In this document: piece after piece, positions 1 through 64,000 of the stretch | Layout of the letters: the number at the start of each line of letters is the position of its first letter | Numbering within the stretch: position 1 is the first letter of the stretch | Origin: Kaistia dalseonensis | GTDB taxonomy: Bacteria; Pseudomonadota; Alphaproteobacteria; Rhizobiales; Kaistiaceae | DNA: 64,000 nucleotides | Direction of reading: 5' to 3' | NCBI RefSeq assembly: GCF_030814715.1 | Contig: NZ_JAUSVO010000004.1 | Location: 1-64,000 of the forward strand | Made by a program: the position numbers and the translations under genes | Notes under the pieces: generated by a model | Told to the model about the DNA's origin: nothing | The model's input: only the letters and a program-made list of their open reading frames with translations | Databases searched by the model: none

Positions 1-127
1 AAACGCGATCAACGCAACATCAGGCGACGGCGCACGTCGCAGGCTCGAAACAATCCGACGATTGTGAGCCCGGATCGGATCCAACAACGAAGGCGGCGCA
101 CCACACGCGCGCCCCAACCGGAATCCC

Positions 128-1942
128 TCATCGACTCCCTATTGAGCGAATTGCTCTAGCCACGCGCCTCAGCTCAATGAAAGTGTCCGGCCCATAGTGG
201 ACCGTGTTACGCGCGAAATAGGGCGGCACCGGCATGTCGAACTGTGCGTAGCCATGACTTACATTGCTGCGCAGGAGGTCCGTGCGGCTTGCTATGTCGA
301 GGCGGAGGCGCTGGCCGGATCTCAGTACGACCGGCTGTGGCGTCAGGCTGAAGCGAAGCGTCACCGGGACGCCGGGCGCCAGGGGCTTCGGTGTGTCGAT
401 GTCGATTGCGATCTCGGTGGCCGTGGAGCGGGCCGCGTCAATCCGCCGGCAGGCCGGCCGGATCGTGCCCATGGACAGGATCCGATAGGCGCCATCGGCC
501 GCAACGACCCCCATACGGGCAACGACATGTGAATCGATCTCGTTCGAACTGAAGCCGAGGCTCACGGTCACGGGGCCGGTCAACTCCATCTCCGCCTCGA
601 TCGGCATCTCGAAGGCGAGGGATTGATTGGCGACCTCGGCGAAGCCGGCTGTGACCGTGGCGTGGGGAGGGACGGCCGCCCAACGGTTCACCCCGTCCAT
701 CGGCGGGTCGGGTGTCAGGCGGTGCGTGGCCGTGTCGCCACCGCCGGATGCGAGGTAGAGCCGCAGCGACGTGCTCCCCGGAAGCGGCCAGTCCTCGGCC
801 GAGCCGTAGGTCCCGGCACCCTGCCGCCAGTAGCGCACCCGCGCCTGGCTCGCATAACCATTTTCGCTGCCATAGAGGAGGTGGTCGAAGAGGGCGAGCG
901 CCTCCAGCTGCCAATGATAGGCCGGCAGCTCATAGGCCGGCGACCCGATGATCAGCCATCTCTGGTCGGGCGGCGTGCCTGCATTCTCGAACAGATCATA
1001 GGCGCCGAACTGGTGCAGGTTGAAATAGCCCGGATTCTGCACCACCACGAATGGGACCGTGACGTCGCCGAGCGCACCGGACGGGCCCATCGGCAGCACG
1101 CTCGTGGCGCGGGTTTTGCCGTCGAGCATGAGGGCGGCGAACAGCTCACGCGTTGCCTGTGCCGGGATTTCGTTCTGAAAAGCCCTCATGACCCGCGCCA
1201 TCCGCTTCCTGAGCTGCGGCCACCAGAGCCGCTTCAGCGGCGAATTGGTGATGTGGCTGGCGAGCGCGCGCAAAAGGGGCGGCAGATGGAGCCTGAACTG
1301 GAGCGGCGTGAAATTGGCGCCCATCCAGGTCGCGAAGAAATCAGGCTGCGGCGCACCGCCGAACATGGCGATGTGGCGGAAGAAATCCGTGCAGATTTCA
1401 ATGGCGAAGAAGCCCTTCAGTGCCGGCGGGCGGAGCCGCGCCACCTGCGGCTGGGTCATTCCATAATAGGACGTCCCGAACAGCACGACCTGCCCGTCGC
1501 ACCACGGCTGCGCGGCGGCCCATTGAATGACCTTGGCGTGGTCCTCGACGTCCGTATCGTTCAGATAGACGCCATCAGCGCCGGTCGAGCGGCCCATGCC
1601 GCGCCGGGCCACGATGATGTGGGCATAGCCGCGATCGGTGAACACCGGCGGGCTACCCGTCTCGTTGTTTCCGGTAGGCGCCCCGGCAGCCTGCAACTCC
1701 TTGGAGTAGGCCGCAAAGGCGACGACCGCCGGATAGCGCCCCGGAACCTTGGGAAGATAAACATCGGCTGAGAGCGAGGCCTCGGCGGCAACCTCGATGC
1801 GCTGCTCTGCCAGGACGCGACAGCCGAGGCCTGATTTCGCAGCCGGACCCGGTATCCATCCCGCCAACTGCTCGCCGAAAAGCCCACCCTTCGGCACGAT
1901 CAGATTGTCCCAGAACGTTCGCTTCCTTCCCCTGGGGATCAT
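128..1942 (-). CDS. CocE/NonD family hydrolase (X-Pro dipeptidyl-peptidase S15 fold)
   Basis: A 604-residue alpha/beta hydrolase of the CocE/NonD family, which contains ester and amide hydrolases such as cocaine esterase and X-Pro peptidases. The nucleophile motif GTSYYG puts the catalytic serine near residue 158, and ARRGMGRSTG near residue 112 is the usual oxyanion-side segment. The C-terminal third (from about residue 400) has the beta-rich character of the family's jelly-roll domain, including RLRLDIASRTDLLRSN. There is no signal peptide, so it is probably cytoplasmic. It lies 62 nt after a pair of NHLP-like small protein genes on the same strand and could belong to their operon. The family call is firm. 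The substrate is unknown; an ester or amide from the neighbouring aromatic-acid genes is only an inference. Confidence 0.88.
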   Translation of the reverse strand: MIPRGRKRTFWDNLIVPKGGLFGEQLAGWIPGPAAKSGLGCRVLAEQRIEVAAEASLSADVYLPKVPGRYPAVVAFAAYSKELQAAGAPTGNNETGSPPVFTDRGYAHIIVARRGMGRSTGADGVYLNDTDVEDHAKVIQWAAAQPWCDGQVVLFGTSYYGMTQPQVARLRPPALKGFFAIEICTDFFRHIAMFGGAPQPDFFATWMGANFTPLQFRLHLPPLLRALASHITNSPLKRLWWPQLRKRMARVMRAFQNEIPAQATRELFAALMLDGKTRATSVLPMGPSGALGDVTVPFVVVQNPGYFNLHQFGAYDLFENAGTPPDQRWLIIGSPAYELPAYHWQLEALALFDHLLYGSENGYASQARVRYWRQGAGTYGSAEDWPLPGSTSLRLYLASGGGDTATHRLTPDPPMDGVNRWAAVPPHATVTAGFAEVANQSLAFEMPIEAEMELTGPVTVSLGFSSNEIDSHVVARMGVVAADGAYRILSMGTIRPACRRIDAARSTATEIAIDIDTPKPLAPGVPVTLRFSLTPQPVVLRSGQRLRLDIASRTDLLRSNVSHGYAQFDMPVPPYFARNTVHYGPDTFIELRRVARAIRSIGSR

Positions 1943-2004
1943 CCGCGCCTCTCCCGCGCAAGCTCTTCATCGACCTGGGTCACCCCCGCCGCGAGCGGCC
2001 GGAG

Positions 2005-2373
2005 CTACGGTTGCGATCGATCGGGCGCAGTCTTGTTCTGGGATGCCAGCCGCATCTCGCGCAGCACCCATTTCTGCGAGTCGTCCGGGACGAAGAAGCC
2101 GCCGATCCCGGACGAAAACAGGAGGTCGAGCGACTGTTCCGTCACGCGGGTCAACTCCAGTTCGAGGTCCTGGCCCTTCGCCGGCCTGGGCGGCACCATG
2201 ATGACGATCGTGTCCTCCGCCTGCTCGATGATCTCGATCTTCAGATCCGGTCCCGGCGTGTAGCCGAACTCTTCGCAGACGACTTTGACCGGGTCGGCAA
2301 GCAGTCGGGCCCGGTAGGCCGGATCGGTCGCGATCCGCTCATAATATTGTTCGACGAAGTCGGGGCTGCTCAT
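2005..2373 (-). CDS. Small NHLP-like (nitrile hydratase leader-like) protein, copy 2
   Basis: A 122-residue protein whose first 60 residues follow the NHLP leader pattern: an amphipathic start, DPAYRARLLADP, then EEFGYTPGPDLKIEIIEQ and VMVPPRP. This layout is known from leaders of some ribosomally made peptides and from the N-terminal region of nitrile hydratase alpha. The tail (about residues 75-110) has LDLLFSSGIGGFFVP and then WVLREMR, resembling the tail of the preceding gene. It has one cysteine and no nitrile hydratase metal-binding cysteine cluster. Its ATG overlaps the stop of the upstream paralogue (ATGA), so the two are likely translated together, possibly as partners. No modifying enzyme or peptidase-transporter is nearby, so a RiPP role is unproven. 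Confidence 0.72.
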   Translation of the reverse strand: MSSPDFVEQYYERIATDPAYRARLLADPVKVVCEEFGYTPGPDLKIEIIEQAEDTIVIMVPPRPAKGQDLELELTRVTEQSLDLLFSSGIGGFFVPDDSQKWVLREMRLASQNKTAPDRSQP

Positions 2374-2705
2374 GAGCGCTCTCCCGCCTCGCGCGCCGCG
2401 CTGCGCAGGGCGAGCAACTGGAACTTTGCAGCGACAGGAACCAGCCAGATGAACAGCCCCTTGCTTGACCAGAGGTCGAACTGGTTGAGCGGCGCCGATG
2501 GCGCCGGCGATTCGGGAGCCCGCATGGGCGGAATTGTGAAATAGAGCCTGTCGGGCTGTTGCACGACGACCTTCACCTTCACGCCGGGCGGCACCGATAC
2601 GCCCATCGACTGGAGCGCCTCGACAGGGTTGCTTTCCAGTCGCGTCGCGAACGCGTCATCCGACCAAACGCGCTTCGTCAGTTCTCGTTCAAAATCTCCG
2701 GTCAT
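2370..2705 (-). CDS. Small NHLP-like (nitrile hydratase leader-like) protein, copy 1
   Basis: A 111-residue protein with an NHLP-type N-terminal half: KRVWSDDAFATRLESNP, EALQSMGVSVPPGVKVKVV and YFTIPP end near residue 60. A proline- and alanine-rich linker (APESPAPSAP) follows, then a hydrophobic tail FDLWSSKGLFIWLVP with LLALR. The tail matches the next gene in pattern (xDL, S, G, VP, L..R), so the two are probably paralogues rather than a leader with a variable core. There are no cysteines. It starts 33 nt downstream of the Dld-type dehydrogenase gene and ends in a 4-nt overlap with the second copy. The C-terminal hydrophobic stretch could contact a membrane or a partner protein. The function is unknown. 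Confidence 0.72.
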   Translation of the reverse strand: MTGDFERELTKRVWSDDAFATRLESNPVEALQSMGVSVPPGVKVKVVVQQPDRLYFTIPPMRAPESPAPSAPLNQFDLWSSKGLFIWLVPVAAKFQLLALRSAAREAGERS

Positions 2706-2738
2706 GTTGCCTCCTCGATCAAGCGCAATTGCGGCACC

Positions 2739-4535
2739 TCAGCCTTCGCAGCGGAGTTCGCGTGGCGGGGGAGCACCACCGGGCCCCCAATGCGCGCATT
2801 TGGTGGTGCGGCCGATGCCTGGATTGAAGGTGTTGCAAGGGTCGAGCGCCTTGAAATGGTCTAGCATCGCCCGCTTCGCGAAATAGAGATGCCCCACATT
2901 GTGCTCGGCAGGATATTCCGCGCCGCGTCCGTCGAGGAGCTTCCACATGGCGTGCTCGATCGCCTCGCAATTGCTGCCCTTGGCCACGATGTAGTCCTGG
3001 TGGAAGACGTGGCAGAAGAAGTGACCGCAATAGAGCTTGTGGATCAGATGCTTGTCGATCTCCTCGGGCAGCGTCTCGAACCAGTTCTGGTCGTTGCGGC
3101 GCAGCGCGATGTCGAGCGCCACAATGTCCTCGACCTCCTTATCGCGCACCGCGCGATAGCGGATGGCGGCGCCGGCCGCCGCGAAGCGGTGCAGGAAGGC
3201 CTTGTCGCCTTCGTCAGGCGAGCATTCGAAGTAGTCACCGGTCTTCGAGGGGAAGATCGACTTGAGGTAAGCGCGCGCTTCCCCAATTCCCTCATCGCCC
3301 ATCTTCAGCAGAAGATAGTGCTCGAAGCGGTCGCGATAGTCGGTCATTCGCTTGGGTAGATGCTTCGGGAAGAGATGACTCAGTGCCTGCAGCATCTTGG
3401 CGCTGAGGTTCTTCGGCAGAAACGCGATCCGCCGGCAGAAATTGTCGAATGCCGCCTGGAGCGCGAACAGCTGCGGGATCCTGTCGGTGCCGAGATATTG
3501 GATTACCAGGAAGGTGTCCTTGCCGTAGACCTCCGCACAATCGAAGGAACCCCGGTGCATGTACTCGCCCTCGATCGGCAGCGTCTTGAAGCTCTGGAGG
3601 ATGTGGCGGCGGATGCTTTCGAGCTCTCCGGTGTCGTTTGAGCCGATGTAGAAGACCACCTCCTCCTTCTCTTTCGGGAAAGTGTCGAGGCGCACCGCCA
3701 TGAGCATCACCTTGCCGGCGCTCCCGGAGGCCTCGAACAGTCGGCGCGGATCGGCATTGAAGCGGGACGGCGTTGCCGCCTCGATGTCACGCACATGGTC
3801 GGCATAGTCGTGGTCGGAGGCGGCGCGGGCGGGGTCGTTGACGATGTCGGAGGGCTTGAAATCGCCGTTCTCGACCCGCCGAAGGATCGTCTCCGGATCA
3901 TTGCCCAGCGCTATGCCGAGATGATTGACGAGATGCAGCGCTCCTGTCTCGTCCAGCCGCGCGAACAGGGCTAGCTGGGTGAAAGCCGGGCCGCGATGGA
4001 TCAGGGCGCCGCCGGAATTGTTGCAGATGCCGCCGAACACCGAGGCGCCGATGCAGGACGAGCCGATGACCGAGTGCGGCGCGCGTCCGATTCTGTCCAA
4101 CGCCTTTTCGAGTTGAAACAAGGTGGCACCCGGCAGACACACCACCTGAGTCCCGTCGTTGATCAGGTGAAGACCCTCGATCCGCATCGTATTGATGAGC
4201 ACCACGCCACGGTCGTAGTCATCCCTATCCGGGCTCGACCCACCGGTTACGCCGGTATTGGCCGACTGCATGATGATGATCTTGTCCGCCGCGACGCAGG
4301 CCTTGAGCACACGCCATTGCTCCACGAGCGAGCCCGGCCGCACCACGGCGACCACCGGGCCGCTGCCGAAGCGGATCCCCGTCCGGAAACGCCGCGTGGC
4401 GTCGGGACTCGTCAGGACGTACCGGTCCCCCACGATCCCCTGAATCTGCCGGATGAACGCGGCGTCATCATCGGCCGTACGGTCCGGTGTCCGTTGGCCC
4501 GATGGCTCGGCGACGTCGAGGAATGCAGCATCCAT
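2739..4535 (-). CDS. dld: Dld-type FAD-linked D-2-hydroxyacid (D-lactate) dehydrogenase
   Basis: A 598-residue flavoprotein closely resembling the quinone-dependent D-lactate dehydrogenase Dld. The N-terminal PCMH-type FAD domain (about residues 30-300) contains MQSANTGVTGGSSP and GGICNNSGGALIHRGPAF. The C-terminal part has the Dld hallmarks GHFFCHVFHQDYIVAKG, EYPAEHNVGHLY and FNPGIGRT. I chose the ATG at 4535, preceded by GGAG at a good distance, over an upstream in-frame ATG at 4610, because it matches the family N-terminus. In Dld the enzyme is a peripheral inner-membrane protein passing electrons to quinone. Next to a benzoylformate decarboxylase it may oxidise D-mandelate or a similar 2-hydroxyacid to the 2-oxoacid; that substrate is my inference. 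Confidence 0.88.
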   Translation of the reverse strand: MDAAFLDVAEPSGQRTPDRTADDDAAFIRQIQGIVGDRYVLTSPDATRRFRTGIRFGSGPVVAVVRPGSLVEQWRVLKACVAADKIIIMQSANTGVTGGSSPDRDDYDRGVVLINTMRIEGLHLINDGTQVVCLPGATLFQLEKALDRIGRAPHSVIGSSCIGASVFGGICNNSGGALIHRGPAFTQLALFARLDETGALHLVNHLGIALGNDPETILRRVENGDFKPSDIVNDPARAASDHDYADHVRDIEAATPSRFNADPRRLFEASGSAGKVMLMAVRLDTFPKEKEEVVFYIGSNDTGELESIRRHILQSFKTLPIEGEYMHRGSFDCAEVYGKDTFLVIQYLGTDRIPQLFALQAAFDNFCRRIAFLPKNLSAKMLQALSHLFPKHLPKRMTDYRDRFEHYLLLKMGDEGIGEARAYLKSIFPSKTGDYFECSPDEGDKAFLHRFAAAGAAIRYRAVRDKEVEDIVALDIALRRNDQNWFETLPEEIDKHLIHKLYCGHFFCHVFHQDYIVAKGSNCEAIEHAMWKLLDGRGAEYPAEHNVGHLYFAKRAMLDHFKALDPCNTFNPGIGRTTKCAHWGPGGAPPPRELRCEG

Positions 4536-4606
4536 AGAGATTGCTCCAGGGAGTGATGGCTGGCCGACAGGGCAAGGGTAGCTCCGATCGCCGAACCGGC
4601 GAGCCA

Positions 4607-6106
4607 TCAAGCCGGCGGCGGGGCGATTCCCGTCGGCGCCGCATACCCCGCCAGATAATTGGCGACCGCCTGCCAGTCCTCCGTCGGCGCGGACATCGCC
4701 AGATAGCCGTCCGGCCGGACGAGGGTGAGACGCCCCGCAGCCTTCGCCGCACGAAGCTGCGGCTCCAGCAGGGCCGGGAACTGCGACAACAGCGACGCGG
4801 CGCCCTCGCCGGTGCCATGCAGGCTGAAGCGCGGTGAATCGGCCCCGCCATAGGGTGCCTCGTCGACTGCAGGCGGCACGCGGGCGCCGACAGCGGCAGC
4901 GGTGCCGCCGTCCGACGGTCCGTTCAGCGGGCTCTGCGGATAGCCGATCGCGACCTCGGTGATCATCCCGGCAATGGCATGCTGGGCGGGCGCGAGGCCG
5001 AGGACGAGATGCGCGACGAAATTGCGAACATCCTGCAGGGCGTGGTTTTCGAGGGTCGCGGCCTTGGTCAGCCGGCCGGATTCCTGGATCACCTCGGCTC
5101 CGACGGGCCGGCGCTCGGCGTCGTAGCTGTCGAGCAGCACGGGGGCGGCCGAGATGCCGCGGGCCACGAGAGCCAGCTTCCAGGCGAGGTTGATCGCATC
5201 CTGCATGCCGGTGTTCATGCCCTGTCCGCCGGCCGGGCTGTGCACATGGGCGGCATCGCCGGCGAGGAAGATCCGGCCGGACCGATAGGAACCGACCTGA
5301 CGCTCATTGATACGGAAGGCGCTGGTCCACACCGTGTCCGTCAGCGTGATGCCGCCGGGACCGCGGCGATCGATCACCTTCTGGAAGGCGTCGAGGTCGA
5401 GCGGCACCGGCTCGACGTCGCTCGATGGGCCGAGGCTCGTGATGATGCGATAGCGGTCCGCCGCCATCGGGAAGAACATCAGCGCCCCTTCCGGATGCCA
5501 GAAGATGGCGAGCTCCGAGGAGGGGATCGGCATGCCGGTCAGGTGAAAATCACCCTGTGTCCAGTCGAGGCCCAATGTGTCGCCCTCGAATTCGAGGCCG
5601 AGGCGATGGCGGACGACGCTGTGCGATCCGTCGCAGGCGACGAGCCAGTCGAAGCGCTCCGCCGTTTCCGTCCCGTCGCCGGCGCGCAACGTCGCGGTGA
5701 CGCCGTCTTTATCCTGCGCGATGTCGGCAAGCTCCGTGGAGAATTGCGGCTCGATACCGTGCGCTTTCAGGTGGCGGCGCAGCACGCCTTCCGTCTCGTA
5801 TTGCGGCGCCATCAGTGCGAAGGGGAAGGGCGACGTGATTCCGTCGAGCTTGATCTGCCCGACCCGGCTGTTGCCGGAGAAGATGTTGGCTGCGACGACG
5901 TGGTTGCCCGCTTTGACGAGGTCACCTGCCACGCCTGAACGATCGAGCAGTTCGAGCGTCCGCGGCCAGATGGCGACGGCACGCGACGTGTCGGAGGGGC
6001 CCGCGATCTTGTCGATCACGCGGACCGGAACGCCGTAGCGGGCAAGCTCCATCGCCATCGTCAAACCGACCGGCCCGGCGCCAGCCACGAGAACGCGATC
6101 CGTCAT
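4607..6106 (-). CDS. FAD-dependent aromatic monooxygenase (PheA/TfdB family)
   Basis: A 499-residue class A flavoprotein hydroxylase. GAGPVG at residues 9-14 binds the ADP part of FAD, the DG motif is at about 159-160 (ACDGSHSVVRHRLG), and the second FAD motif GDAAHVHSPAGGQGMNTG is near 283-300, followed by DAINLAWKLA. The C-terminal thioredoxin-like region is present but short, with LVRPDGYLA near the end. Relatives hydroxylate phenols, resorcinols, anthraquinones and similar rings using NAD(P)H and O2. A GGGGAGA ribosome site precedes the ATG. It lies 71 nt upstream of dld in the same direction and downstream of a hairpin that closes the Spy-like gene, so it probably starts its own transcript. 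The exact substrate cannot be read from the sequence. Confidence 0.88.
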   Translation of the reverse strand: MTDRVLVAGAGPVGLTMAMELARYGVPVRVIDKIAGPSDTSRAVAIWPRTLELLDRSGVAGDLVKAGNHVVAANIFSGNSRVGQIKLDGITSPFPFALMAPQYETEGVLRRHLKAHGIEPQFSTELADIAQDKDGVTATLRAGDGTETAERFDWLVACDGSHSVVRHRLGLEFEGDTLGLDWTQGDFHLTGMPIPSSELAIFWHPEGALMFFPMAADRYRIITSLGPSSDVEPVPLDLDAFQKVIDRRGPGGITLTDTVWTSAFRINERQVGSYRSGRIFLAGDAAHVHSPAGGQGMNTGMQDAINLAWKLALVARGISAAPVLLDSYDAERRPVGAEVIQESGRLTKAATLENHALQDVRNFVAHLVLGLAPAQHAIAGMITEVAIGYPQSPLNGPSDGGTAAAVGARVPPAVDEAPYGGADSPRFSLHGTGEGAASLLSQFPALLEPQLRAAKAAGRLTLVRPDGYLAMSAPTEDWQAVANYLAGYAAPTGIAPPPA

Positions 6107-6202
6107 TGTCTCCCCCTGAGCTCTTGTTCGAGCGGCCTTGGTTCATTGCCGCCGGCATCATCAGCGGAGGCCCCTAACCGGCCTGCCGCCCTATCCGGTC
6201 GA

Positions 6203-6223
6203 GGACCCGCCTCGGGCGGGTCC
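6203..6223 (-). terminator. Perfect 9-bp hairpin after the Spy-like gene
   Basis: GGACCCGCC and GGCGGGTCC form a perfect 9-bp stem with a 3-nt loop, 21 nt past the stop of the minus-strand Spy/CpxP-like gene. There is no long T-run on the minus side, so intrinsic termination is likely but not certain. Confidence 0.6.
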
Positions 6224-6243
6224 TGTCGTTTCGCCTGTGCCGG

Positions 6244-6741
6244 CTACTGCTCTTCCTCGAACAACCAAAGCTCGGCGGTCGGCTGCGGGACGCCATTGAT
6301 CGCCTCGCGCAGACCAAGGAAGGCCGGAATGCGGCGCTGCTGCTCGGGCGTCAGCGACGCGACCAGCGGCTTCAAGGCCTCGACAACCATCTTGAGTTCG
6401 GCGGCACGCGTCGCTTCCGCGTCAGCCGTCCGCTCCAGAATGTCGACGAAGCTTGTCGGCTCCGGCGCCTCGGCGCGCTGTGCCCGGCGCTGTGCCGAAC
6501 TGGCGGCCGCCTGACGGATGGCCGCTTCCACGGGCGCCCACAGCTTTTCCTGTTCGGGCGAGAGACCGATCACGGTCTTGAGCGCGATGATGCGGGCATC
6601 GAGCACGGCCTGCGCATCGGCAGGCGCGTAAAGCTCGACCGCGGGGGGCTCGGGCGGTTGAGGCGTGTCATCGGCGAAAGCCGGAGGTGCCAACGCGAGG
6701 AACGCGCCGAGCGCGATGGTGGTCAGGAGCGTTGTTTTCAT
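6244..6741 (-). CDS. Exported Spy/CpxP (LTXXQ) family protein
   Basis: A 165-residue protein with a clear Sec signal peptide (MKTTLLTTIALGAFLALAPP, cleavage after AFA near residue 23). The mature part is mostly helical and charged and contains two LTXXQ-type motifs, LSPEQEKLW and LTPEQQRR, the hallmark of the Spy/CpxP periplasmic chaperone family. An alanine- and arginine-rich helix (AASSAQRRAQRAEA) lies between them. Family members buffer periplasmic protein misfolding, often under metal or solvent stress. It follows a small repeat protein gene by 48 nt and is closed by a hairpin, so these two exported proteins probably share a transcript inside the aromatic-acid cluster. The function is inferred from the family only. 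Confidence 0.8.
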   Translation of the reverse strand: MKTTLLTTIALGAFLALAPPAFADDTPQPPEPPAVELYAPADAQAVLDARIIALKTVIGLSPEQEKLWAPVEAAIRQAAASSAQRRAQRAEAPEPTSFVDILERTADAEATRAAELKMVVEALKPLVASLTPEQQRRIPAFLGLREAINGVPQPTAELWLFEEEQ

Positions 6742-6789
6742 GATGCTGCCCTGTCGTGTGCTGGTCTGTCTGGGACGGTGAATTCGGGC

Positions 6790-7128
6790 TTACTGCCAAC
6801 CGCCGCCCGGGAGACGGCCATGATAGGGCGTATCGCGGCAATGGCCCCAGGGTCCACGCCAATAGCCGGGCGGGCAGCCATTGCCGAAATAGCCGTAGGC
6901 GGGCGGATAGTTGTAGGCCCAGCCGCCGCCCGGCAGGCGGCCCGTATAGGGCGTGTCGCGGCAATGGCCCCATGGTCCGCGCCATGCATAGGGACCGCAG
7001 CCCTGGGCGACGCGGACGATGTTGGAGTCGGGGGCTTCGATCGGCACCGTGATCGGTGCTGCCACGGCCGGGAGCCCGCATAGGGCGGTGAGGCCAAGAA
7101 CGACGAGATGGGTGAGTTTCGTTCGCAT
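6790..7128 (-). CDS. Exported small repeat protein (GCG_CRPN-like)
   Basis: A protein of about 112 residues with a signal peptide (MRTKLTHLVVLGLTALCGLPAVA), a short spacer ending in RVAQGCGPY, and two near-identical copies of a module reading GPWGHCRDTPY, one residue, then GRLPGGGW. A tyrosine- and proline-rich linker (YNYPPAYGYFGNGCPPG) separates the repeats. The GCG start followed by Gly/Arg/Trp/Cys repeats recalls the GCG_CRPN prefix-to-repeats proteins of alphaproteobacteria, whose function is unknown. I chose the ATG at 7128 because GGAG lies just upstream and the signal peptide begins there; an earlier ATG at 7176 would add 16 charged residues. The four repeat-region cysteines suggest disulfides or metal binding in the periplasm. 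Confidence 0.72.
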   Translation of the reverse strand: MRTKLTHLVVLGLTALCGLPAVAAPITVPIEAPDSNIVRVAQGCGPYAWRGPWGHCRDTPYTGRLPGGGWAYNYPPAYGYFGNGCPPGYWRGPWGHCRDTPYHGRLPGGGWQ

Positions 7129-7226
7129 TGCAGTTTTCTCCACAAAGGGTGGGTTCTGGAACTTCTGCTTCGGCACAGGCCGGCGGGCTCTCGCCGGTCA
7201 TTCTTCAATCAAGGCCCAATAGGCCG

Positions 7227-7246
7227 GACATCATCAGAACTGGTGA
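7227..7246. promoter_or_regulatory. 20-bp dyad repeat, copy A (operator-like)
   Basis: GACATCATCAGAACTGGTGA is identical, base for base, to 9594-9613. The core TCATCAG-AA-CTGGTGA is an inverted repeat with one mismatch. It lies between mdlC and the small repeat protein gene, about 100 nt upstream of that gene's start. The size and symmetry suit a dimeric repressor or activator, but the regulator is unknown. Confidence 0.6.
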
Positions 7247-7266
7247 GGGCTGCGTCGCCGCGCCGC

Positions 7267-8973
<1,707 letters not shown>

Positions 8974-9456
8974 TCATTCGGTCGGCGCCTCATCCCGCTT
9001 CACCGGAGGCCCAAGGAACTCGACCTGCCACTTGATGCCGAACGCGTTCAGCGCCTCGGTGTCGGGAATGCCATTGTGCATCACGCCGCCAAGCTCGGTG
9101 AAGAAGGTAGCGGCGTCGAGCGCCGGCGTCATGAGGATATACTGGCGTGCCGGCGCGTCGGTCACATTGACGAAGCCGTGCTCGACGCCGCCCGGAATAC
9201 AGACCACATCTCCTTCCTCCGCATAGAAGCGTCGTCCATCCGCCTCATAGAGATACCGTCCCTCGATGACGCGGAAGATCTCCGCTTCGGGATGACGATG
9301 GCGCGGCGGGCCGAAGCCCGGCGCATTGATCGTCTCGATGAAGCAGAATTCCCCGCCGCTCGCGGCAGGCGGCATCCTGACGAACAGATCGAGCCCGATC
9401 GCCGGGATCTTGATGGGAAGCTCGGTTCCCTTGGAATGCAGGAAGGTGATACTCAT
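8974..9456 (-). CDS. Single-domain cupin protein
   Basis: A 160-residue cupin. Motif 1 is PPRHRHPEAEIFRVIEG with two histidines and a glutamate as metal ligands, and motif 2 is GDVVCIPGGVEHGFVN with the third histidine. Small cupins with this arrangement include quercetinase-like dioxygenases and metal-dependent isomerases, and others only bind small molecules. The ATG at 9456 is preceded by GAGGGATATC. A gap of about 200 nt upstream carries the second copy of the 20-bp dyad, suggesting its own regulated promoter. The placement between mdlC and a tautomerase gene argues for a catabolic enzyme role; the reaction is unknown. Confidence 0.8.
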   Translation of the reverse strand: MSITFLHSKGTELPIKIPAIGLDLFVRMPPAASGGEFCFIETINAPGFGPPRHRHPEAEIFRVIEGRYLYEADGRRFYAEEGDVVCIPGGVEHGFVNVTDAPARQYILMTPALDAATFFTELGGVMHNGIPDTEALNAFGIKWQVEFLGPPVKRDEAPTE

Positions 9457-9593
9457 TCGATATCCCTCATGGTGTGCGCGGTGAGGCTGCTATCCAATTC
9501 GCGTGATCGTGACGCGTGGTGGTTCCGACCTTGCCGAGATCAACGGTCTCGACAGGTCCGATGCGGGGGAACATACCGGCCCCTGCCGTTGGC

Positions 9594-9613
9594 GACATCA
9601 TCAGAACTGGTGA
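9594..9613. promoter_or_regulatory. 20-bp dyad repeat, copy B (operator-like)
   Basis: Identical 20-mer to 7227-7246, lying about 140 nt upstream of the cupin start and 45 nt past the tautomerase stop on the minus strand. The identity does not extend into the flanking bases, which points to a bound site rather than a duplicated gene segment. Confidence 0.6.
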
Positions 9614-9658
9614 CGAATCTCGCAAAATCCGATTGAGGCGCAATGCGACAGGCGCCGT

Positions 9659-10270
9659 TCAATCCGGTCGGCGGCCCGCCTTCTGCTCGTCCGAAATCGC
9701 CGTCGCGGCTTCGCCTTCGACACCCGTCATGATGCCGCCGGCGTCGGCCGGATAGCCCGCGGATCGCCGTTCCCGGGCCTTTGCCGCGAAATAGGCCGTC
9801 GTCCAGCCGAAGCGCTCGCTCGTCGCAGGGAGCCCGACGGAGGTGGCGATCGACGCCATACCGATCGGCTTGCCCGCGCACCCCCAACTGCCCTCGGTCA
9901 CCTCTTCGATGACTGTCAGGATGCTCTTTCCGGTCTCTGCCGTGTTCGGGGGTCTCTTGACGTCGAGAATGGCCTGGCCGACGAGAGCGTGGACCTCGTT
10001 CTTGTGATCCGTATTCATGTATCCCTCGGGAATGAGGACGCGAACGAGGAAACGTCCGGGGGAGCGGACATAGGTGTCGTCGGTCTCTCCGCCGACCCAC
10101 CAATCATCCTTGGGCACCTCGCGGAAGATGACCCAGGCGAAGGCGCGTCCGCCGAAGGTATCGGCACCGCCCTCCATATCGATCATGACGGCAGTCAGGC
10201 GCCGGGCCAGATCGGCCTTCGCGACTGGCTCGAGATCTCCGGCATGATAGTGGACTTCCATGATCGGCAT
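9659..10270 (-). CDS. Tautomerase-superfamily-like protein
   Basis: A 203-residue protein starting MPIMEVHYHAG. After removal of Met this exposes the N-terminal proline used as general base by 4-oxalocrotonate tautomerase relatives. DLARRLTAVMIDMEG and AWVIFREVPKDDWWVGG follow the beta-alpha-beta order of the fold, and the length suggests two fused units, the second around TAETGKSILTVIEEV. The start at 10270 is set by GGAG 7 nt upstream; the longer frame has no family similarity. It lies between a pirin-like and a cupin gene. Superfamily members isomerise or dehalogenate unsaturated acids from ring cleavage. The call is moderately firm; the substrate is unknown. Confidence 0.68.
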   Translation of the reverse strand: MPIMEVHYHAGDLEPVAKADLARRLTAVMIDMEGGADTFGGRAFAWVIFREVPKDDWWVGGETDDTYVRSPGRFLVRVLIPEGYMNTDHKNEVHALVGQAILDVKRPPNTAETGKSILTVIEEVTEGSWGCAGKPIGMASIATSVGLPATSERFGWTTAYFAAKARERRSAGYPADAGGIMTGVEGEAATAISDEQKAGRRPD

Positions 10271-10437
10271 GTCAGGCTCCTTCGCATTCGAAAGTTCCTG
10301 TAGCGGAGACGTCCCTCCCACAGGGTGATTTGCAGCGGGATCGGTTCGGGCAAGGCTCAATGCCGATGGAGACGTCCTCACCGGCCATGGCCCGCGCGAA
10401 AGCGGTCCCTCCGCCGGGGCAGCCCAGCCGTCCCGCT

Positions 10438-11241
10438 TCAGTGGCCGGCATGTTCGCTCTCCCATGTCTTGATGTTCGCCTCGTCGATCATGATCGTCTC
10501 GACGATAAGGATGTCGCTGTCGTCGTCGAGGATATCGATGTCGACCGCCGCGACGCCCGAAAGGCCCATGCTGTCGCGGTAGCCCAGTTCCTCACCGGCG
10601 CAGCCGATCCGACCCTCGCGGACGAAGACATAGGCGCCATGCGAGGCGGTCCGCGGCGCGTAGCGGAAGCTGCGCCCCCTGTCGGCGATCAGTCGTGAAA
10701 CGCGAAGATCCTGCGGGATCGGCAGCGCGCCGTCTCCGTCGCCGACCAGCATCACAATCTCGTTGCGGCGGCGGCGGAAATCGAAATGGCCGCGATGATA
10801 GGCCGGCGGCAGATAGAGCTGCTCCGGCATCACCCAGAGATAGATCGCCTGCATGTCCTCGGTGGTGATGGAAAGCTCGGAATGCTTGCCGCCCGAGCCG
10901 GCCGAGAAGACGTAATAATCGCCTGCCCGAAGCTGGTCGACCATGCCCTCGCCCGCCGTGTTCACATGCGTGAGCTGACCGCCGAACACGAAGGCGCAGA
11001 TGGCGAAGTTGTGGTGAGGATGCATGTTGTAGCCGCAGCCGGCGCCGTGAAACACCTCGTCCCCGAAGACGCGGATGGTACCGAAGCCCGGGCGCCCGCC
11101 CTGATATTCATGGAAGTTGAAGCTCGAGGCCCTGGTGACGAAGCCGTCCGGGTGGCCGGCGATGTAGGAGGACCGCGACCCGTCGGACTTGATCAGGTCG
11201 TGACCGCGCTCCTCGTTGCGGAGGATGAAGGACTGGCTCAT
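10438..11241 (-). CDS. Pirin-like bicupin protein
   Basis: A 267-residue bicupin resembling pirins. The N-terminal half has FGTIRVFGDEVFHGAG, then YNMHPHHNFAICAFVFGGQLTHVN with the clustered histidines that bind iron in pirin, and AGDYYVFSAGSGGKHSE as second cupin motif. The C-terminal half is a degenerate cupin. Bacterial pirins include quercetinases and regulators of central metabolism. The start at 11241 is supported by AGGA about 9 nt upstream; a further in-frame ATG at 11271 would overlap the rubredoxin stop. It directly follows rubredoxin, and the pair is probably co-transcribed from the promoter near 11510. Confidence 0.78.
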   Translation of the reverse strand: MSQSFILRNEERGHDLIKSDGSRSSYIAGHPDGFVTRASSFNFHEYQGGRPGFGTIRVFGDEVFHGAGCGYNMHPHHNFAICAFVFGGQLTHVNTAGEGMVDQLRAGDYYVFSAGSGGKHSELSITTEDMQAIYLWVMPEQLYLPPAYHRGHFDFRRRRNEIVMLVGDGDGALPIPQDLRVSRLIADRGRSFRYAPRTASHGAYVFVREGRIGCAGEELGYRDSMGLSGVAAVDIDILDDDSDILIVETIMIDEANIKTWESEHAGH

Positions 11242-11267
11242 CGGTCTGGTTCCTTTCTGTTCGCCGC

Positions 11268-11486
11268 TCATGCATTCCGCGCCATATCGGCGCCGCCCGT
11301 GGCGTAGCCGATGACGATCATTTCGAAGAGGTGCTTGGGTGTGCCGCAATCGGGGCAGACCCAGTCGTCCGGAATGTCCGCCCAACGTGTGCCGGGCGCG
11401 ATGCCGTGCTCGGGCAGGCCGAGCATCTCGTCATAGGAAAAACCGCAGCCGAGACACATCAGCCGCTTGTAGGGTTCATCCGCCAT
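11268..11486 (-). CDS. Rubredoxin
   Basis: A 72-residue rubredoxin with both iron-binding knuckles, MCLGCGFSYDE and VCPDCGTPKHLFE, spaced as in the family. It carries one electron at the Fe(Cys)4 centre and usually serves an oxygenase or peroxide-reducing enzyme. It is the first gene of the minus-strand cluster, about 20 nt downstream of two GntR-type sites, which suggests it heads the induced transcript. The electron partner is not obvious in the window; the flavin monooxygenase here should not need one. Confidence 0.92.
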   Translation of the reverse strand: MADEPYKRLMCLGCGFSYDEMLGLPEHGIAPGTRWADIPDDWVCPDCGTPKHLFEMIVIGYATGGADMARNA

Positions 11487-11508
11487 TGTCGACTCCCTTA
11501 TGTAATGT

Positions 11509-11541
11509 GTAACGCGCTACTATTGATGTGTGACGCACTAC
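11509..11541. promoter_or_regulatory. Two GntR-type operator half-palindromes before rubredoxin
   Basis: GTAACGCGCTAC (11509-11520) and GTGACGCACTAC (11530-11541) lie 21 bp apart, about two helical turns, just upstream of the rubredoxin start. The first is the exact reverse complement of the site in front of the nearby gntR gene. The GT-N8-AC form fits FadR/FCD-type GntR operators. Confidence 0.7.
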
Positions 11542-11733
11542 TATCGACAGGCGAGACGGAATGCAAGCGGATTTCGTATCGATCGCCCGAACGCAGCGCT
11601 GTTCTCCGCCCGGAGGCTTGCAAGCGGCGTCCCGGACTGCACACGAAAGGAGCCGAACGCGATCACCGCCTCGGTGGAAGTCCGGTGGCCAATGGTGTGC
11701 TTCTGGATCTGGAGAGGTTCGGGCTCGGGTAGG

Positions 11734-12444
11734 CTACTGCTTGTAGCCGCTCAGCCCGCCAGGCGACGGCGGACCGTCACCGCGCGAGACGCCCAGCAGG
11801 GCCTGCGTGAAGATCGGTTGCCACGACCGGATATGGTGACGCATGAGCGTCTTGAGGCCTTCGGTGTCGCCGATCTCCGCGAGATCGAGGATCTTGTAGT
11901 GTTCGTCGACTGAATCTCGCTGCCGCTCCAGTCCTGGATCGGAGGAGATGCCGTAAAGACGCATCTTGTCTCGGAATGCCATGACGGATTCGGTCAGGAG
12001 TTCGTTGTCCGCGGCTTCCACGAAGGCCTGGTGAAACTGCCGGTCTGCCTCGAGATAGCCCGCGACGTCACCGGCCTCGACCGCACGGGCGACGGCGCCG
12101 GCCAGGGCGCGCGCTTGGGTCAGATCCTTCCTGCGCTTGAGCGCCACAACCTCCGCCGCATAGACCTCCAGCAGTTCGCGCATGTCGAACAGGTCGCGCA
12201 ACTGGGCCAATGTGGGCGTCACCACCTTGAAGCCGCGATTGCGAAGCGGCTCGATCAATCCGGCGCGCGCCAGTTCCAGCAGCGCTTCCCGAACCGGAGT
12301 GGTCGAGACGCCAAGCGCGGCCGCTAGGCTGGGAACCGAATACATTGTGCCGGGGGCACTCTGTCCCGAGATGATCTCGGATCGCACCTGCTGCAGCACC
12401 TGTTCGCGGAGATTGCCGTCGGACGGCCGTTCAATCGTGGTCAT
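11734..12444 (-). CDS. GntR family (FCD) transcriptional regulator
   Basis: A 236-residue regulator. An N-terminal winged helix (about residues 10-75) includes LREQVLQQVRSEIISG, PSLAAALGVSTTPVREALLELARAGLI and RGFKVV. The all-helical FCD effector domain (about 80-220) includes DLFDMRELLEVYAAEVVA and HYKILDLAEIGD. FCD domains usually bind a carboxylic acid, often through a metal held by histidines such as RHH near the end. I chose ATG 12444 because a 12-bp operator lies directly upstream and the longer frame reads across it. It is divergent from the AtoE transporter and probably represses itself, the transporter and the rubredoxin-led cluster until the pathway acid is present. Confidence 0.88.
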   Translation of the reverse strand: MTTIERPSDGNLREQVLQQVRSEIISGQSAPGTMYSVPSLAAALGVSTTPVREALLELARAGLIEPLRNRGFKVVTPTLAQLRDLFDMRELLEVYAAEVVALKRRKDLTQARALAGAVARAVEAGDVAGYLEADRQFHQAFVEAADNELLTESVMAFRDKMRLYGISSDPGLERQRDSVDEHYKILDLAEIGDTEGLKTLMRHHIRSWQPIFTQALLGVSRGDGPPSPGGLSGYKQ

Positions 12445-12453
12445 GAACGCTAT

Positions 12454-12465
12454 GTAGCGCGTTAC
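12454..12465. promoter_or_regulatory. GntR operator in the gntR/atoE divergent region
   Basis: GTAGCGCGTTAC, the exact reverse complement of the site at 11509-11520, ends 10 nt before the gntR start codon. Binding here would give autoregulation and could also cover the divergent transporter promoter. Confidence 0.7.
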
Positions 12466-12539
12466 CGCGGCAAAATCAAAGGCGCCTTGCAGATGCGGGT
12501 AAAACGACAAAGAATGATACGTTGGGTTGCGGGGGCGAC

Positions 12540-13946
12540 ATGGACGATCGGGATGAACCGCGCGGGCGGATGGTTGCTGCACTGTCTGCCCGTCTGATTG
12601 CATTGACGAGCCGTTGGTATCCCGATGCCTATGTCTTCGCGCTCGGCGTCGTCGTGCTGGTCGCGATCGCCGCCATGCTGCATGGCGCCTCTCCCTTGGC
12701 GGTCAGCATCGCGTTTGGAAACGGGTTCTGGTCCCTCGCGCCGTTCACGCTTCAGATGGCCTATGTCGCCATCGGCGGATTTGTGGTTGCCACATCCCTG
12801 CCTGCGGCAAAGTTGATGCGCCGCGTCGCCCGGCAGCCCTCCAGCGGCCGCTCGGCCATCGTGTGGGTCGGGCTGATCAGCATCGGCCTGTCGCTCGTCA
12901 ATTGGGGGCTGAGCCTGATCTTCTCCGGGCTCCTGGTGCGCGAGCTGGCGCGGCGATCCGATATCCGCCTCGACTATCGCGCCGCCGGTGCAGCCGCCTA
13001 TCTCGGGCTCGGTTGCGGTTTCACGCTGGGTCTCAGTTCCTCGGCCGCCCAACTGCAGGCGAACGCGGCCAGCATTCCCGCCTCGCTCATGTCGATCACC
13101 GGCGTCATCGGCTTTTCGCAAACCATCTTCACCTGGCAGAACGGATTGACGATTGCCGTCGTCGCGGCGGTGTCCGCCGCCGTCTGCTATCTCACCGCGC
13201 CTTGCCCCGGCAACCTTCGCACGGCGAGCGACCTCGGCATCGATCTCTCGACCATCGAGCCCGCGATCGCCAAGGACCGGCATCCTGCCGATCGCCTCGC
13301 CGATAGTCCGCTTCTGACGCTTCTGGTCGTGGCACTCGGTGCCGGCTGGATTGTCGACCGTTTTGCCTCCGGCAATCCGATCCAGCATCTATCCGGCCTC
13401 GAAACCTATAATTTCGTCTTCCTTCTGTTCGGGATCCTGCTGCATTGGCGGCCGAGTAATCTGGCACAGGCCTTTGCCAAGGCCGTTCCAAGCGTCTCGG
13501 GCGTGTTGCTGCAATTCCCTTTCTACGCGGGCATTGCAGCGATCTTGACCGTGCCGCGCAACGCGGCCGGTCATACGCTCAGCGACTCCATTGCGTCCCT
13601 CTTCATCGGTGCATCGTCCGGGCCCGTCAGCTTCTCGGTCGTCGTCGGGGTCTATTCGGCCTTTCTGGGCCTCTTCATCCCGTCTGCCGGCGGCAAGTGG
13701 ATCATCGAGGCGCCCTATGTGGCGACTGCAGCGAACGCCTTGGGCGCCCATCTGGGCTGGACCGTGATGATCTACAACATCACCGAAACGCTGCCGAACT
13801 TCGTCAATCCGTTCTGGATGTTGCCGCTGCTCGGGATACTGGGTCTACGCGCGAAGGACCTCGTCGGATATACGGCGGCGCAGTTCGTCGTCCATTTTCC
13901 GATCGCCCTGGTGCTGGGTGCGGTTCTGATGACGACATTCAATTAG
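12540..13946 (+). CDS. AtoE-family short-chain fatty acid transporter
   Basis: A 468-residue polytopic membrane protein of the AtoE/TIGR00366 family. Typical segments are SRWYPDAYVFALGVVVLVAIAA, FGNGFWSLAPFTLQMAYVA, INWGLSLIFSG-like SLVNWGLSLIFSGLLVREL, and a final block with GGKWIIEAPYV. About 12 hydrophobic segments span the protein. AtoE imports short-chain acids such as acetoacetate or butyrate. The ATG at 12540 follows a G-rich tract; a TTG at 12522 and an ATG at 12570 are other possible starts. It is divergent from the GntR regulator with a shared operator region, so it probably brings in the acid that the minus-strand cluster degrades. Confidence 0.86.
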   Translation: MDDRDEPRGRMVAALSARLIALTSRWYPDAYVFALGVVVLVAIAAMLHGASPLAVSIAFGNGFWSLAPFTLQMAYVAIGGFVVATSLPAAKLMRRVARQPSSGRSAIVWVGLISIGLSLVNWGLSLIFSGLLVRELARRSDIRLDYRAAGAAAYLGLGCGFTLGLSSSAAQLQANAASIPASLMSITGVIGFSQTIFTWQNGLTIAVVAAVSAAVCYLTAPCPGNLRTASDLGIDLSTIEPAIAKDRHPADRLADSPLLTLLVVALGAGWIVDRFASGNPIQHLSGLETYNFVFLLFGILLHWRPSNLAQAFAKAVPSVSGVLLQFPFYAGIAAILTVPRNAAGHTLSDSIASLFIGASSGPVSFSVVVGVYSAFLGLFIPSAGGKWIIEAPYVATAANALGAHLGWTVMIYNITETLPNFVNPFWMLPLLGILGLRAKDLVGYTAAQFVVHFPIALVLGAVLMTTFN

Positions 13947-14103
13947 GCGCCCGCAGTACTGCAAGATCGAAGTCCCTAGGAAAGACGACGCTCCATTGCC
14001 TGACGGTGCAACCCGCAGGCAATAGTCTCACCCCCGCCGCAATCGTTCCATTGAACCGCAGAAAAGCCTCTGGCAATTTCGTTTCCTGGCATGGGAGCTG
14101 ACA

Positions 14104-15267
14104 GTGGTCGATATCGAGCGTGATCTCGCCGATTGCGTTGGAGCCATCTATCAGGCCGGCTCCGGAGACGGCAGCTGGCTTGAAGTGGGCGAGCGCATCT
14201 GCCGGCTTCTTAACGCGCAGCGGGCATTGCTCACCCTCGGCGAACCGGGCGGCCCGAGCAATCTCCTGATGCCTTCAGACGGCAGCGAGGTCGCCTATGC
14301 CGCTCATTTCCATACGGCCGACCCCTATGCCGCTCAGGCGCGCCGCGATTTCGCCGAGGCGCGCGACCATCATCTGGGAAACGCGAAGCTCGGTGCCGAG
14401 CTGGTCGCCGAAAGCGATTTCCTGCGCAGCGAGTATTATTCTGATTTCGCCCGCCACCATGAGCGCCGCCATATGATCGGTGGCATGGCTGGCCTCACGG
14501 AGGCCACGCCGGTTCTGGTCTTCCGCGGCGAGAGGGCGGGCGCGTTCGACATGACCCATGTTCGTCTGCTGCGCATGCTGATGCCGCATGTGCAGCGCGG
14601 CATCGAGCTGCGCCAGCGCCTCGGGCGCCAGACGCAGTCGGTTTCCCTGACGCGGGCTGTGCTGGACGGGCTCACCGTGGGGGTGGGCATCGTCGATGCG
14701 GGACTGAAGATCCATTTCATCAACGACATGGCCCACCGGCACATCGCCGGCTCCCATTCCGGGCTCGTCGTCGTGCGCTCGGGCCTCCCTGTGGGGAGCG
14801 CTGTCCATCTCGGCGCGATGGGCCGGGAAGAGGCTGGCAGGCTCCGTCGCCTCGTGCTCTCCGCCACCTCGGGAGGTGCCGGTGGCGCGATGCGCATGGA
14901 AGGCCGAGACGGTTCGATGCTGGCCGTGATGGTCGCGCCGGCGCCGCCCGGCCTTGCCAGCGATGTCAGGGGAAGCGAAACCGGCGAGGCTCTTGCCATC
15001 ATCATCTTGCGGCCGCTCGACCGCAGGGTGTCGCCGCGAATGGACGTCCTGTGCGAACTGTTCGACTTCAGCCGGGCCGAGGCCGAGGTCGCCATTGCCC
15101 TTTCCGGGGGCGCGAGCGCGGAGGAAGTCGCGCGCAAGCGCGGCGTGTCTCTCATGACCGTCCGCAGCCAGGTCCGTGCCATTCTCGGCAAATCGGAATC
15201 GGAGAACCTCAGGGATTTCGAGCAGACCATGGCGACGCTTGCCGGGCTCGAACTACGGTTCGGCTAG
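14104..15267 (+). CDS. LuxR-type helix-turn-helix regulator
   Basis: A 387-residue protein starting with GTG, preceded by GGGAG. The C-terminal LuxR/GerE-type DNA-binding domain is the last 65 residues: LFDFSRAEAEVAIALSGGASAEEVARKRGVSLMTVRSQVRAILGK. The N-terminal 320 residues are not a phosphoreceiver; they resemble the PAS/GAF-like sensory part of solitary LuxR regulators, with VLDGLTVGVGIVDAGLKIHFIND reading as a PAS core around residues 190-215. There is no acyl-homoserine lactone synthase nearby. It lies between the transporter and a PLP decarboxylase. It is a possible reader of the 20-bp dyads in the catabolic cluster, but that is speculation. Confidence 0.82.
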   Translation: MVDIERDLADCVGAIYQAGSGDGSWLEVGERICRLLNAQRALLTLGEPGGPSNLLMPSDGSEVAYAAHFHTADPYAAQARRDFAEARDHHLGNAKLGAELVAESDFLRSEYYSDFARHHERRHMIGGMAGLTEATPVLVFRGERAGAFDMTHVRLLRMLMPHVQRGIELRQRLGRQTQSVSLTRAVLDGLTVGVGIVDAGLKIHFINDMAHRHIAGSHSGLVVVRSGLPVGSAVHLGAMGREEAGRLRRLVLSATSGGAGGAMRMEGRDGSMLAVMVAPAPPGLASDVRGSETGEALAIIILRPLDRRVSPRMDVLCELFDFSRAEAEVAIALSGGASAEEVARKRGVSLMTVRSQVRAILGKSESENLRDFEQTMATLAGLELRFG

Positions 15268-15711
15268 CCTCCCTTCTGCCGCTCGCCGGTCTCGTCTCCT
15301 GGGCGCTGGAGGATTTGCCGCCGGATTTCGCCGCACGGTGGATGTCGGCTGATGTGAGCCCAACTGCCAGCAGCCGGTCCTGGTGCGTGCGCCTTGCCCT
15401 CCATCAGGCGCCCGTCGATCGCGCCGACACCCTCATCCACAAGCATCGCGCGCTCTATCGGAAATAAGTTCAACGCGCGCTCCGGCTGCCCGTGTGAACA
15501 GGCTGCGCAACGTGCTCGCCTCACCGAACCGTCCACCCTGCCTGGTCGAGGCTCGACTTGCCTCAGGCAAAGCGAAGTCGTTCGACGCGCCCGTGATCGT
15601 CTCGCGGCAGGCGGCCCGGCACCTCTGCCACACCGGCAGATGATCTGACCTGGTTGTTGCGGTATTCTCCGGTCAAGCAGTTCACCTCCCGAGCGTCGGT
15701 GGAGCGATGAC
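15268..15711. other. 444-nt gap with no convincing gene
   Basis: Short frames exist on both strands but none has a recognisable domain, good start context or sensible composition. The last stretch before 15712 should hold the promoter of the decarboxylase gene. A decayed gene cannot be excluded. Confidence 0.5.
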
Positions 15712-17091
15712 ATGCGCGCACTGGAAATACCTGATCCCGAACTCGCTAGCCTGGTATCGGAGGCGGCGAAGCTCGCCACGGATTATTGGGCCTCTCTGGA
15801 GGCGCGGCCGGCCTATCCAGTGACGAGCGGCGGGGAAACATCGCGACTCTTCGACCGTGCTTGGCCCGACGAAGGTCGCGGTCGTGCGGTTCTGGACGAC
15901 TTCAGCGCGATAGCGGAGCATGTCCGGCCGTGTACGGGTCGCTTCTTCGGATATGTCGCGGGCTCGGGCGAAGCTGTCGGCGCCATCGGCGATTTTCTGG
16001 CGTCGGTTCTCAATCAGAACAGCACGTCCTGGCGTTCGGCCCCGGCCGCGATCGCTATCGAACGTGTCGTGGTCGGCTGGCTCGCGGAAGCGGTCGGATG
16101 TGGCGGTTTTGCAGGAAGTCTGTGCGGAGGCGGCTCAACGGCCAACCTCATGGGCTTGGCGATCGCGCGCGAGAGCCTGTTGCCCGCCAATGAGGACGGC
16201 GCACGGCCCGGCATCGTCTATGTGTCCGAACAGGCGCATATGTCGATCGCCAAGGCCGTCTCTCTGCTCGGCCTTGGTCGCAACAACCTTCGCCTGATTT
16301 CGGTAGATGAGAATTTTCGCTTGCGCACCGACGCACTGCGAGACGCCATTGCGCGCGACCGCGATGCAGGCAAGACGCCCCTGGCGATCGTCGCCAGCGC
16401 TGGCACGGTTGCCACCGGCGCGATCGATCCACTGCGAGATCTCGCGGAGATCGCCAAGATGGAGGGGCTTTGGCTCCATGTCGACGGCGCGTTCGGCGTC
16501 ATGGCCGCGCTGGCTGTGCCGGAGATGTTCGACGGGCTGTCTCTCGCCGACTCGATCGCCCTTGACGCTCATAAATGGCTCTATCAACCGATCGATTGCA
16601 GCTGCCTGCTGTATCGCGAGCGCGATGCGGCGCGAAATGCCTTCTCGCATAGCGGAGACTACGTCAAGATTTTCAACCAAGATCCGGAAGAGGTCTTTGC
16701 CTTCTTCGAGGAATCGATCGAACTGACCCGGCGATTCCGCGCCTTGAAGCTCTGGATGTCGCTGCAATATCATGGCCGATATGCCTACCGCGAGGCGATA
16801 ATCCGTGATCTTCGGCACGCGCAGTTGCTTGACAATGCTGTCCGCGCGCATCCACAACTTGAACTCTTGGCACCGGTCCCCTTGAGCGCCGTTTGTTTTC
16901 GCCATCGCATCAAGAACAATGAGGCGATTCTGAAACGCGTGATCGCACGGGGACGCGTATATCTTTCCAATGCGACCATCCATGGTCGCTTCGCGTTGCG
17001 CGCCTGCTTCGTCAATCATCGGACGACGCCTCAGGACGTTGACGAGATCATTCATGAAGTCATTGCCGCTGCAGACGAATTGAACGCCTGA
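15712..17091 (+). CDS. PLP-dependent group II amino acid decarboxylase
   Basis: A 459-residue fold-type I PLP enzyme of the aromatic-amino-acid/glutamate decarboxylase family. The PLP lysine is about residue 288 in ALDAHKWLYQPIDCSCLLYR, the aspartate holding the pyridine nitrogen is in WLHVDGAFG near 258, and the ring-stacking histidine is in SEQAHMSIAKA near 176. FGYVAGSGEAVGAIGDFLAS near residue 79 forms the substrate pocket. Relatives make tryptamine, tyramine or diamines from the amino acid. It is a single gene, with a hairpin-rich gap after it and a convergent Tat-exported AstE/AspA protein. The substrate is not assignable; an aryl amino acid is likely from the family. Confidence 0.85.
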   Translation: MRALEIPDPELASLVSEAAKLATDYWASLEARPAYPVTSGGETSRLFDRAWPDEGRGRAVLDDFSAIAEHVRPCTGRFFGYVAGSGEAVGAIGDFLASVLNQNSTSWRSAPAAIAIERVVVGWLAEAVGCGGFAGSLCGGGSTANLMGLAIARESLLPANEDGARPGIVYVSEQAHMSIAKAVSLLGLGRNNLRLISVDENFRLRTDALRDAIARDRDAGKTPLAIVASAGTVATGAIDPLRDLAEIAKMEGLWLHVDGAFGVMAALAVPEMFDGLSLADSIALDAHKWLYQPIDCSCLLYRERDAARNAFSHSGDYVKIFNQDPEEVFAFFEESIELTRRFRALKLWMSLQYHGRYAYREAIIRDLRHAQLLDNAVRAHPQLELLAPVPLSAVCFRHRIKNNEAILKRVIARGRVYLSNATIHGRFALRACFVNHRTTPQDVDEIIHEVIAAADELNA

Positions 17092-17391
17092 CAATCCGGC
17101 TGCGAGCCTGCCTTCCCAAGCCGCGACCACGGTTGCAGCGGTTGGCCCGGACGATCGGGCCGGGCGACGAAGCGATCATGATCAGGAAAGGCACGAGCGG
17201 TTGGCCGATGCGTCGACATCCGCGGGGGCTCGGGCATTGAGCAAGTCGGATCAGCGGTGCGGCGTTCCGAGGCCGACCGCCCGGGCGTCCTCGGCTTCGC
17301 AGACTCTGCGCATGCGTCGCGTTTGGCGTCGCCCGGAGGAAAGCGCCAAACGCCAGACGCCAAGCGCCAAGCGCTACCAAGCGCCGGACGA
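17092..17391. repeat. 300-nt gap with inverted repeat and short imperfect tandem repeats
   Basis: GCGTTTGGCG (17319-17328) and CGCCAAACGC (17344-17353) form a perfect 10-bp inverted repeat with a 15-nt loop. From 17343 to 17390 the sequence is a run of imperfect copies of GCGCCAA/ACGCCAG. It lies between convergent genes and could act as a two-way terminator, though there is no T-run. No gene is supported. Confidence 0.55.
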
Positions 17392-18591
17392 CTATTCGGG
17401 ATAGGTCTCGATGCGGCCGGGTGCATCCCCATGGAAAAGGATGAATGCCAGCGGGTTGCCGGGCTCGGCCATCGCATCGCTGCGCTGGCCCGTCACCACG
17501 CCGGCCACGCCGCTGGTGTATTCGGCAACCACCTCACCGAAACTGTTGCGCTGGACCGCGACCCTCTGTCCGGGCGCGACCCTGTCATTGAGCCCCACCA
17601 GATGCTCGACGAGACCGCCCTCGGTCGCCAGGATCGGAAACGCGCTGTTGCCGACAAAGACATTCGCGTCCTTGCCCGTGCGTCCCATCGGGCCGGCCAC
17701 GATGCCGTAGTGCTTGAGCACGTTCATCGTGCCTTCCACGAACAGCGCGATCATGTCGGGATCGAGAATGCGCGCGGCGCCAATCTCCGGCGTGAAAGCC
17801 GGGATTCCCTCGTCCATGAAAGCGTTGTGCAGGACACCCGGATAGACGTGATTGTCGAAGATCTGGTCGACGGGATAAAGCTCCACCATCGCCCTGACCT
17901 CCGGCACATCCATGCCACCGATATTGAAGGCCGCAACGTCGAACCCCGTCGTCCCGGTATGGAAATCGATCGCGGCATCAGCGTTCGGCCGCAGCAGATG
18001 GTTGAACAGCAGCCCGGCGTGTCGGCTCGGGGCGGTCAGGCCGTTCTCATTGCCGGGCCATTCGCGGTTCAGGTCGATCAGATCGGCGCCCCTGCCAAAA
18101 TTCGGCCAGCGGCGTTGCATGCCTTCCATGGCCGCGCGGGCGACGTCTGTCGCGGCCATCACCGTGCCCGACATCTGCGCGGGATCGAGCTGGTTCATCA
18201 CGGACTGGACCGTGTGCACGGAACTCATCTCGTCGCCATGCACGCCGCTGACCAGAACGACGCGCTTGCCCGGCTTCGCGCCCTTCGCGACCACGACTGA
18301 CACATACCAGTGCTGTCCGGTCGGCATCTCGACGCCCTGGAAATAAAGCAGATGCGTCCGACCCGGCTCCAGATCGCCGACATCAAGCGCGCTGACGACC
18401 TTCTTCCCCTGGATGATATCGCCCGTATAGACCGTCGCCGAAGCGGTGCCGGGCGCTATATCCGCGGCCGCCGGTTCCCCGGCATTGGCGACGCTGGCAT
18501 AGGCTGTGGGCGCCGCCGATGCGCCGATGGTTGCGACGGACGCGATCATGAAGTCTCGGCGACCGAGCGGCTTGTCCGGCTTGTTCGACAT
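17392..18591 (-). CDS. Tat-exported AstE/AspA (M14-like) family protein
   Basis: A 399-residue protein. The N-terminus carries a twin-arginine signal, PLGRRDFMIASVATIG, with a hydrophobic stretch up to about residue 32, so it is folded before export. The mature part is a succinylglutamate desuccinylase/aspartoacylase domain: VLVSGVHGDEMS supplies the HxxE zinc ligands, DLNREWPGNENG is the substrate arginine segment, and AIDFHTGTTGFD holds the third zinc ligand. The C-terminal part is a beta domain (NSFGEVVAEYTSGVAGVV). Relatives remove acyl groups from amino acids or act as carboxypeptidases. The start at 18591 has AAGGGA 8 nt upstream. The substrate is unknown; it acts in the periplasm. Confidence 0.82.
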   Translation of the reverse strand: MSNKPDKPLGRRDFMIASVATIGASAAPTAYASVANAGEPAAADIAPGTASATVYTGDIIQGKKVVSALDVGDLEPGRTHLLYFQGVEMPTGQHWYVSVVVAKGAKPGKRVVLVSGVHGDEMSSVHTVQSVMNQLDPAQMSGTVMAATDVARAAMEGMQRRWPNFGRGADLIDLNREWPGNENGLTAPSRHAGLLFNHLLRPNADAAIDFHTGTTGFDVAAFNIGGMDVPEVRAMVELYPVDQIFDNHVYPGVLHNAFMDEGIPAFTPEIGAARILDPDMIALFVEGTMNVLKHYGIVAGPMGRTGKDANVFVGNSAFPILATEGGLVEHLVGLNDRVAPGQRVAVQRNSFGEVVAEYTSGVAGVVTGQRSDAMAEPGNPLAFILFHGDAPGRIETYPE

Positions 18592-18806
18592 GTCAGAGAT
18601 CCCTTTCGGAGCGATCGCCCGTAGCGACCATCTGCCGGCCGCCCCAAAGATCCGGACAACTATGGTCCGTTGCTGGCGGCGGTCAGGTTGGCAAGGATAC
18701 CTCATCCTGCCGGCCCATTTCGAGCCGCCTTGCAGGGCGATATGAAGGCAAGGGTGGAAAGAGCCCTTGAAAAATCAAAAGCCTCAATGAAATCAACGGG
18801 AAAGAA

Positions 18807-18881
<75 letters not shown>

Positions 18882-18985
18882 GCTGCCGGGCGATTGTCGC
18901 CGAACGGCGGCCTTACTGCCACAGTGAAGCGGCGGGATCAAGCGGCCTGCCTTGGTCGCGCACGGTTTCATGTTAAAAGCCTGCC

Positions 18986-19189
18986 ATGAGCGACAGAGAT
19001 TCACACAAGAAGACCGGCGAATCGCCCCAGAATGCAAGCACGGCCAAGCCGGGGCACCCCAAATCAAGGGACGCGCGGGCCGAGCGGCTCGCCGCGGCGC
19101 TGCGCGCCAATCTCGGCCGGCGCAAGGCGGCGGTTCGTGCGCAAAGTCAGGATGTTACGGCAGATGAGCCGGGCGAGGACGAGGCGTGA
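18986..19189 (+). CDS. Small conserved basic protein upstream of murA
   Basis: A 67-residue hydrophilic protein with a central basic helix RDARAERLAAALRANLGRRKAAVRAQ and an acidic tail DEPGEDEA. Short proteins with the pattern RxxRLAxALRxNLxRRKAQ occur in front of murA in related alphaproteobacteria, and that position plus the pattern is my reason for calling it real. The ribosome site is weak. There is no signal peptide or known domain, and the function is unknown. Confidence 0.6.
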   Translation: MSDRDSHKKTGESPQNASTAKPGHPKSRDARAERLAAALRANLGRRKAAVRAQSQDVTADEPGEDEA

Positions 19190-19324
19190 CGGCCATCACA
19201 GCGGCCGCGTGCTCTCCTTGAGTCGGCCGCAATCCTGCGTTAGACCGCAAACAATCGGGTGGGGCGCTTCGATCGTTGCAGCCGCTCGCCCTCCAGTATT
19301 TTCTTCGCGAAAGGCTCGGCTTTC

Positions 19325-20614
19325 ATGGACAAGATTCGCATCGTCGGTGGCGCGCGTCTGAACGGCACGATTCCGATTTCCGGCGCCAAGAACGCCGCTC
19401 TGCCGTTGATGATCGCGAGCCTCCTGACTGATGAAGCGCTGGTCCTTGCCAATGTGCCGCGTCTGGCCGATGTCGCGCTGCTGAAGCGCATTCTCGGCAA
19501 TCACGGCGTCGATATCACGGTCGCCGGCAAGCGCATCGGCGAGGCGGAACTGTCCGGCGAGACGGTGCAGTTTTCCGCGCGCACCATCGTCGACACGACG
19601 GCGCCCTATGAGCTCGTCTCCAAGATGCGCGCGAGCTTCTGGGTGATCGGGCCGCTGCTGGCCCGCGAGGGTTTCGCCAAGGTTTCGCTGCCCGGCGGCT
19701 GCGCCATCGGAACGCGGCCGGTCGATCTCTTCCTCGAGGCTCTGCAGACGCTGGGCGCCGAGATCGAGATCGATGCCGGCTATGTCATCGCGCGTGCGCC
19801 GAACGGCCTCAAGGGCGGGCATGTGGTGTTCCCGAAGGTGACGGTCGGCGCCACCCATGTGACGATGATGGCGGCGACCCTCGCCAAGGGCGACACGATC
19901 ATCGAAAATGCGGCGCGCGAGCCGGAAATTGTCGATCTGGCCGAATGCCTGATCAAGATGGGCGCACGGATCAGCGGCGCCGGCACCTCGACCATCCGCA
20001 TCCAGGGCGTCGACCGCCTGCATGGCACGCGCCATGCCGTGATGCCGGACCGCATCGAGGCGGGCACCTACGCGATGGCGGTGACCATGACGGGCGGCGA
20101 CGTGCTGCTCGAAGGCGCGCGCTATGACAGCCTCGCCAAGCCGATCGAGATATTGCGCGAGGTCGGCGCCGAGATCACCGAGACCAATGAGGGCCTGCGC
20201 GTCTATCGCAATGGCGCCGCACTGCGGCCGGTCGATGTGACAACCGAGCCGTTCCCGGGCTTCCCGACCGATCTGCAGGCGCAATTGATGGCGCTGGTCT
20301 GCCGCGCCGAGGGCACCTCGCATATTCGCGAGACCATCTTCGAGAACCGCTTCATGCATGTGCAGGAACTCGCGCGCCTTGGGGCCGAGATCCATCTCGA
20401 CGGCCAGAACGCGACGATCGTCGGCGTGCCACGCCTCAAGGGTGCGCCCGTCATGGCGACGGACCTGCGCGCCTCGGTCTCGCTGGTCATTGGCGGGCTC
20501 GTCGCCGAGGGCGAGACGATGGTCAACCGCGTCTATCACCTCGATCGCGGCTTCGAGCGGCTGGAGGACAAGCTGTCGCGCTGCGGCGCCACGGTCGAGC
20601 GCATTTCCGGATAA
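19325..20614 (+). CDS. murA: UDP-N-acetylglucosamine 1-carboxyvinyltransferase
   Basis: A 429-residue enzyme making the first committed step of peptidoglycan synthesis: it transfers enolpyruvate from PEP to UDP-GlcNAc in the cytoplasm. Lys22 is in the N-terminal loop SGAKNAALP, and the catalytic cysteine is about residue 126 in [13 protein letters not shown], the residue attacked by fosfomycin in the family. Two inside-out alpha/beta domains are complete, ending with [14 protein letters not shown]. The start at 19325 matches the family start MDKIRI; an upstream ATG at 19259 adds unrelated residues. It opens the housekeeping block with DUF2948 and hisD downstream. Confidence 0.97.
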
Positions 20615-20689
20615 GCAATCCGCCCTGTTGCGAACAGGTCCTGACGATACTACCTGTCCGTTGCTGCAACGGAACATAAAGGTGCGATC

Positions 20690-21142
20690 ATGGACAAGTT
20701 GAAACTGGTAGCGTTCGATCAGGATGATCTCGCGGTCGTCTCGGCGCATGTCCAGGACGCTGTCCTCAAGGTCGGGGATCTGGCTTTTCTGCCGAAGGAG
20801 CAGCGCTTCGCTGCCGTCATCAATCGCTTCGTCTGGGAAAAGCCGGCCGAAGGCACGTTCCGCAAGAATTGGGAGCGTCGCCGCGCCGGGTTCCACTTTG
20901 ACCGCGTGACGGCCGTTCGCTCCACCGGCATCGACCGCCACAATGCGGAGGCCGTGCTCGATCTGCTCGCGATTTCCTTCGAGGAAACGGAAGCTCCGGC
21001 CGGCACTGTGACGCTGATCTTCGCCGGTGGCGGGGCGATTGCCCTTGATGTCGAGTGCATCGAGGCATCGATCAGCGATCTCGGTCCCGCTTGGGCCACC
21101 AAGGCCTGCCCGCAGCACGAGCTGGATGCGGCCAAGGCCTGA
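20690..21142 (+). CDS. DUF2948 family protein
   Basis: A 150-residue protein matching the DUF2948 family, found almost only in alphaproteobacteria between murA and hisD. Recognisable parts are KLVAFDQDDLAVVSAHVQDAVLKVGD, FLPKEQRFAAVINRFVWE, FDRVTAVRSTGIDR and GGGAIALDVECIEASISDLGPAW. It has no signal peptide or catalytic motif. The constant neighbourhood suggests a housekeeping role that has not been described as far as I know. The ATG has a weak AAAGG site about 10 nt upstream. Confidence 0.88.
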   Translation: MDKLKLVAFDQDDLAVVSAHVQDAVLKVGDLAFLPKEQRFAAVINRFVWEKPAEGTFRKNWERRRAGFHFDRVTAVRSTGIDRHNAEAVLDLLAISFEETEAPAGTVTLIFAGGGAIALDVECIEASISDLGPAWATKACPQHELDAAKA

Positions 21143-21227
21143 GGCCGGCGCGCACTGCCCACAGCTTCGCCTTTCCCCTCGGGCCGAACCGCGCTAGAGA
21201 CGGCGCATATTTACGGGGAGCCGTCTC

Positions 21228-22520
21228 TTGGCCATTCGTCTCGACCACACCGATCCTGATTTCGAGGGCCGCTTTCGCGCCCTGCTCGGCGCCAAGCGCG
21301 AAGTCTCCGAGGATGTCGACGCCGTGGTGCGCGGTATCCTCGCCGATGTCCGCACGCGCGGCGACGCGGCCGTGCTCGACTATACCGCCCGTTTCGACCG
21401 GTTGCCGCTGACCGCAGATCGCCTGCGCGTATCCGAGGCCGATTTCGCGGCCGCCGACGAACTGGTCGACGACCGCACGCGCGCAGCCCTCGTCCTGGCG
21501 CGCGATCGCATCCAGTCGCACCACGCGCGCCAGAAGCCCGCCGATGATCGCTATGTCGATGCGCTCGGCGTCGAACTCGGCTCGCGCTGGACGGCGATCG
21601 AGGCGGTCGGGCTTTATGTGCCGGGCGGCACCGCCTCCTATCCGAGCTCCGTCCTCATGAATGCCGTGCCGGCCAAGGTGGCGGGCGTCGATCGCGTCGT
21701 CATGGTCGTGCCGGCGCCGGACGGGCTGATCAATCCGCTCGTCCTCGTCGCGGCGCGGCTCGCCGGTGTCGACGAGCTCTACCGGATCGGCGGCGCGCAG
21801 GCGATCGCGGCGCTGGCCTTCGGCACCGAGACGATCCGCCCCGTCTACAAGATTGTCGGCCCCGGCAATGCCTATGTCGCGGCGGCGAAGCGGCAGGTGT
21901 TCGGAACGGTCGGCATCGACATGATCGCCGGCCCCTCGGAAGTGCTTGTCATCGCCGATGGCGCCAATGATCCCGATTGGCTGGCGGCCGACCTGCTCGC
22001 GCAGGCCGAGCACGATGTCGCGGCGCAGTCGATCCTGATGACCGACGATCCAGCGCTCGCCGACGCGGTCGAGAAGGCGGTCGAGCGCCAGTTGAAGACC
22101 TTGCCGCGCGGCGAGACGGCGGCGGCGAGCTGGCGCGACTATGGCGCCATCATCACGGTTCCTTCGCTCGATGCGGCCGTTCCGCTCTCCGACCGCATTG
22201 CGCCGGAGCATCTGGAAATCGCGACAGCCGATCCCGAGCGGCTGGTTGAAAAGGTGCGCAATGCCGGAGCGATCTTCGTCGGCCGCACGACGCCGGAAGT
22301 GATCGGCGATTATGTCGGCGGTTCCAACCATGTCCTGCCGACGGCGCGTTCCGCGCGCTTCTCCTCGGGCCTTTCCGTACTCGATTTCATGAAGCGGACG
22401 TCGATCCTCAAGACGGGCCCCGAGCAGCTTCGTGCGCTCGGGCCGGCCGCGATCGCGCTTGCCGAGGCCGAAGGTCTCGCGGCGCATGGCCGGTCGGTGG
22501 CGATTCGTCTCAATCTGTAG
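21228..22520 (+). CDS. hisD: Histidinol dehydrogenase
   Basis: A 430-residue zinc enzyme carrying out the last two steps of histidine synthesis, L-histidinol to L-histidine with two NAD+. Family motifs are intact: [26 protein letters not shown], the NAD-side [16 protein letters not shown], the zinc and catalytic [12 protein letters not shown], and the paired residues in APEHLEI. The C-terminal [10 protein letters not shown] and [15 protein letters not shown] complete it. Its position between DUF2948 and UPF0262 is usual for Hyphomicrobiales, away from the other his genes. It probably shares an operon with its neighbours. Confidence 0.97.
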
Positions 22521-22554
22521 CAGGATCGCGTTTGGGGAAACGCGGATAGGCGAA

Positions 22555-23046
22555 ATGTCTGACGGTGAGGCGACGGAGGAGGCGGGCAAGCTCGTCGCGG
22601 TCGATCTCGACCCGGCTTCGATCGGCCGGTCGACGGCCGATGTCGAGCATGAGCGCCGCATCGCGATCTATGATCTGATCGAGGATAATCGCTTTGTGCT
22701 GCCCGGGCACCCGACGGGCGAATACCGGCTTCATCTCGCCGTGCGCGACAACCGCCTGGTGTTTGACGTGCGCGATCGCGCCGACGGGCCGCTGGTGCTT
22801 CATCTCCTGTCGCTGACGCCGCTCAGGAAGATCGTTCGCGATTATTTCCTGATCTGCGACAGCTATTATGCCGCCATTCGCACAGCGACGCCGAGCCAGA
22901 TCGAAACAATCGACATGGGCCGTCGGGCTGTCCATGACGAGGGCTCGCGGCTGCTGATGGAGCGGCTCGCCGGCAAGATCCTGGTCGATTTCGAGACGGC
23001 GCGACGGCTCTTCACCCTCGTCTGCGCGCTGCACTGGAAAGGCTGA
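22555..23046 (+). CDS. UPF0262 family protein
   Basis: A 163-residue protein matching UPF0262, a family restricted to alphaproteobacteria and normally placed directly after hisD. Conserved stretches are [56 protein letters not shown] and [24 protein letters not shown]. The start at 22555 is 35 nt after hisD; the open frame extends upstream into hisD but without family similarity. It has no known catalytic motif or membrane segment, and the function is unknown. Confidence 0.9.
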
Positions 23047-23049
23047 GCC

Positions 23050-23532
23050 TTGGCCGCTGCGCCCGCCCCGGCCTTTGCCATGCCGGCCGAAGGGCGCCCG
23101 CCCGGCTCCGTGCTGTTCGTTTGCGGCATGAATACGGTGCGCTCGCCGATCGCCGCGGCGCTGGCGCGCCAGCTTTTCCCCCGTGGCCTTTATGTCGCCT
23201 CGGCCGGGGTGCGCAAGGGAACCGCCGATCCCTTTGTCACGGCGGTGATGGAGGAACGCGGCCTCGATCTCGCCCGCCACAAGCCACAGACGATCGAGGA
23301 TCTCGAAGACACCAATTTCGACGTGGTGATCACGCTTTCGCCCGAGGCGCATCACCGGGCGCTGGAGCTGACCCGGACCATGGCCGTCTCGGTCGAATAT
23401 TGGCCGACCGCAGACCCGACGCTGGTGAGCGGCACGCGCGACCAGATCCTCGATGCCTATCGCGCGGTGCGCGATCAGCTCGCGGCCCGCATCAAGGAGC
23501 GGTTCGACTGGCGGCCGCTATCGGGTGACTAG
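23050..23532 (+). CDS. Low-molecular-weight phosphotyrosine phosphatase-like protein
   Basis: A 160-residue protein of the LMW-PTP fold (also the arsenate reductase ArsC fold). The P-loop CGMNTVRS near residues 25-32 is a C-x5-R-S site, and YWPTADPT near 125 supplies the general-acid aspartate. The likely reaction is removal of phosphate from protein tyrosines or small molecules in the cytoplasm. The TTG at 23050 follows the UPF0262 stop by 3 nt and would suit coupling; an ATG at 23080 is another possible start and keeps the whole domain. The stop codon is inside the start of a palindromic element. Confidence 0.82.
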   Translation: MAAAPAPAFAMPAEGRPPGSVLFVCGMNTVRSPIAAALARQLFPRGLYVASAGVRKGTADPFVTAVMEERGLDLARHKPQTIEDLEDTNFDVVITLSPEAHHRALELTRTMAVSVEYWPTADPTLVSGTRDQILDAYRAVRDQLAARIKERFDWRPLSGD

Positions 23533-23629
23533 ATCGCCATGCGTCCTGCCGGACGCAAAGAGGCGATCTAGCTCTTTGTCTTCGCATCGGATCGACCCGA
23601 AAACCGGAATCCACTTTTCGGTCCGATGC
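23529..23629. repeat. Composite palindromic intergenic element (rhizobial mosaic type)
   Basis: Two nested hairpins lie side by side. The first pairs CTAGATCGCC (23529-23538) with GGCGATCTAG (23562-23571), enclosing TGCGTCC/GGACGCA (23540-23546 and 23551-23557). The second pairs GCATCGGA (23584-23591) with TCCGATGC (23622-23629), enclosing CCGAAAA/TTTTCGG (23597-23603 and 23615-23621). The CCGAAAACCGG...CCACTTTTCGG core is like a short element I know to be scattered between genes in Hyphomicrobiales. It starts inside the stop region of the phosphatase gene and fills the place where infA usually sits. Confidence 0.8.
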
Positions 23630-23754
23630 TCCAGCGTCTGCGCCGGCTGCGTGTCGCGCCAGCGTTTCCTTGCAGCCTGATTTCCGCTAGGGTCCGCCCG
23701 CTTCGCCGCGATGCGCTCGGCGGGCATGACCGATCAACGCCACCGGACGGAAGA

Positions 23755-24378
23755 ATGAACGGCTCTCCGAAGCTCCTGCTCGCCTCCGGCAGCCCGAGGC
23801 GGCTGCAACTCCTCGCCCAGGCCGGGATCGAGCCGGACAGCCTTCTGCCAACATCGGTCGACGAGACGCCGCTCAAGAACGAATTGCCGCGCAGCCTGGC
23901 GAAGCGCCTGGCGCGGTCCAAGGCCGATGCGGCGCGCGCCATGGCGGGCCGCACGGCCGATTTCGCCGGCGCCTACATCCTCGCCGCCGACACGGTCGTG
24001 GCGGTCGGGCGCCGCATCCTGCCCAAGGCCGAGTTTCACGACCAGGCGGCGGAATGCCTGATGCTGCTTTCGGGGCGCGCGCACCGCGTCTATACGGCGG
24101 TGTGCATCGTCACGCCCAAGGGCGCGATCCGCCAGCGCCTCGTCGAGACGAAAGTTCGCTTCAAGCGTCTTTCGCGGCAAGAGATGGATACCTATCTCGG
24201 TTCGGGCGAATGGCGCGACAAGGCTGGTGGCTATGCCATTCAGGGCCTTGCCGGCACGTTCGTGGTCAAGCTGGTCGGGTCCTACACCTCCGTGGTCGGC
24301 CTGCCGCTCTATGAGACCATGGCAATGCTCGAAGGCGAGGGCTATCCGATCCGCAAGGGATGGCTCGGCCTCGCCTGA
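23755..24378 (+). CDS. maf: Maf-family nucleoside triphosphate pyrophosphatase
   Basis: A 207-residue Maf protein, a cytoplasmic pyrophosphatase that hydrolyses non-canonical or modified nucleoside triphosphates. Family motifs are [18 protein letters not shown] at the N-terminus, SVDET, the substrate-site lysine region [21 protein letters not shown] with the metal aspartate, and [16 protein letters not shown]. The ATG at 23755 follows ACGGAAG; the frame is open further upstream but across the intergenic element. yacG begins 13 nt after it, so the two form an operon. Confidence 0.93.
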
Positions 24379-24391
24379 CGCGGAATTTGTG

Positions 24392-24679
24392 ATGAACGAC
24401 GACGACAAGAAGTCCATTGGGGCCGAATCCCCTAGCCATACGGGTCCGAGCGCCGGTGCGGATGCGCCGGACAAAAAGGCCGAGGGCGCCAAGGTCGTGC
24501 CCCTGCGCCCGCCGCGCCCCTGTCCGATCTGCGGCCGCGAATCGATGCGGCTCACTTATCCCTTCTGCTCCAAGCGTTGCGCCGATATCGACCTGAACCA
24601 ATGGCTCTCCGGCGGCTATGCGATTGCCGCGGTCGAGGATGACGGCGATATCGATGATGGCGAGGACGAGGAAAGCTGA
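24392..24679 (+). CDS. yacG: YacG-type zinc protein (DNA gyrase inhibitor family)
   Basis: A 95-residue protein with the YacG zinc site: CPICGR at about residues 44-49 and [21 protein letters not shown] further on, giving four cysteines. E. coli YacG binds GyrB and inhibits gyrase. Here an extra acidic N-terminal extension of about 40 residues and an acidic tail [13 protein letters not shown] are present, longer than in E. coli but common in this group. The gene follows maf closely and precedes tRNA-Phe, the usual alphaproteobacterial order. Confidence 0.92.
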
Positions 24680-24683
24680 TCCT

Positions 24684-24705
24684 GTGGCCGGAGGGTGTCG
24701 GCCAC
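24684..24705 (+). terminator. Hairpin after yacG
   Basis: GTGGCCG and CGGCCAC form a 7-bp stem with an 8-nt loop 5 nt past the yacG stop. No T-run follows, so it may be a stabilising hairpin or a weak terminator. The remaining 270 nt up to tRNA-Phe hold no gene; CCCTATAAGG near 24940 could be the tRNA -10 region. Confidence 0.45.
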
Positions 24706-24977
24706 GGGCGCCTCGTGCCCGCGTTGCTTTGAAGCGCTCGTTGCCAGCGCTCATCGCCGCGCGATCGAAGGCAGGGCCGGCTTGATCGAAGTCCCGACGC
24801 GCAGCCGCCGCTGAGACGGCTTCGCCACCATCTCCTTGATCGGCTGTCGTTTATTGCCCCCGGCGCAAACTGATCCACAGGCTGCATTTTGCAGTCACGC
24901 TGCCTCTGGACAGGCCCGTTCGGCTCCCCTATAAGGCGCTGTCTTCGCGATCGGGCCGCCTCTGGCGCCGCCCGCGG

Positions 24978-25053
<76 letters not shown>

Positions 25054-25191
25054 TCACTTTCCCCTCGCAATTTCGGTGTGTTACGTTGTCTTCTCTCAAG
25101 AACGCGGTCGCCGTGTCGCGTCTGGTTCCTGGCTGACGTTCAACGGTTTTCATGCGGGCAACGGCCGAGAAACAGCCCAAGGGCAATTGCC

Positions 25192-25581
25192 ATGGCGCGC
25201 CTCAAGGAAATCGTCATAGACGCCGACCATCCAGCAGCCTTGGCGCGCTTCTGGGAGCAGGTCGCGGATGGTTATGCGGTCCGGCCCTACGATGAGGCGG
25301 AGATCAGGCGATTGGCCGGTGTCGGCCTTTCGCCCGAAACCGATCCTGTCGTCATGGTCGACGGGCCCGGCCCGACGCTCTGCTTCCATCTACGACGCGG
25401 ACCACGGCCGGAGCGCAATCGGATTCACCTCGACCTGAGCACCCCCGATCGTGAGATGGAAGTCCAACGCTTGCTCAAGCTCGGGGCCACCATCTTCAGG
25501 ATCGAAGACGCATTCACGACCCTGCGCGATCCCGAAGGCAATCAGTTCTGTATTGTCGAGCTGGCAGAGCATGATGCCTAG
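25192..25581 (+). CDS. VOC family (glyoxalase/bleomycin-resistance-like) protein
   Basis: A 129-residue vicinal-oxygen-chelate fold protein with both beta-alpha-beta-beta halves: MARLKEIVIDADHPAALARFWEQVADGY and RNRIHLDLSTPDREMEVQRLLKLGATIF, then TTLRDPEGNQFCIVEL, where the final glutamate is the usual metal ligand. HPAALARFWEQV is typical of the glyoxalase-like subset of unknown substrate. The start at 25192 is the first ATG giving the family N-terminus. It is a stand-alone gene. Confidence 0.85.
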   Translation: MARLKEIVIDADHPAALARFWEQVADGYAVRPYDEAEIRRLAGVGLSPETDPVVMVDGPGPTLCFHLRRGPRPERNRIHLDLSTPDREMEVQRLLKLGATIFRIEDAFTTLRDPEGNQFCIVELAEHDA

Positions 25582-25614
25582 CGGCTGCTCCTGTCCGATC
25601 ATCACGATATCCGG

Positions 25615-26331
25615 TCAGATCGCCCCTGTGACCAGCCGCCGATACTCCCTTTCGGGTGTGCCATAGGCGTTGGCCGCGAAGGCCTCGAGCGCGGGTCGGT
25701 CGAGGATGGTGACCTTGCCGCGGGTCGAGCGGATGAGGCGGCGTCCTTCGAGTTCATGCAGCACGAGGGTGACGGTCGGCCGACGCACGGCGAGCATGAC
25801 CGACATATAGTCATGCGTCAGGGCGATCTCGTTCCCGTCCACGCGGTCGTGGCACATGAGCAGCCAGCGGGCGAGGCGCTGGTCGACCTTGTGGGCGGCG
25901 TTGGAGAGCGCCGTGAAGGCCGTCTGGATGACGAGGGTCTGCACATAGCGCAGCAGCAGGTCGCGCAGGCCGGGGCTGTCGGCGATTGCCGTTCGGAGCG
26001 CTCCGGCTCTGATCCGCAAACCGTGGCCGGCGACCTGCATCACGACCTTCTGCGGCCCTGCCGCCGCGCCGAGAAGCGGATGGATGGGCGATGCGCCGTC
26101 GCGGCCGAAGAGGCCTGCCTCAGCGCTTTCGCCCGTCGGGGACGTCGTGATGATCGAGCCGATGCCCGAGTTCGGAAAATACACGTAAGGTGCCGGCGCA
26201 TCCGCCTCGGCGAGGCCAAAGCCGAACGGCAGATCGACGGCTTCGAGCGCTGGCGTGATGCGAGCGAAGTCCTCGTCGATCATCAGGGACAATAGCCGGT
26301 TCTGCACGTCCTGACGGATAGCTGCGTCCAT
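25615..26331 (-). CDS. Crp/Fnr family transcriptional regulator
   Basis: A 238-residue regulator with an N-terminal cNMP-binding-type beta barrel (PYVYFPNSGIGSIITTSPTGESAEAGLFGRDG, about residues 47-80), a dimerisation helix, and a C-terminal winged helix ALTHDYMSVMLAVRRPTVTLVLHELEGRRLIRSTRGKVTILD. The Fnr-type cysteine set at the N-terminus is missing, so it should not sense oxygen through an Fe-S cluster. The gene order around it (VOC protein, small proteins, iron permease, DUF892) suggests a stress circuit. An Fnr-like site in front of hsp20 6 kb away is a possible target for this or another family member. Confidence 0.88.
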   Translation of the reverse strand: MDAAIRQDVQNRLLSLMIDEDFARITPALEAVDLPFGFGLAEADAPAPYVYFPNSGIGSIITTSPTGESAEAGLFGRDGASPIHPLLGAAAGPQKVVMQVAGHGLRIRAGALRTAIADSPGLRDLLLRYVQTLVIQTAFTALSNAAHKVDQRLARWLLMCHDRVDGNEIALTHDYMSVMLAVRRPTVTLVLHELEGRRLIRSTRGKVTILDRPALEAFAANAYGTPEREYRRLVTGAI

Positions 26332-26400
26332 GGATCCTCCAAGCGCCGCTCCGGGCGACTCAAGAGTTCGGGCCAGGTGCCCGGATCATGGTCGGCCCAT

Positions 26401-26655
26401 TCAGTGATCTATAATGATCGAGCCGTCTTTTCGTTCGCCGTTGGCGCCGTCGGCCGAACCGGGCTCTTTCGTCGGCAGGCTATTTCGTGGATCGGCCAGG
26501 CCGACTTCATTGGCAACGATGGCGATCCGCTTATCGGCCAGCCCCATGAGATCGATGATCTTGCCGGCGAGCGCATATTCCCCGAGATCGGTTGCTTCCG
26601 TCGCGGCCGAGGCGAGGAGCGAGGAAATCTTCAATAATCGTGGCAGGCGGTGCAT
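26401..26655 (-). CDS. Hypothetical small protein
   Basis: An 84-residue frame with protein-like composition in its middle part: LLASAATEATDLGEYALAGKIIDLMGLADKRIAIVANEVGLAD, a helical pattern seen in small rhizobial proteins of unknown function. The N-terminus is basic and the last 20 residues are polar. No good ribosome site precedes the ATG, so the start is uncertain and the gene itself is only plausible. It lies 69 nt upstream of the Crp/Fnr gene on the same strand. Confidence 0.38.
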   Translation of the reverse strand: MHRLPRLLKISSLLASAATEATDLGEYALAGKIIDLMGLADKRIAIVANEVGLADPRNSLPTKEPGSADGANGERKDGSIIIDH

Positions 26656-26808
26656 CGTTTGGTACCGGACGGCGTTGCGGAGACAGCAAGGTCGTATGCT
26701 GATTTGTTTCCTCAGTCTTCGGCTAAAGCGACCCTGGGGCGGAACCGTTCGAAAGCTGACAATTGGCCGTTGCCGCCCCGACCAGTAACGATAAGCCGCG
26801 AGACCTTC

Positions 26809-27006
26809 ATGCCAAGCCAAGATTTGCAGCTCAACCCGGCACAGTGGGCGCTGCTGCGCACGATGGAATTGGGTCCGATCGACCTGGCTTCCCTTGAAAG
26901 CGATCTGCAGGCCCTTGTCCGGCTCGGCCTCGTCGAGCGTCGGGAGACGCTCTGGCGGGCGACGGATGCCGGGCGGATGTTGCTGGCGATGCGGAGAAGC
27001 TTGTGA
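26809..27006 (+). CDS. Small winged-helix-like hypothetical protein
   Basis: A 65-residue protein: LNPAQWALLRTMELGPIDLASLESDLQALVRLGLVERRETLWRATDAGRMLLAMRRSL. The order helix, helix, LxxLGLVERR, short wing, TDAGRMLL is that of a minimal MarR- or ArsR-like winged helix, but no full family match is claimed. A weak GCGAGA site precedes the ATG. A DNA-binding role is plausible. Confidence 0.6.
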   Translation: MPSQDLQLNPAQWALLRTMELGPIDLASLESDLQALVRLGLVERRETLWRATDAGRMLLAMRRSL

Positions 27007-27172
27007 GCCCGGAGGTCTGCGCGCGGCCGCCCTCCGAGATCGGAATGGCCACTCGTTCGCTCTCTCCGCGTCGGGCGGATCGCGGCTGACGGGGCCCGAA
27101 TGATCATGACGCTGGTCCCGCCGCGCCGTCGGGCGCGGGCAGGATATGTCCTCAATCCAGCTGCGCCCGTCG

Positions 27173-27592
27173 TCAGACCGGGTGGCCGCGCGCGCGGCGC
27201 TCGCCGAGCGTTCGCTCCAGCGCCGCAGCCGTTCGCCGCGCCTCTGCGGCGCAGCGCGCATGCAGCAGGCGCAGCTCCTGATCGGTCAGTTCCTCGATGC
27301 CGATGAATTCGTTCTGTGCGTCGGAAGAGCGGATGAGTTCATCGAGCTTCGCCTGCAACGCCGCGCCGTCGCGATTCTGCGTGTTCTGGATGACGAAGAC
27401 CATCAGGAAGGTGATGATCGTGGTGGTCGTGTTGACCACGAGCTGCCACGTCTCGGAAAAGCCGAAGAGCGGACCGCAGAGCGCCCAGATGATGACGCCG
27501 CCCAGGCAGGCCATGAAGGTGATCGGGCTGCCGGCATAGTGAGCCGCTCTGTTGGCGAATTGGGCGAAGAGCTTGTCCATGGGCGCCCCCAT
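27173..27592 (-). CDS. Low-affinity iron permease-family membrane protein
   Basis: A 139-residue protein of the low-affinity iron permease-like family (PF04120). Two membrane segments are visible, ITFMACLGGVIIWALCGPLFGF and LVVNTTTTIITFLMVFVIQNTQNRD, followed by the family's cytosolic helix AALQAKLDELIRSSDAQNEFIGIEELTDQELRLL. The name comes from fungal Fet4; in bacteria transport has not been shown and the short form may do something else. It may start at residue 5 (MDKLF) instead. It follows the DUF892 gene by 44 nt and is probably co-transcribed with it. Confidence 0.82.
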   Translation of the reverse strand: MGAPMDKLFAQFANRAAHYAGSPITFMACLGGVIIWALCGPLFGFSETWQLVVNTTTTIITFLMVFVIQNTQNRDGAALQAKLDELIRSSDAQNEFIGIEELTDQELRLLHARCAAEARRTAAALERTLGERRARGHPV

Positions 27593-27636
27593 GCTGGGAA
27601 GGACGGTGACGCTTTCGCGCCACCGTCCATGTCAGG

Positions 27637-28131
27637 TCAGGCGGCGGCCTTCTGGTTCACCCGCGGCGCGAGCTTGCTGAGCGCGGCATCCGTGCTCTTC
27701 TCCTCGGCCAGCGTCGCATCCAACAGCTTGGCCGCGTCGCCGAGGCCGAGCTGTTCGGCCCAGCTCTTCAGCGTGCCATAGCGGCTGATCTCGTAATGCT
27801 CCACGGCTTGGGCCGCGCCGATGAGGCCGGGATCGAGCGCGTCGGTGCCCTCGAAATCCTCCATGATTTCGGTCCCTTCCTCGAGGATGCCCATGATGGC
27901 GTCGCAGGTCTTGCCGCGCGCCGGCTTGCCGATCAGCTCGAATACCTGATCCAGACGCTCCCGATGCCCCTCTGTCTCCTCATGGTGCTTCATGAAGGCG
28001 TCGCGGAGGACCGGATTCTGCGCGGCCTTGGCCATCTTCGGCAGCGCCCGCAATATCTGCTTCTCGGCGAAATAGATGTCCTTCAGCGTCTCGTAGAAGA
28101 GGTCGTTCAGGTCTTTCGGCTGCTTTGCCAT
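27637..28131 (-). CDS. Ferritin-like DUF892 (YciE/YciF) protein
   Basis: A 164-residue ferritin-like protein of the YciE/YciF family. The four-helix bundle shows DLFYETLKDIYFAEKQILRALPKMAKAAQ, FMKHHEETEGHRERLDQVFELIG and AVEHYEISRYGTLKSWAEQLG, with glutamates and histidines suited to a di-metal site. Family members respond to osmotic and general stress. The ATG at 28131 follows GGAGACGATC. It is the first gene of a probable two-gene unit with the iron permease-like gene. No promoter motif was assigned in the 280 nt upstream. Confidence 0.88.
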   Translation of the reverse strand: MAKQPKDLNDLFYETLKDIYFAEKQILRALPKMAKAAQNPVLRDAFMKHHEETEGHRERLDQVFELIGKPARGKTCDAIMGILEEGTEIMEDFEGTDALDPGLIGAAQAVEHYEISRYGTLKSWAEQLGLGDAAKLLDATLAEEKSTDAALSKLAPRVNQKAAA

Positions 28132-28457
28132 GATCGTCTCCGTTTGAGCGCAACACGCGCTTTGAGGCCGGCCCATATTGAGAGGGTCGGCGGGTGTCTG
28201 GAGGCCGGCATCGTATTCGGGGCACCGGCCGGGATATGGCGCGCCGCCCCGTCGGCCGCAGAGCTAGAATTCCCCTGGCCGGGACGGGTTCCGCTTTAGG
28301 CGCGATCGTTCGAGAGCGGACGGACGCGCCGTCGCGATCGGCGGAGGACCGGGGCCGAGGAGCGTGTGGAGAGGGAAGGGTGTTGCAGGTCGCCCCGGGT
28401 GCGTTCATTCCGGCATCGACGGAGCGCTGATCTGCTTCTGCGCCGAAGGCGCGCGTC

Positions 28458-29438
28458 TCAGTTCACGCCGAACCGCTGGCGATATTCATTGGGCGTCAGT
28501 CCGGTGACACGCTGGAACAGCCTGCGGAAGGCGGAGGGGTCGCTATAGCCGACCTGCCAGGCGATCTGTTCGACCGAGCGATTGCTGAGTTCGAGCGCCT
28601 CGCGCGCCTTGGATATGCGGATCTGCTGCGCATATTCGGTCGGCCGCAATCCTGTCGCCTTGCGAAACCGGCGCAGGAAGGTCCGCTCCTCCAGCTCCGC
28701 CCGCCGCGCCAGCTCCGGCACGGACACCTCCTTGGCGCTGGTCGCATGCATCCAGTGCTGTGACCTCAGTATGGCGAGATCGCCATGATCGCGGCGGGGC
28801 AGGAAGTGGCGATAGGGCTGTTGCGTGCGGCCCGGAGGATCGGCGAGCAGAAAGCGCGCTGTATCGAGCATGATGCTCGGCCCCATGAAGCGCTCCACGA
28901 GCGAGAGGCCGAGATCGGTCCAGGCCAAGATGCCGCCGGCGGTTATGACGTCCCCGTCATCGATCATGATGCGATCGACATCGACCCGAATCGTCGGGAA
29001 GCGGCGGGCGAGTTCTTCCGCGAAGGCCCAATGGGTCGTCACCTCGCGCCCGTCCAGCAGCCCGGCCTCGCCCAGCACGAAGGCCCCCGCGCAGACCGAG
29101 CAGATCGTGGCGCCGCCGGCATGATGGTCGAGCAGCCAGCCTGAAAAGCCGCTCATCGACTGCATTTTCTCCGGCATGATCAGGCTGGGCGGCGCGATCA
29201 GATGCGAGAGCTTGTGCGGCTGGCCCGGATGGCTGTCATAGACACAGCCGATCACGCCATCCACGGGGTCGCGGCGCCAGTGACTGACACGGATGGCGGT
29301 CGGCCGCGATTGCGCCTGCGCCTCGGATATTTCGCTCGCTATGCGGAAGAGGTCGGTCAGGCCGTAGACGGCGGCCAGCTGGGAGTCGGGATAGATGACG
29401 AGCCCTATATCGGCAACGATCTTGGGTTGTTCCGGCAT
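28458..29438 (-). CDS. GlxA-family AraC-type transcriptional regulator
   Basis: A 326-residue protein fusing an N-terminal DJ-1/PfpI-like domain (about residues 5-185), with the elbow [26 protein letters not shown], to a C-terminal AraC/XylS domain (about 225-326) ending [37 protein letters not shown]. Such GlxA-type regulators sense amino-acid or betaine-like compounds. It is divergent from the haloperoxidase-like hydrolase gene with 113 nt between starts, making that gene a likely target. The ligand is unknown. Confidence 0.9.
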
Positions 29439-29551
29439 TTGTCAGTTTCGTCTCGCACATTGTCGCATCCGCCAAGTGGCAGCATGCCTCAACACGCTTA
29501 TCCAGTCTACGCGCCGCGGTAATCATGCCGCTTCAGTCGAAGGAAAATACG

Positions 29552-30388
29552 ATGAGCACAATCGTCACCAAGGACGGCACCGAGATCTTCTACAAGGATT
29601 GGGGTCCCAAGGATGCGCAGCCGATCGTCTTCCATCATGGCTGGCCGCTGAGCGCCGATGACTGGGACGCCCAGATGACGTTCTTTCTGCAGAACGGCTA
29701 TCGTGTCGTCGCCCATGACCGCCGTGGCCATGGTCGCTCGCAGCAGGTCTCCGACGGACACGATATGGACCATTACGCCGCCGACGCGTTTGCCGTCGTC
29801 GAGCATCTCGACCTGAGAAATGCCGTCCATATCGGCCACTCCACCGGTGGCGGCGAGGTTGCCCGCTATGTCGCCAGGCATGGCCAGCCGGCCGGCCGCG
29901 TCGCCAAGGCGGTGCTCGTCTCCGCCGTGCCGCCGCTGATGCTGAAGACGGAGGCCAATCCCGAGGGCCTGCCGCTCGAAGTGTTCGACGGCTTCCGCAA
30001 AGCCACCGCCGAAAATCGCGCCCAGTTCTTCCTCGATGTTCCGGCCGGCCCGTTCTACGGCTTCAACCGCGAGGGCGCGACGGTCTATCCGGGCGTGGTC
30101 AATAATTGGTGGCGCCAGGGCATGATGGGCAGCGCCAAGGCTCATTACGACGGCATCAAGGCCTTCTCCGAGACCGACCAGACCGAGGATCTCAAGGCCA
30201 TCATCGTACCGACCCTCGTGCTCCATGGCGATGACGACCAGATCGTCCCAATCGCCGATTCCGCGCTGAAGGCGGTCAAGCTGCTGAAGAACGGCACGCT
30301 CAAGGTCTACAAGGGCTATCCGCACGGCATGCTCACCACCCATGCCGAGGTGATCAACCCGGACCTGCTCGCCTTCATCAAGGGCTGA
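29552..30388 (+). CDS. Alpha/beta hydrolase, cofactor-free haloperoxidase/perhydrolase type
   Basis: A 278-residue alpha/beta hydrolase close to the non-haem chloroperoxidases. The nucleophile serine is about residue 97 in [12 protein letters not shown], the oxyanion region is [11 protein letters not shown], the acid is in HGDDDQIVP, and the base is the histidine in KGYPHGM near the end. [11 protein letters not shown] is typical. These enzymes hydrolyse esters and, with an organic acid and peroxide, form peracids in vitro. AAGGAAA precedes the ATG at 29552. The gene is divergent from the GlxA-type regulator and closed by a strong hairpin. Confidence 0.9.
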
Positions 30389-30404
30389 GGCCAGCGAACG
30401 CACG

Positions 30405-30442
30405 GTCCCTGCCGGATCGGCCTGACCTGATCCGGCAGGGAC
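30405..30442 (+). terminator. Perfect 14-bp hairpin after the haloperoxidase-like gene
   Basis: GTCCCTGCCGGATC and GATCCGGCAGGGAC pair perfectly over 14 bp with a 10-nt loop, starting 16 nt past the stop. No T-run follows, but the stem is strong enough to mark the transcript end. Confidence 0.7.
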
Positions 30443-30627
30443 GATCATGCCCGCCGCGCCGAGAATGAGGCGGGGCGGGACAATCATGCCGTCGGACCTG
30501 CGGCGTCCGTCTCTCGCGCCTCATCTGATCGATTGGCGCGGCCACATTTTTTACCTCTTTGCGCGCTGATGTTCGCCGATGCCCGGCCGCATGCGGTGCC
30601 GGGCTTTCGTTTCAAGCCGGGGGTATC

Positions 30628-31848
30628 ATGCCGATCCTATCAAGGGCGCTCGCCGCGTTCGCCTTGCTCTGCCAACTCGCCCTCATGCCGATGGTGGCGC
30701 GAGCCGAGGAGACCGGACCGATCCAGGTCAATTCGGGCGTCAGCTATGAGTTTATCGGCCGTTGGGATGTCGACCGTCTCAACGAGATCCTGACCGTCGA
30801 TACGCCCAAATTCTTCGGCGTATCCGTCAAATACACGCCGGCAAAGAATGCCGTCCGGCTCTACCGCATCACCTACTCGTCGGTCGTGCCCGAGCGGGGT
30901 AACAAGCCGATCGTCGCGACCGGGCTACTCGCCTTGCCCGATATCGCCGGCAGCAGCCTTCCACTGGTCTCCTACCAGCACGGCACCGTTTACGGCAGAG
31001 AGCAGGTGCCGTCTTTCCCGGACCAGTCGCCCGAGACGCAGCTGATGATCGCGCAGTTCGCCGGCGAGGGCTATGCGCTGATCGGCGCCGACTATTTCGG
31101 CATGGGCCAATCGACCGAGCCGGAAGGCTATATGGTCAAGGCGAGCCACCAGCAGGCGAGCTACGACATGTTGCTCGCGAGCCGCGCCGTGCTCGACCAT
31201 ATGAAGATCGCCACGTCGAAGCTCTTCATCGGCGGCTGGTCGCAGGGCGGCTTCGTCACGATGGCCTTCCTGGAGAAACTCGAGAATGCGGGCGTCGCTG
31301 TCGCCGCTGCCGCAACGGCCTCCGCGCCGGTCGATGTCTCCGTCGCACTCAACGGCTTCCTGAGCTTCCCGCGCAAGAACGATGCGGATTGGGTCTCGAC
31401 CCTCTTCATCCTCTCGTCCTTCTCATTCGAGAATTACTATGGCGTGCCGGGCCTCGCGCGCTCGCTTCTGACCGACGAATATTACGACGTCTCGAAGAAG
31501 GCCTATGAGCGCCAGCCCTTCGACGCGAAGGACATTCCGACCGACCTGCACAAGCTGATCCGGCCGGAATATTTCAATGCGCAGTTCTTCGCCGAATCCG
31601 CCTATGGCCGGCTCGTCGCGGCGACGCAGGCCTATCGTTGGATCATCAAGACGCCGGTGCACAACTATTATGGCGAGGCCGACGAGGCGATCACTCCCGG
31701 CCTTGGCCGCCTTGTCATGACGTATCAGCACGCAATCGGCAGCGGCAACGACAAGGTCGAAGCCATCTCGACGGGCGAGACGTCCCATCGCGGTACCTAC
31801 GCAACTGCCGTGCCGCAGTGGAAGGTCTGGTTCGACGGATTGCAGTAG
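30628..31848 (+). CDS. Exported alpha/beta hydrolase (secretory lipase-like)
   Basis: A 406-residue protein with a signal peptide (MPILSRALAAFALLCQLALMPMVARA). The mature part is an alpha/beta hydrolase: LVSYQHGTVYGREQVPS forms the oxyanion side, ALIGADYFGMGQS follows, and GGWSQGGFVTMAF holds the serine. NYYGEADEAITPG and SHRGTY near the end supply the acid and histidine. The layout is like secretory lipases and prolyl-peptidase-like esterases. The ATG at 30628 follows GGGGG. It probably acts in the periplasm or outside; the substrate is unknown. Confidence 0.82.
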   Translation: MPILSRALAAFALLCQLALMPMVARAEETGPIQVNSGVSYEFIGRWDVDRLNEILTVDTPKFFGVSVKYTPAKNAVRLYRITYSSVVPERGNKPIVATGLLALPDIAGSSLPLVSYQHGTVYGREQVPSFPDQSPETQLMIAQFAGEGYALIGADYFGMGQSTEPEGYMVKASHQQASYDMLLASRAVLDHMKIATSKLFIGGWSQGGFVTMAFLEKLENAGVAVAAAATASAPVDVSVALNGFLSFPRKNDADWVSTLFILSSFSFENYYGVPGLARSLLTDEYYDVSKKAYERQPFDAKDIPTDLHKLIRPEYFNAQFFAESAYGRLVAATQAYRWIIKTPVHNYYGEADEAITPGLGRLVMTYQHAIGSGNDKVEAISTGETSHRGTYATAVPQWKVWFDGLQ

Positions 31849-31859
31849 CCAGAACGAAT

Positions 31860-31918
31860 GCGGCCGGCCTGGCGCCGGCCGCCCTGACAAGGAGCCGATC
31901 CGCGTCGTCGGATCGGCT
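31860..31918. terminator. Two hairpins between convergent genes
   Basis: GCGGCCGGC/GCCGGCCGC (31860-31868 and 31874-31882, 5-nt loop) and AGCCGATCCG/CGGATCGGCT (31893-31902 and 31909-31918, 6-nt loop) are both perfect. They fill the gap between the lipase-like gene (plus) and hsp20 (minus) and probably serve both directions. Confidence 0.7.
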
Positions 31919-31930
31919 GCGCCGTGACGA

Positions 31931-32461
31931 TCAGGCCGCCTTGACGGCGATCTTCTTCTCGGCCTGCTGGGCCTGCGCCGTCTTCGGCAGTTTCACGGTC
32001 AGCACGCCCTTGGCGAAGGTCGCCTCGATCTTTTCGGCGTCGACCCCATCGGGCACGCGGAAAGAGCGGACAAAGGAACCATAGCGCCGCTCGGACAGGT
32101 AATAGTCGCCTTCGCGTTGCTCGGTTTCGTCCTTTTTCTCGCCCTTGATCGTCAGCGTACCGTTGGCGAGCTTGACCTCGATATCCTTGTCGTCGAGACC
32201 GGGCAGTTCGGCGGTGATTTCATAGGCCTTGCCACGCTCGGCGAAATCGACCGCGGGCGTCATCGCCCACGCGGCCTCGCGCGGCTGGAAGAGGTCGAGC
32301 GCCGACCGGCCGAAGGGCAGCCGCGGCGAGCGGAGCCCGAACCCTTCGAACAACTGATCGATTTCGCGGCGCAAGGTATCGAAAGCGCCCCATTCGGCCA
32401 GATGGGCCGGAGCGGGGGCCTTGCTCTCGGTCTTGACGGGCAGCTTGGTTGGTTCAGCCAT
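31931..32461 (-). CDS. Hsp20/alpha-crystallin family small heat shock protein
   Basis: A 176-residue small heat shock protein. The alpha-crystallin domain runs from about residue 70 to 165, with AVDFAERGKAYEITAELPGLDDKDIEVKLANGTLTIKGEKK and the closing ATFAKGVLTVKLPK. The N-terminal part (WGAFDTLRREIDQLFEGF) resembles rhizobial class A Hsp20. It holds unfolding proteins in the cytoplasm without ATP. AAGGAGAG precedes the ATG at 32461. An Fnr/FixK-like box lies about 125 nt upstream, suggesting low-oxygen control; no ROSE-type RNA element was recognised. Confidence 0.93.
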   Translation of the reverse strand: MAEPTKLPVKTESKAPAPAHLAEWGAFDTLRREIDQLFEGFGLRSPRLPFGRSALDLFQPREAAWAMTPAVDFAERGKAYEITAELPGLDDKDIEVKLANGTLTIKGEKKDETEQREGDYYLSERRYGSFVRSFRVPDGVDAEKIEATFAKGVLTVKLPKTAQAQQAEKKIAVKAA

Positions 32462-32586
32462 GACAGACTCTCCTTGAATGGAAACGTCAATCGGCGATCG
32501 GGCGGAGCGCTCAGGCGCCCCGCGTCTGCGGTCGTCCACACGCATTGTGTGTGCCGCAATATGAACGCGCTGCAGCGCTTCTGCCC

Positions 32587-32600
32587 TTGATCCAGGTCAA
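32587..32600. promoter_or_regulatory. Fnr/FixK-like box upstream of hsp20
   Basis: TTGATCCAGGTCAA matches TTGAT-N4-ATCAA with one mismatch and lies 126-139 nt before the hsp20 start. The position suits an activator site if the transcript begins about 85 nt before the gene. Confidence 0.55.
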
Positions 32601-32808
32601 TCGATCGGCACACCAGGACGGAGGGCGGATCGCCGCCGCCTGTGTGCGCAGTCCTTGCGCTGGACGGTCAGCGAACCAGACCTGGTGCCGGATGGCGCTG
32701 CGGCTCGCGGGAGAGCGGTTGCGCGCCCGTCGCCTGTGCAAGTCGCCCGAGCCGTCATGGCGAGCGGTCGCATAGTCCGATAGTCCTTGAAGTTCAACGA
32801 GTTGCCGA

Positions 32809-33093
32809 TCAGGACGATACATCGTCGTCAATCTCACCAGAGCGGATCTCGATAATAAGGAATATGATATAATAATATCTAATATTGGTATTCATGATTA
32901 TTGGATAGATTTCAGTTGAGGTAAATATATGGGCTGAGATCGCGTTCAATTGAACTTGTTTATCCGCGGATGGTATTTCGGGTATCCTTTCCATGATGTC
33001 GCTTGAAACGACAGGCGGCGTCTGTTGCGTCGGCCCCCGTCTGAAGATCAATCAGATGGTCGGGTGCTTGTTTGACGATCATGGGAGGATGAA
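32809..33093. promoter_or_regulatory. AT-rich block with 12-bp palindrome before the arylsulfatase gene
   Basis: Between about 32845 and 32960 the base composition falls far below the surrounding GC level. A perfect palindrome GTTCAATTGAAC is at 32944-32955; its right half overlaps TTGAAC, followed 18 nt later by TATTTC, a weak -35/-10 pair. The sulfatase start is 139 nt on. A minus-strand frame of 80 codons crosses it but looks accidental. The wider gap from 32462 to 33093 holds no other gene. Confidence 0.5.
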
Positions 33094-34764
33094 ATGGTCC
33101 AAGGCGGCTTGTTGCACGGTCTCCGGGATTTTCTGGCTGATACCGGGGGCGGGCGAACGCGGTTGACGGCCTCGCTCGTCGCCGCGACGGCGCTCACGAT
33201 CGCCATGCCCGGCATGATGGGTGTGGCGGAGGCTCAGGCCAAGCCGCCCAACATCATCTTCATCATGGGCGACGACATTGGCTGGAGCAATATCGGCATC
33301 TACAATCAGGGCATCATGGCCGGGCGCACGCCCAATCTCGACCGTCTGGCCAATGATGGCATGCGCTTCACCGACTATTATGCCGAGGCGAGCTGCACGG
33401 CCGGGCGCGCCAATTTCATCACGGGTGAACTGCCGATCCGCACCGGAATGACCACGGTCGGCCAGGCGGGTTCGCCGATCGGCCTGCCCGACGAGGCCGT
33501 GACGCTTGCGACGACACTCAAGTCGATGGGCTATGCCACCGGGCAGTTCGGCAAGAACCATCTGGGCGATCTGAACAGGTTCCTGCCGACCGTCCACGGC
33601 TTCGACGAGTTCTTCGGCTATCTCTATCATCTCGATGCGATGGAGGATCCCGCGCATCCGAACTACCCGCAGGATCTTCGCGAGGCGATCGGTCCGCGCA
33701 ACATGGTCCATAGCTGGGCGACCGATGTCGACGACCCCACGGTGCAGCCGCGCTGGGGCAAGATCGGCAAGCAGAGGATCGAGGATGCCGGTCCGCTCTT
33801 CCCGCCGCGCATGGAGACGGTCGACGACGAAATCCTCGGCAACGCGCTGAAATTCGTCGACAAGGCGCGCGCCGACGGCAAGCCGTTCTTCCTCTGGCTC
33901 AACCCGACCCGCATGCATGTCGTGACGCATCTTTCCGACAAATACGAGAAGATGCGCAATTCGGTAAATGGCTGGAGCGAGCAGGAGGCCGGCATGGCCC
34001 AACTCGACGATATCGTCGGCTCGGTCATGCAATATGTCAGGGACAATGGCCTGGAGGGCGACACGATCATTGCCTTCTCGACTGATAATGGCGCCGAGAA
34101 CTTCACCTGGCCCGATGGCGGGCAGACGCCCTTTGCCGGCGGCAAGGGAACGGCGCTGGAAGGCGGCTTCCGCGTGCCCGCGATCATCAAATGGCCGGGC
34201 AACGTGCCGGCGGGCAAGATCGAGAACGGGATCATGTCGGGGCTCGACTGGTTCCCGACCTTCGTAGCGGCGGCCGGCAACCCCAACATCGTCGATGAGC
34301 TGCTGGCCGGAAAGGAACTCGAAGGCCGGACCTACAAGGTTCATCTCGATGGCTACAACCAGATGAACCTGATTACCGGCAAGGGTCCCTCGGTTCGCCA
34401 CGACGTGTTCTATTTCACGGAGAGCACGCTTTCGGCGGTTCGGGTCGACGATTACAAATACCGCTTCACCGACCAGCCCGGTGGCTGGATCGGGGGAACG
34501 ATCAAGGTCGATTGGCCCATGATCACCAATCTGCGCCTCGATCCCTATGAGCGCACCGGCCTGCCCGAAGGGGCCAATGGATCGCTCAACTACTACAACT
34601 GGTTCGTCTACCAGTTCTGGCGGTTCCAGTTCGTCCAGCGCGAAATTGCCGAACTTGCGAAGACTGCGATTGATTTCCCGCCGATGCAGGCCGGCGCGAG
34701 CTTCAATCTCTCCGCCGTGAAGGAGCAGATCGACCGCGCAATGGCGGCCCGTACCGGCCAATAG
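33094..34764 (+). CDS. Arylsulfatase-family sulfatase, exported
   Basis: A 556-residue sulfatase. A hydrophobic N-terminal segment (TASLVAATALTIAMPGMMGVAEAQA, about residues 25-49) looks like a signal peptide with a long charged leader. Metal aspartates are in FIMGDDIGWSN (about 60-61). The formylglycine site is CTAGR at 101-105, fitting the C-x-A/P-x-R rule for oxidation of the cysteine by a formylglycine-generating enzyme. GKNHLGD, STDNGAENF and GGKGTALEGGFRVP follow in family order. It hydrolyses sulfate esters. GGGAGGATGAA precedes the ATG. No maturation enzyme gene is seen in the window. Confidence 0.92.
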   Translation: MVQGGLLHGLRDFLADTGGGRTRLTASLVAATALTIAMPGMMGVAEAQAKPPNIIFIMGDDIGWSNIGIYNQGIMAGRTPNLDRLANDGMRFTDYYAEASCTAGRANFITGELPIRTGMTTVGQAGSPIGLPDEAVTLATTLKSMGYATGQFGKNHLGDLNRFLPTVHGFDEFFGYLYHLDAMEDPAHPNYPQDLREAIGPRNMVHSWATDVDDPTVQPRWGKIGKQRIEDAGPLFPPRMETVDDEILGNALKFVDKARADGKPFFLWLNPTRMHVVTHLSDKYEKMRNSVNGWSEQEAGMAQLDDIVGSVMQYVRDNGLEGDTIIAFSTDNGAENFTWPDGGQTPFAGGKGTALEGGFRVPAIIKWPGNVPAGKIENGIMSGLDWFPTFVAAAGNPNIVDELLAGKELEGRTYKVHLDGYNQMNLITGKGPSVRHDVFYFTESTLSAVRVDDYKYRFTDQPGGWIGGTIKVDWPMITNLRLDPYERTGLPEGANGSLNYYNWFVYQFWRFQFVQREIAELAKTAIDFPPMQAGASFNLSAVKEQIDRAMAARTGQ

Positions 34765-34792
34765 GCTGGCCGCTCCCCCCCGCAGGCGGAAT

Positions 34793-34826
34793 GCCCGCTC
34801 GTCCCGAAAGGGGCGGGCGGGCTTTT
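34793..34826 (+). terminator. Rho-independent terminator after the sulfatase gene
   Basis: A 13-bp stem (34793-34805 with 34810-34822, including two G-T pairs) closed by a GAAA loop and followed directly by TTTT. This is the clearest intrinsic terminator in the window. Confidence 0.88.
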
Positions 34827-34910
34827 CACTAAGCGGGATTTGCGTTGCGCCAGCGACTGGCGTCCTATCGGCGACGGTCCGATATGGGACGGCCAGGTCA
34901 GGAGGCGTCG

Positions 34911-35363
34911 ATGCAGCGCGTAACGGTAACCCTCGACGATGAACTCATGGTCGAGCTCGACCGCATCATCGCCGCGCGGGGCTATCAGAACCGGTCCGAG
35001 GCGATCCGCGATCTGGCCCGCGCCGGGCTGAAGCTCGCAGCCCTCGAGACAGGGTCGGCGCAGAACTGCGTCGCCGTGCTCAGCTATGTCTATGATCATG
35101 ATGCCCGCGATCTCGCGCGGCGGCTGACCACGACCTTTCACGATCATCACGAGTTGACCGTCTCCAGCCTGCACGTCCATCTCGATCGCGACAATTGCCT
35201 GGAGATCGGCGTCCTGAAGGGGCCGACGGCGGCTGTCCAGCATTTTGCGGAACACGTCATCGCGGAGCGCGCCGTGCGGCACGGCAGCCTCCACCTCATT
35301 CCCGCGGCCGATGATACGCCTCCCCACGCGCACGCGCCGCACGCTGATCACACGCACGACTGA
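34911..35363 (+). CDS. nikR: NikR nickel-responsive regulator
   Basis: A 150-residue NikR. The N-terminal ribbon-helix-helix is [39 protein letters not shown]. The C-terminal ACT-like domain has all square-planar nickel ligands at E. coli positions shifted by one: His77, His88 and His90 in HVH, and Cys96 in [12 protein letters not shown] histidine-rich tail [12 protein letters not shown] may add metal affinity. AGGAGG precedes the ATG. NikR normally represses nickel uptake genes; none is next to it here, so its target is elsewhere or is a neighbouring gene. Confidence 0.93.
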
Positions 35364-35415
35364 TGTGCGCCGGAGAGTGGCTCGCGGCGCAGCCCTTGCC
35401 TCGCGCCAGGAATAC

Positions 35416-35442
35416 CATCATTATACATATATATGCATGATG
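35416..35442. promoter_or_regulatory. Palindromic AT-rich site at the MocR start
   Basis: CATCAT (35416-35421) and ATGATG (35437-35442) flank a TA-rich core that contains the self-complementary CATATATATG (35426-35435). It covers an ATG at 35433 and ends just upstream of the ATG at 35454, suiting autoregulation by the MocR protein. Confidence 0.5.
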
Positions 35443-35453
35443 AGGTGTGCGTG

Positions 35454-36851
35454 ATGGTTCATACCGAGACAGCGGCGAACTGGCTGCCTGCGATCGACAA
35501 GGCGGCAGGGCCGGTCTATCTCGCCATTGCCGACGCGCTCGCCGCCGATATCGCGTCGGGGCGTCTCCAGGCGGGTGGCCGCCTGCCGCCGCAACGGACG
35601 CTGGCCGATCAGCTCGGCATCGATTTCACGACGGTAAGCCGCGCCTATGCCGAGGCGCGGCGTCGCGGCCTCGTCGATGGCCGTGTCGGCCTCGGGACGT
35701 TCGTTCGGCCGCGCCGCGCCGCGATCACGGCTGAGGCGGCGAGCGGCCTGGTCGACATGAGCATGAACCTGCCGCCACGCTTCGATGATCCGGCGCTCTT
35801 CGACCGCATGTGGGCCCGGATCGACGATCTGAAGACCGATGGTGGGCTGGATCTGCTGTTGCGTTACCAGGAAGCCGGCGGCACGGGACGCGACCGGGCG
35901 GCAGGACGGCTCTGGCTGGCGCCGCGGTTCGGCGAAATCGCAGCCGAACGGGTGCTCGTCGCGCCCGGTGCGCAGGGGGCGCTCCTGGCGATTCTGGGAT
36001 TGCTGGCGGCGCCGGGCGACACGGTCTGCGCCGAGGCCCTGGCCTATCCCGGCTTTCGCGCCTTGGCGGCCCATCTGAAGATCCGCCTTGTCGGCGTGGC
36101 GATGGACGGGGAGGGAATCCTGCCCGATGCGTTCGAGGCGGCCTGCATCAAGGCGACGCCTAAGGCGCTCTACTGCAATCCCACGCTCCATAATCCGACA
36201 ACGGCGACGATGTCGCTGGCCCGCCGCGAAGCACTCGTCGCGATTGCCCGCCGCTATGGGGTCCCGATCATTGAGGATGACGCCTATGGCGCGCTGCCGC
36301 TGAGCCCGGTTCCTCCGCTCGCCTCGCTGGCGCCCGAACTCGTCTATCATGTCGCCGGCCTCGCCAAGAGCGTCTCGCCGGCACTGCGGATCGCCTATCT
36401 CGCTCTGCCCGATCATCGCACGGCGGCGCGGGTCGCGGCAGCCATCCGGGCGACGGCGGCCATGGCGTCTCCCCTTGGGGCGGCGATCGCCACCAACTGG
36501 ATCGAGGATGGCACGGCAGACATGATCCGCGCGGCGATCCGGGCCGAGACGATCGCGCGTCAGGCCTTGGCGTCCGAGATCCTGCCGCAGGAGAGCGCGA
36601 TCGCCGATCCCGAGGGCTTTCATGTCTGGCTGCGGCTGCCCGAACCGTGGACGCGCGGCGAGTTCATCGCACGCCTGCGCTCGGCCGGAATCGGCGTGGT
36701 CGGCAGCGACGCCTTCGCTCTCACCGCCCCGCCCGAGGCCGTTCGCCTCGGTCTCGGCGTGGCGGCGAGCCGCGAGAGCCTGCGGCAGAGCCTGCGGATC
36801 GTCGCTGACCTGCTCGACGAGCCGCCCGCCCTTTCGTCCATGGTCGTGTAG
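35454..36851 (+). CDS. MocR/GntR-type regulator with aminotransferase domain
   Basis: A 465-residue MocR protein. The N-terminal GntR winged helix (about residues 15-85) reads YLAIADALAADIASGRLQAGGRLPPQRTLADQLGIDFTTVSRAYAEARRRGLV. The fold-type I aminotransferase domain fills the rest, with PGAQGALLAILGLL, NPTLHNPTT, IIEDDAYGALP and the PLP lysine in HVAGLAKSVSPALRIAYL. Such proteins use PLP as effector and control vitamin B6 or amino-acid-related genes. I prefer ATG 35454 (GAGG upstream) to ATG 35433, which lies inside the palindrome. The target is unknown; the downstream DUF983 gene has a related palindrome in its promoter. Confidence 0.88.
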   Translation: MVHTETAANWLPAIDKAAGPVYLAIADALAADIASGRLQAGGRLPPQRTLADQLGIDFTTVSRAYAEARRRGLVDGRVGLGTFVRPRRAAITAEAASGLVDMSMNLPPRFDDPALFDRMWARIDDLKTDGGLDLLLRYQEAGGTGRDRAAGRLWLAPRFGEIAAERVLVAPGAQGALLAILGLLAAPGDTVCAEALAYPGFRALAAHLKIRLVGVAMDGEGILPDAFEAACIKATPKALYCNPTLHNPTTATMSLARREALVAIARRYGVPIIEDDAYGALPLSPVPPLASLAPELVYHVAGLAKSVSPALRIAYLALPDHRTAARVAAAIRATAAMASPLGAAIATNWIEDGTADMIRAAIRAETIARQALASEILPQESAIADPEGFHVWLRLPEPWTRGEFIARLRSAGIGVVGSDAFALTAPPEAVRLGLGVAASRESLRQSLRIVADLLDEPPALSSMVV

Positions 36852-36879
36852 GTCCGCGCTGGCGCCGCCTCGACTAATT

Positions 36880-36915
36880 GTATGTATGTCATGTTGACAA
36901 TGAATGCATACATAC
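36880..36915. promoter_or_regulatory. Inverted repeat around a -35 box before the DUF983 gene
   Basis: GTATGTATG (36880-36888) and CATACATAC (36907-36915) form a perfect 9-bp inverted repeat with an 18-nt centre that contains TTGACA (36894-36899), a consensus -35. ATGCAT in the right part also occurs in the MocR start palindrome. A repressor bound here would block the promoter. Confidence 0.55.
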
Positions 36916-37012
36916 GACATACACGAGGAAAGGACGGCGTGGGTTGCATGATGCCGTCACGGCTGGTTGGTCGTCCGTTTTTGGATCAGCCGCACAGAAA
37001 GGATGATCCCCC

Positions 37013-37426
37013 ATGATATCCAATGCGCAATGGCCGCCGTTGCGGCCGATGCAGACCGGATTGCGCGGCCGTTGCCCGCGTTGCGGTCAGGGGCATCTGT
37101 TCGAGGGCTTCCTGAAGCTGCGTAAGGAATGCGAGGTGTGCCATCTCGATTATTCCTTCGCCGACCCGGCGGACGGTCCGGCCTTTTTCGTGATCTGCTT
37201 CGGCTGCGTGCCGAGCGTCATCCTGGCTCTGTGGCTCGAGGTGGCCTTCTCCGCGCCCTATTGGGTCCATCTCTTCACGACATTGCCCTTCATGTTGCTG
37301 ACCTGCATTCCGCCGCTGCGGCCGATCAAGGGCTGGCTCGTGGCGAGCCAGTATTTCTACAAGGCGGAGGAGGGCAAACTGATCCAACCCTCCGTCGAGC
37401 CCGAGCGGCCCGTCGGACCAAGCTGA
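37013..37426 (+). CDS. DUF983 family membrane protein
   Basis: A 137-residue DUF983 protein. An N-terminal zinc ribbon RGRCPRCGQGHLFEGFLKLRKECEVCHLDYSF is followed by two membrane segments, FFVICFGCVPSVILALWLEVAF and VHLFTTLPFMLLTCIPPLRPIKGWLVA. DUF983 proteins are widespread in alphaproteobacteria, often near cytochrome oxidase genes, and may help assemble or sense something at the inner membrane; the role is not established. The promoter upstream carries a strong inverted repeat. Confidence 0.88.
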   Translation: MISNAQWPPLRPMQTGLRGRCPRCGQGHLFEGFLKLRKECEVCHLDYSFADPADGPAFFVICFGCVPSVILALWLEVAFSAPYWVHLFTTLPFMLLTCIPPLRPIKGWLVASQYFYKAEEGKLIQPSVEPERPVGPS

Positions 37427-37560
37427 TGGCTGGGCCGCATCCAGTGTGGGGCCGCGCCCTGCTGCTGGTGGTGTTGGCGGATTGACCCTGCTCGCGCAGC
37501 TTGTATGCTCTGGCGATGTTCCTGGTGTCTTTGGGGGCCTTCGAAGACGAGAGGGCTGGG

Positions 37561-38604
37561 ATGCTTGCTGAAGGACAGATAACCGACGGGACCAATCCGC
37601 TCGCGCCGATCCATTTCTCGACCAGGACCGTTCCAGTGCGCCAGCAATTCGCGGCCTGGCGCGATTTCATGTCCGAAATCGTTGAAATTACTGGTCCGGG
37701 CGCGAATGAAAACGGCTTTGAGGCCGAACACAGCATCTGGGATCTCGGCAATCTGGTCTTTACGCGCGCGCTGATGCCCGCGGGCGCGCCGGCGCGCCGC
37801 TGGACCCATCTCGGCCGTGGCTCGATCGACCATTGGTGTCTCGTGCTGGTACGCGACGGTCGTTCGGGCGTGGGGCCGCATCCGCAGTCGCTGCATTTCC
37901 GCTCCCTCGGACGCCCCTTCGAAGGCGTCAGCTCCGATACCGATGTGCTGACGATCTATATTCCGCGCGATCTCTTCAGCGGCGCTGCCGGCCTGCTCGA
38001 CCGCGTGCCCAATATCGTCCCCGATGGCGGCGTATCGGGCCTCCTCGCTGATTATATCGCCTCGCTCGATCAGCGCCTGCCGAGCCTTGCCGAAGGGGAT
38101 CTGCCCAATCTGGCGTCCGCGACGCAGAATCTGATCGCCGCTTGCCTGCTGCCGACGGCCGACAGGCTCGCAGCGGCCGATGATCCGATCAGCCTAACCT
38201 TGATGGAGCGTGCCCGCCGCATCATCCGCGCCAATCTTCACGGTCCGACCTTCGGCCCGGATGAGCTGATCAGCCAGCTCTTCATCTCGCGATCGCGGCT
38301 CTATCGGCTGTTCGAACCCGTCGGCGGTGTCGCGCGCTATATCCAGCGCCAGCGCCTGCTGGCTGCCCATGCGGCCATCTCGGATCCCGCAAAAGCCGAT
38401 CGCTCGATCCTGCAGATCGCCGAAAGTGTCGGCTTCGGCGATGCGTCGAGCTTCAGCCGGGCCTTCAAGCAGGAGTTCGGCCACAGCCCGAGCGATGCGC
38501 GTTCGGCCTCCTCGCTCGGCCTGCCGCTTGCCCCCGTCAAGACGCGCATGCACGGCAATGCCAGTTCACCGCTCGGCAGCATGCTGCGCGGCCTGCACGC
38601 CTGA
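37561..38604 (+). CDS. AraC family transcriptional regulator
   Basis: A protein of about 347 residues with a C-terminal AraC/XylS domain (about residues 215-320): LHGPTFGPDELISQLFISRSRLYRLFEPVGGVARYIQRQRL and ILQIAESVGFGDASSFSRAFKQEFGHSPSDAR. The N-terminal part (FSTRTVPVRQQFAAWRDFMS) is of the AraC-binding-like type seen in regulators such as FeaR and NahR-like activators. An earlier ATG at 37501 is possible; I prefer 37561 because GAGAGGG precedes it and similarity begins there. Target and ligand are unknown. It converges on the antiporter operon. Confidence 0.85.
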   Translation: MLAEGQITDGTNPLAPIHFSTRTVPVRQQFAAWRDFMSEIVEITGPGANENGFEAEHSIWDLGNLVFTRALMPAGAPARRWTHLGRGSIDHWCLVLVRDGRSGVGPHPQSLHFRSLGRPFEGVSSDTDVLTIYIPRDLFSGAAGLLDRVPNIVPDGGVSGLLADYIASLDQRLPSLAEGDLPNLASATQNLIAACLLPTADRLAAADDPISLTLMERARRIIRANLHGPTFGPDELISQLFISRSRLYRLFEPVGGVARYIQRQRLLAAHAAISDPAKADRSILQIAESVGFGDASSFSRAFKQEFGHSPSDARSASSLGLPLAPVKTRMHGNASSPLGSMLRGLHA

Positions 38605-38640
38605 TGGCTGGGCCGAAACCGGCCTGGCTGTCGTCCCTCG

Positions 38641-40296
38641 TCAGCGCAAGGCGAAGGTCGCGATCCCGAAGGCGACGGCGAGGATGAGCAGCGACAGGCC
38701 CGCGACAGGCCAGCGCCGCAGATAGTCGTCAGCCTGCTCGAACGCCGCGCTGCAACGCGCGGATGCCGGCTTGACCGCACCGAAGAAGACCAGGATATCG
38801 CCGCGCGGCACCAGCGGCAGCCGATTGCCCCAGCGCTGGAGCGCGCTCCAGAGCGCGCCCCCGATCAGCATCGGCCAGATCGACGACCAGAGCGCATATG
38901 GCTTCAGCGCGTCGGCGACCGATCCGCCGAGCACGCTCAGATAGAGCACCCACGGCACGAGGATGGCCGCGAGCGCGATGGCGAGCCAGGGTGCCACGGG
39001 TGACAAGACCATTGAAAGCGCCGATCGCGAAGACGGACGCACCATTTTCGGCTCGATCGGCACGGCCTGCAGGCAGGTCAGGAAATGCAGCATCAGCAGT
39101 GTACTGCCGGCGGCCGAAAGCGCTCCGAGCGTGCCGACGAGGCCATAGCCGAGCGTGTCCTTGACGGCGAGCTTGGCCAACGCGCCGCCGGTGAGCGGCA
39201 GGCCACCAATGCCGAGCGCGATGATTGCCGCCGGCAAAAGGACTGGCCAGAGGCGCCGCGAGCCGACCGAGGCCGCAGCGCCGATCGCGAGAAACAGCCC
39301 GCCTTTGACCAGGATATGATGCGCGGCATAGAAGGCGCCGCCGAGCATGACGCCCCGGTCGCCCGATGAAAGACCCATGCCGAAGACGGTCGCGATCACG
39401 CCCATCTGGCTCACGCTCGAATAAGCGAGCACGGTCTTGGGGTTCTTCTGGGTGATGCCGATCGCCACGCCGTAGAAGGCGGAAAAGAGGCCGACGACCA
39501 CCAGCGCCGTGCCCCAGCCGGATGAGGCGCTGTCGAAGGGCAGGAAGCGGATCATGCCGATCACGCCCGCCTTGACCGCGGCGCCGCTCATCACCGCGAC
39601 GGCGGGGATCGGCGCGGCCGTATAGGCGAGCGGCATCCAGACATGGAATGGCACCAGCCCCATCTTGATGCCGAAGCCGAGGATGATCAGGCCGATGGTG
39701 AGATCGCGCCAGGGCGACTGGGCGAGATTGCCGACCACGTCGCGGATCATCAGGCTGTTGTCGGCCGTCGCGGTCGAAAGCAGCACGAAGGCGAGGAGGA
39801 GAAAGGCCTCGCCGAGGACGGCGAGCGCGACATAGACCCGGCCGGCCCGCCGCGTGCTCGGCGTGTCGTCAAAGACGACAAGGCCATAGGCGGCGAGGCT
39901 GACCATGGAAAAGAGCAGATAGAAGCTCGGCAAGTCGGCGGCGATGAAGACGCCCATGCTGCCGACGAGCGTCGTCAGCCACCAGACCGAGAAGCGGCCG
40001 GCATCCGACCGCCCCCGCAAATATCCCTGCGCGGCGACGCCCGCGACGATCCAGAGCAGCGCGGCGACACCGAGCAGGATCGCGCCGGGCGCGTCGAGCT
40101 CGAGTGTCAGGCGGAGCGGCCAGTCGGGGAGGGCGAACGTCGCGCCAGAGGCGAACAGCGCCGTGGCGAGCGCCGGAACCGGCGCATAGGGCAGGATGCG
40201 TGGCAGATGCTGCCGCAAGTCTCGTGACAGCGCGCCGAGCAGCAGGACGAGGGGGAAAGCGAGGCTGAGGACGAGGAGCAAGCTGCCGCCGGTCAT
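38641..40296 (-). CDS. Proton-conducting antiporter subunit (NuoL/M/N-like), last gene of Mrp-like operon
   Basis: A 551-residue membrane protein of the complex I antiporter-like family (PF00361). About 14 hydrophobic segments are visible. LIILGFGIKMGLVPFHVWMPLAYTAAPIPAVAVMSGAAVKAG contains the conserved lysine and proline-broken helix, and KTVLAYSSVSQMG and HHILVKGGLFLAIGA are further family blocks. It lacks the MrpA-type C-terminal extension, which is found as a separate gene in this operon. It is preceded by a 20-codon frame with 4-nt overlaps on both sides. It probably replaces the MrpA N-terminal part as a second ion-translocating subunit. Confidence 0.86.
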   Translation of the reverse strand: MTGGSLLLVLSLAFPLVLLLGALSRDLRQHLPRILPYAPVPALATALFASGATFALPDWPLRLTLELDAPGAILLGVAALLWIVAGVAAQGYLRGRSDAGRFSVWWLTTLVGSMGVFIAADLPSFYLLFSMVSLAAYGLVVFDDTPSTRRAGRVYVALAVLGEAFLLLAFVLLSTATADNSLMIRDVVGNLAQSPWRDLTIGLIILGFGIKMGLVPFHVWMPLAYTAAPIPAVAVMSGAAVKAGVIGMIRFLPFDSASSGWGTALVVVGLFSAFYGVAIGITQKNPKTVLAYSSVSQMGVIATVFGMGLSSGDRGVMLGGAFYAAHHILVKGGLFLAIGAAASVGSRRLWPVLLPAAIIALGIGGLPLTGGALAKLAVKDTLGYGLVGTLGALSAAGSTLLMLHFLTCLQAVPIEPKMVRPSSRSALSMVLSPVAPWLAIALAAILVPWVLYLSVLGGSVADALKPYALWSSIWPMLIGGALWSALQRWGNRLPLVPRGDILVFFGAVKPASARCSAAFEQADDYLRRWPVAGLSLLILAVAFGIATFALR

Positions 40297-40355
40297 GGCT
40301 TGATCTCCCGGGCCTGATGTCGCGCGAGGGTCGGTGGATGCACGATCTCGATCAT
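40293..40355 (-). CDS. 20-codon linker frame between two antiporter genes
   Basis: ATG at 40355 overlaps the TGA of the upstream mrpD-like gene (ATGA), and its own TGA overlaps the ATG of the next gene (ATGA). The peptide is MIEIVHPPTLARHQAREIKP, hydrophilic and without a membrane segment. The exact fit at both ends suggests it passes ribosomes from one gene to the next, whether or not the peptide has a role. It is too short for any family call. Confidence 0.5.
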   Translation of the reverse strand: MIEIVHPPTLARHQAREIKP

Positions 40356-41881
40356 GGCAGATGTGCCTCGACCGCAGTGCGACCGATCTGCAGCAGTGGC
40401 CACGGCTCCAGCGGCACGAAACCGAGCAGCACCGCGAAGAGTGCGAGCGCCAGCGCGACGCCCTGGCGGCTCACCGGAACGACCGCCTTGAGCTCGGGTG
40501 CAGGGAAGGGCTGGATCAGAGTGGGCGAGATCACGCGGAAGATGTAGCCGGCCGCAAGCAGGCCGCCGAGCGTGATCACGATGATCCACCACCATTGCCC
40601 TTCGCCGACCGAGGCCTGCAGCAGCATCCATTTGGCCGAAAAGCCGCCGCTCGGCGGCAGGCCCATCAGTGAAAGCCCGCCGATCGCGAAGGCGAAGACG
40701 GCGATCGGCACGACGCGTCCGGCGCCACCGAGCCGGTCGATGCGATCATGGCCGAGCGCCTCGTAGATCATGCCGGCGGCCATGAACATCGCCGCCTTGG
40801 CGAAGGCGTGCGAGGCGAGTTGCAGCAGGCCCGCCGTCCAGGCGATCGAGGCGAAGGGCGAGGCGATGCCGGAACCGACCGCGAGCGGGAAGAGCAGGAA
40901 GAGGTAGCCGATCTGCGCGATCGTCGAATAGGCGATGAGGAGCTTCAGCCGCGCCTGGCGGAGCGCCAGCACGCTACCGAGCAGGATCGCGCCGGCACCG
41001 AGAAAGCCGAGGATCTGCGCGGGCAGGTGGATCTGCCCCGGCATGACGTCGAACCAGAGCCTGAGGATCAGGAAGAACGATCCCTTGACGACCAGCGCCG
41101 AGAGGATCGCGCTTGCCGCCGCCGGCGCGCCGGCATGGGCGTTGGGCAGCCAGAGATGAAGCGGGAAGAGCGCTGTCTTGGCGATCAGGCCGACCGTCAT
41201 CAGCGCGACAGCGACCCAGATCACCGGCTCGGAACGGACGACCCCGGCAAGGAGCACGATGTCGAGCGTGCCATAGGCGCCATAGATGAGCGCGACACCG
41301 AGCAGATAGAGCACGGAGCCCATCAGCGCGAAGAGGAGATAGCGTAGCGCCGCAGATAGCGTTTCGGCGCGGCCATCGAGGCAGACCAGCGGAACGGCGC
41401 CAAACGTCAGCAGTTCGAGCGCGACATAGAGGTTGAAGAGGTCATCGCCCAGGAAGACGGCGTTGAGCGCGCCCCAGACGGCGAGGAGGAGCGACCAGAA
41501 GACCATCTGGGCCCGCCCTTCGACACCGGGCGCCGGACCGCGAAACTGGCCGCGCGCAAACAGCACGGTCGCGCACATGACGATGGCGGTGATTGCAATC
41601 ATGACGGCCGAAATGCCGTCGGAGCGGAGCGCCAGCCCGAGCGGCGGCCGCCAGCCGCCGACGATATAGACGAGGGGCTGGCCCGACGACCAGACCGAGG
41701 CGAGGATGGCCGCCGCAATGACGAGGCCAAGCGGGGCCACGACGAGCGCGACGCGCTCGGCCCGTTGACCGCCGAGCAGGACGATCGCGATCGTCCCGAT
41801 CAGGGGCAGCATGATCGCGAGCACCAGAAGATAACCGCCCGACGTGGTCGCGAGCAGCGCGGCCGTGGTTTCCCCCGTCAT
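40352..41881 (-). CDS. mnhD: MrpD/MnhD-like antiporter subunit
   Basis: A 509-residue proton-conducting subunit like MrpD. GDDLFNLYVALELLTFGAVPLVCL carries the conserved membrane glutamate, VGLIAKTALFPLHLWLPNAHAGAPAAASAILSALVVKGSFF the key lysines, and YSTIAQIGYLFLL, ASHAFAKAAMFMAAG and MGLPPSGGFSAKWMLL are family blocks. It works in the inner membrane as part of a multi-subunit cation/proton antiporter. Its ATG overlaps the mnhC stop by one base and its stop overlaps the linker frame, so translation is coupled throughout. Confidence 0.9.
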   Translation of the reverse strand: MTGETTAALLATTSGGYLLVLAIMLPLIGTIAIVLLGGQRAERVALVVAPLGLVIAAAILASVWSSGQPLVYIVGGWRPPLGLALRSDGISAVMIAITAIVMCATVLFARGQFRGPAPGVEGRAQMVFWSLLLAVWGALNAVFLGDDLFNLYVALELLTFGAVPLVCLDGRAETLSAALRYLLFALMGSVLYLLGVALIYGAYGTLDIVLLAGVVRSEPVIWVAVALMTVGLIAKTALFPLHLWLPNAHAGAPAAASAILSALVVKGSFFLILRLWFDVMPGQIHLPAQILGFLGAGAILLGSVLALRQARLKLLIAYSTIAQIGYLFLLFPLAVGSGIASPFASIAWTAGLLQLASHAFAKAAMFMAAGMIYEALGHDRIDRLGGAGRVVPIAVFAFAIGGLSLMGLPPSGGFSAKWMLLQASVGEGQWWWIIVITLGGLLAAGYIFRVISPTLIQPFPAPELKAVVPVSRQGVALALALFAVLLGFVPLEPWPLLQIGRTAVEAHLP

Positions 41882-42213
41882 CAGCCTGCATCCTCAGCGG
41901 AATGGCCGGACCGTGCTTCGCGCCTCGCCGCTTCATTGACCTCGAACAGCCGCATCACCAGCGTGACGGCAACCGCCGATGCCGAAAAGGCGACGACGAT
42001 GCCCGTGATGACCAGCGCCTGCGGCACGGGATCGCCGCCGAAGCCCGCCGCCGCGCCACGCCGCGCGATGATGCCGAACAGCACGAACACGCCGCCGCCG
42101 AGCAGGTTGAAGGCTAAGATTTTGCGGATCGGCTCATGGTGCACGATGATGCCGTAAAGGCCGAGCCCGACCAGCACCGCGCCGCAAAGCCCGAAGAGCG
42201 TTGCCGCATTCAT
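41881..42213 (-). CDS. mnhC: MrpC/MnhC-like (NuoK-like) subunit
   Basis: A 110-residue protein with three membrane helices: NAATLFGLCGAVLVGLGLYGII, KILAFNLLGGGVFVLFGII and PQALVITGIVVAFSASAVAVTLVMRLFE. The pattern is that of MrpC, related to NuoK, including LVITGIVVAFSA. Its ATG lies in a 4-nt overlap with the upstream gene stop. Confidence 0.9.
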   Translation of the reverse strand: MNAATLFGLCGAVLVGLGLYGIIVHHEPIRKILAFNLLGGGVFVLFGIIARRGAAAGFGGDPVPQALVITGIVVAFSASAVAVTLVMRLFEVNEAARREARSGHSAEDAG

Positions 42214-43154
42214 GATGTCTTGTCCCGTTCCGCCGGCCCGGAAACCAGCAGGCCGAGTGTCACGGCGATCGTCAGCGTCATCGGGATCTCGATCAGCAGG
42301 ATGAGCGCCTTGGGGAAGGCGGCGGGATAGGAGAGGAAGCCGCCGGCGATCAGGAATCCGGCAAAGCCGACGACGATGAAGGTGATCGTGCCGGAGAGCA
42401 GCAGCAGGCGCAGCGCCCGGCTGCCGATCGCCGGCGGCGCGCGCAGCCCGGCCATCATGGCGAGGATCCACATCGCCGCCAGCACGGTGCCGCCCTGGAA
42501 GGCGCCGCCGGGATTGTCCGCGCTGGTCCAGAGCAGGTAGACGCCGAAGACGATGCCGATCGGCGGCAGCAGCTTGGCGAGGAAGGTCAGGGCGCTGTCG
42601 GTCACCACGGCCGGCGCGCGGCCGGGGAGACCGCCCCAGTTGCGGTCCGGGCCGAGCGACCAGACGCCGATGAGCGCGAGGAGCAGCACGACCTTTTCGA
42701 GCATGGTGTCGAGCGCGCGATAGGCGATCAGCACCGCCGTGACCGGATTGCCCAGTTCGAGCGCCGGAAGATGTTCCGCCGCGGCAATCGCCAGCGACGG
42801 CGCCGGATCGGTCGGGAAGAGCACGACGACCGCAAGCCCGATGGTCACGATGGCGCAGAAGATGCCGACCAGGACACGGAAGACGAGGCCCGGCTTTTCA
42901 TGCGGTGCTGGCTCCGTCGGACGCAGCCGCGCCGCAGCGCGCAGCAGCAGCACGCCGGTGACACCACCGCCGATCGCCGCTTCGGTGAGCGCGACATCGA
43001 CCGATGCGATGCCGGCCCAGACGAGGCCGAGCAGCATGCCATAGGCGATGAAGCCGATCACGGCCGCCATGGTCTCGCGCGCAACCAGCGTCCACCAGGC
43101 GACGCCGATGACGAGGAGGGCGAGGAGGCCGTAATAGAGAGGCAGTAGCGTCAC
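42210..43154 (-). CDS. Fused MbhD-like (MrpA C-terminal) and MrpB/MnhB subunit
   Basis: A 314-residue membrane protein starting with GTG at 43154, in a GTGA overlap with mnhG. Residues 1-85 have the MbhD/DUF4040 pattern found at the MrpA C-terminus: IGFIAYGMLLGLVWAGIASVDVALTEAAIGGGVTGVLLL. A middle membrane segment (about 90-180) resembles the MbhE-like part. Residues 190-310 are MnhB: IGIVFGVYLLWTSADNPGGAFQGGTVLAAMWILA. In standard Mrp operons these parts belong to two proteins, MrpA and MrpB; here they are one chain. The start is set by the overlap; the open frame runs further but across mnhG. Confidence 0.85.
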   Translation of the reverse strand: MTLLPLYYGLLALLVIGVAWWTLVARETMAAVIGFIAYGMLLGLVWAGIASVDVALTEAAIGGGVTGVLLLRAAARLRPTEPAPHEKPGLVFRVLVGIFCAIVTIGLAVVVLFPTDPAPSLAIAAAEHLPALELGNPVTAVLIAYRALDTMLEKVVLLLALIGVWSLGPDRNWGGLPGRAPAVVTDSALTFLAKLLPPIGIVFGVYLLWTSADNPGGAFQGGTVLAAMWILAMMAGLRAPPAIGSRALRLLLLSGTITFIVVGFAGFLIAGGFLSYPAAFPKALILLIEIPMTLTIAVTLGLLVSGPAERDKTS

Positions 43155-43447
43155 GTCCGCGCTCCGTTGCGCCGTGCCGCCGCACGCGCCAGCAATTGCG
43201 AGACCGTTGCGCCGGCGAGTTGCACGAGCAGCCATACGCCGATCAGCCGGATGCCCATGCCGAGGCTGGTCGCCTGCGGCAACAGCCCGAGCACGATCAG
43301 TCCGACGCCGAGATTATCCGCCTTGGTCAGCGCATGCAGGCGCGACAGCGTGTCGGGAAAGCGGAGAAGGCCGACCGTGCCGGCCACGAAGAAGAAGGTG
43401 CCCGCGCTGACGGCGACAATGGTGAAGGCGTCGAGCAGCAAGGTCAT
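43151..43447 (-). CDS. mnhG: MnhG/MrpG subunit
   Basis: A 98-residue protein with three membrane segments and the MrpG core GTFFFVAGTVGLLRFPDTLSRLHALTKADNLGVGLIVLG. The ATG overlaps the mnhF stop (ATGA). It is an accessory subunit of the cation/proton antiporter. Confidence 0.92.
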   Translation of the reverse strand: MTLLLDAFTIVAVSAGTFFFVAGTVGLLRFPDTLSRLHALTKADNLGVGLIVLGLLPQATSLGMGIRLIGVWLLVQLAGATVSQLLARAAARRNGART

Positions 43448-43725
43448 GGCCGATCCGCCGGTTCGTCGCCCCGGGTGCCGAACGCCTCGAGCACGAAGGC
43501 GGCTGACGCGAAGGCGGCGAGCAGCGCGATCGAAAGGGCGATGTCGATGATCGCCGGAATGCCGCTGATCACGGCGGAAAGCAGCAGCACGGCCACGCCG
43601 CCCGATCCGAGCAATTGCGCGGCCATCATCCGCTCCGCGTCCTCGGGGCCGCGCAGGATGCGCCAGAGGCCCGCCGCCACCGTCGCCAGTATGATGATGC
43701 CGGCAAGCGTCAGGAAAACCGTCAT
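43444..43725 (-). CDS. mnhF: MnhF/MrpF subunit
   Basis: A 93-residue, three-helix subunit. The MrpF signature is RILRGPEDAERMMAAQLLGSGGVAVLLLSAV followed by IDIALSIALLAAFASAAFV. It has 4-nt overlaps with both mnhE (upstream) and mnhG (downstream). Confidence 0.92.
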   Translation of the reverse strand: MTVFLTLAGIIILATVAAGLWRILRGPEDAERMMAAQLLGSGGVAVLLLSAVISGIPAIIDIALSIALLAAFASAAFVLEAFGTRGDEPADRP

Positions 43726-44291
43726 TTCCGCCTCGCCAGATCGAATGTTTCCACGAACAGCGCCTCCTCGCGGGCGAGATCGTCGATGATCGGCTGGCTG
43801 ACGTCGAGGCCATGGATCAGGACGCCGCCATCATCGGTCGTGCCGGCTGGCACCGTGCCCGGCAGCAGGCTCATCGTGTCGCAGAAGGCATCGCGCGCCG
43901 TGCCGGGTGGAAGCTTGGTGCGGTAGGTCACGAAGCCGGGATTGATCGGCAGGTCCGGCGCGAGCGCACGCCGGGCGACGTCGATTCCCGCGACGATCGA
44001 CTGACCGACGAAGCGCAATACGTAGCGGATCGCCGGCAGGATCGAGGGATGCGAGGGGCCGGGCGGCAGCAGCCGGAGGCTGATCCAGGCGGCGCCGAAG
44101 GCGGTCAGGATGCCGACCGGAAGATCCTTCAGATAGGCGCCGGTCAGGACAACCCAAACCAGTGTGAATGTCACGATCCGGACCGCTCCGGCGGCGGAAA
44201 AGAGGCTCGTCTCAGCGGGGTCGCTCAAGGGGTCGGCTCCGTCATGAGGAAGGGCGATCCGCACCGGCCACCGAAAACCGATGCCGGGCAC
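43722..44291 (-). CDS. mnhE: MnhE/MrpE subunit
   Basis: A 189-residue MrpE protein: two N-terminal membrane segments (FTLVWVVLTGAYLKDLPVGILTAFGAAWISLRLL), then IRYVLRFVGQSIVAGIDVARRALAP and a cytosolic part with PGTVPAGTTDDGGVLIHGLDV, the usual LPGTV-like block. It opens the minus-strand antiporter operon. The N-terminal 30 residues (HDGADPLSDPAETS) look like an addition; a start a little further in is possible. The promoter should lie in the gap upstream. Confidence 0.88.
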   Translation of the reverse strand: MPGIGFRWPVRIALPHDGADPLSDPAETSLFSAAGAVRIVTFTLVWVVLTGAYLKDLPVGILTAFGAAWISLRLLPPGPSHPSILPAIRYVLRFVGQSIVAGIDVARRALAPDLPINPGFVTYRTKLPPGTARDAFCDTMSLLPGTVPAGTTDDGGVLIHGLDVSQPIIDDLAREEALFVETFDLARRK

Positions 44292-44963
44292 CAGGAGCGT
44301 GGCAATATGCCGGTGATGTCAGAATGCGCATGTCCGAGGCAATCCAGTTTCGCTCTGATCCGCCCTTGCCCGTCGATGAACGCTTCGTGCCGAGGTCCGA
44401 TCGATCCGCCTGCATCCTTGACACGATTCGCGTCGAAAGACGCGCACCCCGTGCGTATTGCCGATCCCGTCGCCGCCGCCGGTAGCCACAGGGCAAGGCA
44501 ACTCTAGCCAGAAACGCTGTTTCGACAAAGATCCAACTTCGGCCGATGGAGCCGCGCAATTGCCTTTGGGATTCCGTGCATAGTCGCGGGATCGTCTGCT
44601 CATCACAGGACGCACGCCGCAGGCTAGTTTCCGGCATCGACAAGGGGACGCCGGGCGATATGCGCGGCGCATGAACTGATTTCATACGCATTTCATATGC
44701 CTGCTGTCTTGTTCCGGCGGACGACCCTTATGCCCGCCGTCGCCGGCAGGCCTTGTTCATGGATCGTGATGTCATCATGCCGGCGGCTCTTGCGTCCGTG
44801 GCGGTCCGGGCTCAGAAGATGGGCGGGGCGATCCGTGCGGCTTGAATCGGACGGTAAAGGCCCGCTTGATATGCTGTGCGAGGTCAGTGGCCGGGTGAGC
44901 GGCCATTTCCGATGGCGTGACGCGCCTCTCCTCAGGGTGCATTCAAGGTTGACGCGAATATCC
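44292..44963. other. 672-nt divergent region between antiporter and RND operons
   Basis: No convincing gene on either strand. ATTTCATA occurs twice in direct repeat, 11 bp apart (44679-44686 and 44690-44697), a helical-turn spacing suited to an activator or repressor site for the efflux operon. The rest probably holds both promoters. No TetR-type regulator gene, common beside RND pumps, is present. Confidence 0.5.
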
Positions 44964-46091
44964 ATGGATAGGGACAAGGCTGTGGTCAAAGCTGCTGATC
45001 GGACCAAGGGAAAATTCGGGTTCTGGCGTGTCGCGCCGATCCTCCTGGTGGCCCCGCTGCTGGCCGCCTGCCAGCAGGAGACCAAATCCGAGGTTCAGGA
45101 TGCGCGTCCGGTGCGGACCGTCATCACGGCGCGCGAGCCGGGAGGCGAGACCGTCGTCCTGACCGGCCATGTCGAGGCGCAGAACGAGGCCGCCATGTCG
45201 TTCCGGATCGGCGGCCGGATGATCGAGCGGCCGGTCAATGTCGGCGATACCGTCAAGGCCGGGCAGATCCTCGCCAAGCTCGACCCCGTCAACGAGCTGA
45301 ACGCGCTGCGCTCGGCCCAGGCCGCTCTCGCCGCAGCGCAGGGCCAGCTCGTCCAGGCCAGCAACGCTTTCGACCGCCAGCAGCACCTGCTCGGGAATGG
45401 CTTCACGACCCGTGCCAATTTTGATCAGGCACAGCAGGCCCGCCAGTCGGCCCAGTCCCAGCTCGACGACGCCGAGGCGCAGCTGGAGATCGCGCATGAC
45501 CGCGTCAGCTTCACGGAACTGAAGGCGGATGTCGACGGAACGATAACCGCGCGCGGCGCGGAGCCGGGCGAAGTCGTCCAGCCGGGCCAGATGATCGTCC
45601 AGCTCGCCCGCCAGGGCGGCCGCGACGCTGTGTTCGACGTGCCGGCGCAGGTTCTGCGCATGGCGCCGACCGATCCGGAAATCACGATCCGCCTGACGGA
45701 TGATCCCAATGTCAGCGCCACCGGTCGCGTCCGTGAGGTCGCCCCGCAGGCCAACGCCCAGACCCGCACGTTCCCGGTCCGCGTCGGCATCAACAACCCG
45801 CCGGCCACCATGCTGCTGGGTTCGACCGTGACCGGCACGATGATGACGAGCAGCGAGCCGGTAATCGCCATTCCGGCGACGGCGCTCACGACCGCCGAGC
45901 AGAATCCGGCGGTCTGGGTCGTCGATCCGAGCGCACTGACCGTTTCGCTGCGCAATGTCGACATCGTCCGCCATGATCCGGCGACGGTGATCATCTCGCA
46001 CGGGCTCGATACCGGCGAGATCGTGGTCACGGCCGGCGTGCAGGCGCTGCACCCGGGCCAGAAGGTTCGCCTGCTCGGATCCGCGCAATGA
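44964..46091 (+). CDS. RND efflux periplasmic adaptor (membrane fusion) lipoprotein
   Basis: A 375-residue HlyD/AcrA-type adaptor. The N-terminus has a lipoprotein signal, VAPILLVAPLLAACQQ, with the lipidated cysteine near residue 35. The barrel-sandwich starts at TVVLTGHVEAQNEAAMSFRIGGRM, the helical hairpin is ALRSAQAALAAAQGQLVQASNAFDRQQ onward with DAEAQLEIAHDRVSFTELKAD, and later beta parts run to HPGQKVRLLG. It links the RND pump to an outer-membrane channel. I chose ATG 44964 for the signal peptide though the ribosome site is weak. Its stop overlaps the pump gene (ATGA). No outer-membrane factor gene is adjacent. Confidence 0.88.
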   Translation: MDRDKAVVKAADRTKGKFGFWRVAPILLVAPLLAACQQETKSEVQDARPVRTVITAREPGGETVVLTGHVEAQNEAAMSFRIGGRMIERPVNVGDTVKAGQILAKLDPVNELNALRSAQAALAAAQGQLVQASNAFDRQQHLLGNGFTTRANFDQAQQARQSAQSQLDDAEAQLEIAHDRVSFTELKADVDGTITARGAEPGEVVQPGQMIVQLARQGGRDAVFDVPAQVLRMAPTDPEITIRLTDDPNVSATGRVREVAPQANAQTRTFPVRVGINNPPATMLLGSTVTGTMMTSSEPVIAIPATALTTAEQNPAVWVVDPSALTVSLRNVDIVRHDPATVIISHGLDTGEIVVTAGVQALHPGQKVRLLGSAQ

Positions 46092-49000
46092 ACGGCTTCA
46101 ATCTCTCCGCCTGGTCGCTCAGCCACCGTTCCTTCATCATCTACTGGATGATCGCGGTGATGGTGGCGGGCAGTGCCGCCTTCATCCATCTCGGCCGCAA
46201 CGAGGACCCGCCGATCACGATCAAGACGATGATCGTGCATGCGGTCTGGCCGGGCGCGACGATCGAGGACACGCTGCAGCAGGTGACGGAGCGGCTGGAG
46301 CGCAAGGTCCAGGAGATCCCGGAGGTCGATTTCGTCCGCAGCCAGACCAATGCCGGCTCGACCACCCTGTTTGTCAATCTGAAGGACGAGGTGACGTCGG
46401 CGCAGGTGCCGGACATCTGGTACGAGGTCCGCAAGGGCATCGGCGACATCCGCGCCACGCTGCCGTCGGGCGTCGTCGGTCCGTTCTTCAACGATGATTT
46501 CGGCGACACATTCGGCATCATCTACGGTTTCACCGCCGATGGCTTCACCCATCGCGAGCTGCGCGACTATGTCGAAAGCGCGCGTTCCCGCCTCCTGCAG
46601 GTGCCGGATGTCTCGAAGATCGAGCTGATCGGCGAGCAGGACGAGAAGATCTATGTCGAGTTCTCGACCAAGCAGCTCGCGGGCCTCGGCATCGACCGTT
46701 CGGCGCTGATCGCGGCGCTGAGGGCGCAGAACGTCGTCAGCCCGGCCGGCGTGCTCGAAACCGGCGACGAGCGCATTGCGCTGCGCGTCACCGGCGCGTT
46801 CGAATCCGAGCAGGACCTGCTCGACATCAACTTCGTCTCCAATGGCCGGCTCATCCGCCTGCGCGACATCGCCGAGATCCATCGCGGCTATGCCAATCCT
46901 CCTTCGCCGATGTTCCGCGTCAATGGCGAGCCGGCGATCGGCCTCGGCATCTCGATGCGCGAGGGTGGCGATATCCTCGCGCTTGGCAGCAATGTCCGCG
47001 CGGCAATGAAGGAGATCACGGCGGAACTGCCACTCGGCATCCAGCCGTCGCTGGTGGCAGACCAGGCGGTGGTGGTCGACGAGGCGATCGGCGACTTCAC
47101 GACCTCGCTCTGGCAGGCGATCGCGATCATCGCCGTCGTCAGCTTCGTCAGCCTCGGCATTCGCGCCGGAACGGTGGTGGCGCTCGCCATCCCGATTTCG
47201 CTCGCCATGGTCTTCGTGGTCATGGACGTGGTCGGCATCGACCTGCAGCGCATTTCGCTCGGCGCGCTCATCATCGCGCTCAGTCTCCTGGTCGACGATG
47301 CGATGACCACGGTCGATTCCATGACGACACGGCTCGCCGCGGGAGAGACCAAGGAGGGTGCGGCGGCGATGACGTTCCAGACGCTCGCTCTGCCCATGCT
47401 CACGGGAACGCTGGTGACGGCGGCCGGCTTCGTGCCGATCGGCTTTGCCCGCAGTTCGGCCGGCGAATACACCTTCTCGATCTTTGCCGTCGTCGGCATC
47501 GCGCTGATCGTGTCATGGCTCGGCGCGGTCATCTTCTCGCCGCTGATCGGCGCGGCGCTCCTCAAGGCTCCGAAGCCGCAGGACCCGAACAAGCCGGTCA
47601 AGGTCAACGTCATCATCAGGACGTTCCGCGCGATCCTCGTCACCGCGATGCGGTTCCGCTGGATCACGATCGGCGCCACGCTCGCGGCCTTCGTGCTGGC
47701 GATGCTGGTCCTGCCCTATGTGCCGCGCCAGTTCTTCCCGACATCCGATCGTACGGAGCTGCTCGTCGACCTGCGCCTGCCGCAGAATTCGTCGATCTTC
47801 GCCAGCGAGGAGGCGTCCAGCCGCCTCGATGCTTTCCTGAAGAGCGATCCGGATGTCGAGCGCTGGAGCACCTATGTCGGCCGCGGCGCGATCCGCTTCT
47901 ACCTGCCGCTCAATGTGGAACTGGCGAACCCGTTCTTCTCGCAGGCCGTCGTCATCGCGAAGGACGTCGAGGCGCGCATGCGGCTTGAAAAGAAGCTGGA
48001 TACGCTGCTCGCCGAGGAATTCCCGAGCGCCGTCTCCAACGTCTCGCCGCTCGAGCTCGGCCCGCCCGTCGGCTGGCCGGTGCAGTATCGGGTCAGCGGA
48101 CCCGACATCAACCAGGTCCGCGATATCGCGCTGAACCTCGCGCAGATCGTCTCGCAGAACAGCGAGACGGAACGCGTCAATTTCGACTGGATGGAGCCCG
48201 CGCGCATGGTGCGGGTCCGGATCAACCAGGACCAGGCCCGCCTGCTCGGCCTGAGCTCGCAGGCGCTCGCCGCGTCGCTGAATGCCGTCGTCACGGGATC
48301 GACCGTGACGCAGGTTCGCGACGACATCTACCTGATCGATGTCATCGCGCGTGCGACCGACGAGCAGCGCATCTCGCTTGCCAATCTGCGCACCCTGCAG
48401 GTGCCGCTGCCCAATGGCCGCACCGTGCCGCTGAGCCAGGTCGCGACCTTCGATTTCGGGCAGGAATATCCGTTGATCTGGCGGCGTGACCGCGAGCCGA
48501 CGCTGACCGTCCTTTCAGCTGTCAAGCCGGGCGGATCGCCCGAGGCGATCGTGCAGGACCTGGAGCCTGCCGTCTCCAAGCTGATTGCGGGGCTGCCGGC
48601 CGGCTACCGCATTGCGGTGGGCGGCACGGTCGAGGAGAGCGCGAGCTCGCAGGCCTCGGTCGCGGCGGTGGTGCCGTTCATGCTGTTCCTGATGGTCTCG
48701 TTCCTGATGATGCAGCTGCAGAGCTTCAGCCGTCTTGCGCTGGTGCTGAGCGTCATCCCGATGGGCCTGATCGGCGTCGTCGGCGCGCTCTTCATCTTCA
48801 ACCGGCCGCTCGGCTTCGTGGCGATCCTCGGCATCCTCTCGCTGCTTGGCCTGATCGCCAAGAATGCCGTGATCCTGCTCGAACAGATCGAGACGGAGCG
48901 ACGCAACGGCCTGAAGCCCTGGGATGCCGTTGTCGAGGCGACGGTGTCGCGCTTCCGCCCGATCATCCTCACCGCCATTTCGACGGTGCTCGGCATGATC

Positions 49001-49204
49001 CCGATCGCCTTCACGATCTTCTGGGGCCCGATGGCGTTCGCGATCATGGGCGGCCTTTCGGTCGCAACGCTGCTGACGCTGATCTTCCTGCCGGCGCTCT
49101 ACACGGTCTTCTTCCGCGTCAGGGAGAACGACCCTGCGCCGAAGGCCGGCGAAGCCAAGGCGGCTGCCGAGACGCCCGCCCCGCCCGCCGCCGCTACGGC
49201 GTAG
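46088..49204 (+). CDS. RND family efflux pump (AcrB-like inner-membrane permease)
   Basis: A 1038-residue RND transporter with 12 membrane segments and two large periplasmic loops. The proton relay is present: LSLLVDDAMTTVDSM in TM4 with paired aspartates, and LGLIAKNAVILLEQIE in TM10 with the lysine. The first helix is FIIYWMIAVMVAGSAAFIHLG, followed by EDPPITIKTMIVHAVWPGATIEDT. The C-terminal FRPIILTAISTVLGMIPIAF is typical. It exports drugs, detergents or metabolites using the proton gradient. The overlap with the adaptor gene shows an operon. The tail is rich in alanine and proline. The substrate is unknown. Confidence 0.94.
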   Translation: MNGFNLSAWSLSHRSFIIYWMIAVMVAGSAAFIHLGRNEDPPITIKTMIVHAVWPGATIEDTLQQVTERLERKVQEIPEVDFVRSQTNAGSTTLFVNLKDEVTSAQVPDIWYEVRKGIGDIRATLPSGVVGPFFNDDFGDTFGIIYGFTADGFTHRELRDYVESARSRLLQVPDVSKIELIGEQDEKIYVEFSTKQLAGLGIDRSALIAALRAQNVVSPAGVLETGDERIALRVTGAFESEQDLLDINFVSNGRLIRLRDIAEIHRGYANPPSPMFRVNGEPAIGLGISMREGGDILALGSNVRAAMKEITAELPLGIQPSLVADQAVVVDEAIGDFTTSLWQAIAIIAVVSFVSLGIRAGTVVALAIPISLAMVFVVMDVVGIDLQRISLGALIIALSLLVDDAMTTVDSMTTRLAAGETKEGAAAMTFQTLALPMLTGTLVTAAGFVPIGFARSSAGEYTFSIFAVVGIALIVSWLGAVIFSPLIGAALLKAPKPQDPNKPVKVNVIIRTFRAILVTAMRFRWITIGATLAAFVLAMLVLPYVPRQFFPTSDRTELLVDLRLPQNSSIFASEEASSRLDAFLKSDPDVERWSTYVGRGAIRFYLPLNVELANPFFSQAVVIAKDVEARMRLEKKLDTLLAEEFPSAVSNVSPLELGPPVGWPVQYRVSGPDINQVRDIALNLAQIVSQNSETERVNFDWMEPARMVRVRINQDQARLLGLSSQALAASLNAVVTGSTVTQVRDDIYLIDVIARATDEQRISLANLRTLQVPLPNGRTVPLSQVATFDFGQEYPLIWRRDREPTLTVLSAVKPGGSPEAIVQDLEPAVSKLIAGLPAGYRIAVGGTVEESASSQASVAAVVPFMLFLMVSFLMMQLQSFSRLALVLSVIPMGLIGVVGALFIFNRPLGFVAILGILSLLGLIAKNAVILLEQIETERRNGLKPWDAVVEATVSRFRPIILTAISTVLGMIPIAFTIFWGPMAFAIMGGLSVATLLTLIFLPALYTVFFRVRENDPAPKAGEAKAAAETPAPPAAATA

Positions 49205-49312
49205 CGAGGGCTCCGCCATCGGGGCCCATCGCGCCGGTGGCCTCACCTCATCTTGAACCTCACATCCGGTAGCCCAAATGGGCTGCCGCGCGAAGGCAGG
49301 CTCGGACATCAG

Positions 49313-50413
49313 ATGGCCCAGGATTTCACGCCTTCACCGGTCGCGTCAGACGACGCCACGGCGCGCTGGCGCAGCCATTTCAGCGTGGCGATCAGCCTGA
49401 TCGCGGTTGGCATCGGCCTCTATCTCGTCTGGCTGACCTCATCGAGCCTGCTGATCCTCTTCGCCGGCGTCCTGTTTGCGGCGTTTCTCGATGCCTGCAC
49501 GCGCGCGCTGCGCCCAATCCTGCCGATCGCCCGGATCTGGCGGCTTTCCCTCGTCATCCTGATCCTGACGCTGCTCTCCGCCTGGGGCATCTTCCGCGGG
49601 GCGGTCGGCCTGCCCGAACAGGTCCGCAGCCTGATCAGCGTCATGGATGCGCAGCTCGACTTTCTGCAGCAGCGTCTGCTCGCCTATGGCATCGAGATGT
49701 TCGGCCCCGACGGCGGTCGCGATTTCTCGCGCTTTTTCCCGGGTGATACGCAGCTCTTCGGCCACGCGCAGTTCGCGGTCGGCACGGCGACCAGCTTCCT
49801 GGCGGGGCTGATCGTCATCGTCTTCGTTGGCCTGCTCTTCTCCTTTGATCCGGCCGTCTATCGCGAGAGCATCGTTCTCTGCGTGCCGCCGCGCCGGCGA
49901 CCGCGCGTCCGTCAGGTCCTGGACGAAATGGGCGGAGCGCTCAGGATGTGGCTCGTCGCGCAATGCGTGCGGATGCTGCTGATGTTCGTCGCGGTCTGGA
50001 TCGCGCTCTATGCCCTGCAGCTTCCCGGCGCCTTCCTGCTCGCGGTGCAGGCCGGCGTGCTCAACTTCATCCCCTATCTCGGCCCGATCCTGGCGGGTAT
50101 TCCGATTGCGCTCGTCGCCATGCCGCTCGGCGTGCCGATGCTGGTCTGGGCCGTCGGCATCTACACGGTCATCCAGACGATCGAGGGCTATGTGATCGGG
50201 CCGCTGATCCAGCGCCGCGCCGCTTCGATCCCGCCTGCCTGGACGCTGGTCGGCATCGTGCTGATCGGGGCGCTGTTCGGCACGCTCGGCATCGCGCTCG
50301 CCATGCCGTTGATGGCTCTGGCGCGGATCGCCATCCTGCGCTTCTACGTCGAGGATTGGCTGGGCGACGCGGTTACCGCACCCGTGGAGCCAGAGCCCGC
50401 AGAGCGGAGCTGA
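49313..50413 (+). CDS. AI-2E family (PerM-like) transporter
   Basis: A 366-residue membrane protein of the AI-2E/PerM family. The pattern is helices at the N-terminus (VAISLIAVGIGLYLVW, LLILFAGVLFAAFLDACTRAL), a soluble middle part, then the conserved C-terminal core VQAGVLNFIPYLGPILAGIPIALVAMPLG, IQTIEGYVIGPLIQRRAASIPP and GALFGTLGIALAMPLMALARI. The family name comes from autoinducer-2 export, but many members are Na+/H+ or other exporters. It is 108 nt after the RND gene and may be read through from it. The ribosome site is weak. Confidence 0.85.
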   Translation: MAQDFTPSPVASDDATARWRSHFSVAISLIAVGIGLYLVWLTSSSLLILFAGVLFAAFLDACTRALRPILPIARIWRLSLVILILTLLSAWGIFRGAVGLPEQVRSLISVMDAQLDFLQQRLLAYGIEMFGPDGGRDFSRFFPGDTQLFGHAQFAVGTATSFLAGLIVIVFVGLLFSFDPAVYRESIVLCVPPRRRPRVRQVLDEMGGALRMWLVAQCVRMLLMFVAVWIALYALQLPGAFLLAVQAGVLNFIPYLGPILAGIPIALVAMPLGVPMLVWAVGIYTVIQTIEGYVIGPLIQRRAASIPPAWTLVGIVLIGALFGTLGIALAMPLMALARIAILRFYVEDWLGDAVTAPVEPEPAERS

Positions 50414-50432
50414 CGGGTCGGCGGTTTCCCGC

Positions 50433-51614
50433 TCAGTATCGGCCCGTACCCTCGAAGATGCGGATCGGTGCCGACAGGACGGCGCCCGCGGCCGAGCCGA
50501 GCACCTGGCCTGTCCCCACGGCCGTTGCCGCGAGCTGACCGCTACCATCCATGTCCGACCGGCTGACGCCGCTACCATCGATCAACTGCGACCCGAGCAA
50601 CTGCACGACTTCCGGGCTGGTGGCGAACTGGCTGTGGTTGAGCCGGTCGCCATTCCGCAAGTCGCTCAGGTCGAGCACGGTGATGCCGGACGCGTTCTTG
50701 AGCTGCGCCAGATATTGCTCGTCACTGAGGTCGACGGCGCCGACGCGTGTCACGCTGCCGGAAATCAGCCGCGAAATGCGCAGGGCCCGGTCGTTCGTGG
50801 AAACGAAGATGGTGAAATGCGGGCGCTTCGGTCCGATCTCCAGGAGTTGCTTGCGGAACACGTCGATGTCGAGATCGGGTGAGGCGAGGATCACGTCGCT
50901 GACCTTAGGCGAAATCCTGCCCCGCTGGAGCGCGATCTGCCGTAGCGCCTCCATCGCGACCCAGCTTCCCATGGAATGGGCCATGACGATCACGTCGGAA
51001 ACGTCGGGACTGTTCGCGGCCGTCTCGATTACGCGCGCCAAGTCGCTGCGCGAGAAATTCGCGCTTTCACGGTCGTAATTATAGTCGAGCAGGCTGCCGC
51101 GCGACGGCCAGGAGAACAGCACTGGCGCGACATTCGCATTCGCGTCGTGCACGATCTGGGCAAAGCGGAAGACGGACGCATCGAAAGGCGTGTTGAAGCC
51201 GTGCACGAAGATCAGCACGCGGCGCGACTTCGTCTCGTGCTGCTTGAACCAGGGTCTGAGCTGGCCGTCTTTCAGCGGTTCTACCGCCGTGGTGACGAAA
51301 TCATGAGCCGGATCGCCCGGAACGCTGCGCGGCCACTGGACCGAGCCGGCCTCGCGGGTCGGGGGAATCGAGACCACGACATTGGTGAAAGACAGTGTCG
51401 AGCCGCGCTCGCCCGTGAAGAGGACGCCCTTGTCGGCCGTTGGCTGGCGGGTGGTTGCGACGAGCATGTCGACGGTCTCGGTTTTCACCGGGCCGGCGGC
51501 AACAGGGGCGAGTGGCGGCGGCCGGCTGGCGCAGGCGGCAAGCGTGACGGCGAGCAGCAGGCTGGCGACAAGCCTCGCAGCGGAACGAGCATTCACGGGT
51601 AAGCGGCCCCACAC
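50433..51614 (-). CDS. DUF900-type alpha/beta hydrolase lipoprotein
   Basis: A 393-residue protein with a lipoprotein signal, LVASLLLAVTLAACASRP, the cysteine near residue 28. The DUF900 alpha/beta hydrolase core includes SRRVLIFVHGFNTPFDASVFRFAQI, PVLFSWPSRGSLLDYNYDRESA and VMAHSMGSWVAMEALRQ with the nucleophile serine, then ILASPDLDIDVFRKQL. Such proteins are lipases or esterases tethered to a membrane. The last 60 residues are low-complexity and glycine-rich. It converges on the AI-2E gene and is divergent from arcD. Confidence 0.88.
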   Translation of the reverse strand: MWGRLPVNARSAARLVASLLLAVTLAACASRPPPLAPVAAGPVKTETVDMLVATTRQPTADKGVLFTGERGSTLSFTNVVVSIPPTREAGSVQWPRSVPGDPAHDFVTTAVEPLKDGQLRPWFKQHETKSRRVLIFVHGFNTPFDASVFRFAQIVHDANANVAPVLFSWPSRGSLLDYNYDRESANFSRSDLARVIETAANSPDVSDVIVMAHSMGSWVAMEALRQIALQRGRISPKVSDVILASPDLDIDVFRKQLLEIGPKRPHFTIFVSTNDRALRISRLISGSVTRVGAVDLSDEQYLAQLKNASGITVLDLSDLRNGDRLNHSQFATSPEVVQLLGSQLIDGSGVSRSDMDGSGQLAATAVGTGQVLGSAAGAVLSAPIRIFEGTGRY

Positions 51615-51968
51615 GTCACGACAAGACGCGACTTTAGTCGATGATCACGACGAACTTATTGCACGACTCCAAGGCGACGGTGAAGCGCTCATCCGGAGCC
51701 GCACGGGGGATTGCCTTGCCCTGGATCAGGACGCGAGCGGCCCTGTTGCGTCAGGCTGGATTGATGCAAGCAAAGATTGAAGGCATCTGCCGCCGAGGCG
51801 ATTCAGTATACCGGGGCCAATCCATAGTGCATTGCAATATATGATCTATTTCGGCGCGGCATGGCTGAACTTGGGATGACCGGTATAGTTGCGGGATGCT
51901 GCGCTCATGCGGCGCGGGGGCGAATGACGCATAACTGACGCGATAAAAAGAAGCGTGGGGAGGGCGTT
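51615..51968. other. 354-nt divergent region before arcD
   Basis: No gene is supported. GTGCATTGCAATATATGATC near 51827-51846 is an AT-rich patch that may hold a promoter or an operator; no ArgR or Fnr box was clear. A strong GGGAGGG ribosome site precedes arcD. Confidence 0.45.
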
Positions 51969-53402
51969 ATGGCATCGGCTCAGGGTGGAAAGTTCTCTCT
52001 GCCGGCTCTGACGGCGATGGTCGTCGGCTCGATGGTCGGCGCGGGCATCTTCAACCTGCCCGGTCGGTTCGGCGCGGCGACCGGACCGTTCGGCGCGATC
52101 ATCGCCTGGGTGATCGCGGGGACGGGCATGTACATGCTGGCGCGCGTCTTCCAGGCGCTCGCCGAGAAGAAGCCCGATATCGACTCCGGCGTCTTCGCCT
52201 ATGCCAAGGCCGGTTTCGGCAACTATATGGGCTTCCTGTCCGCCTTCGGATATTGGCTCGGCAGCTGCCTCGGCAATGTCTTCTACTGGGTCCTGATCGG
52301 GTCGACGCTGGGGCGCTTCTTCCCCGATCTCTTTGGCGATGGCAGCACGATCACGGCGATCGTCGTCTCGCTGATCGGCATCTGGGCGTTCCACTTCATG
52401 ATCCTGAAGGGCGTCGAGCAGGCGGCCTTCATCAACACCGTCGTCACCATTGCCAAGATCGTTCCGATCATCGTGGCGATCCTCGCCATGATCTTCGTGT
52501 TCAACTACGCGCAATTTTCCGAGAATTTCTTCGGCGGCGTCGGCATGCCGGAAAAGACGCTGGTGGCGCAGGTGCGCGACACCATGCTGATCACCGTGTT
52601 CGTCTTCCTCGGCATCGAGGGCGCGAGCGTCTACTCGCGTTTCGCCAAGACGCGCGCCGATGTCGGCACCGCGACCATACTGGGCTTTGTCGGCGTGACC
52701 GGGCTGATGGTCGCGATCACGCTGCTGCCCTACGCCGCCATGCCGCGTGCCACGATCGCCGGCGTCAGCAATCCCTCTCTCGCCGGCGTGCTCGAAGTGG
52801 TGGTCGGCCATTGGGGTGCGGTCTTCATCTCGATCGGCGTGCTGATCTCGGTCCTCGGTGCCTATCTCGCCTGGTCGCTGATCTGCGCCGAAGTGCTCTT
52901 TGCCGCGGCGAAATCGGAAGACATGCCCAGGATCTTCGCGGCGCAGAACGGCAACAAGGTGCCGGCGAATGCGCTCTGGCTGACCAATATCGTCGTCTCG
53001 CTGTTTGTCGTCTCGACCTACTGGTCGCGCGACGCCTTCAACTTCATGCTCGACATGACCAGCGTCACGGCCTTGCTGCCCTACCTGCTCGTCGCGGGCT
53101 ACGGCGTGCTGCTCGCCCGCCGCGGCGAGGGCTATGAGGCGACGCCGAACGAACGCGGCCGTGACCAGGTCTTCGCCTGGATCGCGGTGATCTACACGAT
53201 CATCATGTTCGTCGCGGCGGGCCTCAAATATGTGCTGCTGGTCGCCGTGTTGTTCGTGCCGGGCACCGTTCTCTATTTCTGGGCGCGTCGCGAGCAGAAG
53301 GCGCAGCTCTTCACGTCGATCGAACTCATCGTCTTCGCCGTTACCGTGGTTGCCGGCCTTGTCGGCGCCTGGGGCCTGATCAGCGGCACGATTACACCTT
53401 GA
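51969..53402 (+). CDS. arcD: Arginine/ornithine antiporter-like APC transporter
   Basis: A 477-residue transporter of the amino acid-polyamine-organocation superfamily with about 12 membrane segments. [21 protein letters not shown] is the substrate-contact loop of helix 1, and [45 protein letters not shown] is close to the arginine-ornithine exchanger ArcD type. It is 19 nt before arcA, so the pair is an operon that brings arginine in and exchanges it for citrulline or ornithine. Confidence 0.88.
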
Positions 53403-53421
53403 ATGGGGAGGTAACAGCAAC

Positions 53422-54666
53422 ATGACGAACAACGTCACATTCGGTGTCCATTCCGAGGTCGGGCAGCTTCGCAAGGTCATGGTCTGCGCGCCGGGCCGGG
53501 CGCACCAGCGCCTGACGCCGTCGAATTGCGACGATCTGCTCTTCGACGATGTCCTTTGGGTGGAGAACGCCAAGCGCGACCATTTCGACTTCATGACGAA
53601 GATGCGCGACCGCGGCATCGAGGTGGTGGAGATGCACAATCTCCTCGCCGAGACGGTCGCGATCCCCGAGGCCAAGGCGTGGATTCTCGATAATCAGGTT
53701 GTCGCGAACCAGGTCGGCCTAGGTCTGGTCAACGAAGTCCGGAGCTATCTCGAAGGCCTCTCCCATCGGGCTCTGGCCGAAACGCTGATCGGCGGGCTTT
53801 CCACCGAGGAATTCCCGGAAACGATCGGCGGCGAGATGCTGGAACTCGTCCGCGATGCGGCCGGCGCCAACGAATATCTGCTGCCGCCGCTGCCCAACAC
53901 GCTCTACACCCGCGACACGAGTTGCTGGATCTATGGCGGCGTGACGCTGAACGCGCTCTATTGGCCTGCGCGGCATGAAGAGCCGATCCTCACCACCGCC
54001 ATCTACAAGTTCCATCCCGATTTTGCCGGCAAGGTGAATGTCTGGTGGGGCGACCCGACGGTCGATCACGGGCTCGCCACCTTCGAGGGTGGTGACGTCA
54101 TGCCGATCGGCAAGGGCAATGTGCTGATCGGCATGAGCGAGCGCACCTCGCGCCAGGCGATCAGCCAGGTTGCGCAGGCATTGTTCGACAAGGGCGCGGC
54201 CGAACGCGTCATCGTCGCCGCCATGCCGAAGCTGCGCGCCGCCATGCACCTCGACACGGTCTTCACCTTCGCTGACCGGGACTGCGTGCTGCTCTATCCC
54301 GACATCGTCAACGGCATCCAGGCGTTCTCCTACCGCCCGGATGGCAAGGGCGGCCTCGAGCTCTCCAAGGACAAGGGCACCTTTGTCGAGACGGTGCGGG
54401 ATTCGCTCGGCCTCAAGAAGATGCGCGTCGTCGAGACCGGCGGTAATGCCTATATGCGCGAACGCACCCAGTGGGATTCGGGCGCCAACCTCGTCTGCGC
54501 CTCGCCCGGCGTCGTCTACGCCTATGATCGCAACACCTACACCAACACGCTGCTGCGCAAGGAAGGCATCGAGGTGATCACGATCACCGGCGCCGAACTC
54601 GGCCGCGGCCGTGGCGGCGGTCATTGCATGACGTGCCCGATCATCCGCGACGCGGTCGATTACTAG
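53422..54666 (+). CDS. arcA: Arginine deiminase
   Basis: A 414-residue guanidino-group hydrolase converting arginine to citrulline and ammonia. The catalytic cysteine is Cys402 in [15 protein letters not shown], matching the family position 12 residues from the end. Other active-site parts are [24 protein letters not shown] and [13 protein letters not shown] with the histidine. It is cytoplasmic. The ribosome site is GGGGAGG. The usual partners arcB and arcC do not follow, so ATP from citrulline would need genes elsewhere; acid resistance or citrulline export are other outcomes. Confidence 0.95.
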
Positions 54667-54869
54667 CGGCACCTCCTCCCTCGCCGGCGAGACGGGGGCG
54701 CCCGCCTTGCCGGCATTTCATCGGGATCGGTCGTGCCGCAGCGAATTGCGGGTCGCGCATGGCCGTCATCTTTGGCTATGATCCGGCCGTCGCGGCGCAT
54801 ATCGCGTCCTTTCCCGCGTGCTGGTCACTTCAGTCCGGCCGCCTCCTGCCACACGGGCTGCCATTCACG

Positions 54870-56366
54870 ATGCGTTGGATATCCAGATTGGTCAGGCGGG
54901 TGGTTCTGCTGCTCGTCCTCTGCGTCGTCGCGATCTTCGTGGCGCGCGTGGTCGAGTCCGAGCGGGGCGAGCCACTCGATCTCTGGCAGACCTATGCCCC
55001 GGAAGAACTGAGCGCCGCCGAAATCGACCGCACCGATTGGCCCGGCTACATCGCGGCCGAGAACAAGCTGTTCGATGCAGTGCGGGCCGAGGTCTCGGAC
55101 AAGCTCGATCCCAAGGACAGGGTCCCCGCCAATCGCTATTTTGCGGATAGCCCGATCAATCCGCATGGATTCAAGCAGGATTGGAACCGGTCCTTCATCA
55201 TCGAGCCGTCCGGGCCGCCGGTCGGCGCCGCCGTGCTGCTGCACGGCTTGACCGATTCACCCTATAGCCTGCGTCATCTGGCCGAGAGCTACGCCGCACA
55301 CGGTTTCGTGGCGATCGGCCTGCGCATTCCGGGCCATGGGACAGTTCCCGGCGCGCTGACGATCGTCGACGACAGCCAGTGGGAGGCGGCGACCCGGCTC
55401 GCGGTCCGCGAGGCGCGTCGCCGCATCGGCGACAAGGCGCCGCTCCATCTCGTCGGCTATTCCAATGGCGGCGCGCTGGCGCTCATGTATGCGCTGGAGG
55501 CCGCCGCCGATCCGAAGCTGTCGCGGCCGGACCGTCTCGTGCTGCTTTCGCCGATGATCGGCGTGAATCGCTTCGCCCGTTTCGCCGGGCTCGCGGGCTT
55601 GCCGGCCTTCTTCCCCGCTTTCGCGCGGTCGGCCTGGCTCGACATCATCCCCGAGTTCAACCCGTTCAAATACAACTCGTTTCCGGTCAATGCGGCGCGG
55701 CAGTCCTATCAGGTGACGGACGAGTTGCGCACGCGGATCGCGCGCCTGCGCGACAATGGCGGCCTCGACACCCTGCCGCCGATCCTGACGTTCCAGTCGG
55801 TGCTGGACGCGACCGTGAGCGCGCGAGCGATGATCTCGACGCTCTATGACAATCTGCCGGCCAATGGCAGCGAACTGGTCCTGTTCGACATCAACCGCAG
55901 CGCCAAGACGCAATTCCTGCTCCGGCCGGCGTCCGATACCGCACTCGAAAGTCTGCTACCCCTCGCCACGCGCAAGTTCCGCACGACCGTGATCGCCAAT
56001 GCCTCCGCCGATTCCGACGCGGTGGTGGCGCGCGTGGTGGAGCCGGGAACGACAGCCGAGGTCGTGCAGCCGCTCGGGATCGACTATCCGCGCGACGTCT
56101 TCTCGCTGTCGCATATCGCGCTGCCGTTCCCGCCGGCGGATGGGCTCTATGGCGCGGACCCTGATCCGGCCGACAATTTCGGCGTCAGTCTCGGTGCGCT
56201 GGCCATGCGGGGCGAACGCGGCGCCCTGATCGTCTCGCTCGACTGGCTGCAGCGAAACTCGTCCAATCCGTTCTACGGCTATCTGCAAGGGCGGGTCGAC
56301 CAGGCGATCGATGCGGATGCGGGTCGCGTGGCCCCGGATGGGACGGCCGGTGCCCCTATTCGATGA
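54870..56366 (+). CDS. Membrane-anchored alpha/beta hydrolase
   Basis: A 498-residue protein with an N-terminal membrane anchor (VVLLLVLCVVAIFVARVV, residues 10-27) and no cleavage site. The hydrolase core has GAAVLLHGLTDSPYSLRHLAE, GLRIPGHGTVPG and LVGYSNGGALALMYALE with the nucleophile serine. DVFSLSHIALPFPP near residue 415 probably gives the catalytic histidine. The domain should face the periplasm. The start at 54870 follows a weak ribosome site. It is 200 nt after arcA and overlaps the convergent regulator gene by 11 nt. The substrate is unknown. Confidence 0.8.
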   Translation: MRWISRLVRRVVLLLVLCVVAIFVARVVESERGEPLDLWQTYAPEELSAAEIDRTDWPGYIAAENKLFDAVRAEVSDKLDPKDRVPANRYFADSPINPHGFKQDWNRSFIIEPSGPPVGAAVLLHGLTDSPYSLRHLAESYAAHGFVAIGLRIPGHGTVPGALTIVDDSQWEAATRLAVREARRRIGDKAPLHLVGYSNGGALALMYALEAAADPKLSRPDRLVLLSPMIGVNRFARFAGLAGLPAFFPAFARSAWLDIIPEFNPFKYNSFPVNAARQSYQVTDELRTRIARLRDNGGLDTLPPILTFQSVLDATVSARAMISTLYDNLPANGSELVLFDINRSAKTQFLLRPASDTALESLLPLATRKFRTTVIANASADSDAVVARVVEPGTTAEVVQPLGIDYPRDVFSLSHIALPFPPADGLYGADPDPADNFGVSLGALAMRGERGALIVSLDWLQRNSSNPFYGYLQGRVDQAIDADAGRVAPDGTAGAPIR

Positions 56367-56997
56367 GGGGCGCCACGACCTGCGAGCAGATCCAGAGGAT
56401 CTGGGCCGGCGTCTCGCCGGACGATATGCAGGCATGGCCCATCGTGCTGTCGAAATAGCAGCTGTCGCCGGCCTCGAGCACGGTGGGCGCATAGTGCTCG
56501 CTGTGCAGCGTCACCGTGCCGGAGAGCACATAAAAGAACTCCTCGCCCGGATGGCTGACGAGGCTCGGGAAATCGGCCAGCGAGCGGGCCTCGATCGTCG
56601 TCAGGAGCGGGATGAACTGCTTGCCGGAAAGCTCGGAGGCGAGCATCTCATAGGAATACTGTGCCGTGCCGCGCAGGACGCCCTGGCCGCGCCGCGTCAC
56701 CGTCCGCCGACCCCCGACATGGCTGGACTGCGCCCCGGTGAAGAGCTCGGCGACGTCGATGTTGAAGCCGCGCGCGACGCGCAGGATGGTGTCGTAGGTC
56801 GGCGACATCTGGCCGTTCTCGATCTTGGAGAGCGTCGAAGTCGCGATGCCGCAGCGCTCGCCGAGCTCCTGCAGCGTCAATCCCGATTCCCGCCTCAGAC
56901 GACGCAGGATGCCGGCTATCGATGTCGCTGCTGGTTCGGCATTGCTTTCTGGAGCGCTTCGCAGCGATTTCCGGGCAGGCTTGGCGGGAATTGGCAT
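56356..56997 (-). CDS. XRE-family regulator with cupin domain
   Basis: A 213-residue regulator. An XRE helix-turn-helix (about residues 28-85) reads GILRRLRRESGLTLQELGERCGIATSTLSKIENGQMSPTYDTILRVARGFN, and a C-terminal cupin (about 110-210) includes LVSHPGEEFFYVLSGTVTLHSEHY and LEAGDSCYFDSTMGHAC. Cupin-type XRE regulators often control amino acid or polyamine use and read a small ligand through the cupin. It is divergent from the ABC/hydantoin operon with a 12-bp palindrome just before its own start, so it probably controls both. Confidence 0.9.
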   Translation of the reverse strand: MPIPAKPARKSLRSAPESNAEPAATSIAGILRRLRRESGLTLQELGERCGIATSTLSKIENGQMSPTYDTILRVARGFNIDVAELFTGAQSSHVGGRRTVTRRGQGVLRGTAQYSYEMLASELSGKQFIPLLTTIEARSLADFPSLVSHPGEEFFYVLSGTVTLHSEHYAPTVLEAGDSCYFDSTMGHACISSGETPAQILWICSQVVAPLIE

Positions 56998-57438
56998 GCA
57001 ATGTTCCGATCGGAAACTTTTTTCTATCTACCGTCTCGGCTGTTCCCCGTAAAGCCTAAGGATGGGGCAAGCGGCATTGGCCGCATCCCCACGACCTAAG
57101 GCGATGCGATCATAAGGCGGGCGCCTGATACAAGTCTCTGAGATAAAATGATTGTCTTGGATTTCCCTTTCGGTTGGGCCTCATGCCGGCCGATGACCGC
57201 CCTGTTCGGGATGCGGACAATGTGGGCGTATTCGTGCATGGTGGGTGGGCAAATTGCGTCTCGAGACGGCAGCCCCTGGCGTCGGCTGCCGAAATTTTTA
57301 CCTATACGAAAATTCATCTCGCGCTATGATGCTGGTGGCGTGCGATGGGTCGCCGGTTTGGATGTCCGGCTTGGCGCCGATCGAGGCGGTCTTGAGCCGG
57401 CTCTCGACACATGGTCGCGATAGAAGAGGGGAATTCGC
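56998..57438. other. 441-nt divergent region of the hydantoin operon
   Basis: No gene is supported. It contains the palindrome at 57004-57015 next to the regulator start. The AT-rich stretch around 57292-57330, with TATGAT at 57325-57330, is a candidate promoter for the importer operon. GAGGGGAA precedes the binding-protein start. Confidence 0.55.
57004..57015. promoter_or_regulatory. 12-bp palindrome before the XRE-cupin gene
   Basis: TTCCGATCGGAA is a perfect 12-bp palindrome ending 6 nt upstream of the regulator's start codon on the minus strand. It suits autoregulation by a dimeric helix-turn-helix protein. No second exact copy was found near the importer genes. Confidence 0.55.
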
Positions 57439-59040
57439 ATGAATCGGACTGCAAAGGCTTTGATGTCAGCCGTCGTGATGGCATCGCCGCTCTGGCTGGC
57501 GACGCCGTCACACGCGGAACGCGTCCTGAGGCTCGACGAGTCGCCGATCGGCGAGATCGATCCGGCCAAGGCGACGGATTATGCCGACACCGTGCTCGCG
57601 GTGAACCTCTACGATACGCTGGTCTACCCGAAGAAGGGCGGTCCGGGCGTCGAGCCGCGGCTGGCGACAGAATGGACCACCGACGGCGCAACCTACACTT
57701 TCAAGCTGCGCGACGGTGTCAAATTCCACTCCGGCAATCCGCTGACGGCCGACGACGTCGTCTTTTCGCTCAACCGCACCGTCGCGATGGGGCAGGGCTT
57801 CTCCAACCTCTTCGCTGGTCGCGTGACCAAGGCCGAGGCGATTGATCCGCTGACCGTCAAGTTCACGCTTTCCGAGCCCTATGCGCCGTTCCTGGCCGCG
57901 CTGGTGCGCCTGCCGATCGTCGATTCCAAGACCGTGATCGCCAACAAGGTCGACGGCAAGTATGGCGAGTTCGGCGACTATGGCGAGGCCTGGCTGTCGG
58001 CGCATGATGCCGGCTCGGGCGCCTACAAGGTCGAGAGCCAGAACCCGCAGTCCGAGACCGTGATGGTCAAGTATCCGGACTATTTCCTCGGCTTCGCGGA
58101 GAACGCACCCGATACGGTGCGCTATCGCTATGGCGTCGAAGCGCCGACCATTCGCGCTCTGATGTCGCGCGGCGAGCACGAGATCTCCGATCTGTGGCTG
58201 CCGCCTGAAGTCATCCGCGCCATGGGGACCGAGAAGGGCCTGAAGCTCCTGACCGAAGCCGGCGGTGCCACGGGCGAGTATATCAAGCTGAATACAGCGC
58301 GCGCGCCGCTCGACGATGTTCATTGTCGCCTCGCGCTCACCTACGCATTCGACTATGCGACGACGCTCAAGATCCTGCAGATCAATGATAAATACGCGCA
58401 GGGCATCCCGATGAAGGGTGCGCTGCCGAGCGGCCTCCTGGGCTATGACAAGGATGCTCCGGCCTATGCGCAGGACATGGACAGGGCCAAGGCCGAACTC
58501 GCCCAGTGCAAGTACGACCCCAAGACGAGCCCGATCGATATTGCCTGGATCGCCGAGGTTCCTGCCCGCGAGCGCATTGCGCTCCTGATGCAGGCGAGCT
58601 TTTCGAAGCTCGGTTTCCCGGTCAAGGTCGTCAAGACGCCTTGGGCGCTCGTCACCGAGCAGGTGACCAAGCCCGACACGGCACCCCACGCCGTCGAGAT
58701 CGCCGTCGCGGCCGTGACGCCGGATCCGGATTCGCTGCTCTACAACATGTATTCCTCCAAGGTCCCGCCGACCTGGATGTCGGCCGAGCATCTCAAGGAC
58801 GACAAGGTCGACGCTCTCCTGGAGGCCGGCCGCGGCGAAGTGGACGAGGCCAAGCGCGCCGAGATCTACAAGGAACTCAACGCGCGTCTGCGCGAGCTCG
58901 CTCCCTCGATCTACGCCTATGAATTCACCGGCGTGGTCGTCGCCCGCGATGCCGTCAATGTTCCGGGTCTCTCCGGTCCTGCCGATCAGCGTCTCGACAA
59001 CTTCAACCTCAATTTCCGCGACATCAGCGTCGCGGAGTGA
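57439..59040 (+). CDS. ABC importer substrate-binding protein (peptide/opine type)
   Basis: A 533-residue periplasmic binding protein of the DppA/OppA class (SBP_bac_5). A signal peptide ends near residue 27 (ASPLWLATPSHA). The domain begins RVLRLDESPIGEIDPAKATDYADTVLAVNLYDTLVY, followed by YTFKLRDGVKFHSGNPLTADDVVFSLNR and SLLYNMYSSKVPPTWMSAE. Although named for peptides, the class also binds opines, sugars and cyclic compounds. It opens the operon with racemase, two permeases, two ATPases and hyuA, so a hydantoin or similar cyclic amide is the likely ligand. Confidence 0.92.
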   Translation: MNRTAKALMSAVVMASPLWLATPSHAERVLRLDESPIGEIDPAKATDYADTVLAVNLYDTLVYPKKGGPGVEPRLATEWTTDGATYTFKLRDGVKFHSGNPLTADDVVFSLNRTVAMGQGFSNLFAGRVTKAEAIDPLTVKFTLSEPYAPFLAALVRLPIVDSKTVIANKVDGKYGEFGDYGEAWLSAHDAGSGAYKVESQNPQSETVMVKYPDYFLGFAENAPDTVRYRYGVEAPTIRALMSRGEHEISDLWLPPEVIRAMGTEKGLKLLTEAGGATGEYIKLNTARAPLDDVHCRLALTYAFDYATTLKILQINDKYAQGIPMKGALPSGLLGYDKDAPAYAQDMDRAKAELAQCKYDPKTSPIDIAWIAEVPARERIALLMQASFSKLGFPVKVVKTPWALVTEQVTKPDTAPHAVEIAVAAVTPDPDSLLYNMYSSKVPPTWMSAEHLKDDKVDALLEAGRGEVDEAKRAEIYKELNARLRELAPSIYAYEFTGVVVARDAVNVPGLSGPADQRLDNFNLNFRDISVAE

Positions 59041-59100
59041 GCTGGCGACGGCGCTGGTCCCGTATCGGCGCCGTCTTCCCTGTCGGATCGGGAAGGGCTG

Positions 59101-59886
59101 ATGAAGAAGCGCATCCTCTGGGTCAACACGGTCGGTTGGGACGCCTATGACCAGCCGATTGGCGATGTCCTTGCCGCGATCAAGGATCCCGAAACCGAAG
59201 TCGAGGTGGTTTCCCTGGCGCTCGAGGGGCAACTCACCCATGTCGAGTACCGCGCCTATGAGGCGCTGACCTATGCCGATATCGTCCGCATTGCCTATGA
59301 TGGCGGCCGGCGGGGTGTCGACGCGATGGTCATCGGATGCTTCTATGACCCGGCCCTGAAGGAGGCGCGCGAGGTCTCGGGCGACATGGTCGTCGTCGCG
59401 CCGTGCCTTGCGGCCGTCCAGCTCGCAACCACATTGGCCAATCGCTTCTCGGTCGTCGTGACTCGCCGCAAATGCATCGACCAGATGGTCGACCGCATCC
59501 GCGAATATGGCGCGCATGACCGCCTCGCCTCGATGGTGAGCCTCAATATCGGCGTGGAGAGCCTGCAGCAGGACCCTGAGACCACCAAAGCGGGTATCAT
59601 TGCCGCCGGTCGTCGTGCCATCGAGCAGGACGGTGCCGAGGCGATCGTGCTCGGCTGCACCTGCGAATTCGGCTTTCACGAGGAGGCGCAGAAGGTGCTC
59701 GGCGTTCCGGTCATCGATGCCGTCAGCGCCCCCTTCAAGCTCGCCGAGCATCTCGCTGGCCTCAAGCTTCAATTTGGCTGGAGTCCCAGCCGTGTCGGCA
59801 GTTGCGAGCCGCCGCCAGCCGGCGAGATCGAGCGCTTCGGGTTGTTCCGCTCGGCGCCGGTACTCGGCAATCGTCTGATCGTCTGA
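59101..59886 (+). CDS. Asp/Glu/hydantoin racemase family protein
   Basis: A 261-residue member of the aspartate/glutamate/hydantoin racemase family. Two cysteines act as acid and base in the family: here GCFYDPALKEAREVSG (about residue 80) and VLGCTCEFGFHEEA (about residue 185). ILWVNTVGWDAY starts the first alpha/beta domain. The last 40 residues (SCEPPPAGEIERFG) go beyond the usual end. In hydantoin use such an enzyme equalises D- and L-5-substituted hydantoins. It lies 60 nt after the binding-protein gene and before the permeases, inside the operon. Confidence 0.86.
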   Translation: MKKRILWVNTVGWDAYDQPIGDVLAAIKDPETEVEVVSLALEGQLTHVEYRAYEALTYADIVRIAYDGGRRGVDAMVIGCFYDPALKEAREVSGDMVVVAPCLAAVQLATTLANRFSVVVTRRKCIDQMVDRIREYGAHDRLASMVSLNIGVESLQQDPETTKAGIIAAGRRAIEQDGAEAIVLGCTCEFGFHEEAQKVLGVPVIDAVSAPFKLAEHLAGLKLQFGWSPSRVGSCEPPPAGEIERFGLFRSAPVLGNRLIV

Positions 59887-59931
59887 GGAACCGGCCATGC
59901 AGCGAGCCCACGGCGCCAAGGGAACGGGCCA

Positions 59932-60954
59932 ATGATCTGGAAATCCCTTCTGCACCGCATTGGCGCGGCCCTGATCGTGATGGTCGGCATCTCCATGCTG
60001 ATCTTCGCGATTGCGCGCGTCATGCCGGGCGATCCGGCGCGCATCGCGCTCGGCCCCAATGCGACGGCCGAGCAGGTCGCGGCGCTGAGGGCCGAGCGGC
60101 ATCTCGATGCAGCGCTTCCGGTTCAATATTGGGAGTTCCTGAAGGCCCTGTCGCGCGGCGACCTTGGCAAGTCCCTCTACACCAACCGCCCTGTCACCAC
60201 CGATATCGCGCAGTTCCTTCCCGCCACGCTGGAGCTCTGCATCATATCGGCGATCCTGATGGTGCTGATCGGCCTGCCACTCGGCATCCTCTCGGCCCAT
60301 TTTCGGGGCCGCTTTCCCGATCATCTGGGGCGGTTGATCGCGCTCATCGCCGTTTGCACGCCCGCCTTCGTCTGGGGCGTCATCCTTCAGCTCTGTTTCG
60401 GCTATTTCTGGCCGATCTTCCCGATCGAGGGGCGCCTGCTCGACAGCATCCCGGTCCCGCAGGGCCCGACGGGCTTCTATCTGATCGACCTGCTCGTCGC
60501 CGGCAACGGTGCCGGTTTCCTCGACGCCCTGCATCATCTGGTGCTGCCGGCGCTCGCGCTCGCCATGTCCGGCCTCGGCCAGGCCGCGCGGCTGACGCGC
60601 TCCAACATGATCGACGTCTATGAGAAGCCCTATGTCGAGATGGCGCGAGCCTATGGCTTCCGGCCCTGGCGCATCGCGACGCGCTATGCCTTCCGCCCCG
60701 CCTTCATCCCGACGCTGACCATCCTCGGCCTCGAATTCGCGGCCATGCTGGGCAATGCCTTCCTGGTCGAGAAGGTGTTCGGCTGGCCGGGCCTGTCGCG
60801 CTATGGCGTCGAGGTGATTATCCGCAAGGATCTCGATGCCATCGTCGGCACAGTGCTGATCATCGCGGCCGCCTTCCTGATCATGAACATCATCGTCGAC
60901 GTGCTCGTGAGCATCATCAATCCGCGCATTCGCCTCGCCGGCGGGAGGGGCTGA
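59932..60954 (+). CDS. ABC importer permease (DppB type)
   Basis: A 340-residue inner-membrane permease with six membrane segments. The N-terminal block RIGAALIVMVGISMLIFAIARVMPGDPARIALG is the DppB pattern, and the cytoplasmic EAA loop is EMARAYGFRPWRIATRYAFRPAFIPTLTILGLEF. GNAFLVEKVFGWPGLSRYG is another family mark. AAGGGA precedes the ATG. It pairs with the permease one base downstream. Confidence 0.93.
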   Translation: MIWKSLLHRIGAALIVMVGISMLIFAIARVMPGDPARIALGPNATAEQVAALRAERHLDAALPVQYWEFLKALSRGDLGKSLYTNRPVTTDIAQFLPATLELCIISAILMVLIGLPLGILSAHFRGRFPDHLGRLIALIAVCTPAFVWGVILQLCFGYFWPIFPIEGRLLDSIPVPQGPTGFYLIDLLVAGNGAGFLDALHHLVLPALALAMSGLGQAARLTRSNMIDVYEKPYVEMARAYGFRPWRIATRYAFRPAFIPTLTILGLEFAAMLGNAFLVEKVFGWPGLSRYGVEVIIRKDLDAIVGTVLIIAAAFLIMNIIVDVLVSIINPRIRLAGGRG

Positions 60955-60955
60955 C

Positions 60956-61828
60956 ATGTCGGAACCGGGCTCCCCCGTCATCGCCAAGCGCTCGGGCTCG
61001 AAAGCATGGCAGGCCTATCGCTCGAACCCGCTCTCGGTCGCCGGTCTGGTCATCGTCGCCGTGATCGTCTTCATGGCCGTTTTCGCCGATTATTTGACGC
61101 CTTTCCCCGAACATGTCGGGCCGATTGGTGATTTCGCCGCCATGAACATGGGGCCGAGCGAAACCTACCGGCTCGGCACCGATACGATGGGCCGCGATCT
61201 CTTCACGCGCATCATCTATGGCTACCAGCTGTCGCTGATCATGGCGGTGGTCGTGCTGGCGATCGCGACGCCGGTGGGCGTCATTGTCGGGCTGGTCGCC
61301 GGCTACAAGGGTGGCTGGACGGATTACGTCCTGATGCGCATCACCGACATCTTCCTCGCCGTGCCGCCGCTGGTGCTCGCCATGGCGATCATGGGCTTCC
61401 TGGAGCCGACATTGTTGAACGGCATGCTGGCGATCACCGCCATGTGGTGGCCGTGGTATGCGCGGCTGATCTACAACGTCACCCGCGCCGAAGCGCAGGA
61501 AGGCTATGTCCTTGCGGCCGAGACGGTCGGCGCCTCGACGATGCACATCATCTTCCGCGAGATCTTGCCCAATTGCTGGCCGTCGATCTTGACCAAGATG
61601 ACGCTGGATGTCGGCTTCGTCATCCTGATGGCCTCCTCGCTATCCTTTCTCGGCCTCGGCGTGCAGCCGCCGACGCCCGATCTGGGATCCATGGTGGCCG
61701 AGGGCGCAAAGTATATGCCCGATGCCTGGTGGCTCTCGGTGTGGCCGGCCATCGCGATCCTGATCATCGTGCTCGGCTTCAACCTTGTCGGCGACGGCCT
61801 GCGTGAAGCCTTCGAGGCGGAGAGCTGA
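60956..61828 (+). CDS. ABC importer permease (DppC type)
   Basis: A 290-residue permease: the N-terminal SGSKAWQAYRSNPLSVAGLVIVAVIVFMAVFADYLTPF is typical of DppC, with LGTDTMGRDLFTRIIYGYQLSLIMAVV and the EAA loop ETVGASTMHIIFREILPNCWPSIL. It ends LGFNLVGDGLREAFEAES. The gene starts 1 nt after the DppB-type gene and 2 nt before the first ATPase gene, so the operon is tight. Confidence 0.93.
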   Translation: MSEPGSPVIAKRSGSKAWQAYRSNPLSVAGLVIVAVIVFMAVFADYLTPFPEHVGPIGDFAAMNMGPSETYRLGTDTMGRDLFTRIIYGYQLSLIMAVVVLAIATPVGVIVGLVAGYKGGWTDYVLMRITDIFLAVPPLVLAMAIMGFLEPTLLNGMLAITAMWWPWYARLIYNVTRAEAQEGYVLAAETVGASTMHIIFREILPNCWPSILTKMTLDVGFVILMASSLSFLGLGVQPPTPDLGSMVAEGAKYMPDAWWLSVWPAIAILIIVLGFNLVGDGLREAFEAES

Positions 61829-61830
61829 TC

Positions 61831-62721
61831 ATGGCCGAACCTGTCCTCACCATTCGCGACCTGCGCCTCGCCTTCGGCAGCCGCCGGCGGCAAACCGAGG
61901 TCCTGCACGGCATATCGCTGCATGTCCGCGCCAGCGAGAAAGTGGCGCTGGTCGGTGAATCCGGCTCGGGCAAATCCGTGACGGCGCGGCTCGCCATGGG
62001 CCTGTTGCAGGAAGCGCCGACCACGCACGCCTCCGGCTCGATCCGCTTTGACGGCATCGACGCGATCAAGGGCGGGCGCGAGATCGCCAGGCGGCGCGGC
62101 AATCGGGTCGCCATGATCTTCCAGGACCCGACCTCGGCGCTCAACCCGACCTTCAAGATCCGCGGCCAGTTTCGCGAAGTGCTGCGCTCCGGCAATCCTG
62201 CGATTTCCGATGCCGACGCCGACCGGCAGGCCGAGGCGGCGCTGGCCGAGGTCAGCATCCCCGATCCGAAGCGCGCGCTCGATTCCTATGCCTTCCAGCT
62301 CTCCGGCGGCATGAACCAGCGCGTGATGATCGCCATGGCGCTCGCCAATCGCCCGGCGCTCCTGATGGCCGACGAGCCGGGCACGGCCCTCGACGTCACG
62401 GTGCAGGCGCAGACGCTGAAGCTCATGCACGAGCTCACCGAAAAGCGCGGCACCGCGGTGCTGCTGATCTCGCACAATCTCGGCGTCGTGCGCGAATTCG
62501 CCGATCGCGTCTATGTCATCTATCGCGGCAGGATCGTGGAGCACGGCACGACGGCCCAGCTCTTCCACGAGCCGCGCCATCCCTATACGCGCGCCCTGCT
62601 CGCCGCGATCCCGAAGATTTCCGGCGGCGGCTTGCCCGATCTGCCCGAGCGCAGCCCCGATTTCGAGAATCCGCTGATCGTGCACGAGGGCTGCGGCGAA
62701 CCGGCTGGAGCGATCGCATGA
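61831..62721 (+). CDS. ABC importer ATP-binding protein (DppD type)
   Basis: A 296-residue ATPase: Walker A GESGSGKS near residues 46-53, Q-loop IFQDPTSALNPTFKI, signature LSGGMNQRV, Walker B ALLMADEPGTALDV and the H-loop in LISHNLGVV. The C-terminal oligopeptide extension (HPYTRALLAAIPKISGGGLPDLP) is present but lacks the usual cysteine pattern. It overlaps the next gene by 4 nt. Confidence 0.94.
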   Translation: MAEPVLTIRDLRLAFGSRRRQTEVLHGISLHVRASEKVALVGESGSGKSVTARLAMGLLQEAPTTHASGSIRFDGIDAIKGGREIARRRGNRVAMIFQDPTSALNPTFKIRGQFREVLRSGNPAISDADADRQAEAALAEVSIPDPKRALDSYAFQLSGGMNQRVMIAMALANRPALLMADEPGTALDVTVQAQTLKLMHELTEKRGTAVLLISHNLGVVREFADRVYVIYRGRIVEHGTTAQLFHEPRHPYTRALLAAIPKISGGGLPDLPERSPDFENPLIVHEGCGEPAGAIA

Positions 62722-63542
62722 GCACGCCGATCCTGGAGCTCGACAATCTCGGCAAGACGTTCGAAGCCGATGGCCACAGGGTCGTGGCGCTGGACGGCGT
62801 CTCGTTGACCTTCAACCGCGGCGAATGCCACGCCATCGTCGGCGAATCCGGTTCGGGCAAGACCACCATCGCCAATCTCGTGCTGGGGCTGATGCCGGCG
62901 ACATCGGGCAGCATGCGCTTCAACGGCGTAGCGCTGCCGGCGGAACGGACGAAAGCGCATCGGCGCGCGATCCAGCTCGTGCAGCAAAACCCGCTCTCCG
63001 CGCTCAATCCGCGCCGCAGCGTCGGTGCCAGCGTGCGACTGCCGCTCGACGTGCATGGCATTGGTGTCAGCCGTGAGCGCGGCGCGCGTGTCGCGGGACT
63101 GCTCGAGGAGGTCGGCCTCGAGGCGGATTATGCCCGGCGCTCGCCGCGTGGCCTTTCCGGCGGCCAGCGCCAGCGCGTCGCGATTGCCCGCGCGCTCGCC
63201 TGCGAGCCGGAGCTGATCGTGCTCGACGAGCCGACATCGGCGCTCGACGTGCTGGTGCAGGCGCGGGTGCTGCAATTGCTGCAGCGGCTCAGGCAGGAGC
63301 GGGGCCTCACCTATCTCTTCATCACCCACGATCTTGCCGTCGTGCGCGCGATCGCGACCCGCGTCAGCGTGTTCCAGAAGGGCCGCCTCGTCGAGACGGG
63401 GCCGGTCGAGTCGATTTTCGCCAATCCGCAGAGCGCCTATACGCGCCAACTCATCGGCGCCATTCCCGTCGTGACCGAGGAAGAGGCGAAGATCCGCAAT
63501 GTGATCCGCGCCGGCACGCCGACGCCGCTCGGCACCGAATGA
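62718..63542 (+). CDS. ABC importer ATP-binding protein (DppF type)
   Basis: A 274-residue second ATPase: Walker A GESGSGKT, Q-loop VQQNPLSALNPRRSV, signature LSGGQRQRV, Walker B LIVLDEPTSALDV and the H-loop in FITHDLAVV. It is shorter at the C-terminus than most DppF proteins. The ATGA overlap with the DppD-type gene shows the two are made together and should form a heterodimer. Confidence 0.94.
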   Translation: MSTPILELDNLGKTFEADGHRVVALDGVSLTFNRGECHAIVGESGSGKTTIANLVLGLMPATSGSMRFNGVALPAERTKAHRRAIQLVQQNPLSALNPRRSVGASVRLPLDVHGIGVSRERGARVAGLLEEVGLEADYARRSPRGLSGGQRQRVAIARALACEPELIVLDEPTSALDVLVQARVLQLLQRLRQERGLTYLFITHDLAVVRAIATRVSVFQKGRLVETGPVESIFANPQSAYTRQLIGAIPVVTEEEAKIRNVIRAGTPTPLGTE

Positions 63543-63677
63543 CCGTCGAGCAGGATCGTCAGGCGCGCACCGCTTCATGGCGGCGGCAATGTCGGACGAT
63601 CCGAACTGCAGCGATTTCATCGCCGGAGGACCATCGCCAGGCTCCGGCATCCCGATCAGTTACCTCCGGAGGCTAGC

Positions 63678-64000
63678 ATGGCGACACGCATCGGCGTCGA
63701 TATTGGCGGCACGTTCACCGACCTCGTCTACTATGACGACGAGACCGGCGAGACGGTCGAAGGCAAGGTTCCGACCGTTCCGCATGCCCCCGAGGAGGGC
63801 GTGGTCAATGCCGTGAAGGGCCATGTGCCGCGCGAGGTGATCGAGAAAGCGGAATTCTTCCTGCATGGCACGACGGTGGGCCTCAACGCGCTCCTGGAGC
63901 GGCGCGGCGCCAAGGTGGGGCTGATCACCACCGAGGGCTTCCGCGACGTGCTGGAGATCCGGCGCGGCGACCGCGCCGAGATGTACAATCTGTTCTGGAA
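63678..64000 (+). CDS. hyuA: Hydantoinase/oxoprolinase subunit A (HyuA), cut by window end
   Basis: The first 107 codons of a HyuA-type protein. MATRIGVDIGGTFTDLVYYDDETG is the N-terminal actin-like nucleotide-binding start of hydantoinase A and 5-oxoprolinase, followed by FFLHGTTVGLNALLERRGAKVGLITTEGFRDVLEIRRGDRAEMYNLFW, a highly conserved block. GGAGG stands 6 nt before the ATG. The family opens hydantoins or oxoproline with ATP, together with a HyuB subunit probably beyond the window. The gap of 135 nt after the last ATPase gene has no gene of its own. Confidence 0.92.
   Translation, partial: MATRIGVDIGGTFTDLVYYDDETGETVEGKVPTVPHAPEEGVVNAVKGHVPREVIEKAEFFLHGTTVGLNALLERRGAKVGLITTEGFRDVLEIRRGDRAEMYNLFW

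Follow-up and report, generated by a model that had tools for sequence, protein, structure and literature searches.

The window analysed here, the first 64,000 nucleotides of contig NZ_JAUSVO010000004.1 (contig C4) of Kaistia dalseonensis, carries on its minus strand two adjacent genes for small nitrile hydratase (NHase)-alpha/NHLP-like proteins, hereafter P2 and P1. P2 (2370–2705; 111 aa) is the first of the pair and ends in the conserved tail NQ.DLW.S....W..P...K..LL..R, and P1 (2005–2373; 122 aa) is the second and ends in the conserved tail D.L...G.GG...PD....W.LR..R; the two genes overlap by 4 bases. P1 contains a single cysteine, C33, within its head, and a GG pair at residues 91–92, inside the conserved tail; P2 has neither cysteine nor GG. 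Searches of P1 and P2 with defence-system models give no match.

All neighbouring genes described here also lie on the minus strand. Downstream of P1 is a CocE/NonD family hydrolase (Peptidase_S15; 128–1942), and as the window starts at base 1 of C4, the far side of this gene falls outside the readable sequence of the genome. Upstream of P2, a D-lactate dehydrogenase (Dld)-type FAD enzyme (2739–4610) lies between P2 and a class A FAD monooxygenase (4607–6106), whose nearest solved relatives are polyketide hydroxylases and rifampin monooxygenase; the Dld-type gene is missing from this position in the same-genus relatives L005–L007. Farther along lie an LTXXQ-motif protein (6244–6741), found within 10 kb of P1 in 13 of the 56 loci compared below, a benzoylformate decarboxylase (7267–8973; solved benzoylformate decarboxylases at E 5e-229) and a cupin (8974–9456), followed by a tautomerase-family protein (tblastn range 9728–10270), a pirin-family protein (10447–11241) and a rubredoxin (11271–11480), the latter three located by tblastn similarity to annotated genes of the plasmid locus L010. 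These assignments confirm the CocE hydrolase and flavin enzymes that a first-pass annotation of the window had named as neighbours. The small Gly/Tyr-rich protein encoded at 6790–7176 comprises two similar repeats and is probably exported; it has no Pfam match, and a similar sequence occurs in nine loci including the window.

P1 and P2 heads are related to nitrile hydratase alpha and NHLP leaders

The first-pass annotation proposed that the heads of both proteins follow the NHLP pattern, and profile searches with NHLP and NHase alpha models bear this out, with the single sequences scoring under the curated cut-offs. The TIGR03793 leader_NHLP model matches P1 at E 1e-5 (25.3 bits) and P2 at E 3.3e-12 (46.1 bits), both below its cut-off of 50.9, and the Pfam NHase_alpha model matches P1 at E 5.1e-6 (26.4 bits; cut-off 27.2) and P2 at E 0.005. 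Across the family, TIGR03793 recognizes 39 of 41 P1 members and all 34 P2 members at E ≤ 0.01; at the same threshold the Os1348 family model NF038399 recognizes 22 of 41 and 19 of 34, respectively, and TIGR03795 is weak, recognizing 5 of 41 and 1 of 34. The best PDB match of both family profiles is the NHase alpha chain 1v29 (E 1.9e-9 for P1 and 2.2e-9 for P2), both halves of which are matched by each profile. Based on this profile similarity, the P1 and P2 heads are assigned to the NHase-alpha/NHLP clan.

The pair nevertheless differs from NHase itself. Although its heads are homologous to both repeats of the NHase alpha chain 1v29 (PF02979, TIGR01323), P1 and P2 are two separate chains with extra conserved tails, and the metal motif CxxCxC is found in none of the 53 P1 rows and none of the 52 P2 rows of the alignments. 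The full-length model TIGR01323 gives 23.5 bits for P1 and 15.3 bits for P2, far from its cut-off of 249.85, and none of nine scanned neighbouring proteins matches NHase beta. The genome also encodes an NHase alpha with a CCTLCSC motif (C3:521472–521825), located on a different contig from the pair (L003, L004), which the P1 profile matches with 83% probability and E 9.1e-6 in hhalign.

When the P1 and P2 profiles are aligned with each other by hhalign, 110 columns including the tails are paired (probability 97%, E 1.2e-10), identifying the two proteins, at the level of sequence profiles, as paralogues.

The tails are more conserved than the heads

In known NHLP precursors, conservation stops at a Gly-Gly site and the core is hypervariable, according to the available part of PMC2887384. 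P1 and P2 do not display this organization in our tail-seeded sample. The mean pairwise identity of P1 is 0.654 in the tail (31 columns) compared with 0.483 in the head (62 columns; 53 rows), and that of P2 is 0.615 in the tail (27 columns) compared with 0.553 in the head (56 columns; 52 rows), with head-tail linkers omitted and L059, L061, L062 and L063 dropped, plus L064 for P2. The 50-locus scan described below was seeded with P1 tail motifs, a design that favours tail conservation and could miss variable-tail homologues, so part of the P1 contrast could reflect ascertainment. P2, which was never a seed, shows the same contrast in milder form. In seed-free searches, all ten plasmid records cover at least 80% of P1, and same-genus P1 matches span residue 1 or 3 to residues 119–122.

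The composition of the tails agrees with the earlier description of them as almost free of cysteine: the commonest cysteine column in any tail is occupied in 8 of 52 P2 rows. Ser, Thr and Cys together average 6.1 of the 50 positions after the head in P1 and 3.9 of 45 in P2. Two nucleophilic residues of the P2 tail, S81 and K94, are retained in 96% and 98% of rows, respectively; the P1 tail has no Ser, Lys or Cys position that reaches 90%. The claimed resemblance between the two tails finds mixed support. Collinearity, the 110-column alignment and the global profile score of the tails alone, which is reached by 0 of 300 controls with a best ungapped offset of +6, speak for it, whereas the local hhalign score of the tails alone is equalled by 19 of 200 column shuffles and is not significant.

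The predicted monomer structures are of middling confidence (pLDDT 68.7 and 73.9; pTM 0.53 and 0.64). Both models contain three N-terminal helices, a middle region to which no strands are assigned, and a tail composed of two strands and a C-terminal helix, with one additional helix at residues 70–78 in P1. The open middle region might be what the monomer of an obligate dimer would look like in such models. Foldseek returns no PDB match at E ≤ 0.001 for either model, a result that we do not read as a new fold. Among the matches listed, NHase alpha chains and 8tb1, the NMR structure of a proteusin precursor, rank best for P2, at E 0.48 and above, and those for P1 include no relative; residues 2–48 of P1 superimpose on 8tb1 with Z 3.1 over 46 residues (rmsd 3.8).

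P2 and P1 form a rare, widespread and nearly constant pair

The tail-seeded scan, run on one genome per species, yields 50 loci from Pseudomonadota, Actinomycetota, Bacillota and one Myxococcota bin, and plasmid copies occur in Methylocystis parvus, two Streptomyces and Neorhizobium. Our locus counts refer to 56 loci (the window, five plasmid loci and the 50 scan loci) with 57 P1 copies in total, and exclude L005–L007 as near-duplicates of L016, L019 and L027. For 52 of the 57 P1 copies, a P2 gene directly precedes P1 on the same strand, with a 4-base overlap in 33 of these 52. The remaining five comprise a fusion (L063), a longer overlap outside our cut (L064), a contig end (L061) and two degenerate copies (L059 and L062). 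The fusion, a 267-aa P2::P1 protein with P2 first (L063:9533–10336), is natural; in MAFFT alignments, the P1 rows and the P2 rows fall on one and the same half of it. P2 is also found in one open frame with RidA in eight Streptomyces loci, out of 17 loci containing both genes, and one of these eight frames is annotated as a single protein.

Searches with P1 alone in samples of whole genomes illustrate how sparsely the pair is distributed. Within the family of the window's species, 4 of 28 genomes match, all from the window's genus and including the window's own. A draw of 385 genomes from the class contains no match besides the window's genome itself (0 of the 384 others), and among 297 genomes from the order of the fusion genome, only the fusion genome does (0 of the 296 others). 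The pair is widespread yet rare, and nearly always complete. No description of such pairs or of their gene company appears among the best matches listed in the open-licence literature.

The pair is often accompanied by exchangeable hydrolases

The gene neighbourhoods were surveyed by reference-based tblastn, which sees only the chosen reference families. A CocE, alpha/beta hydrolase or nitrilase gene lies within 3 kb of the pair on the same strand in 46 of the 56 loci; these three hydrolases belong to unrelated families. Within 5 kb, CocE is the only kind in 25 loci, alpha/beta hydrolase in 13 and nitrilase in 5, while alpha/beta hydrolase and nitrilase co-occur in 2 and CocE and alpha/beta hydrolase in 1, so that 43 loci have one kind, 3 have two and 10 have none. 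Counting the window, 26 loci have a same-strand CocE gene within 5 kb of P1. No reference hydrolase was detected within 3 kb on the same strand in L012, L015, L031, L040 (Legionella), L042 (Pseudovibrio), L048, L051 (a Roseiarcus bin), L052 (Reyranella), L053 (Myxococcota) and L061; several of these ten loci are on short contigs, and not all are contig ends. The Legionella and Pseudovibrio loci returned none of the reference hydrolases, decarboxylase or monooxygenase by tblastn.

The oxidoreductase or decarboxylase nearby varies as well. A benzoylformate decarboxylase or FAD monooxygenase lies within 5 kb in 40 of the 56 loci and neither does in 16, and an FAD monooxygenase lies within 10 kb in 30. 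Assigning copies by the position of their own centres, either within 4 kb (421,077 bases) or farther out (576,722 bases), we counted 26 versus 1 copies of CocE, 19 versus 1 of alpha/beta hydrolase, 7 versus 1 of nitrilase, 16 versus 1 of RidA and 23 versus 3 of benzoylformate decarboxylase; FAD monooxygenase, with 22 versus 9, is the least clearly concentrated. On a quick tree of 52 pairs, CocE is combined with decarboxylase in most of a 19-member Pseudomonadota clade and a 6-member Actinomycetota clade, and hydrolase type requires 4 changes when two-kind loci are set to one.

The closest solved relative of the nitrilase in L056 is a cyanide dihydratase, and for the alpha/beta hydrolase in L014 the matches are an alpha/beta hydrolase, hydroxynitrile lyases and SABP2, with modest scores (E 1e-14 and weaker). 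Judged by these similarities, the nitrilase and the hydroxynitrile-lyase-like hydrolase hint that some of the loci deal with C–N or carbonyl chemistry. We considered, and did not adopt, a nitrile or cyanide pathway common to all loci, a same-strand nitrilase being present within 5 kb in 7 of 56.

In L014, L056 and L064, genes for TetR, IclR and MFS proteins adjoin the pair. The two Methylocystis parvus plasmids pMpar-1 and pMpar-2 (L010 and L011) both carry the array P2-P1-rubredoxin-pirin-tautomerase-CocE-small protein-GST-decarboxylase.

RiPP machinery is not found near the pair

Using 20 YcaO, LanC-like and C39 references, we obtained no tblastn match at E ≤ 1e-4 in 1.07 Mb of sequence comprising the window and 55 other loci, and in a positive control at the same database size every one of the 20 was recovered by another member of its own family. 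The cluster thus contains no RiPP enzyme or C39 transporter of the types covered by these flank searches (YcaO, LanC-like and C39). With a completeness rating of 100%, the window's genome lacks any YcaO, LanC-like, C39 or SPASM match, and the sole radical SAM match on contig C4, at 480936, is about 478 kb from the pair. We extended the genome-wide searches to 31 pair-bearing genomes (that of the window, three others from the same genus, and the genomes behind 27 of the 50 scan loci), of which 13 contain a YcaO match, 6 a LanC-like, 13 a C39 and 16 a SPASM match; 18 of the 31 are free of YcaO matches.

The absence of RiPP enzymes near the pair, as first noted from the window, therefore extends to the flanks of all 56 loci and to the window's genome for YcaO, LanC-like and C39. 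Homologues with variable tails beside RiPP synthetases were not found either, and the tails recovered, in a main search that was tail-seeded, are conserved.

Discussion

The reading that we favour, at slightly better than even chance, is that P2 and P1 constitute an obligate, metal-free, NHase-alpha-like heterodimer that is not a RiPP precursor and works next to a hydrolytic step in the catabolism or detoxification of small molecules. P2 and P1 would be two paralogous subunits of one protein, each consisting of one NHase-alpha/NHLP-like unit (three N-terminal helices and a strand region) and a conserved tail predicted to form a beta hairpin and a C-terminal helix. The overlapping genes are probably translationally coupled, and their products would form an obligate heterodimer that resembles a split, metal-free NHase alpha domain; NHase alpha itself contains two such units. 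The dimer would be a working component of the module, most likely an enzyme or a ligand-binding partner, acting beside the hydrolysis of an oxidised, probably aromatic, carbonyl or nitrogen-bearing compound, and the conserved tails may provide its functional surface.

The non-RiPP status and the pairing are well supported; the P1:P2 complex and its chemistry are inferred. The real profile similarity, the conserved tails and the lack of detected RiPP machinery nearby together support the initial suggestion of a non-RiPP use of the NHLP/NHase fold. The heterodimer, suggested at the same time, gains genetic support from the near-constant pairing, the gene overlap and the one natural fusion. A constant pair combined with an exchangeable hydrolase fits a component of a pathway in which each lineage's own enzyme hydrolyses the component's product or partner. 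A bolder version of this reading, in which the pair is a new metal-free enzyme family with a split NHase-alpha fold, is possible though rather doubtful: the two conserved tails would create a new catalytic site, and the intermediate acted on there (a nitrile, an imine or a carbonyl compound, undergoing hydration, deamination or a lyase reaction) would then pass to the lineage's hydrolase.

A role of the heterodimer as a dedicated chaperone or assembly factor of an adjacent oxidoreductase, decarboxylase or hydrolase seems unlikely to us. NHase activators are enzyme-specific chaperones and assembly factors, the small proteins do adjoin larger enzymes, and the RidA and P2 sequences in one frame tie P2 to an enzyme. 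According to PMC12455567, moreover, a structured NHLP interacts with its enzyme in the manner of a partner protein. Such a role is harder to reconcile with a hydrolase drawn from three unrelated families, an oxidoreductase or decarboxylase that varies too, and the Legionella and Pseudovibrio loci devoid of reference hydrolases, decarboxylase or monooxygenase. The chaperone idea raised in the first-pass annotation is thus the less favoured part of it, and the constant pair with its exchangeable hydrolase fits a pathway component better than a chaperone of one enzyme.

Two further explanations appear decidedly improbable to us. PQQ and mycofactocin precursors are conserved, and the pair might likewise be an unusual two-peptide RiPP precursor whose conserved tails are a fixed core modified by the nearby flavoenzymes or hydrolase. 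The match of the NHLP leader model to both heads and the FAD monooxygenase within 10 kb in 30 of 56 loci are compatible with this, as are the Burkholderia NHLPs, also tandem or fused pairs, which in the available part of PMC2887384 are located beside cyclodehydratase-docking proteins. However, conservation is higher in the tails than in the heads, the reverse of RiPP precursors, and the residues after the heads offer few Ser, Thr or Cys (on average 6.1 of 50 in P1 and 3.9 of 45 in P2). The enzymes are lacking as well: YcaO, LanC-like and C39 matches are absent from the 1.07 Mb around the 56 loci under a positive control, the pair's own genome is free of these and of SPASM with its contig's only radical SAM match some 478 kb off, and YcaO matches are absent from 18 of 31 searched genomes. 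At similarly long odds, the heterodimer could serve as a carrier: the substrate would be tethered to a conserved side chain during its modification and then freed by the neighbouring hydrolase. Unrelated hydrolases replacing one another next to a small protein pair that stays constant, and the conserved nucleophilic residues S81 and K94 in the P2 tail, would suit a carrier, but the P1 tail keeps no Ser, Lys or Cys in 90% of rows and a loading ligase was not noticed among the annotated genes of the plasmid loci.

The favoured metal-free heterodimer also stands apart from the described members of its clan. P1 and P2 resemble NHLP-type RiPP precursors and proteusins (TIGR03793) in head sequence, with a weak fit of P1 residues 2–48 to 8tb1, and are unlike them in scoring under the model's cut-off, in their conserved tails and in flanks without YcaO, LanC-like or C39. 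They share with the Burkholderia NHLP pairs (TIGR03795) the tandem arrangement and, in some species, the fusion; unlike P1 and P2, those pairs adjoin cyclodehydratase-docking proteins and one protein of each pair ends in Cys, according to the same part of PMC2887384. As far as the available part of PMC7726476 describes it, Os1348 (PDB 6lk7) is, like P1 and P2, an NHLP clan protein in which TOMM precursor motifs were not found, and it is a homodimer in the crystal. Unlike the pair, it is a single 85-aa protein of six helices whose gene neighbours are a GNAT acetyltransferase and efflux genes; it is linked to antibiotic activity, and its authors think that the protein is modified (PMC7726476, same part).

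The pair is new within the NHase-alpha/NHLP clan, itself a known fold clan, and represents a cross-phylum NHLP-headed group that is under another kind of selection and located beside catabolic enzymes. Annotation models use the NHLP head as a sign of a RiPP precursor, and the pair is easily misnamed automatically; an NHLP match alone does not equal a peptide natural product. The pair offers a testable case of NHase fold reuse and could be a new enzyme.

Two loci have unusual arrangements of the genes. In Streptomyces hygroscopicus (L062:9698–10138), the start of an FAD monooxygenase continues in frame into the P1 tail; P2 and the head of P1 were apparently lost by deletion, unless the assembly is at fault. 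In Nocardia transvalensis (L033:9609–12569), two P2-P1 pairs lie in opposite orientation within 3 kb, and a frame between them may encode a protein resembling phenolic acid decarboxylase.
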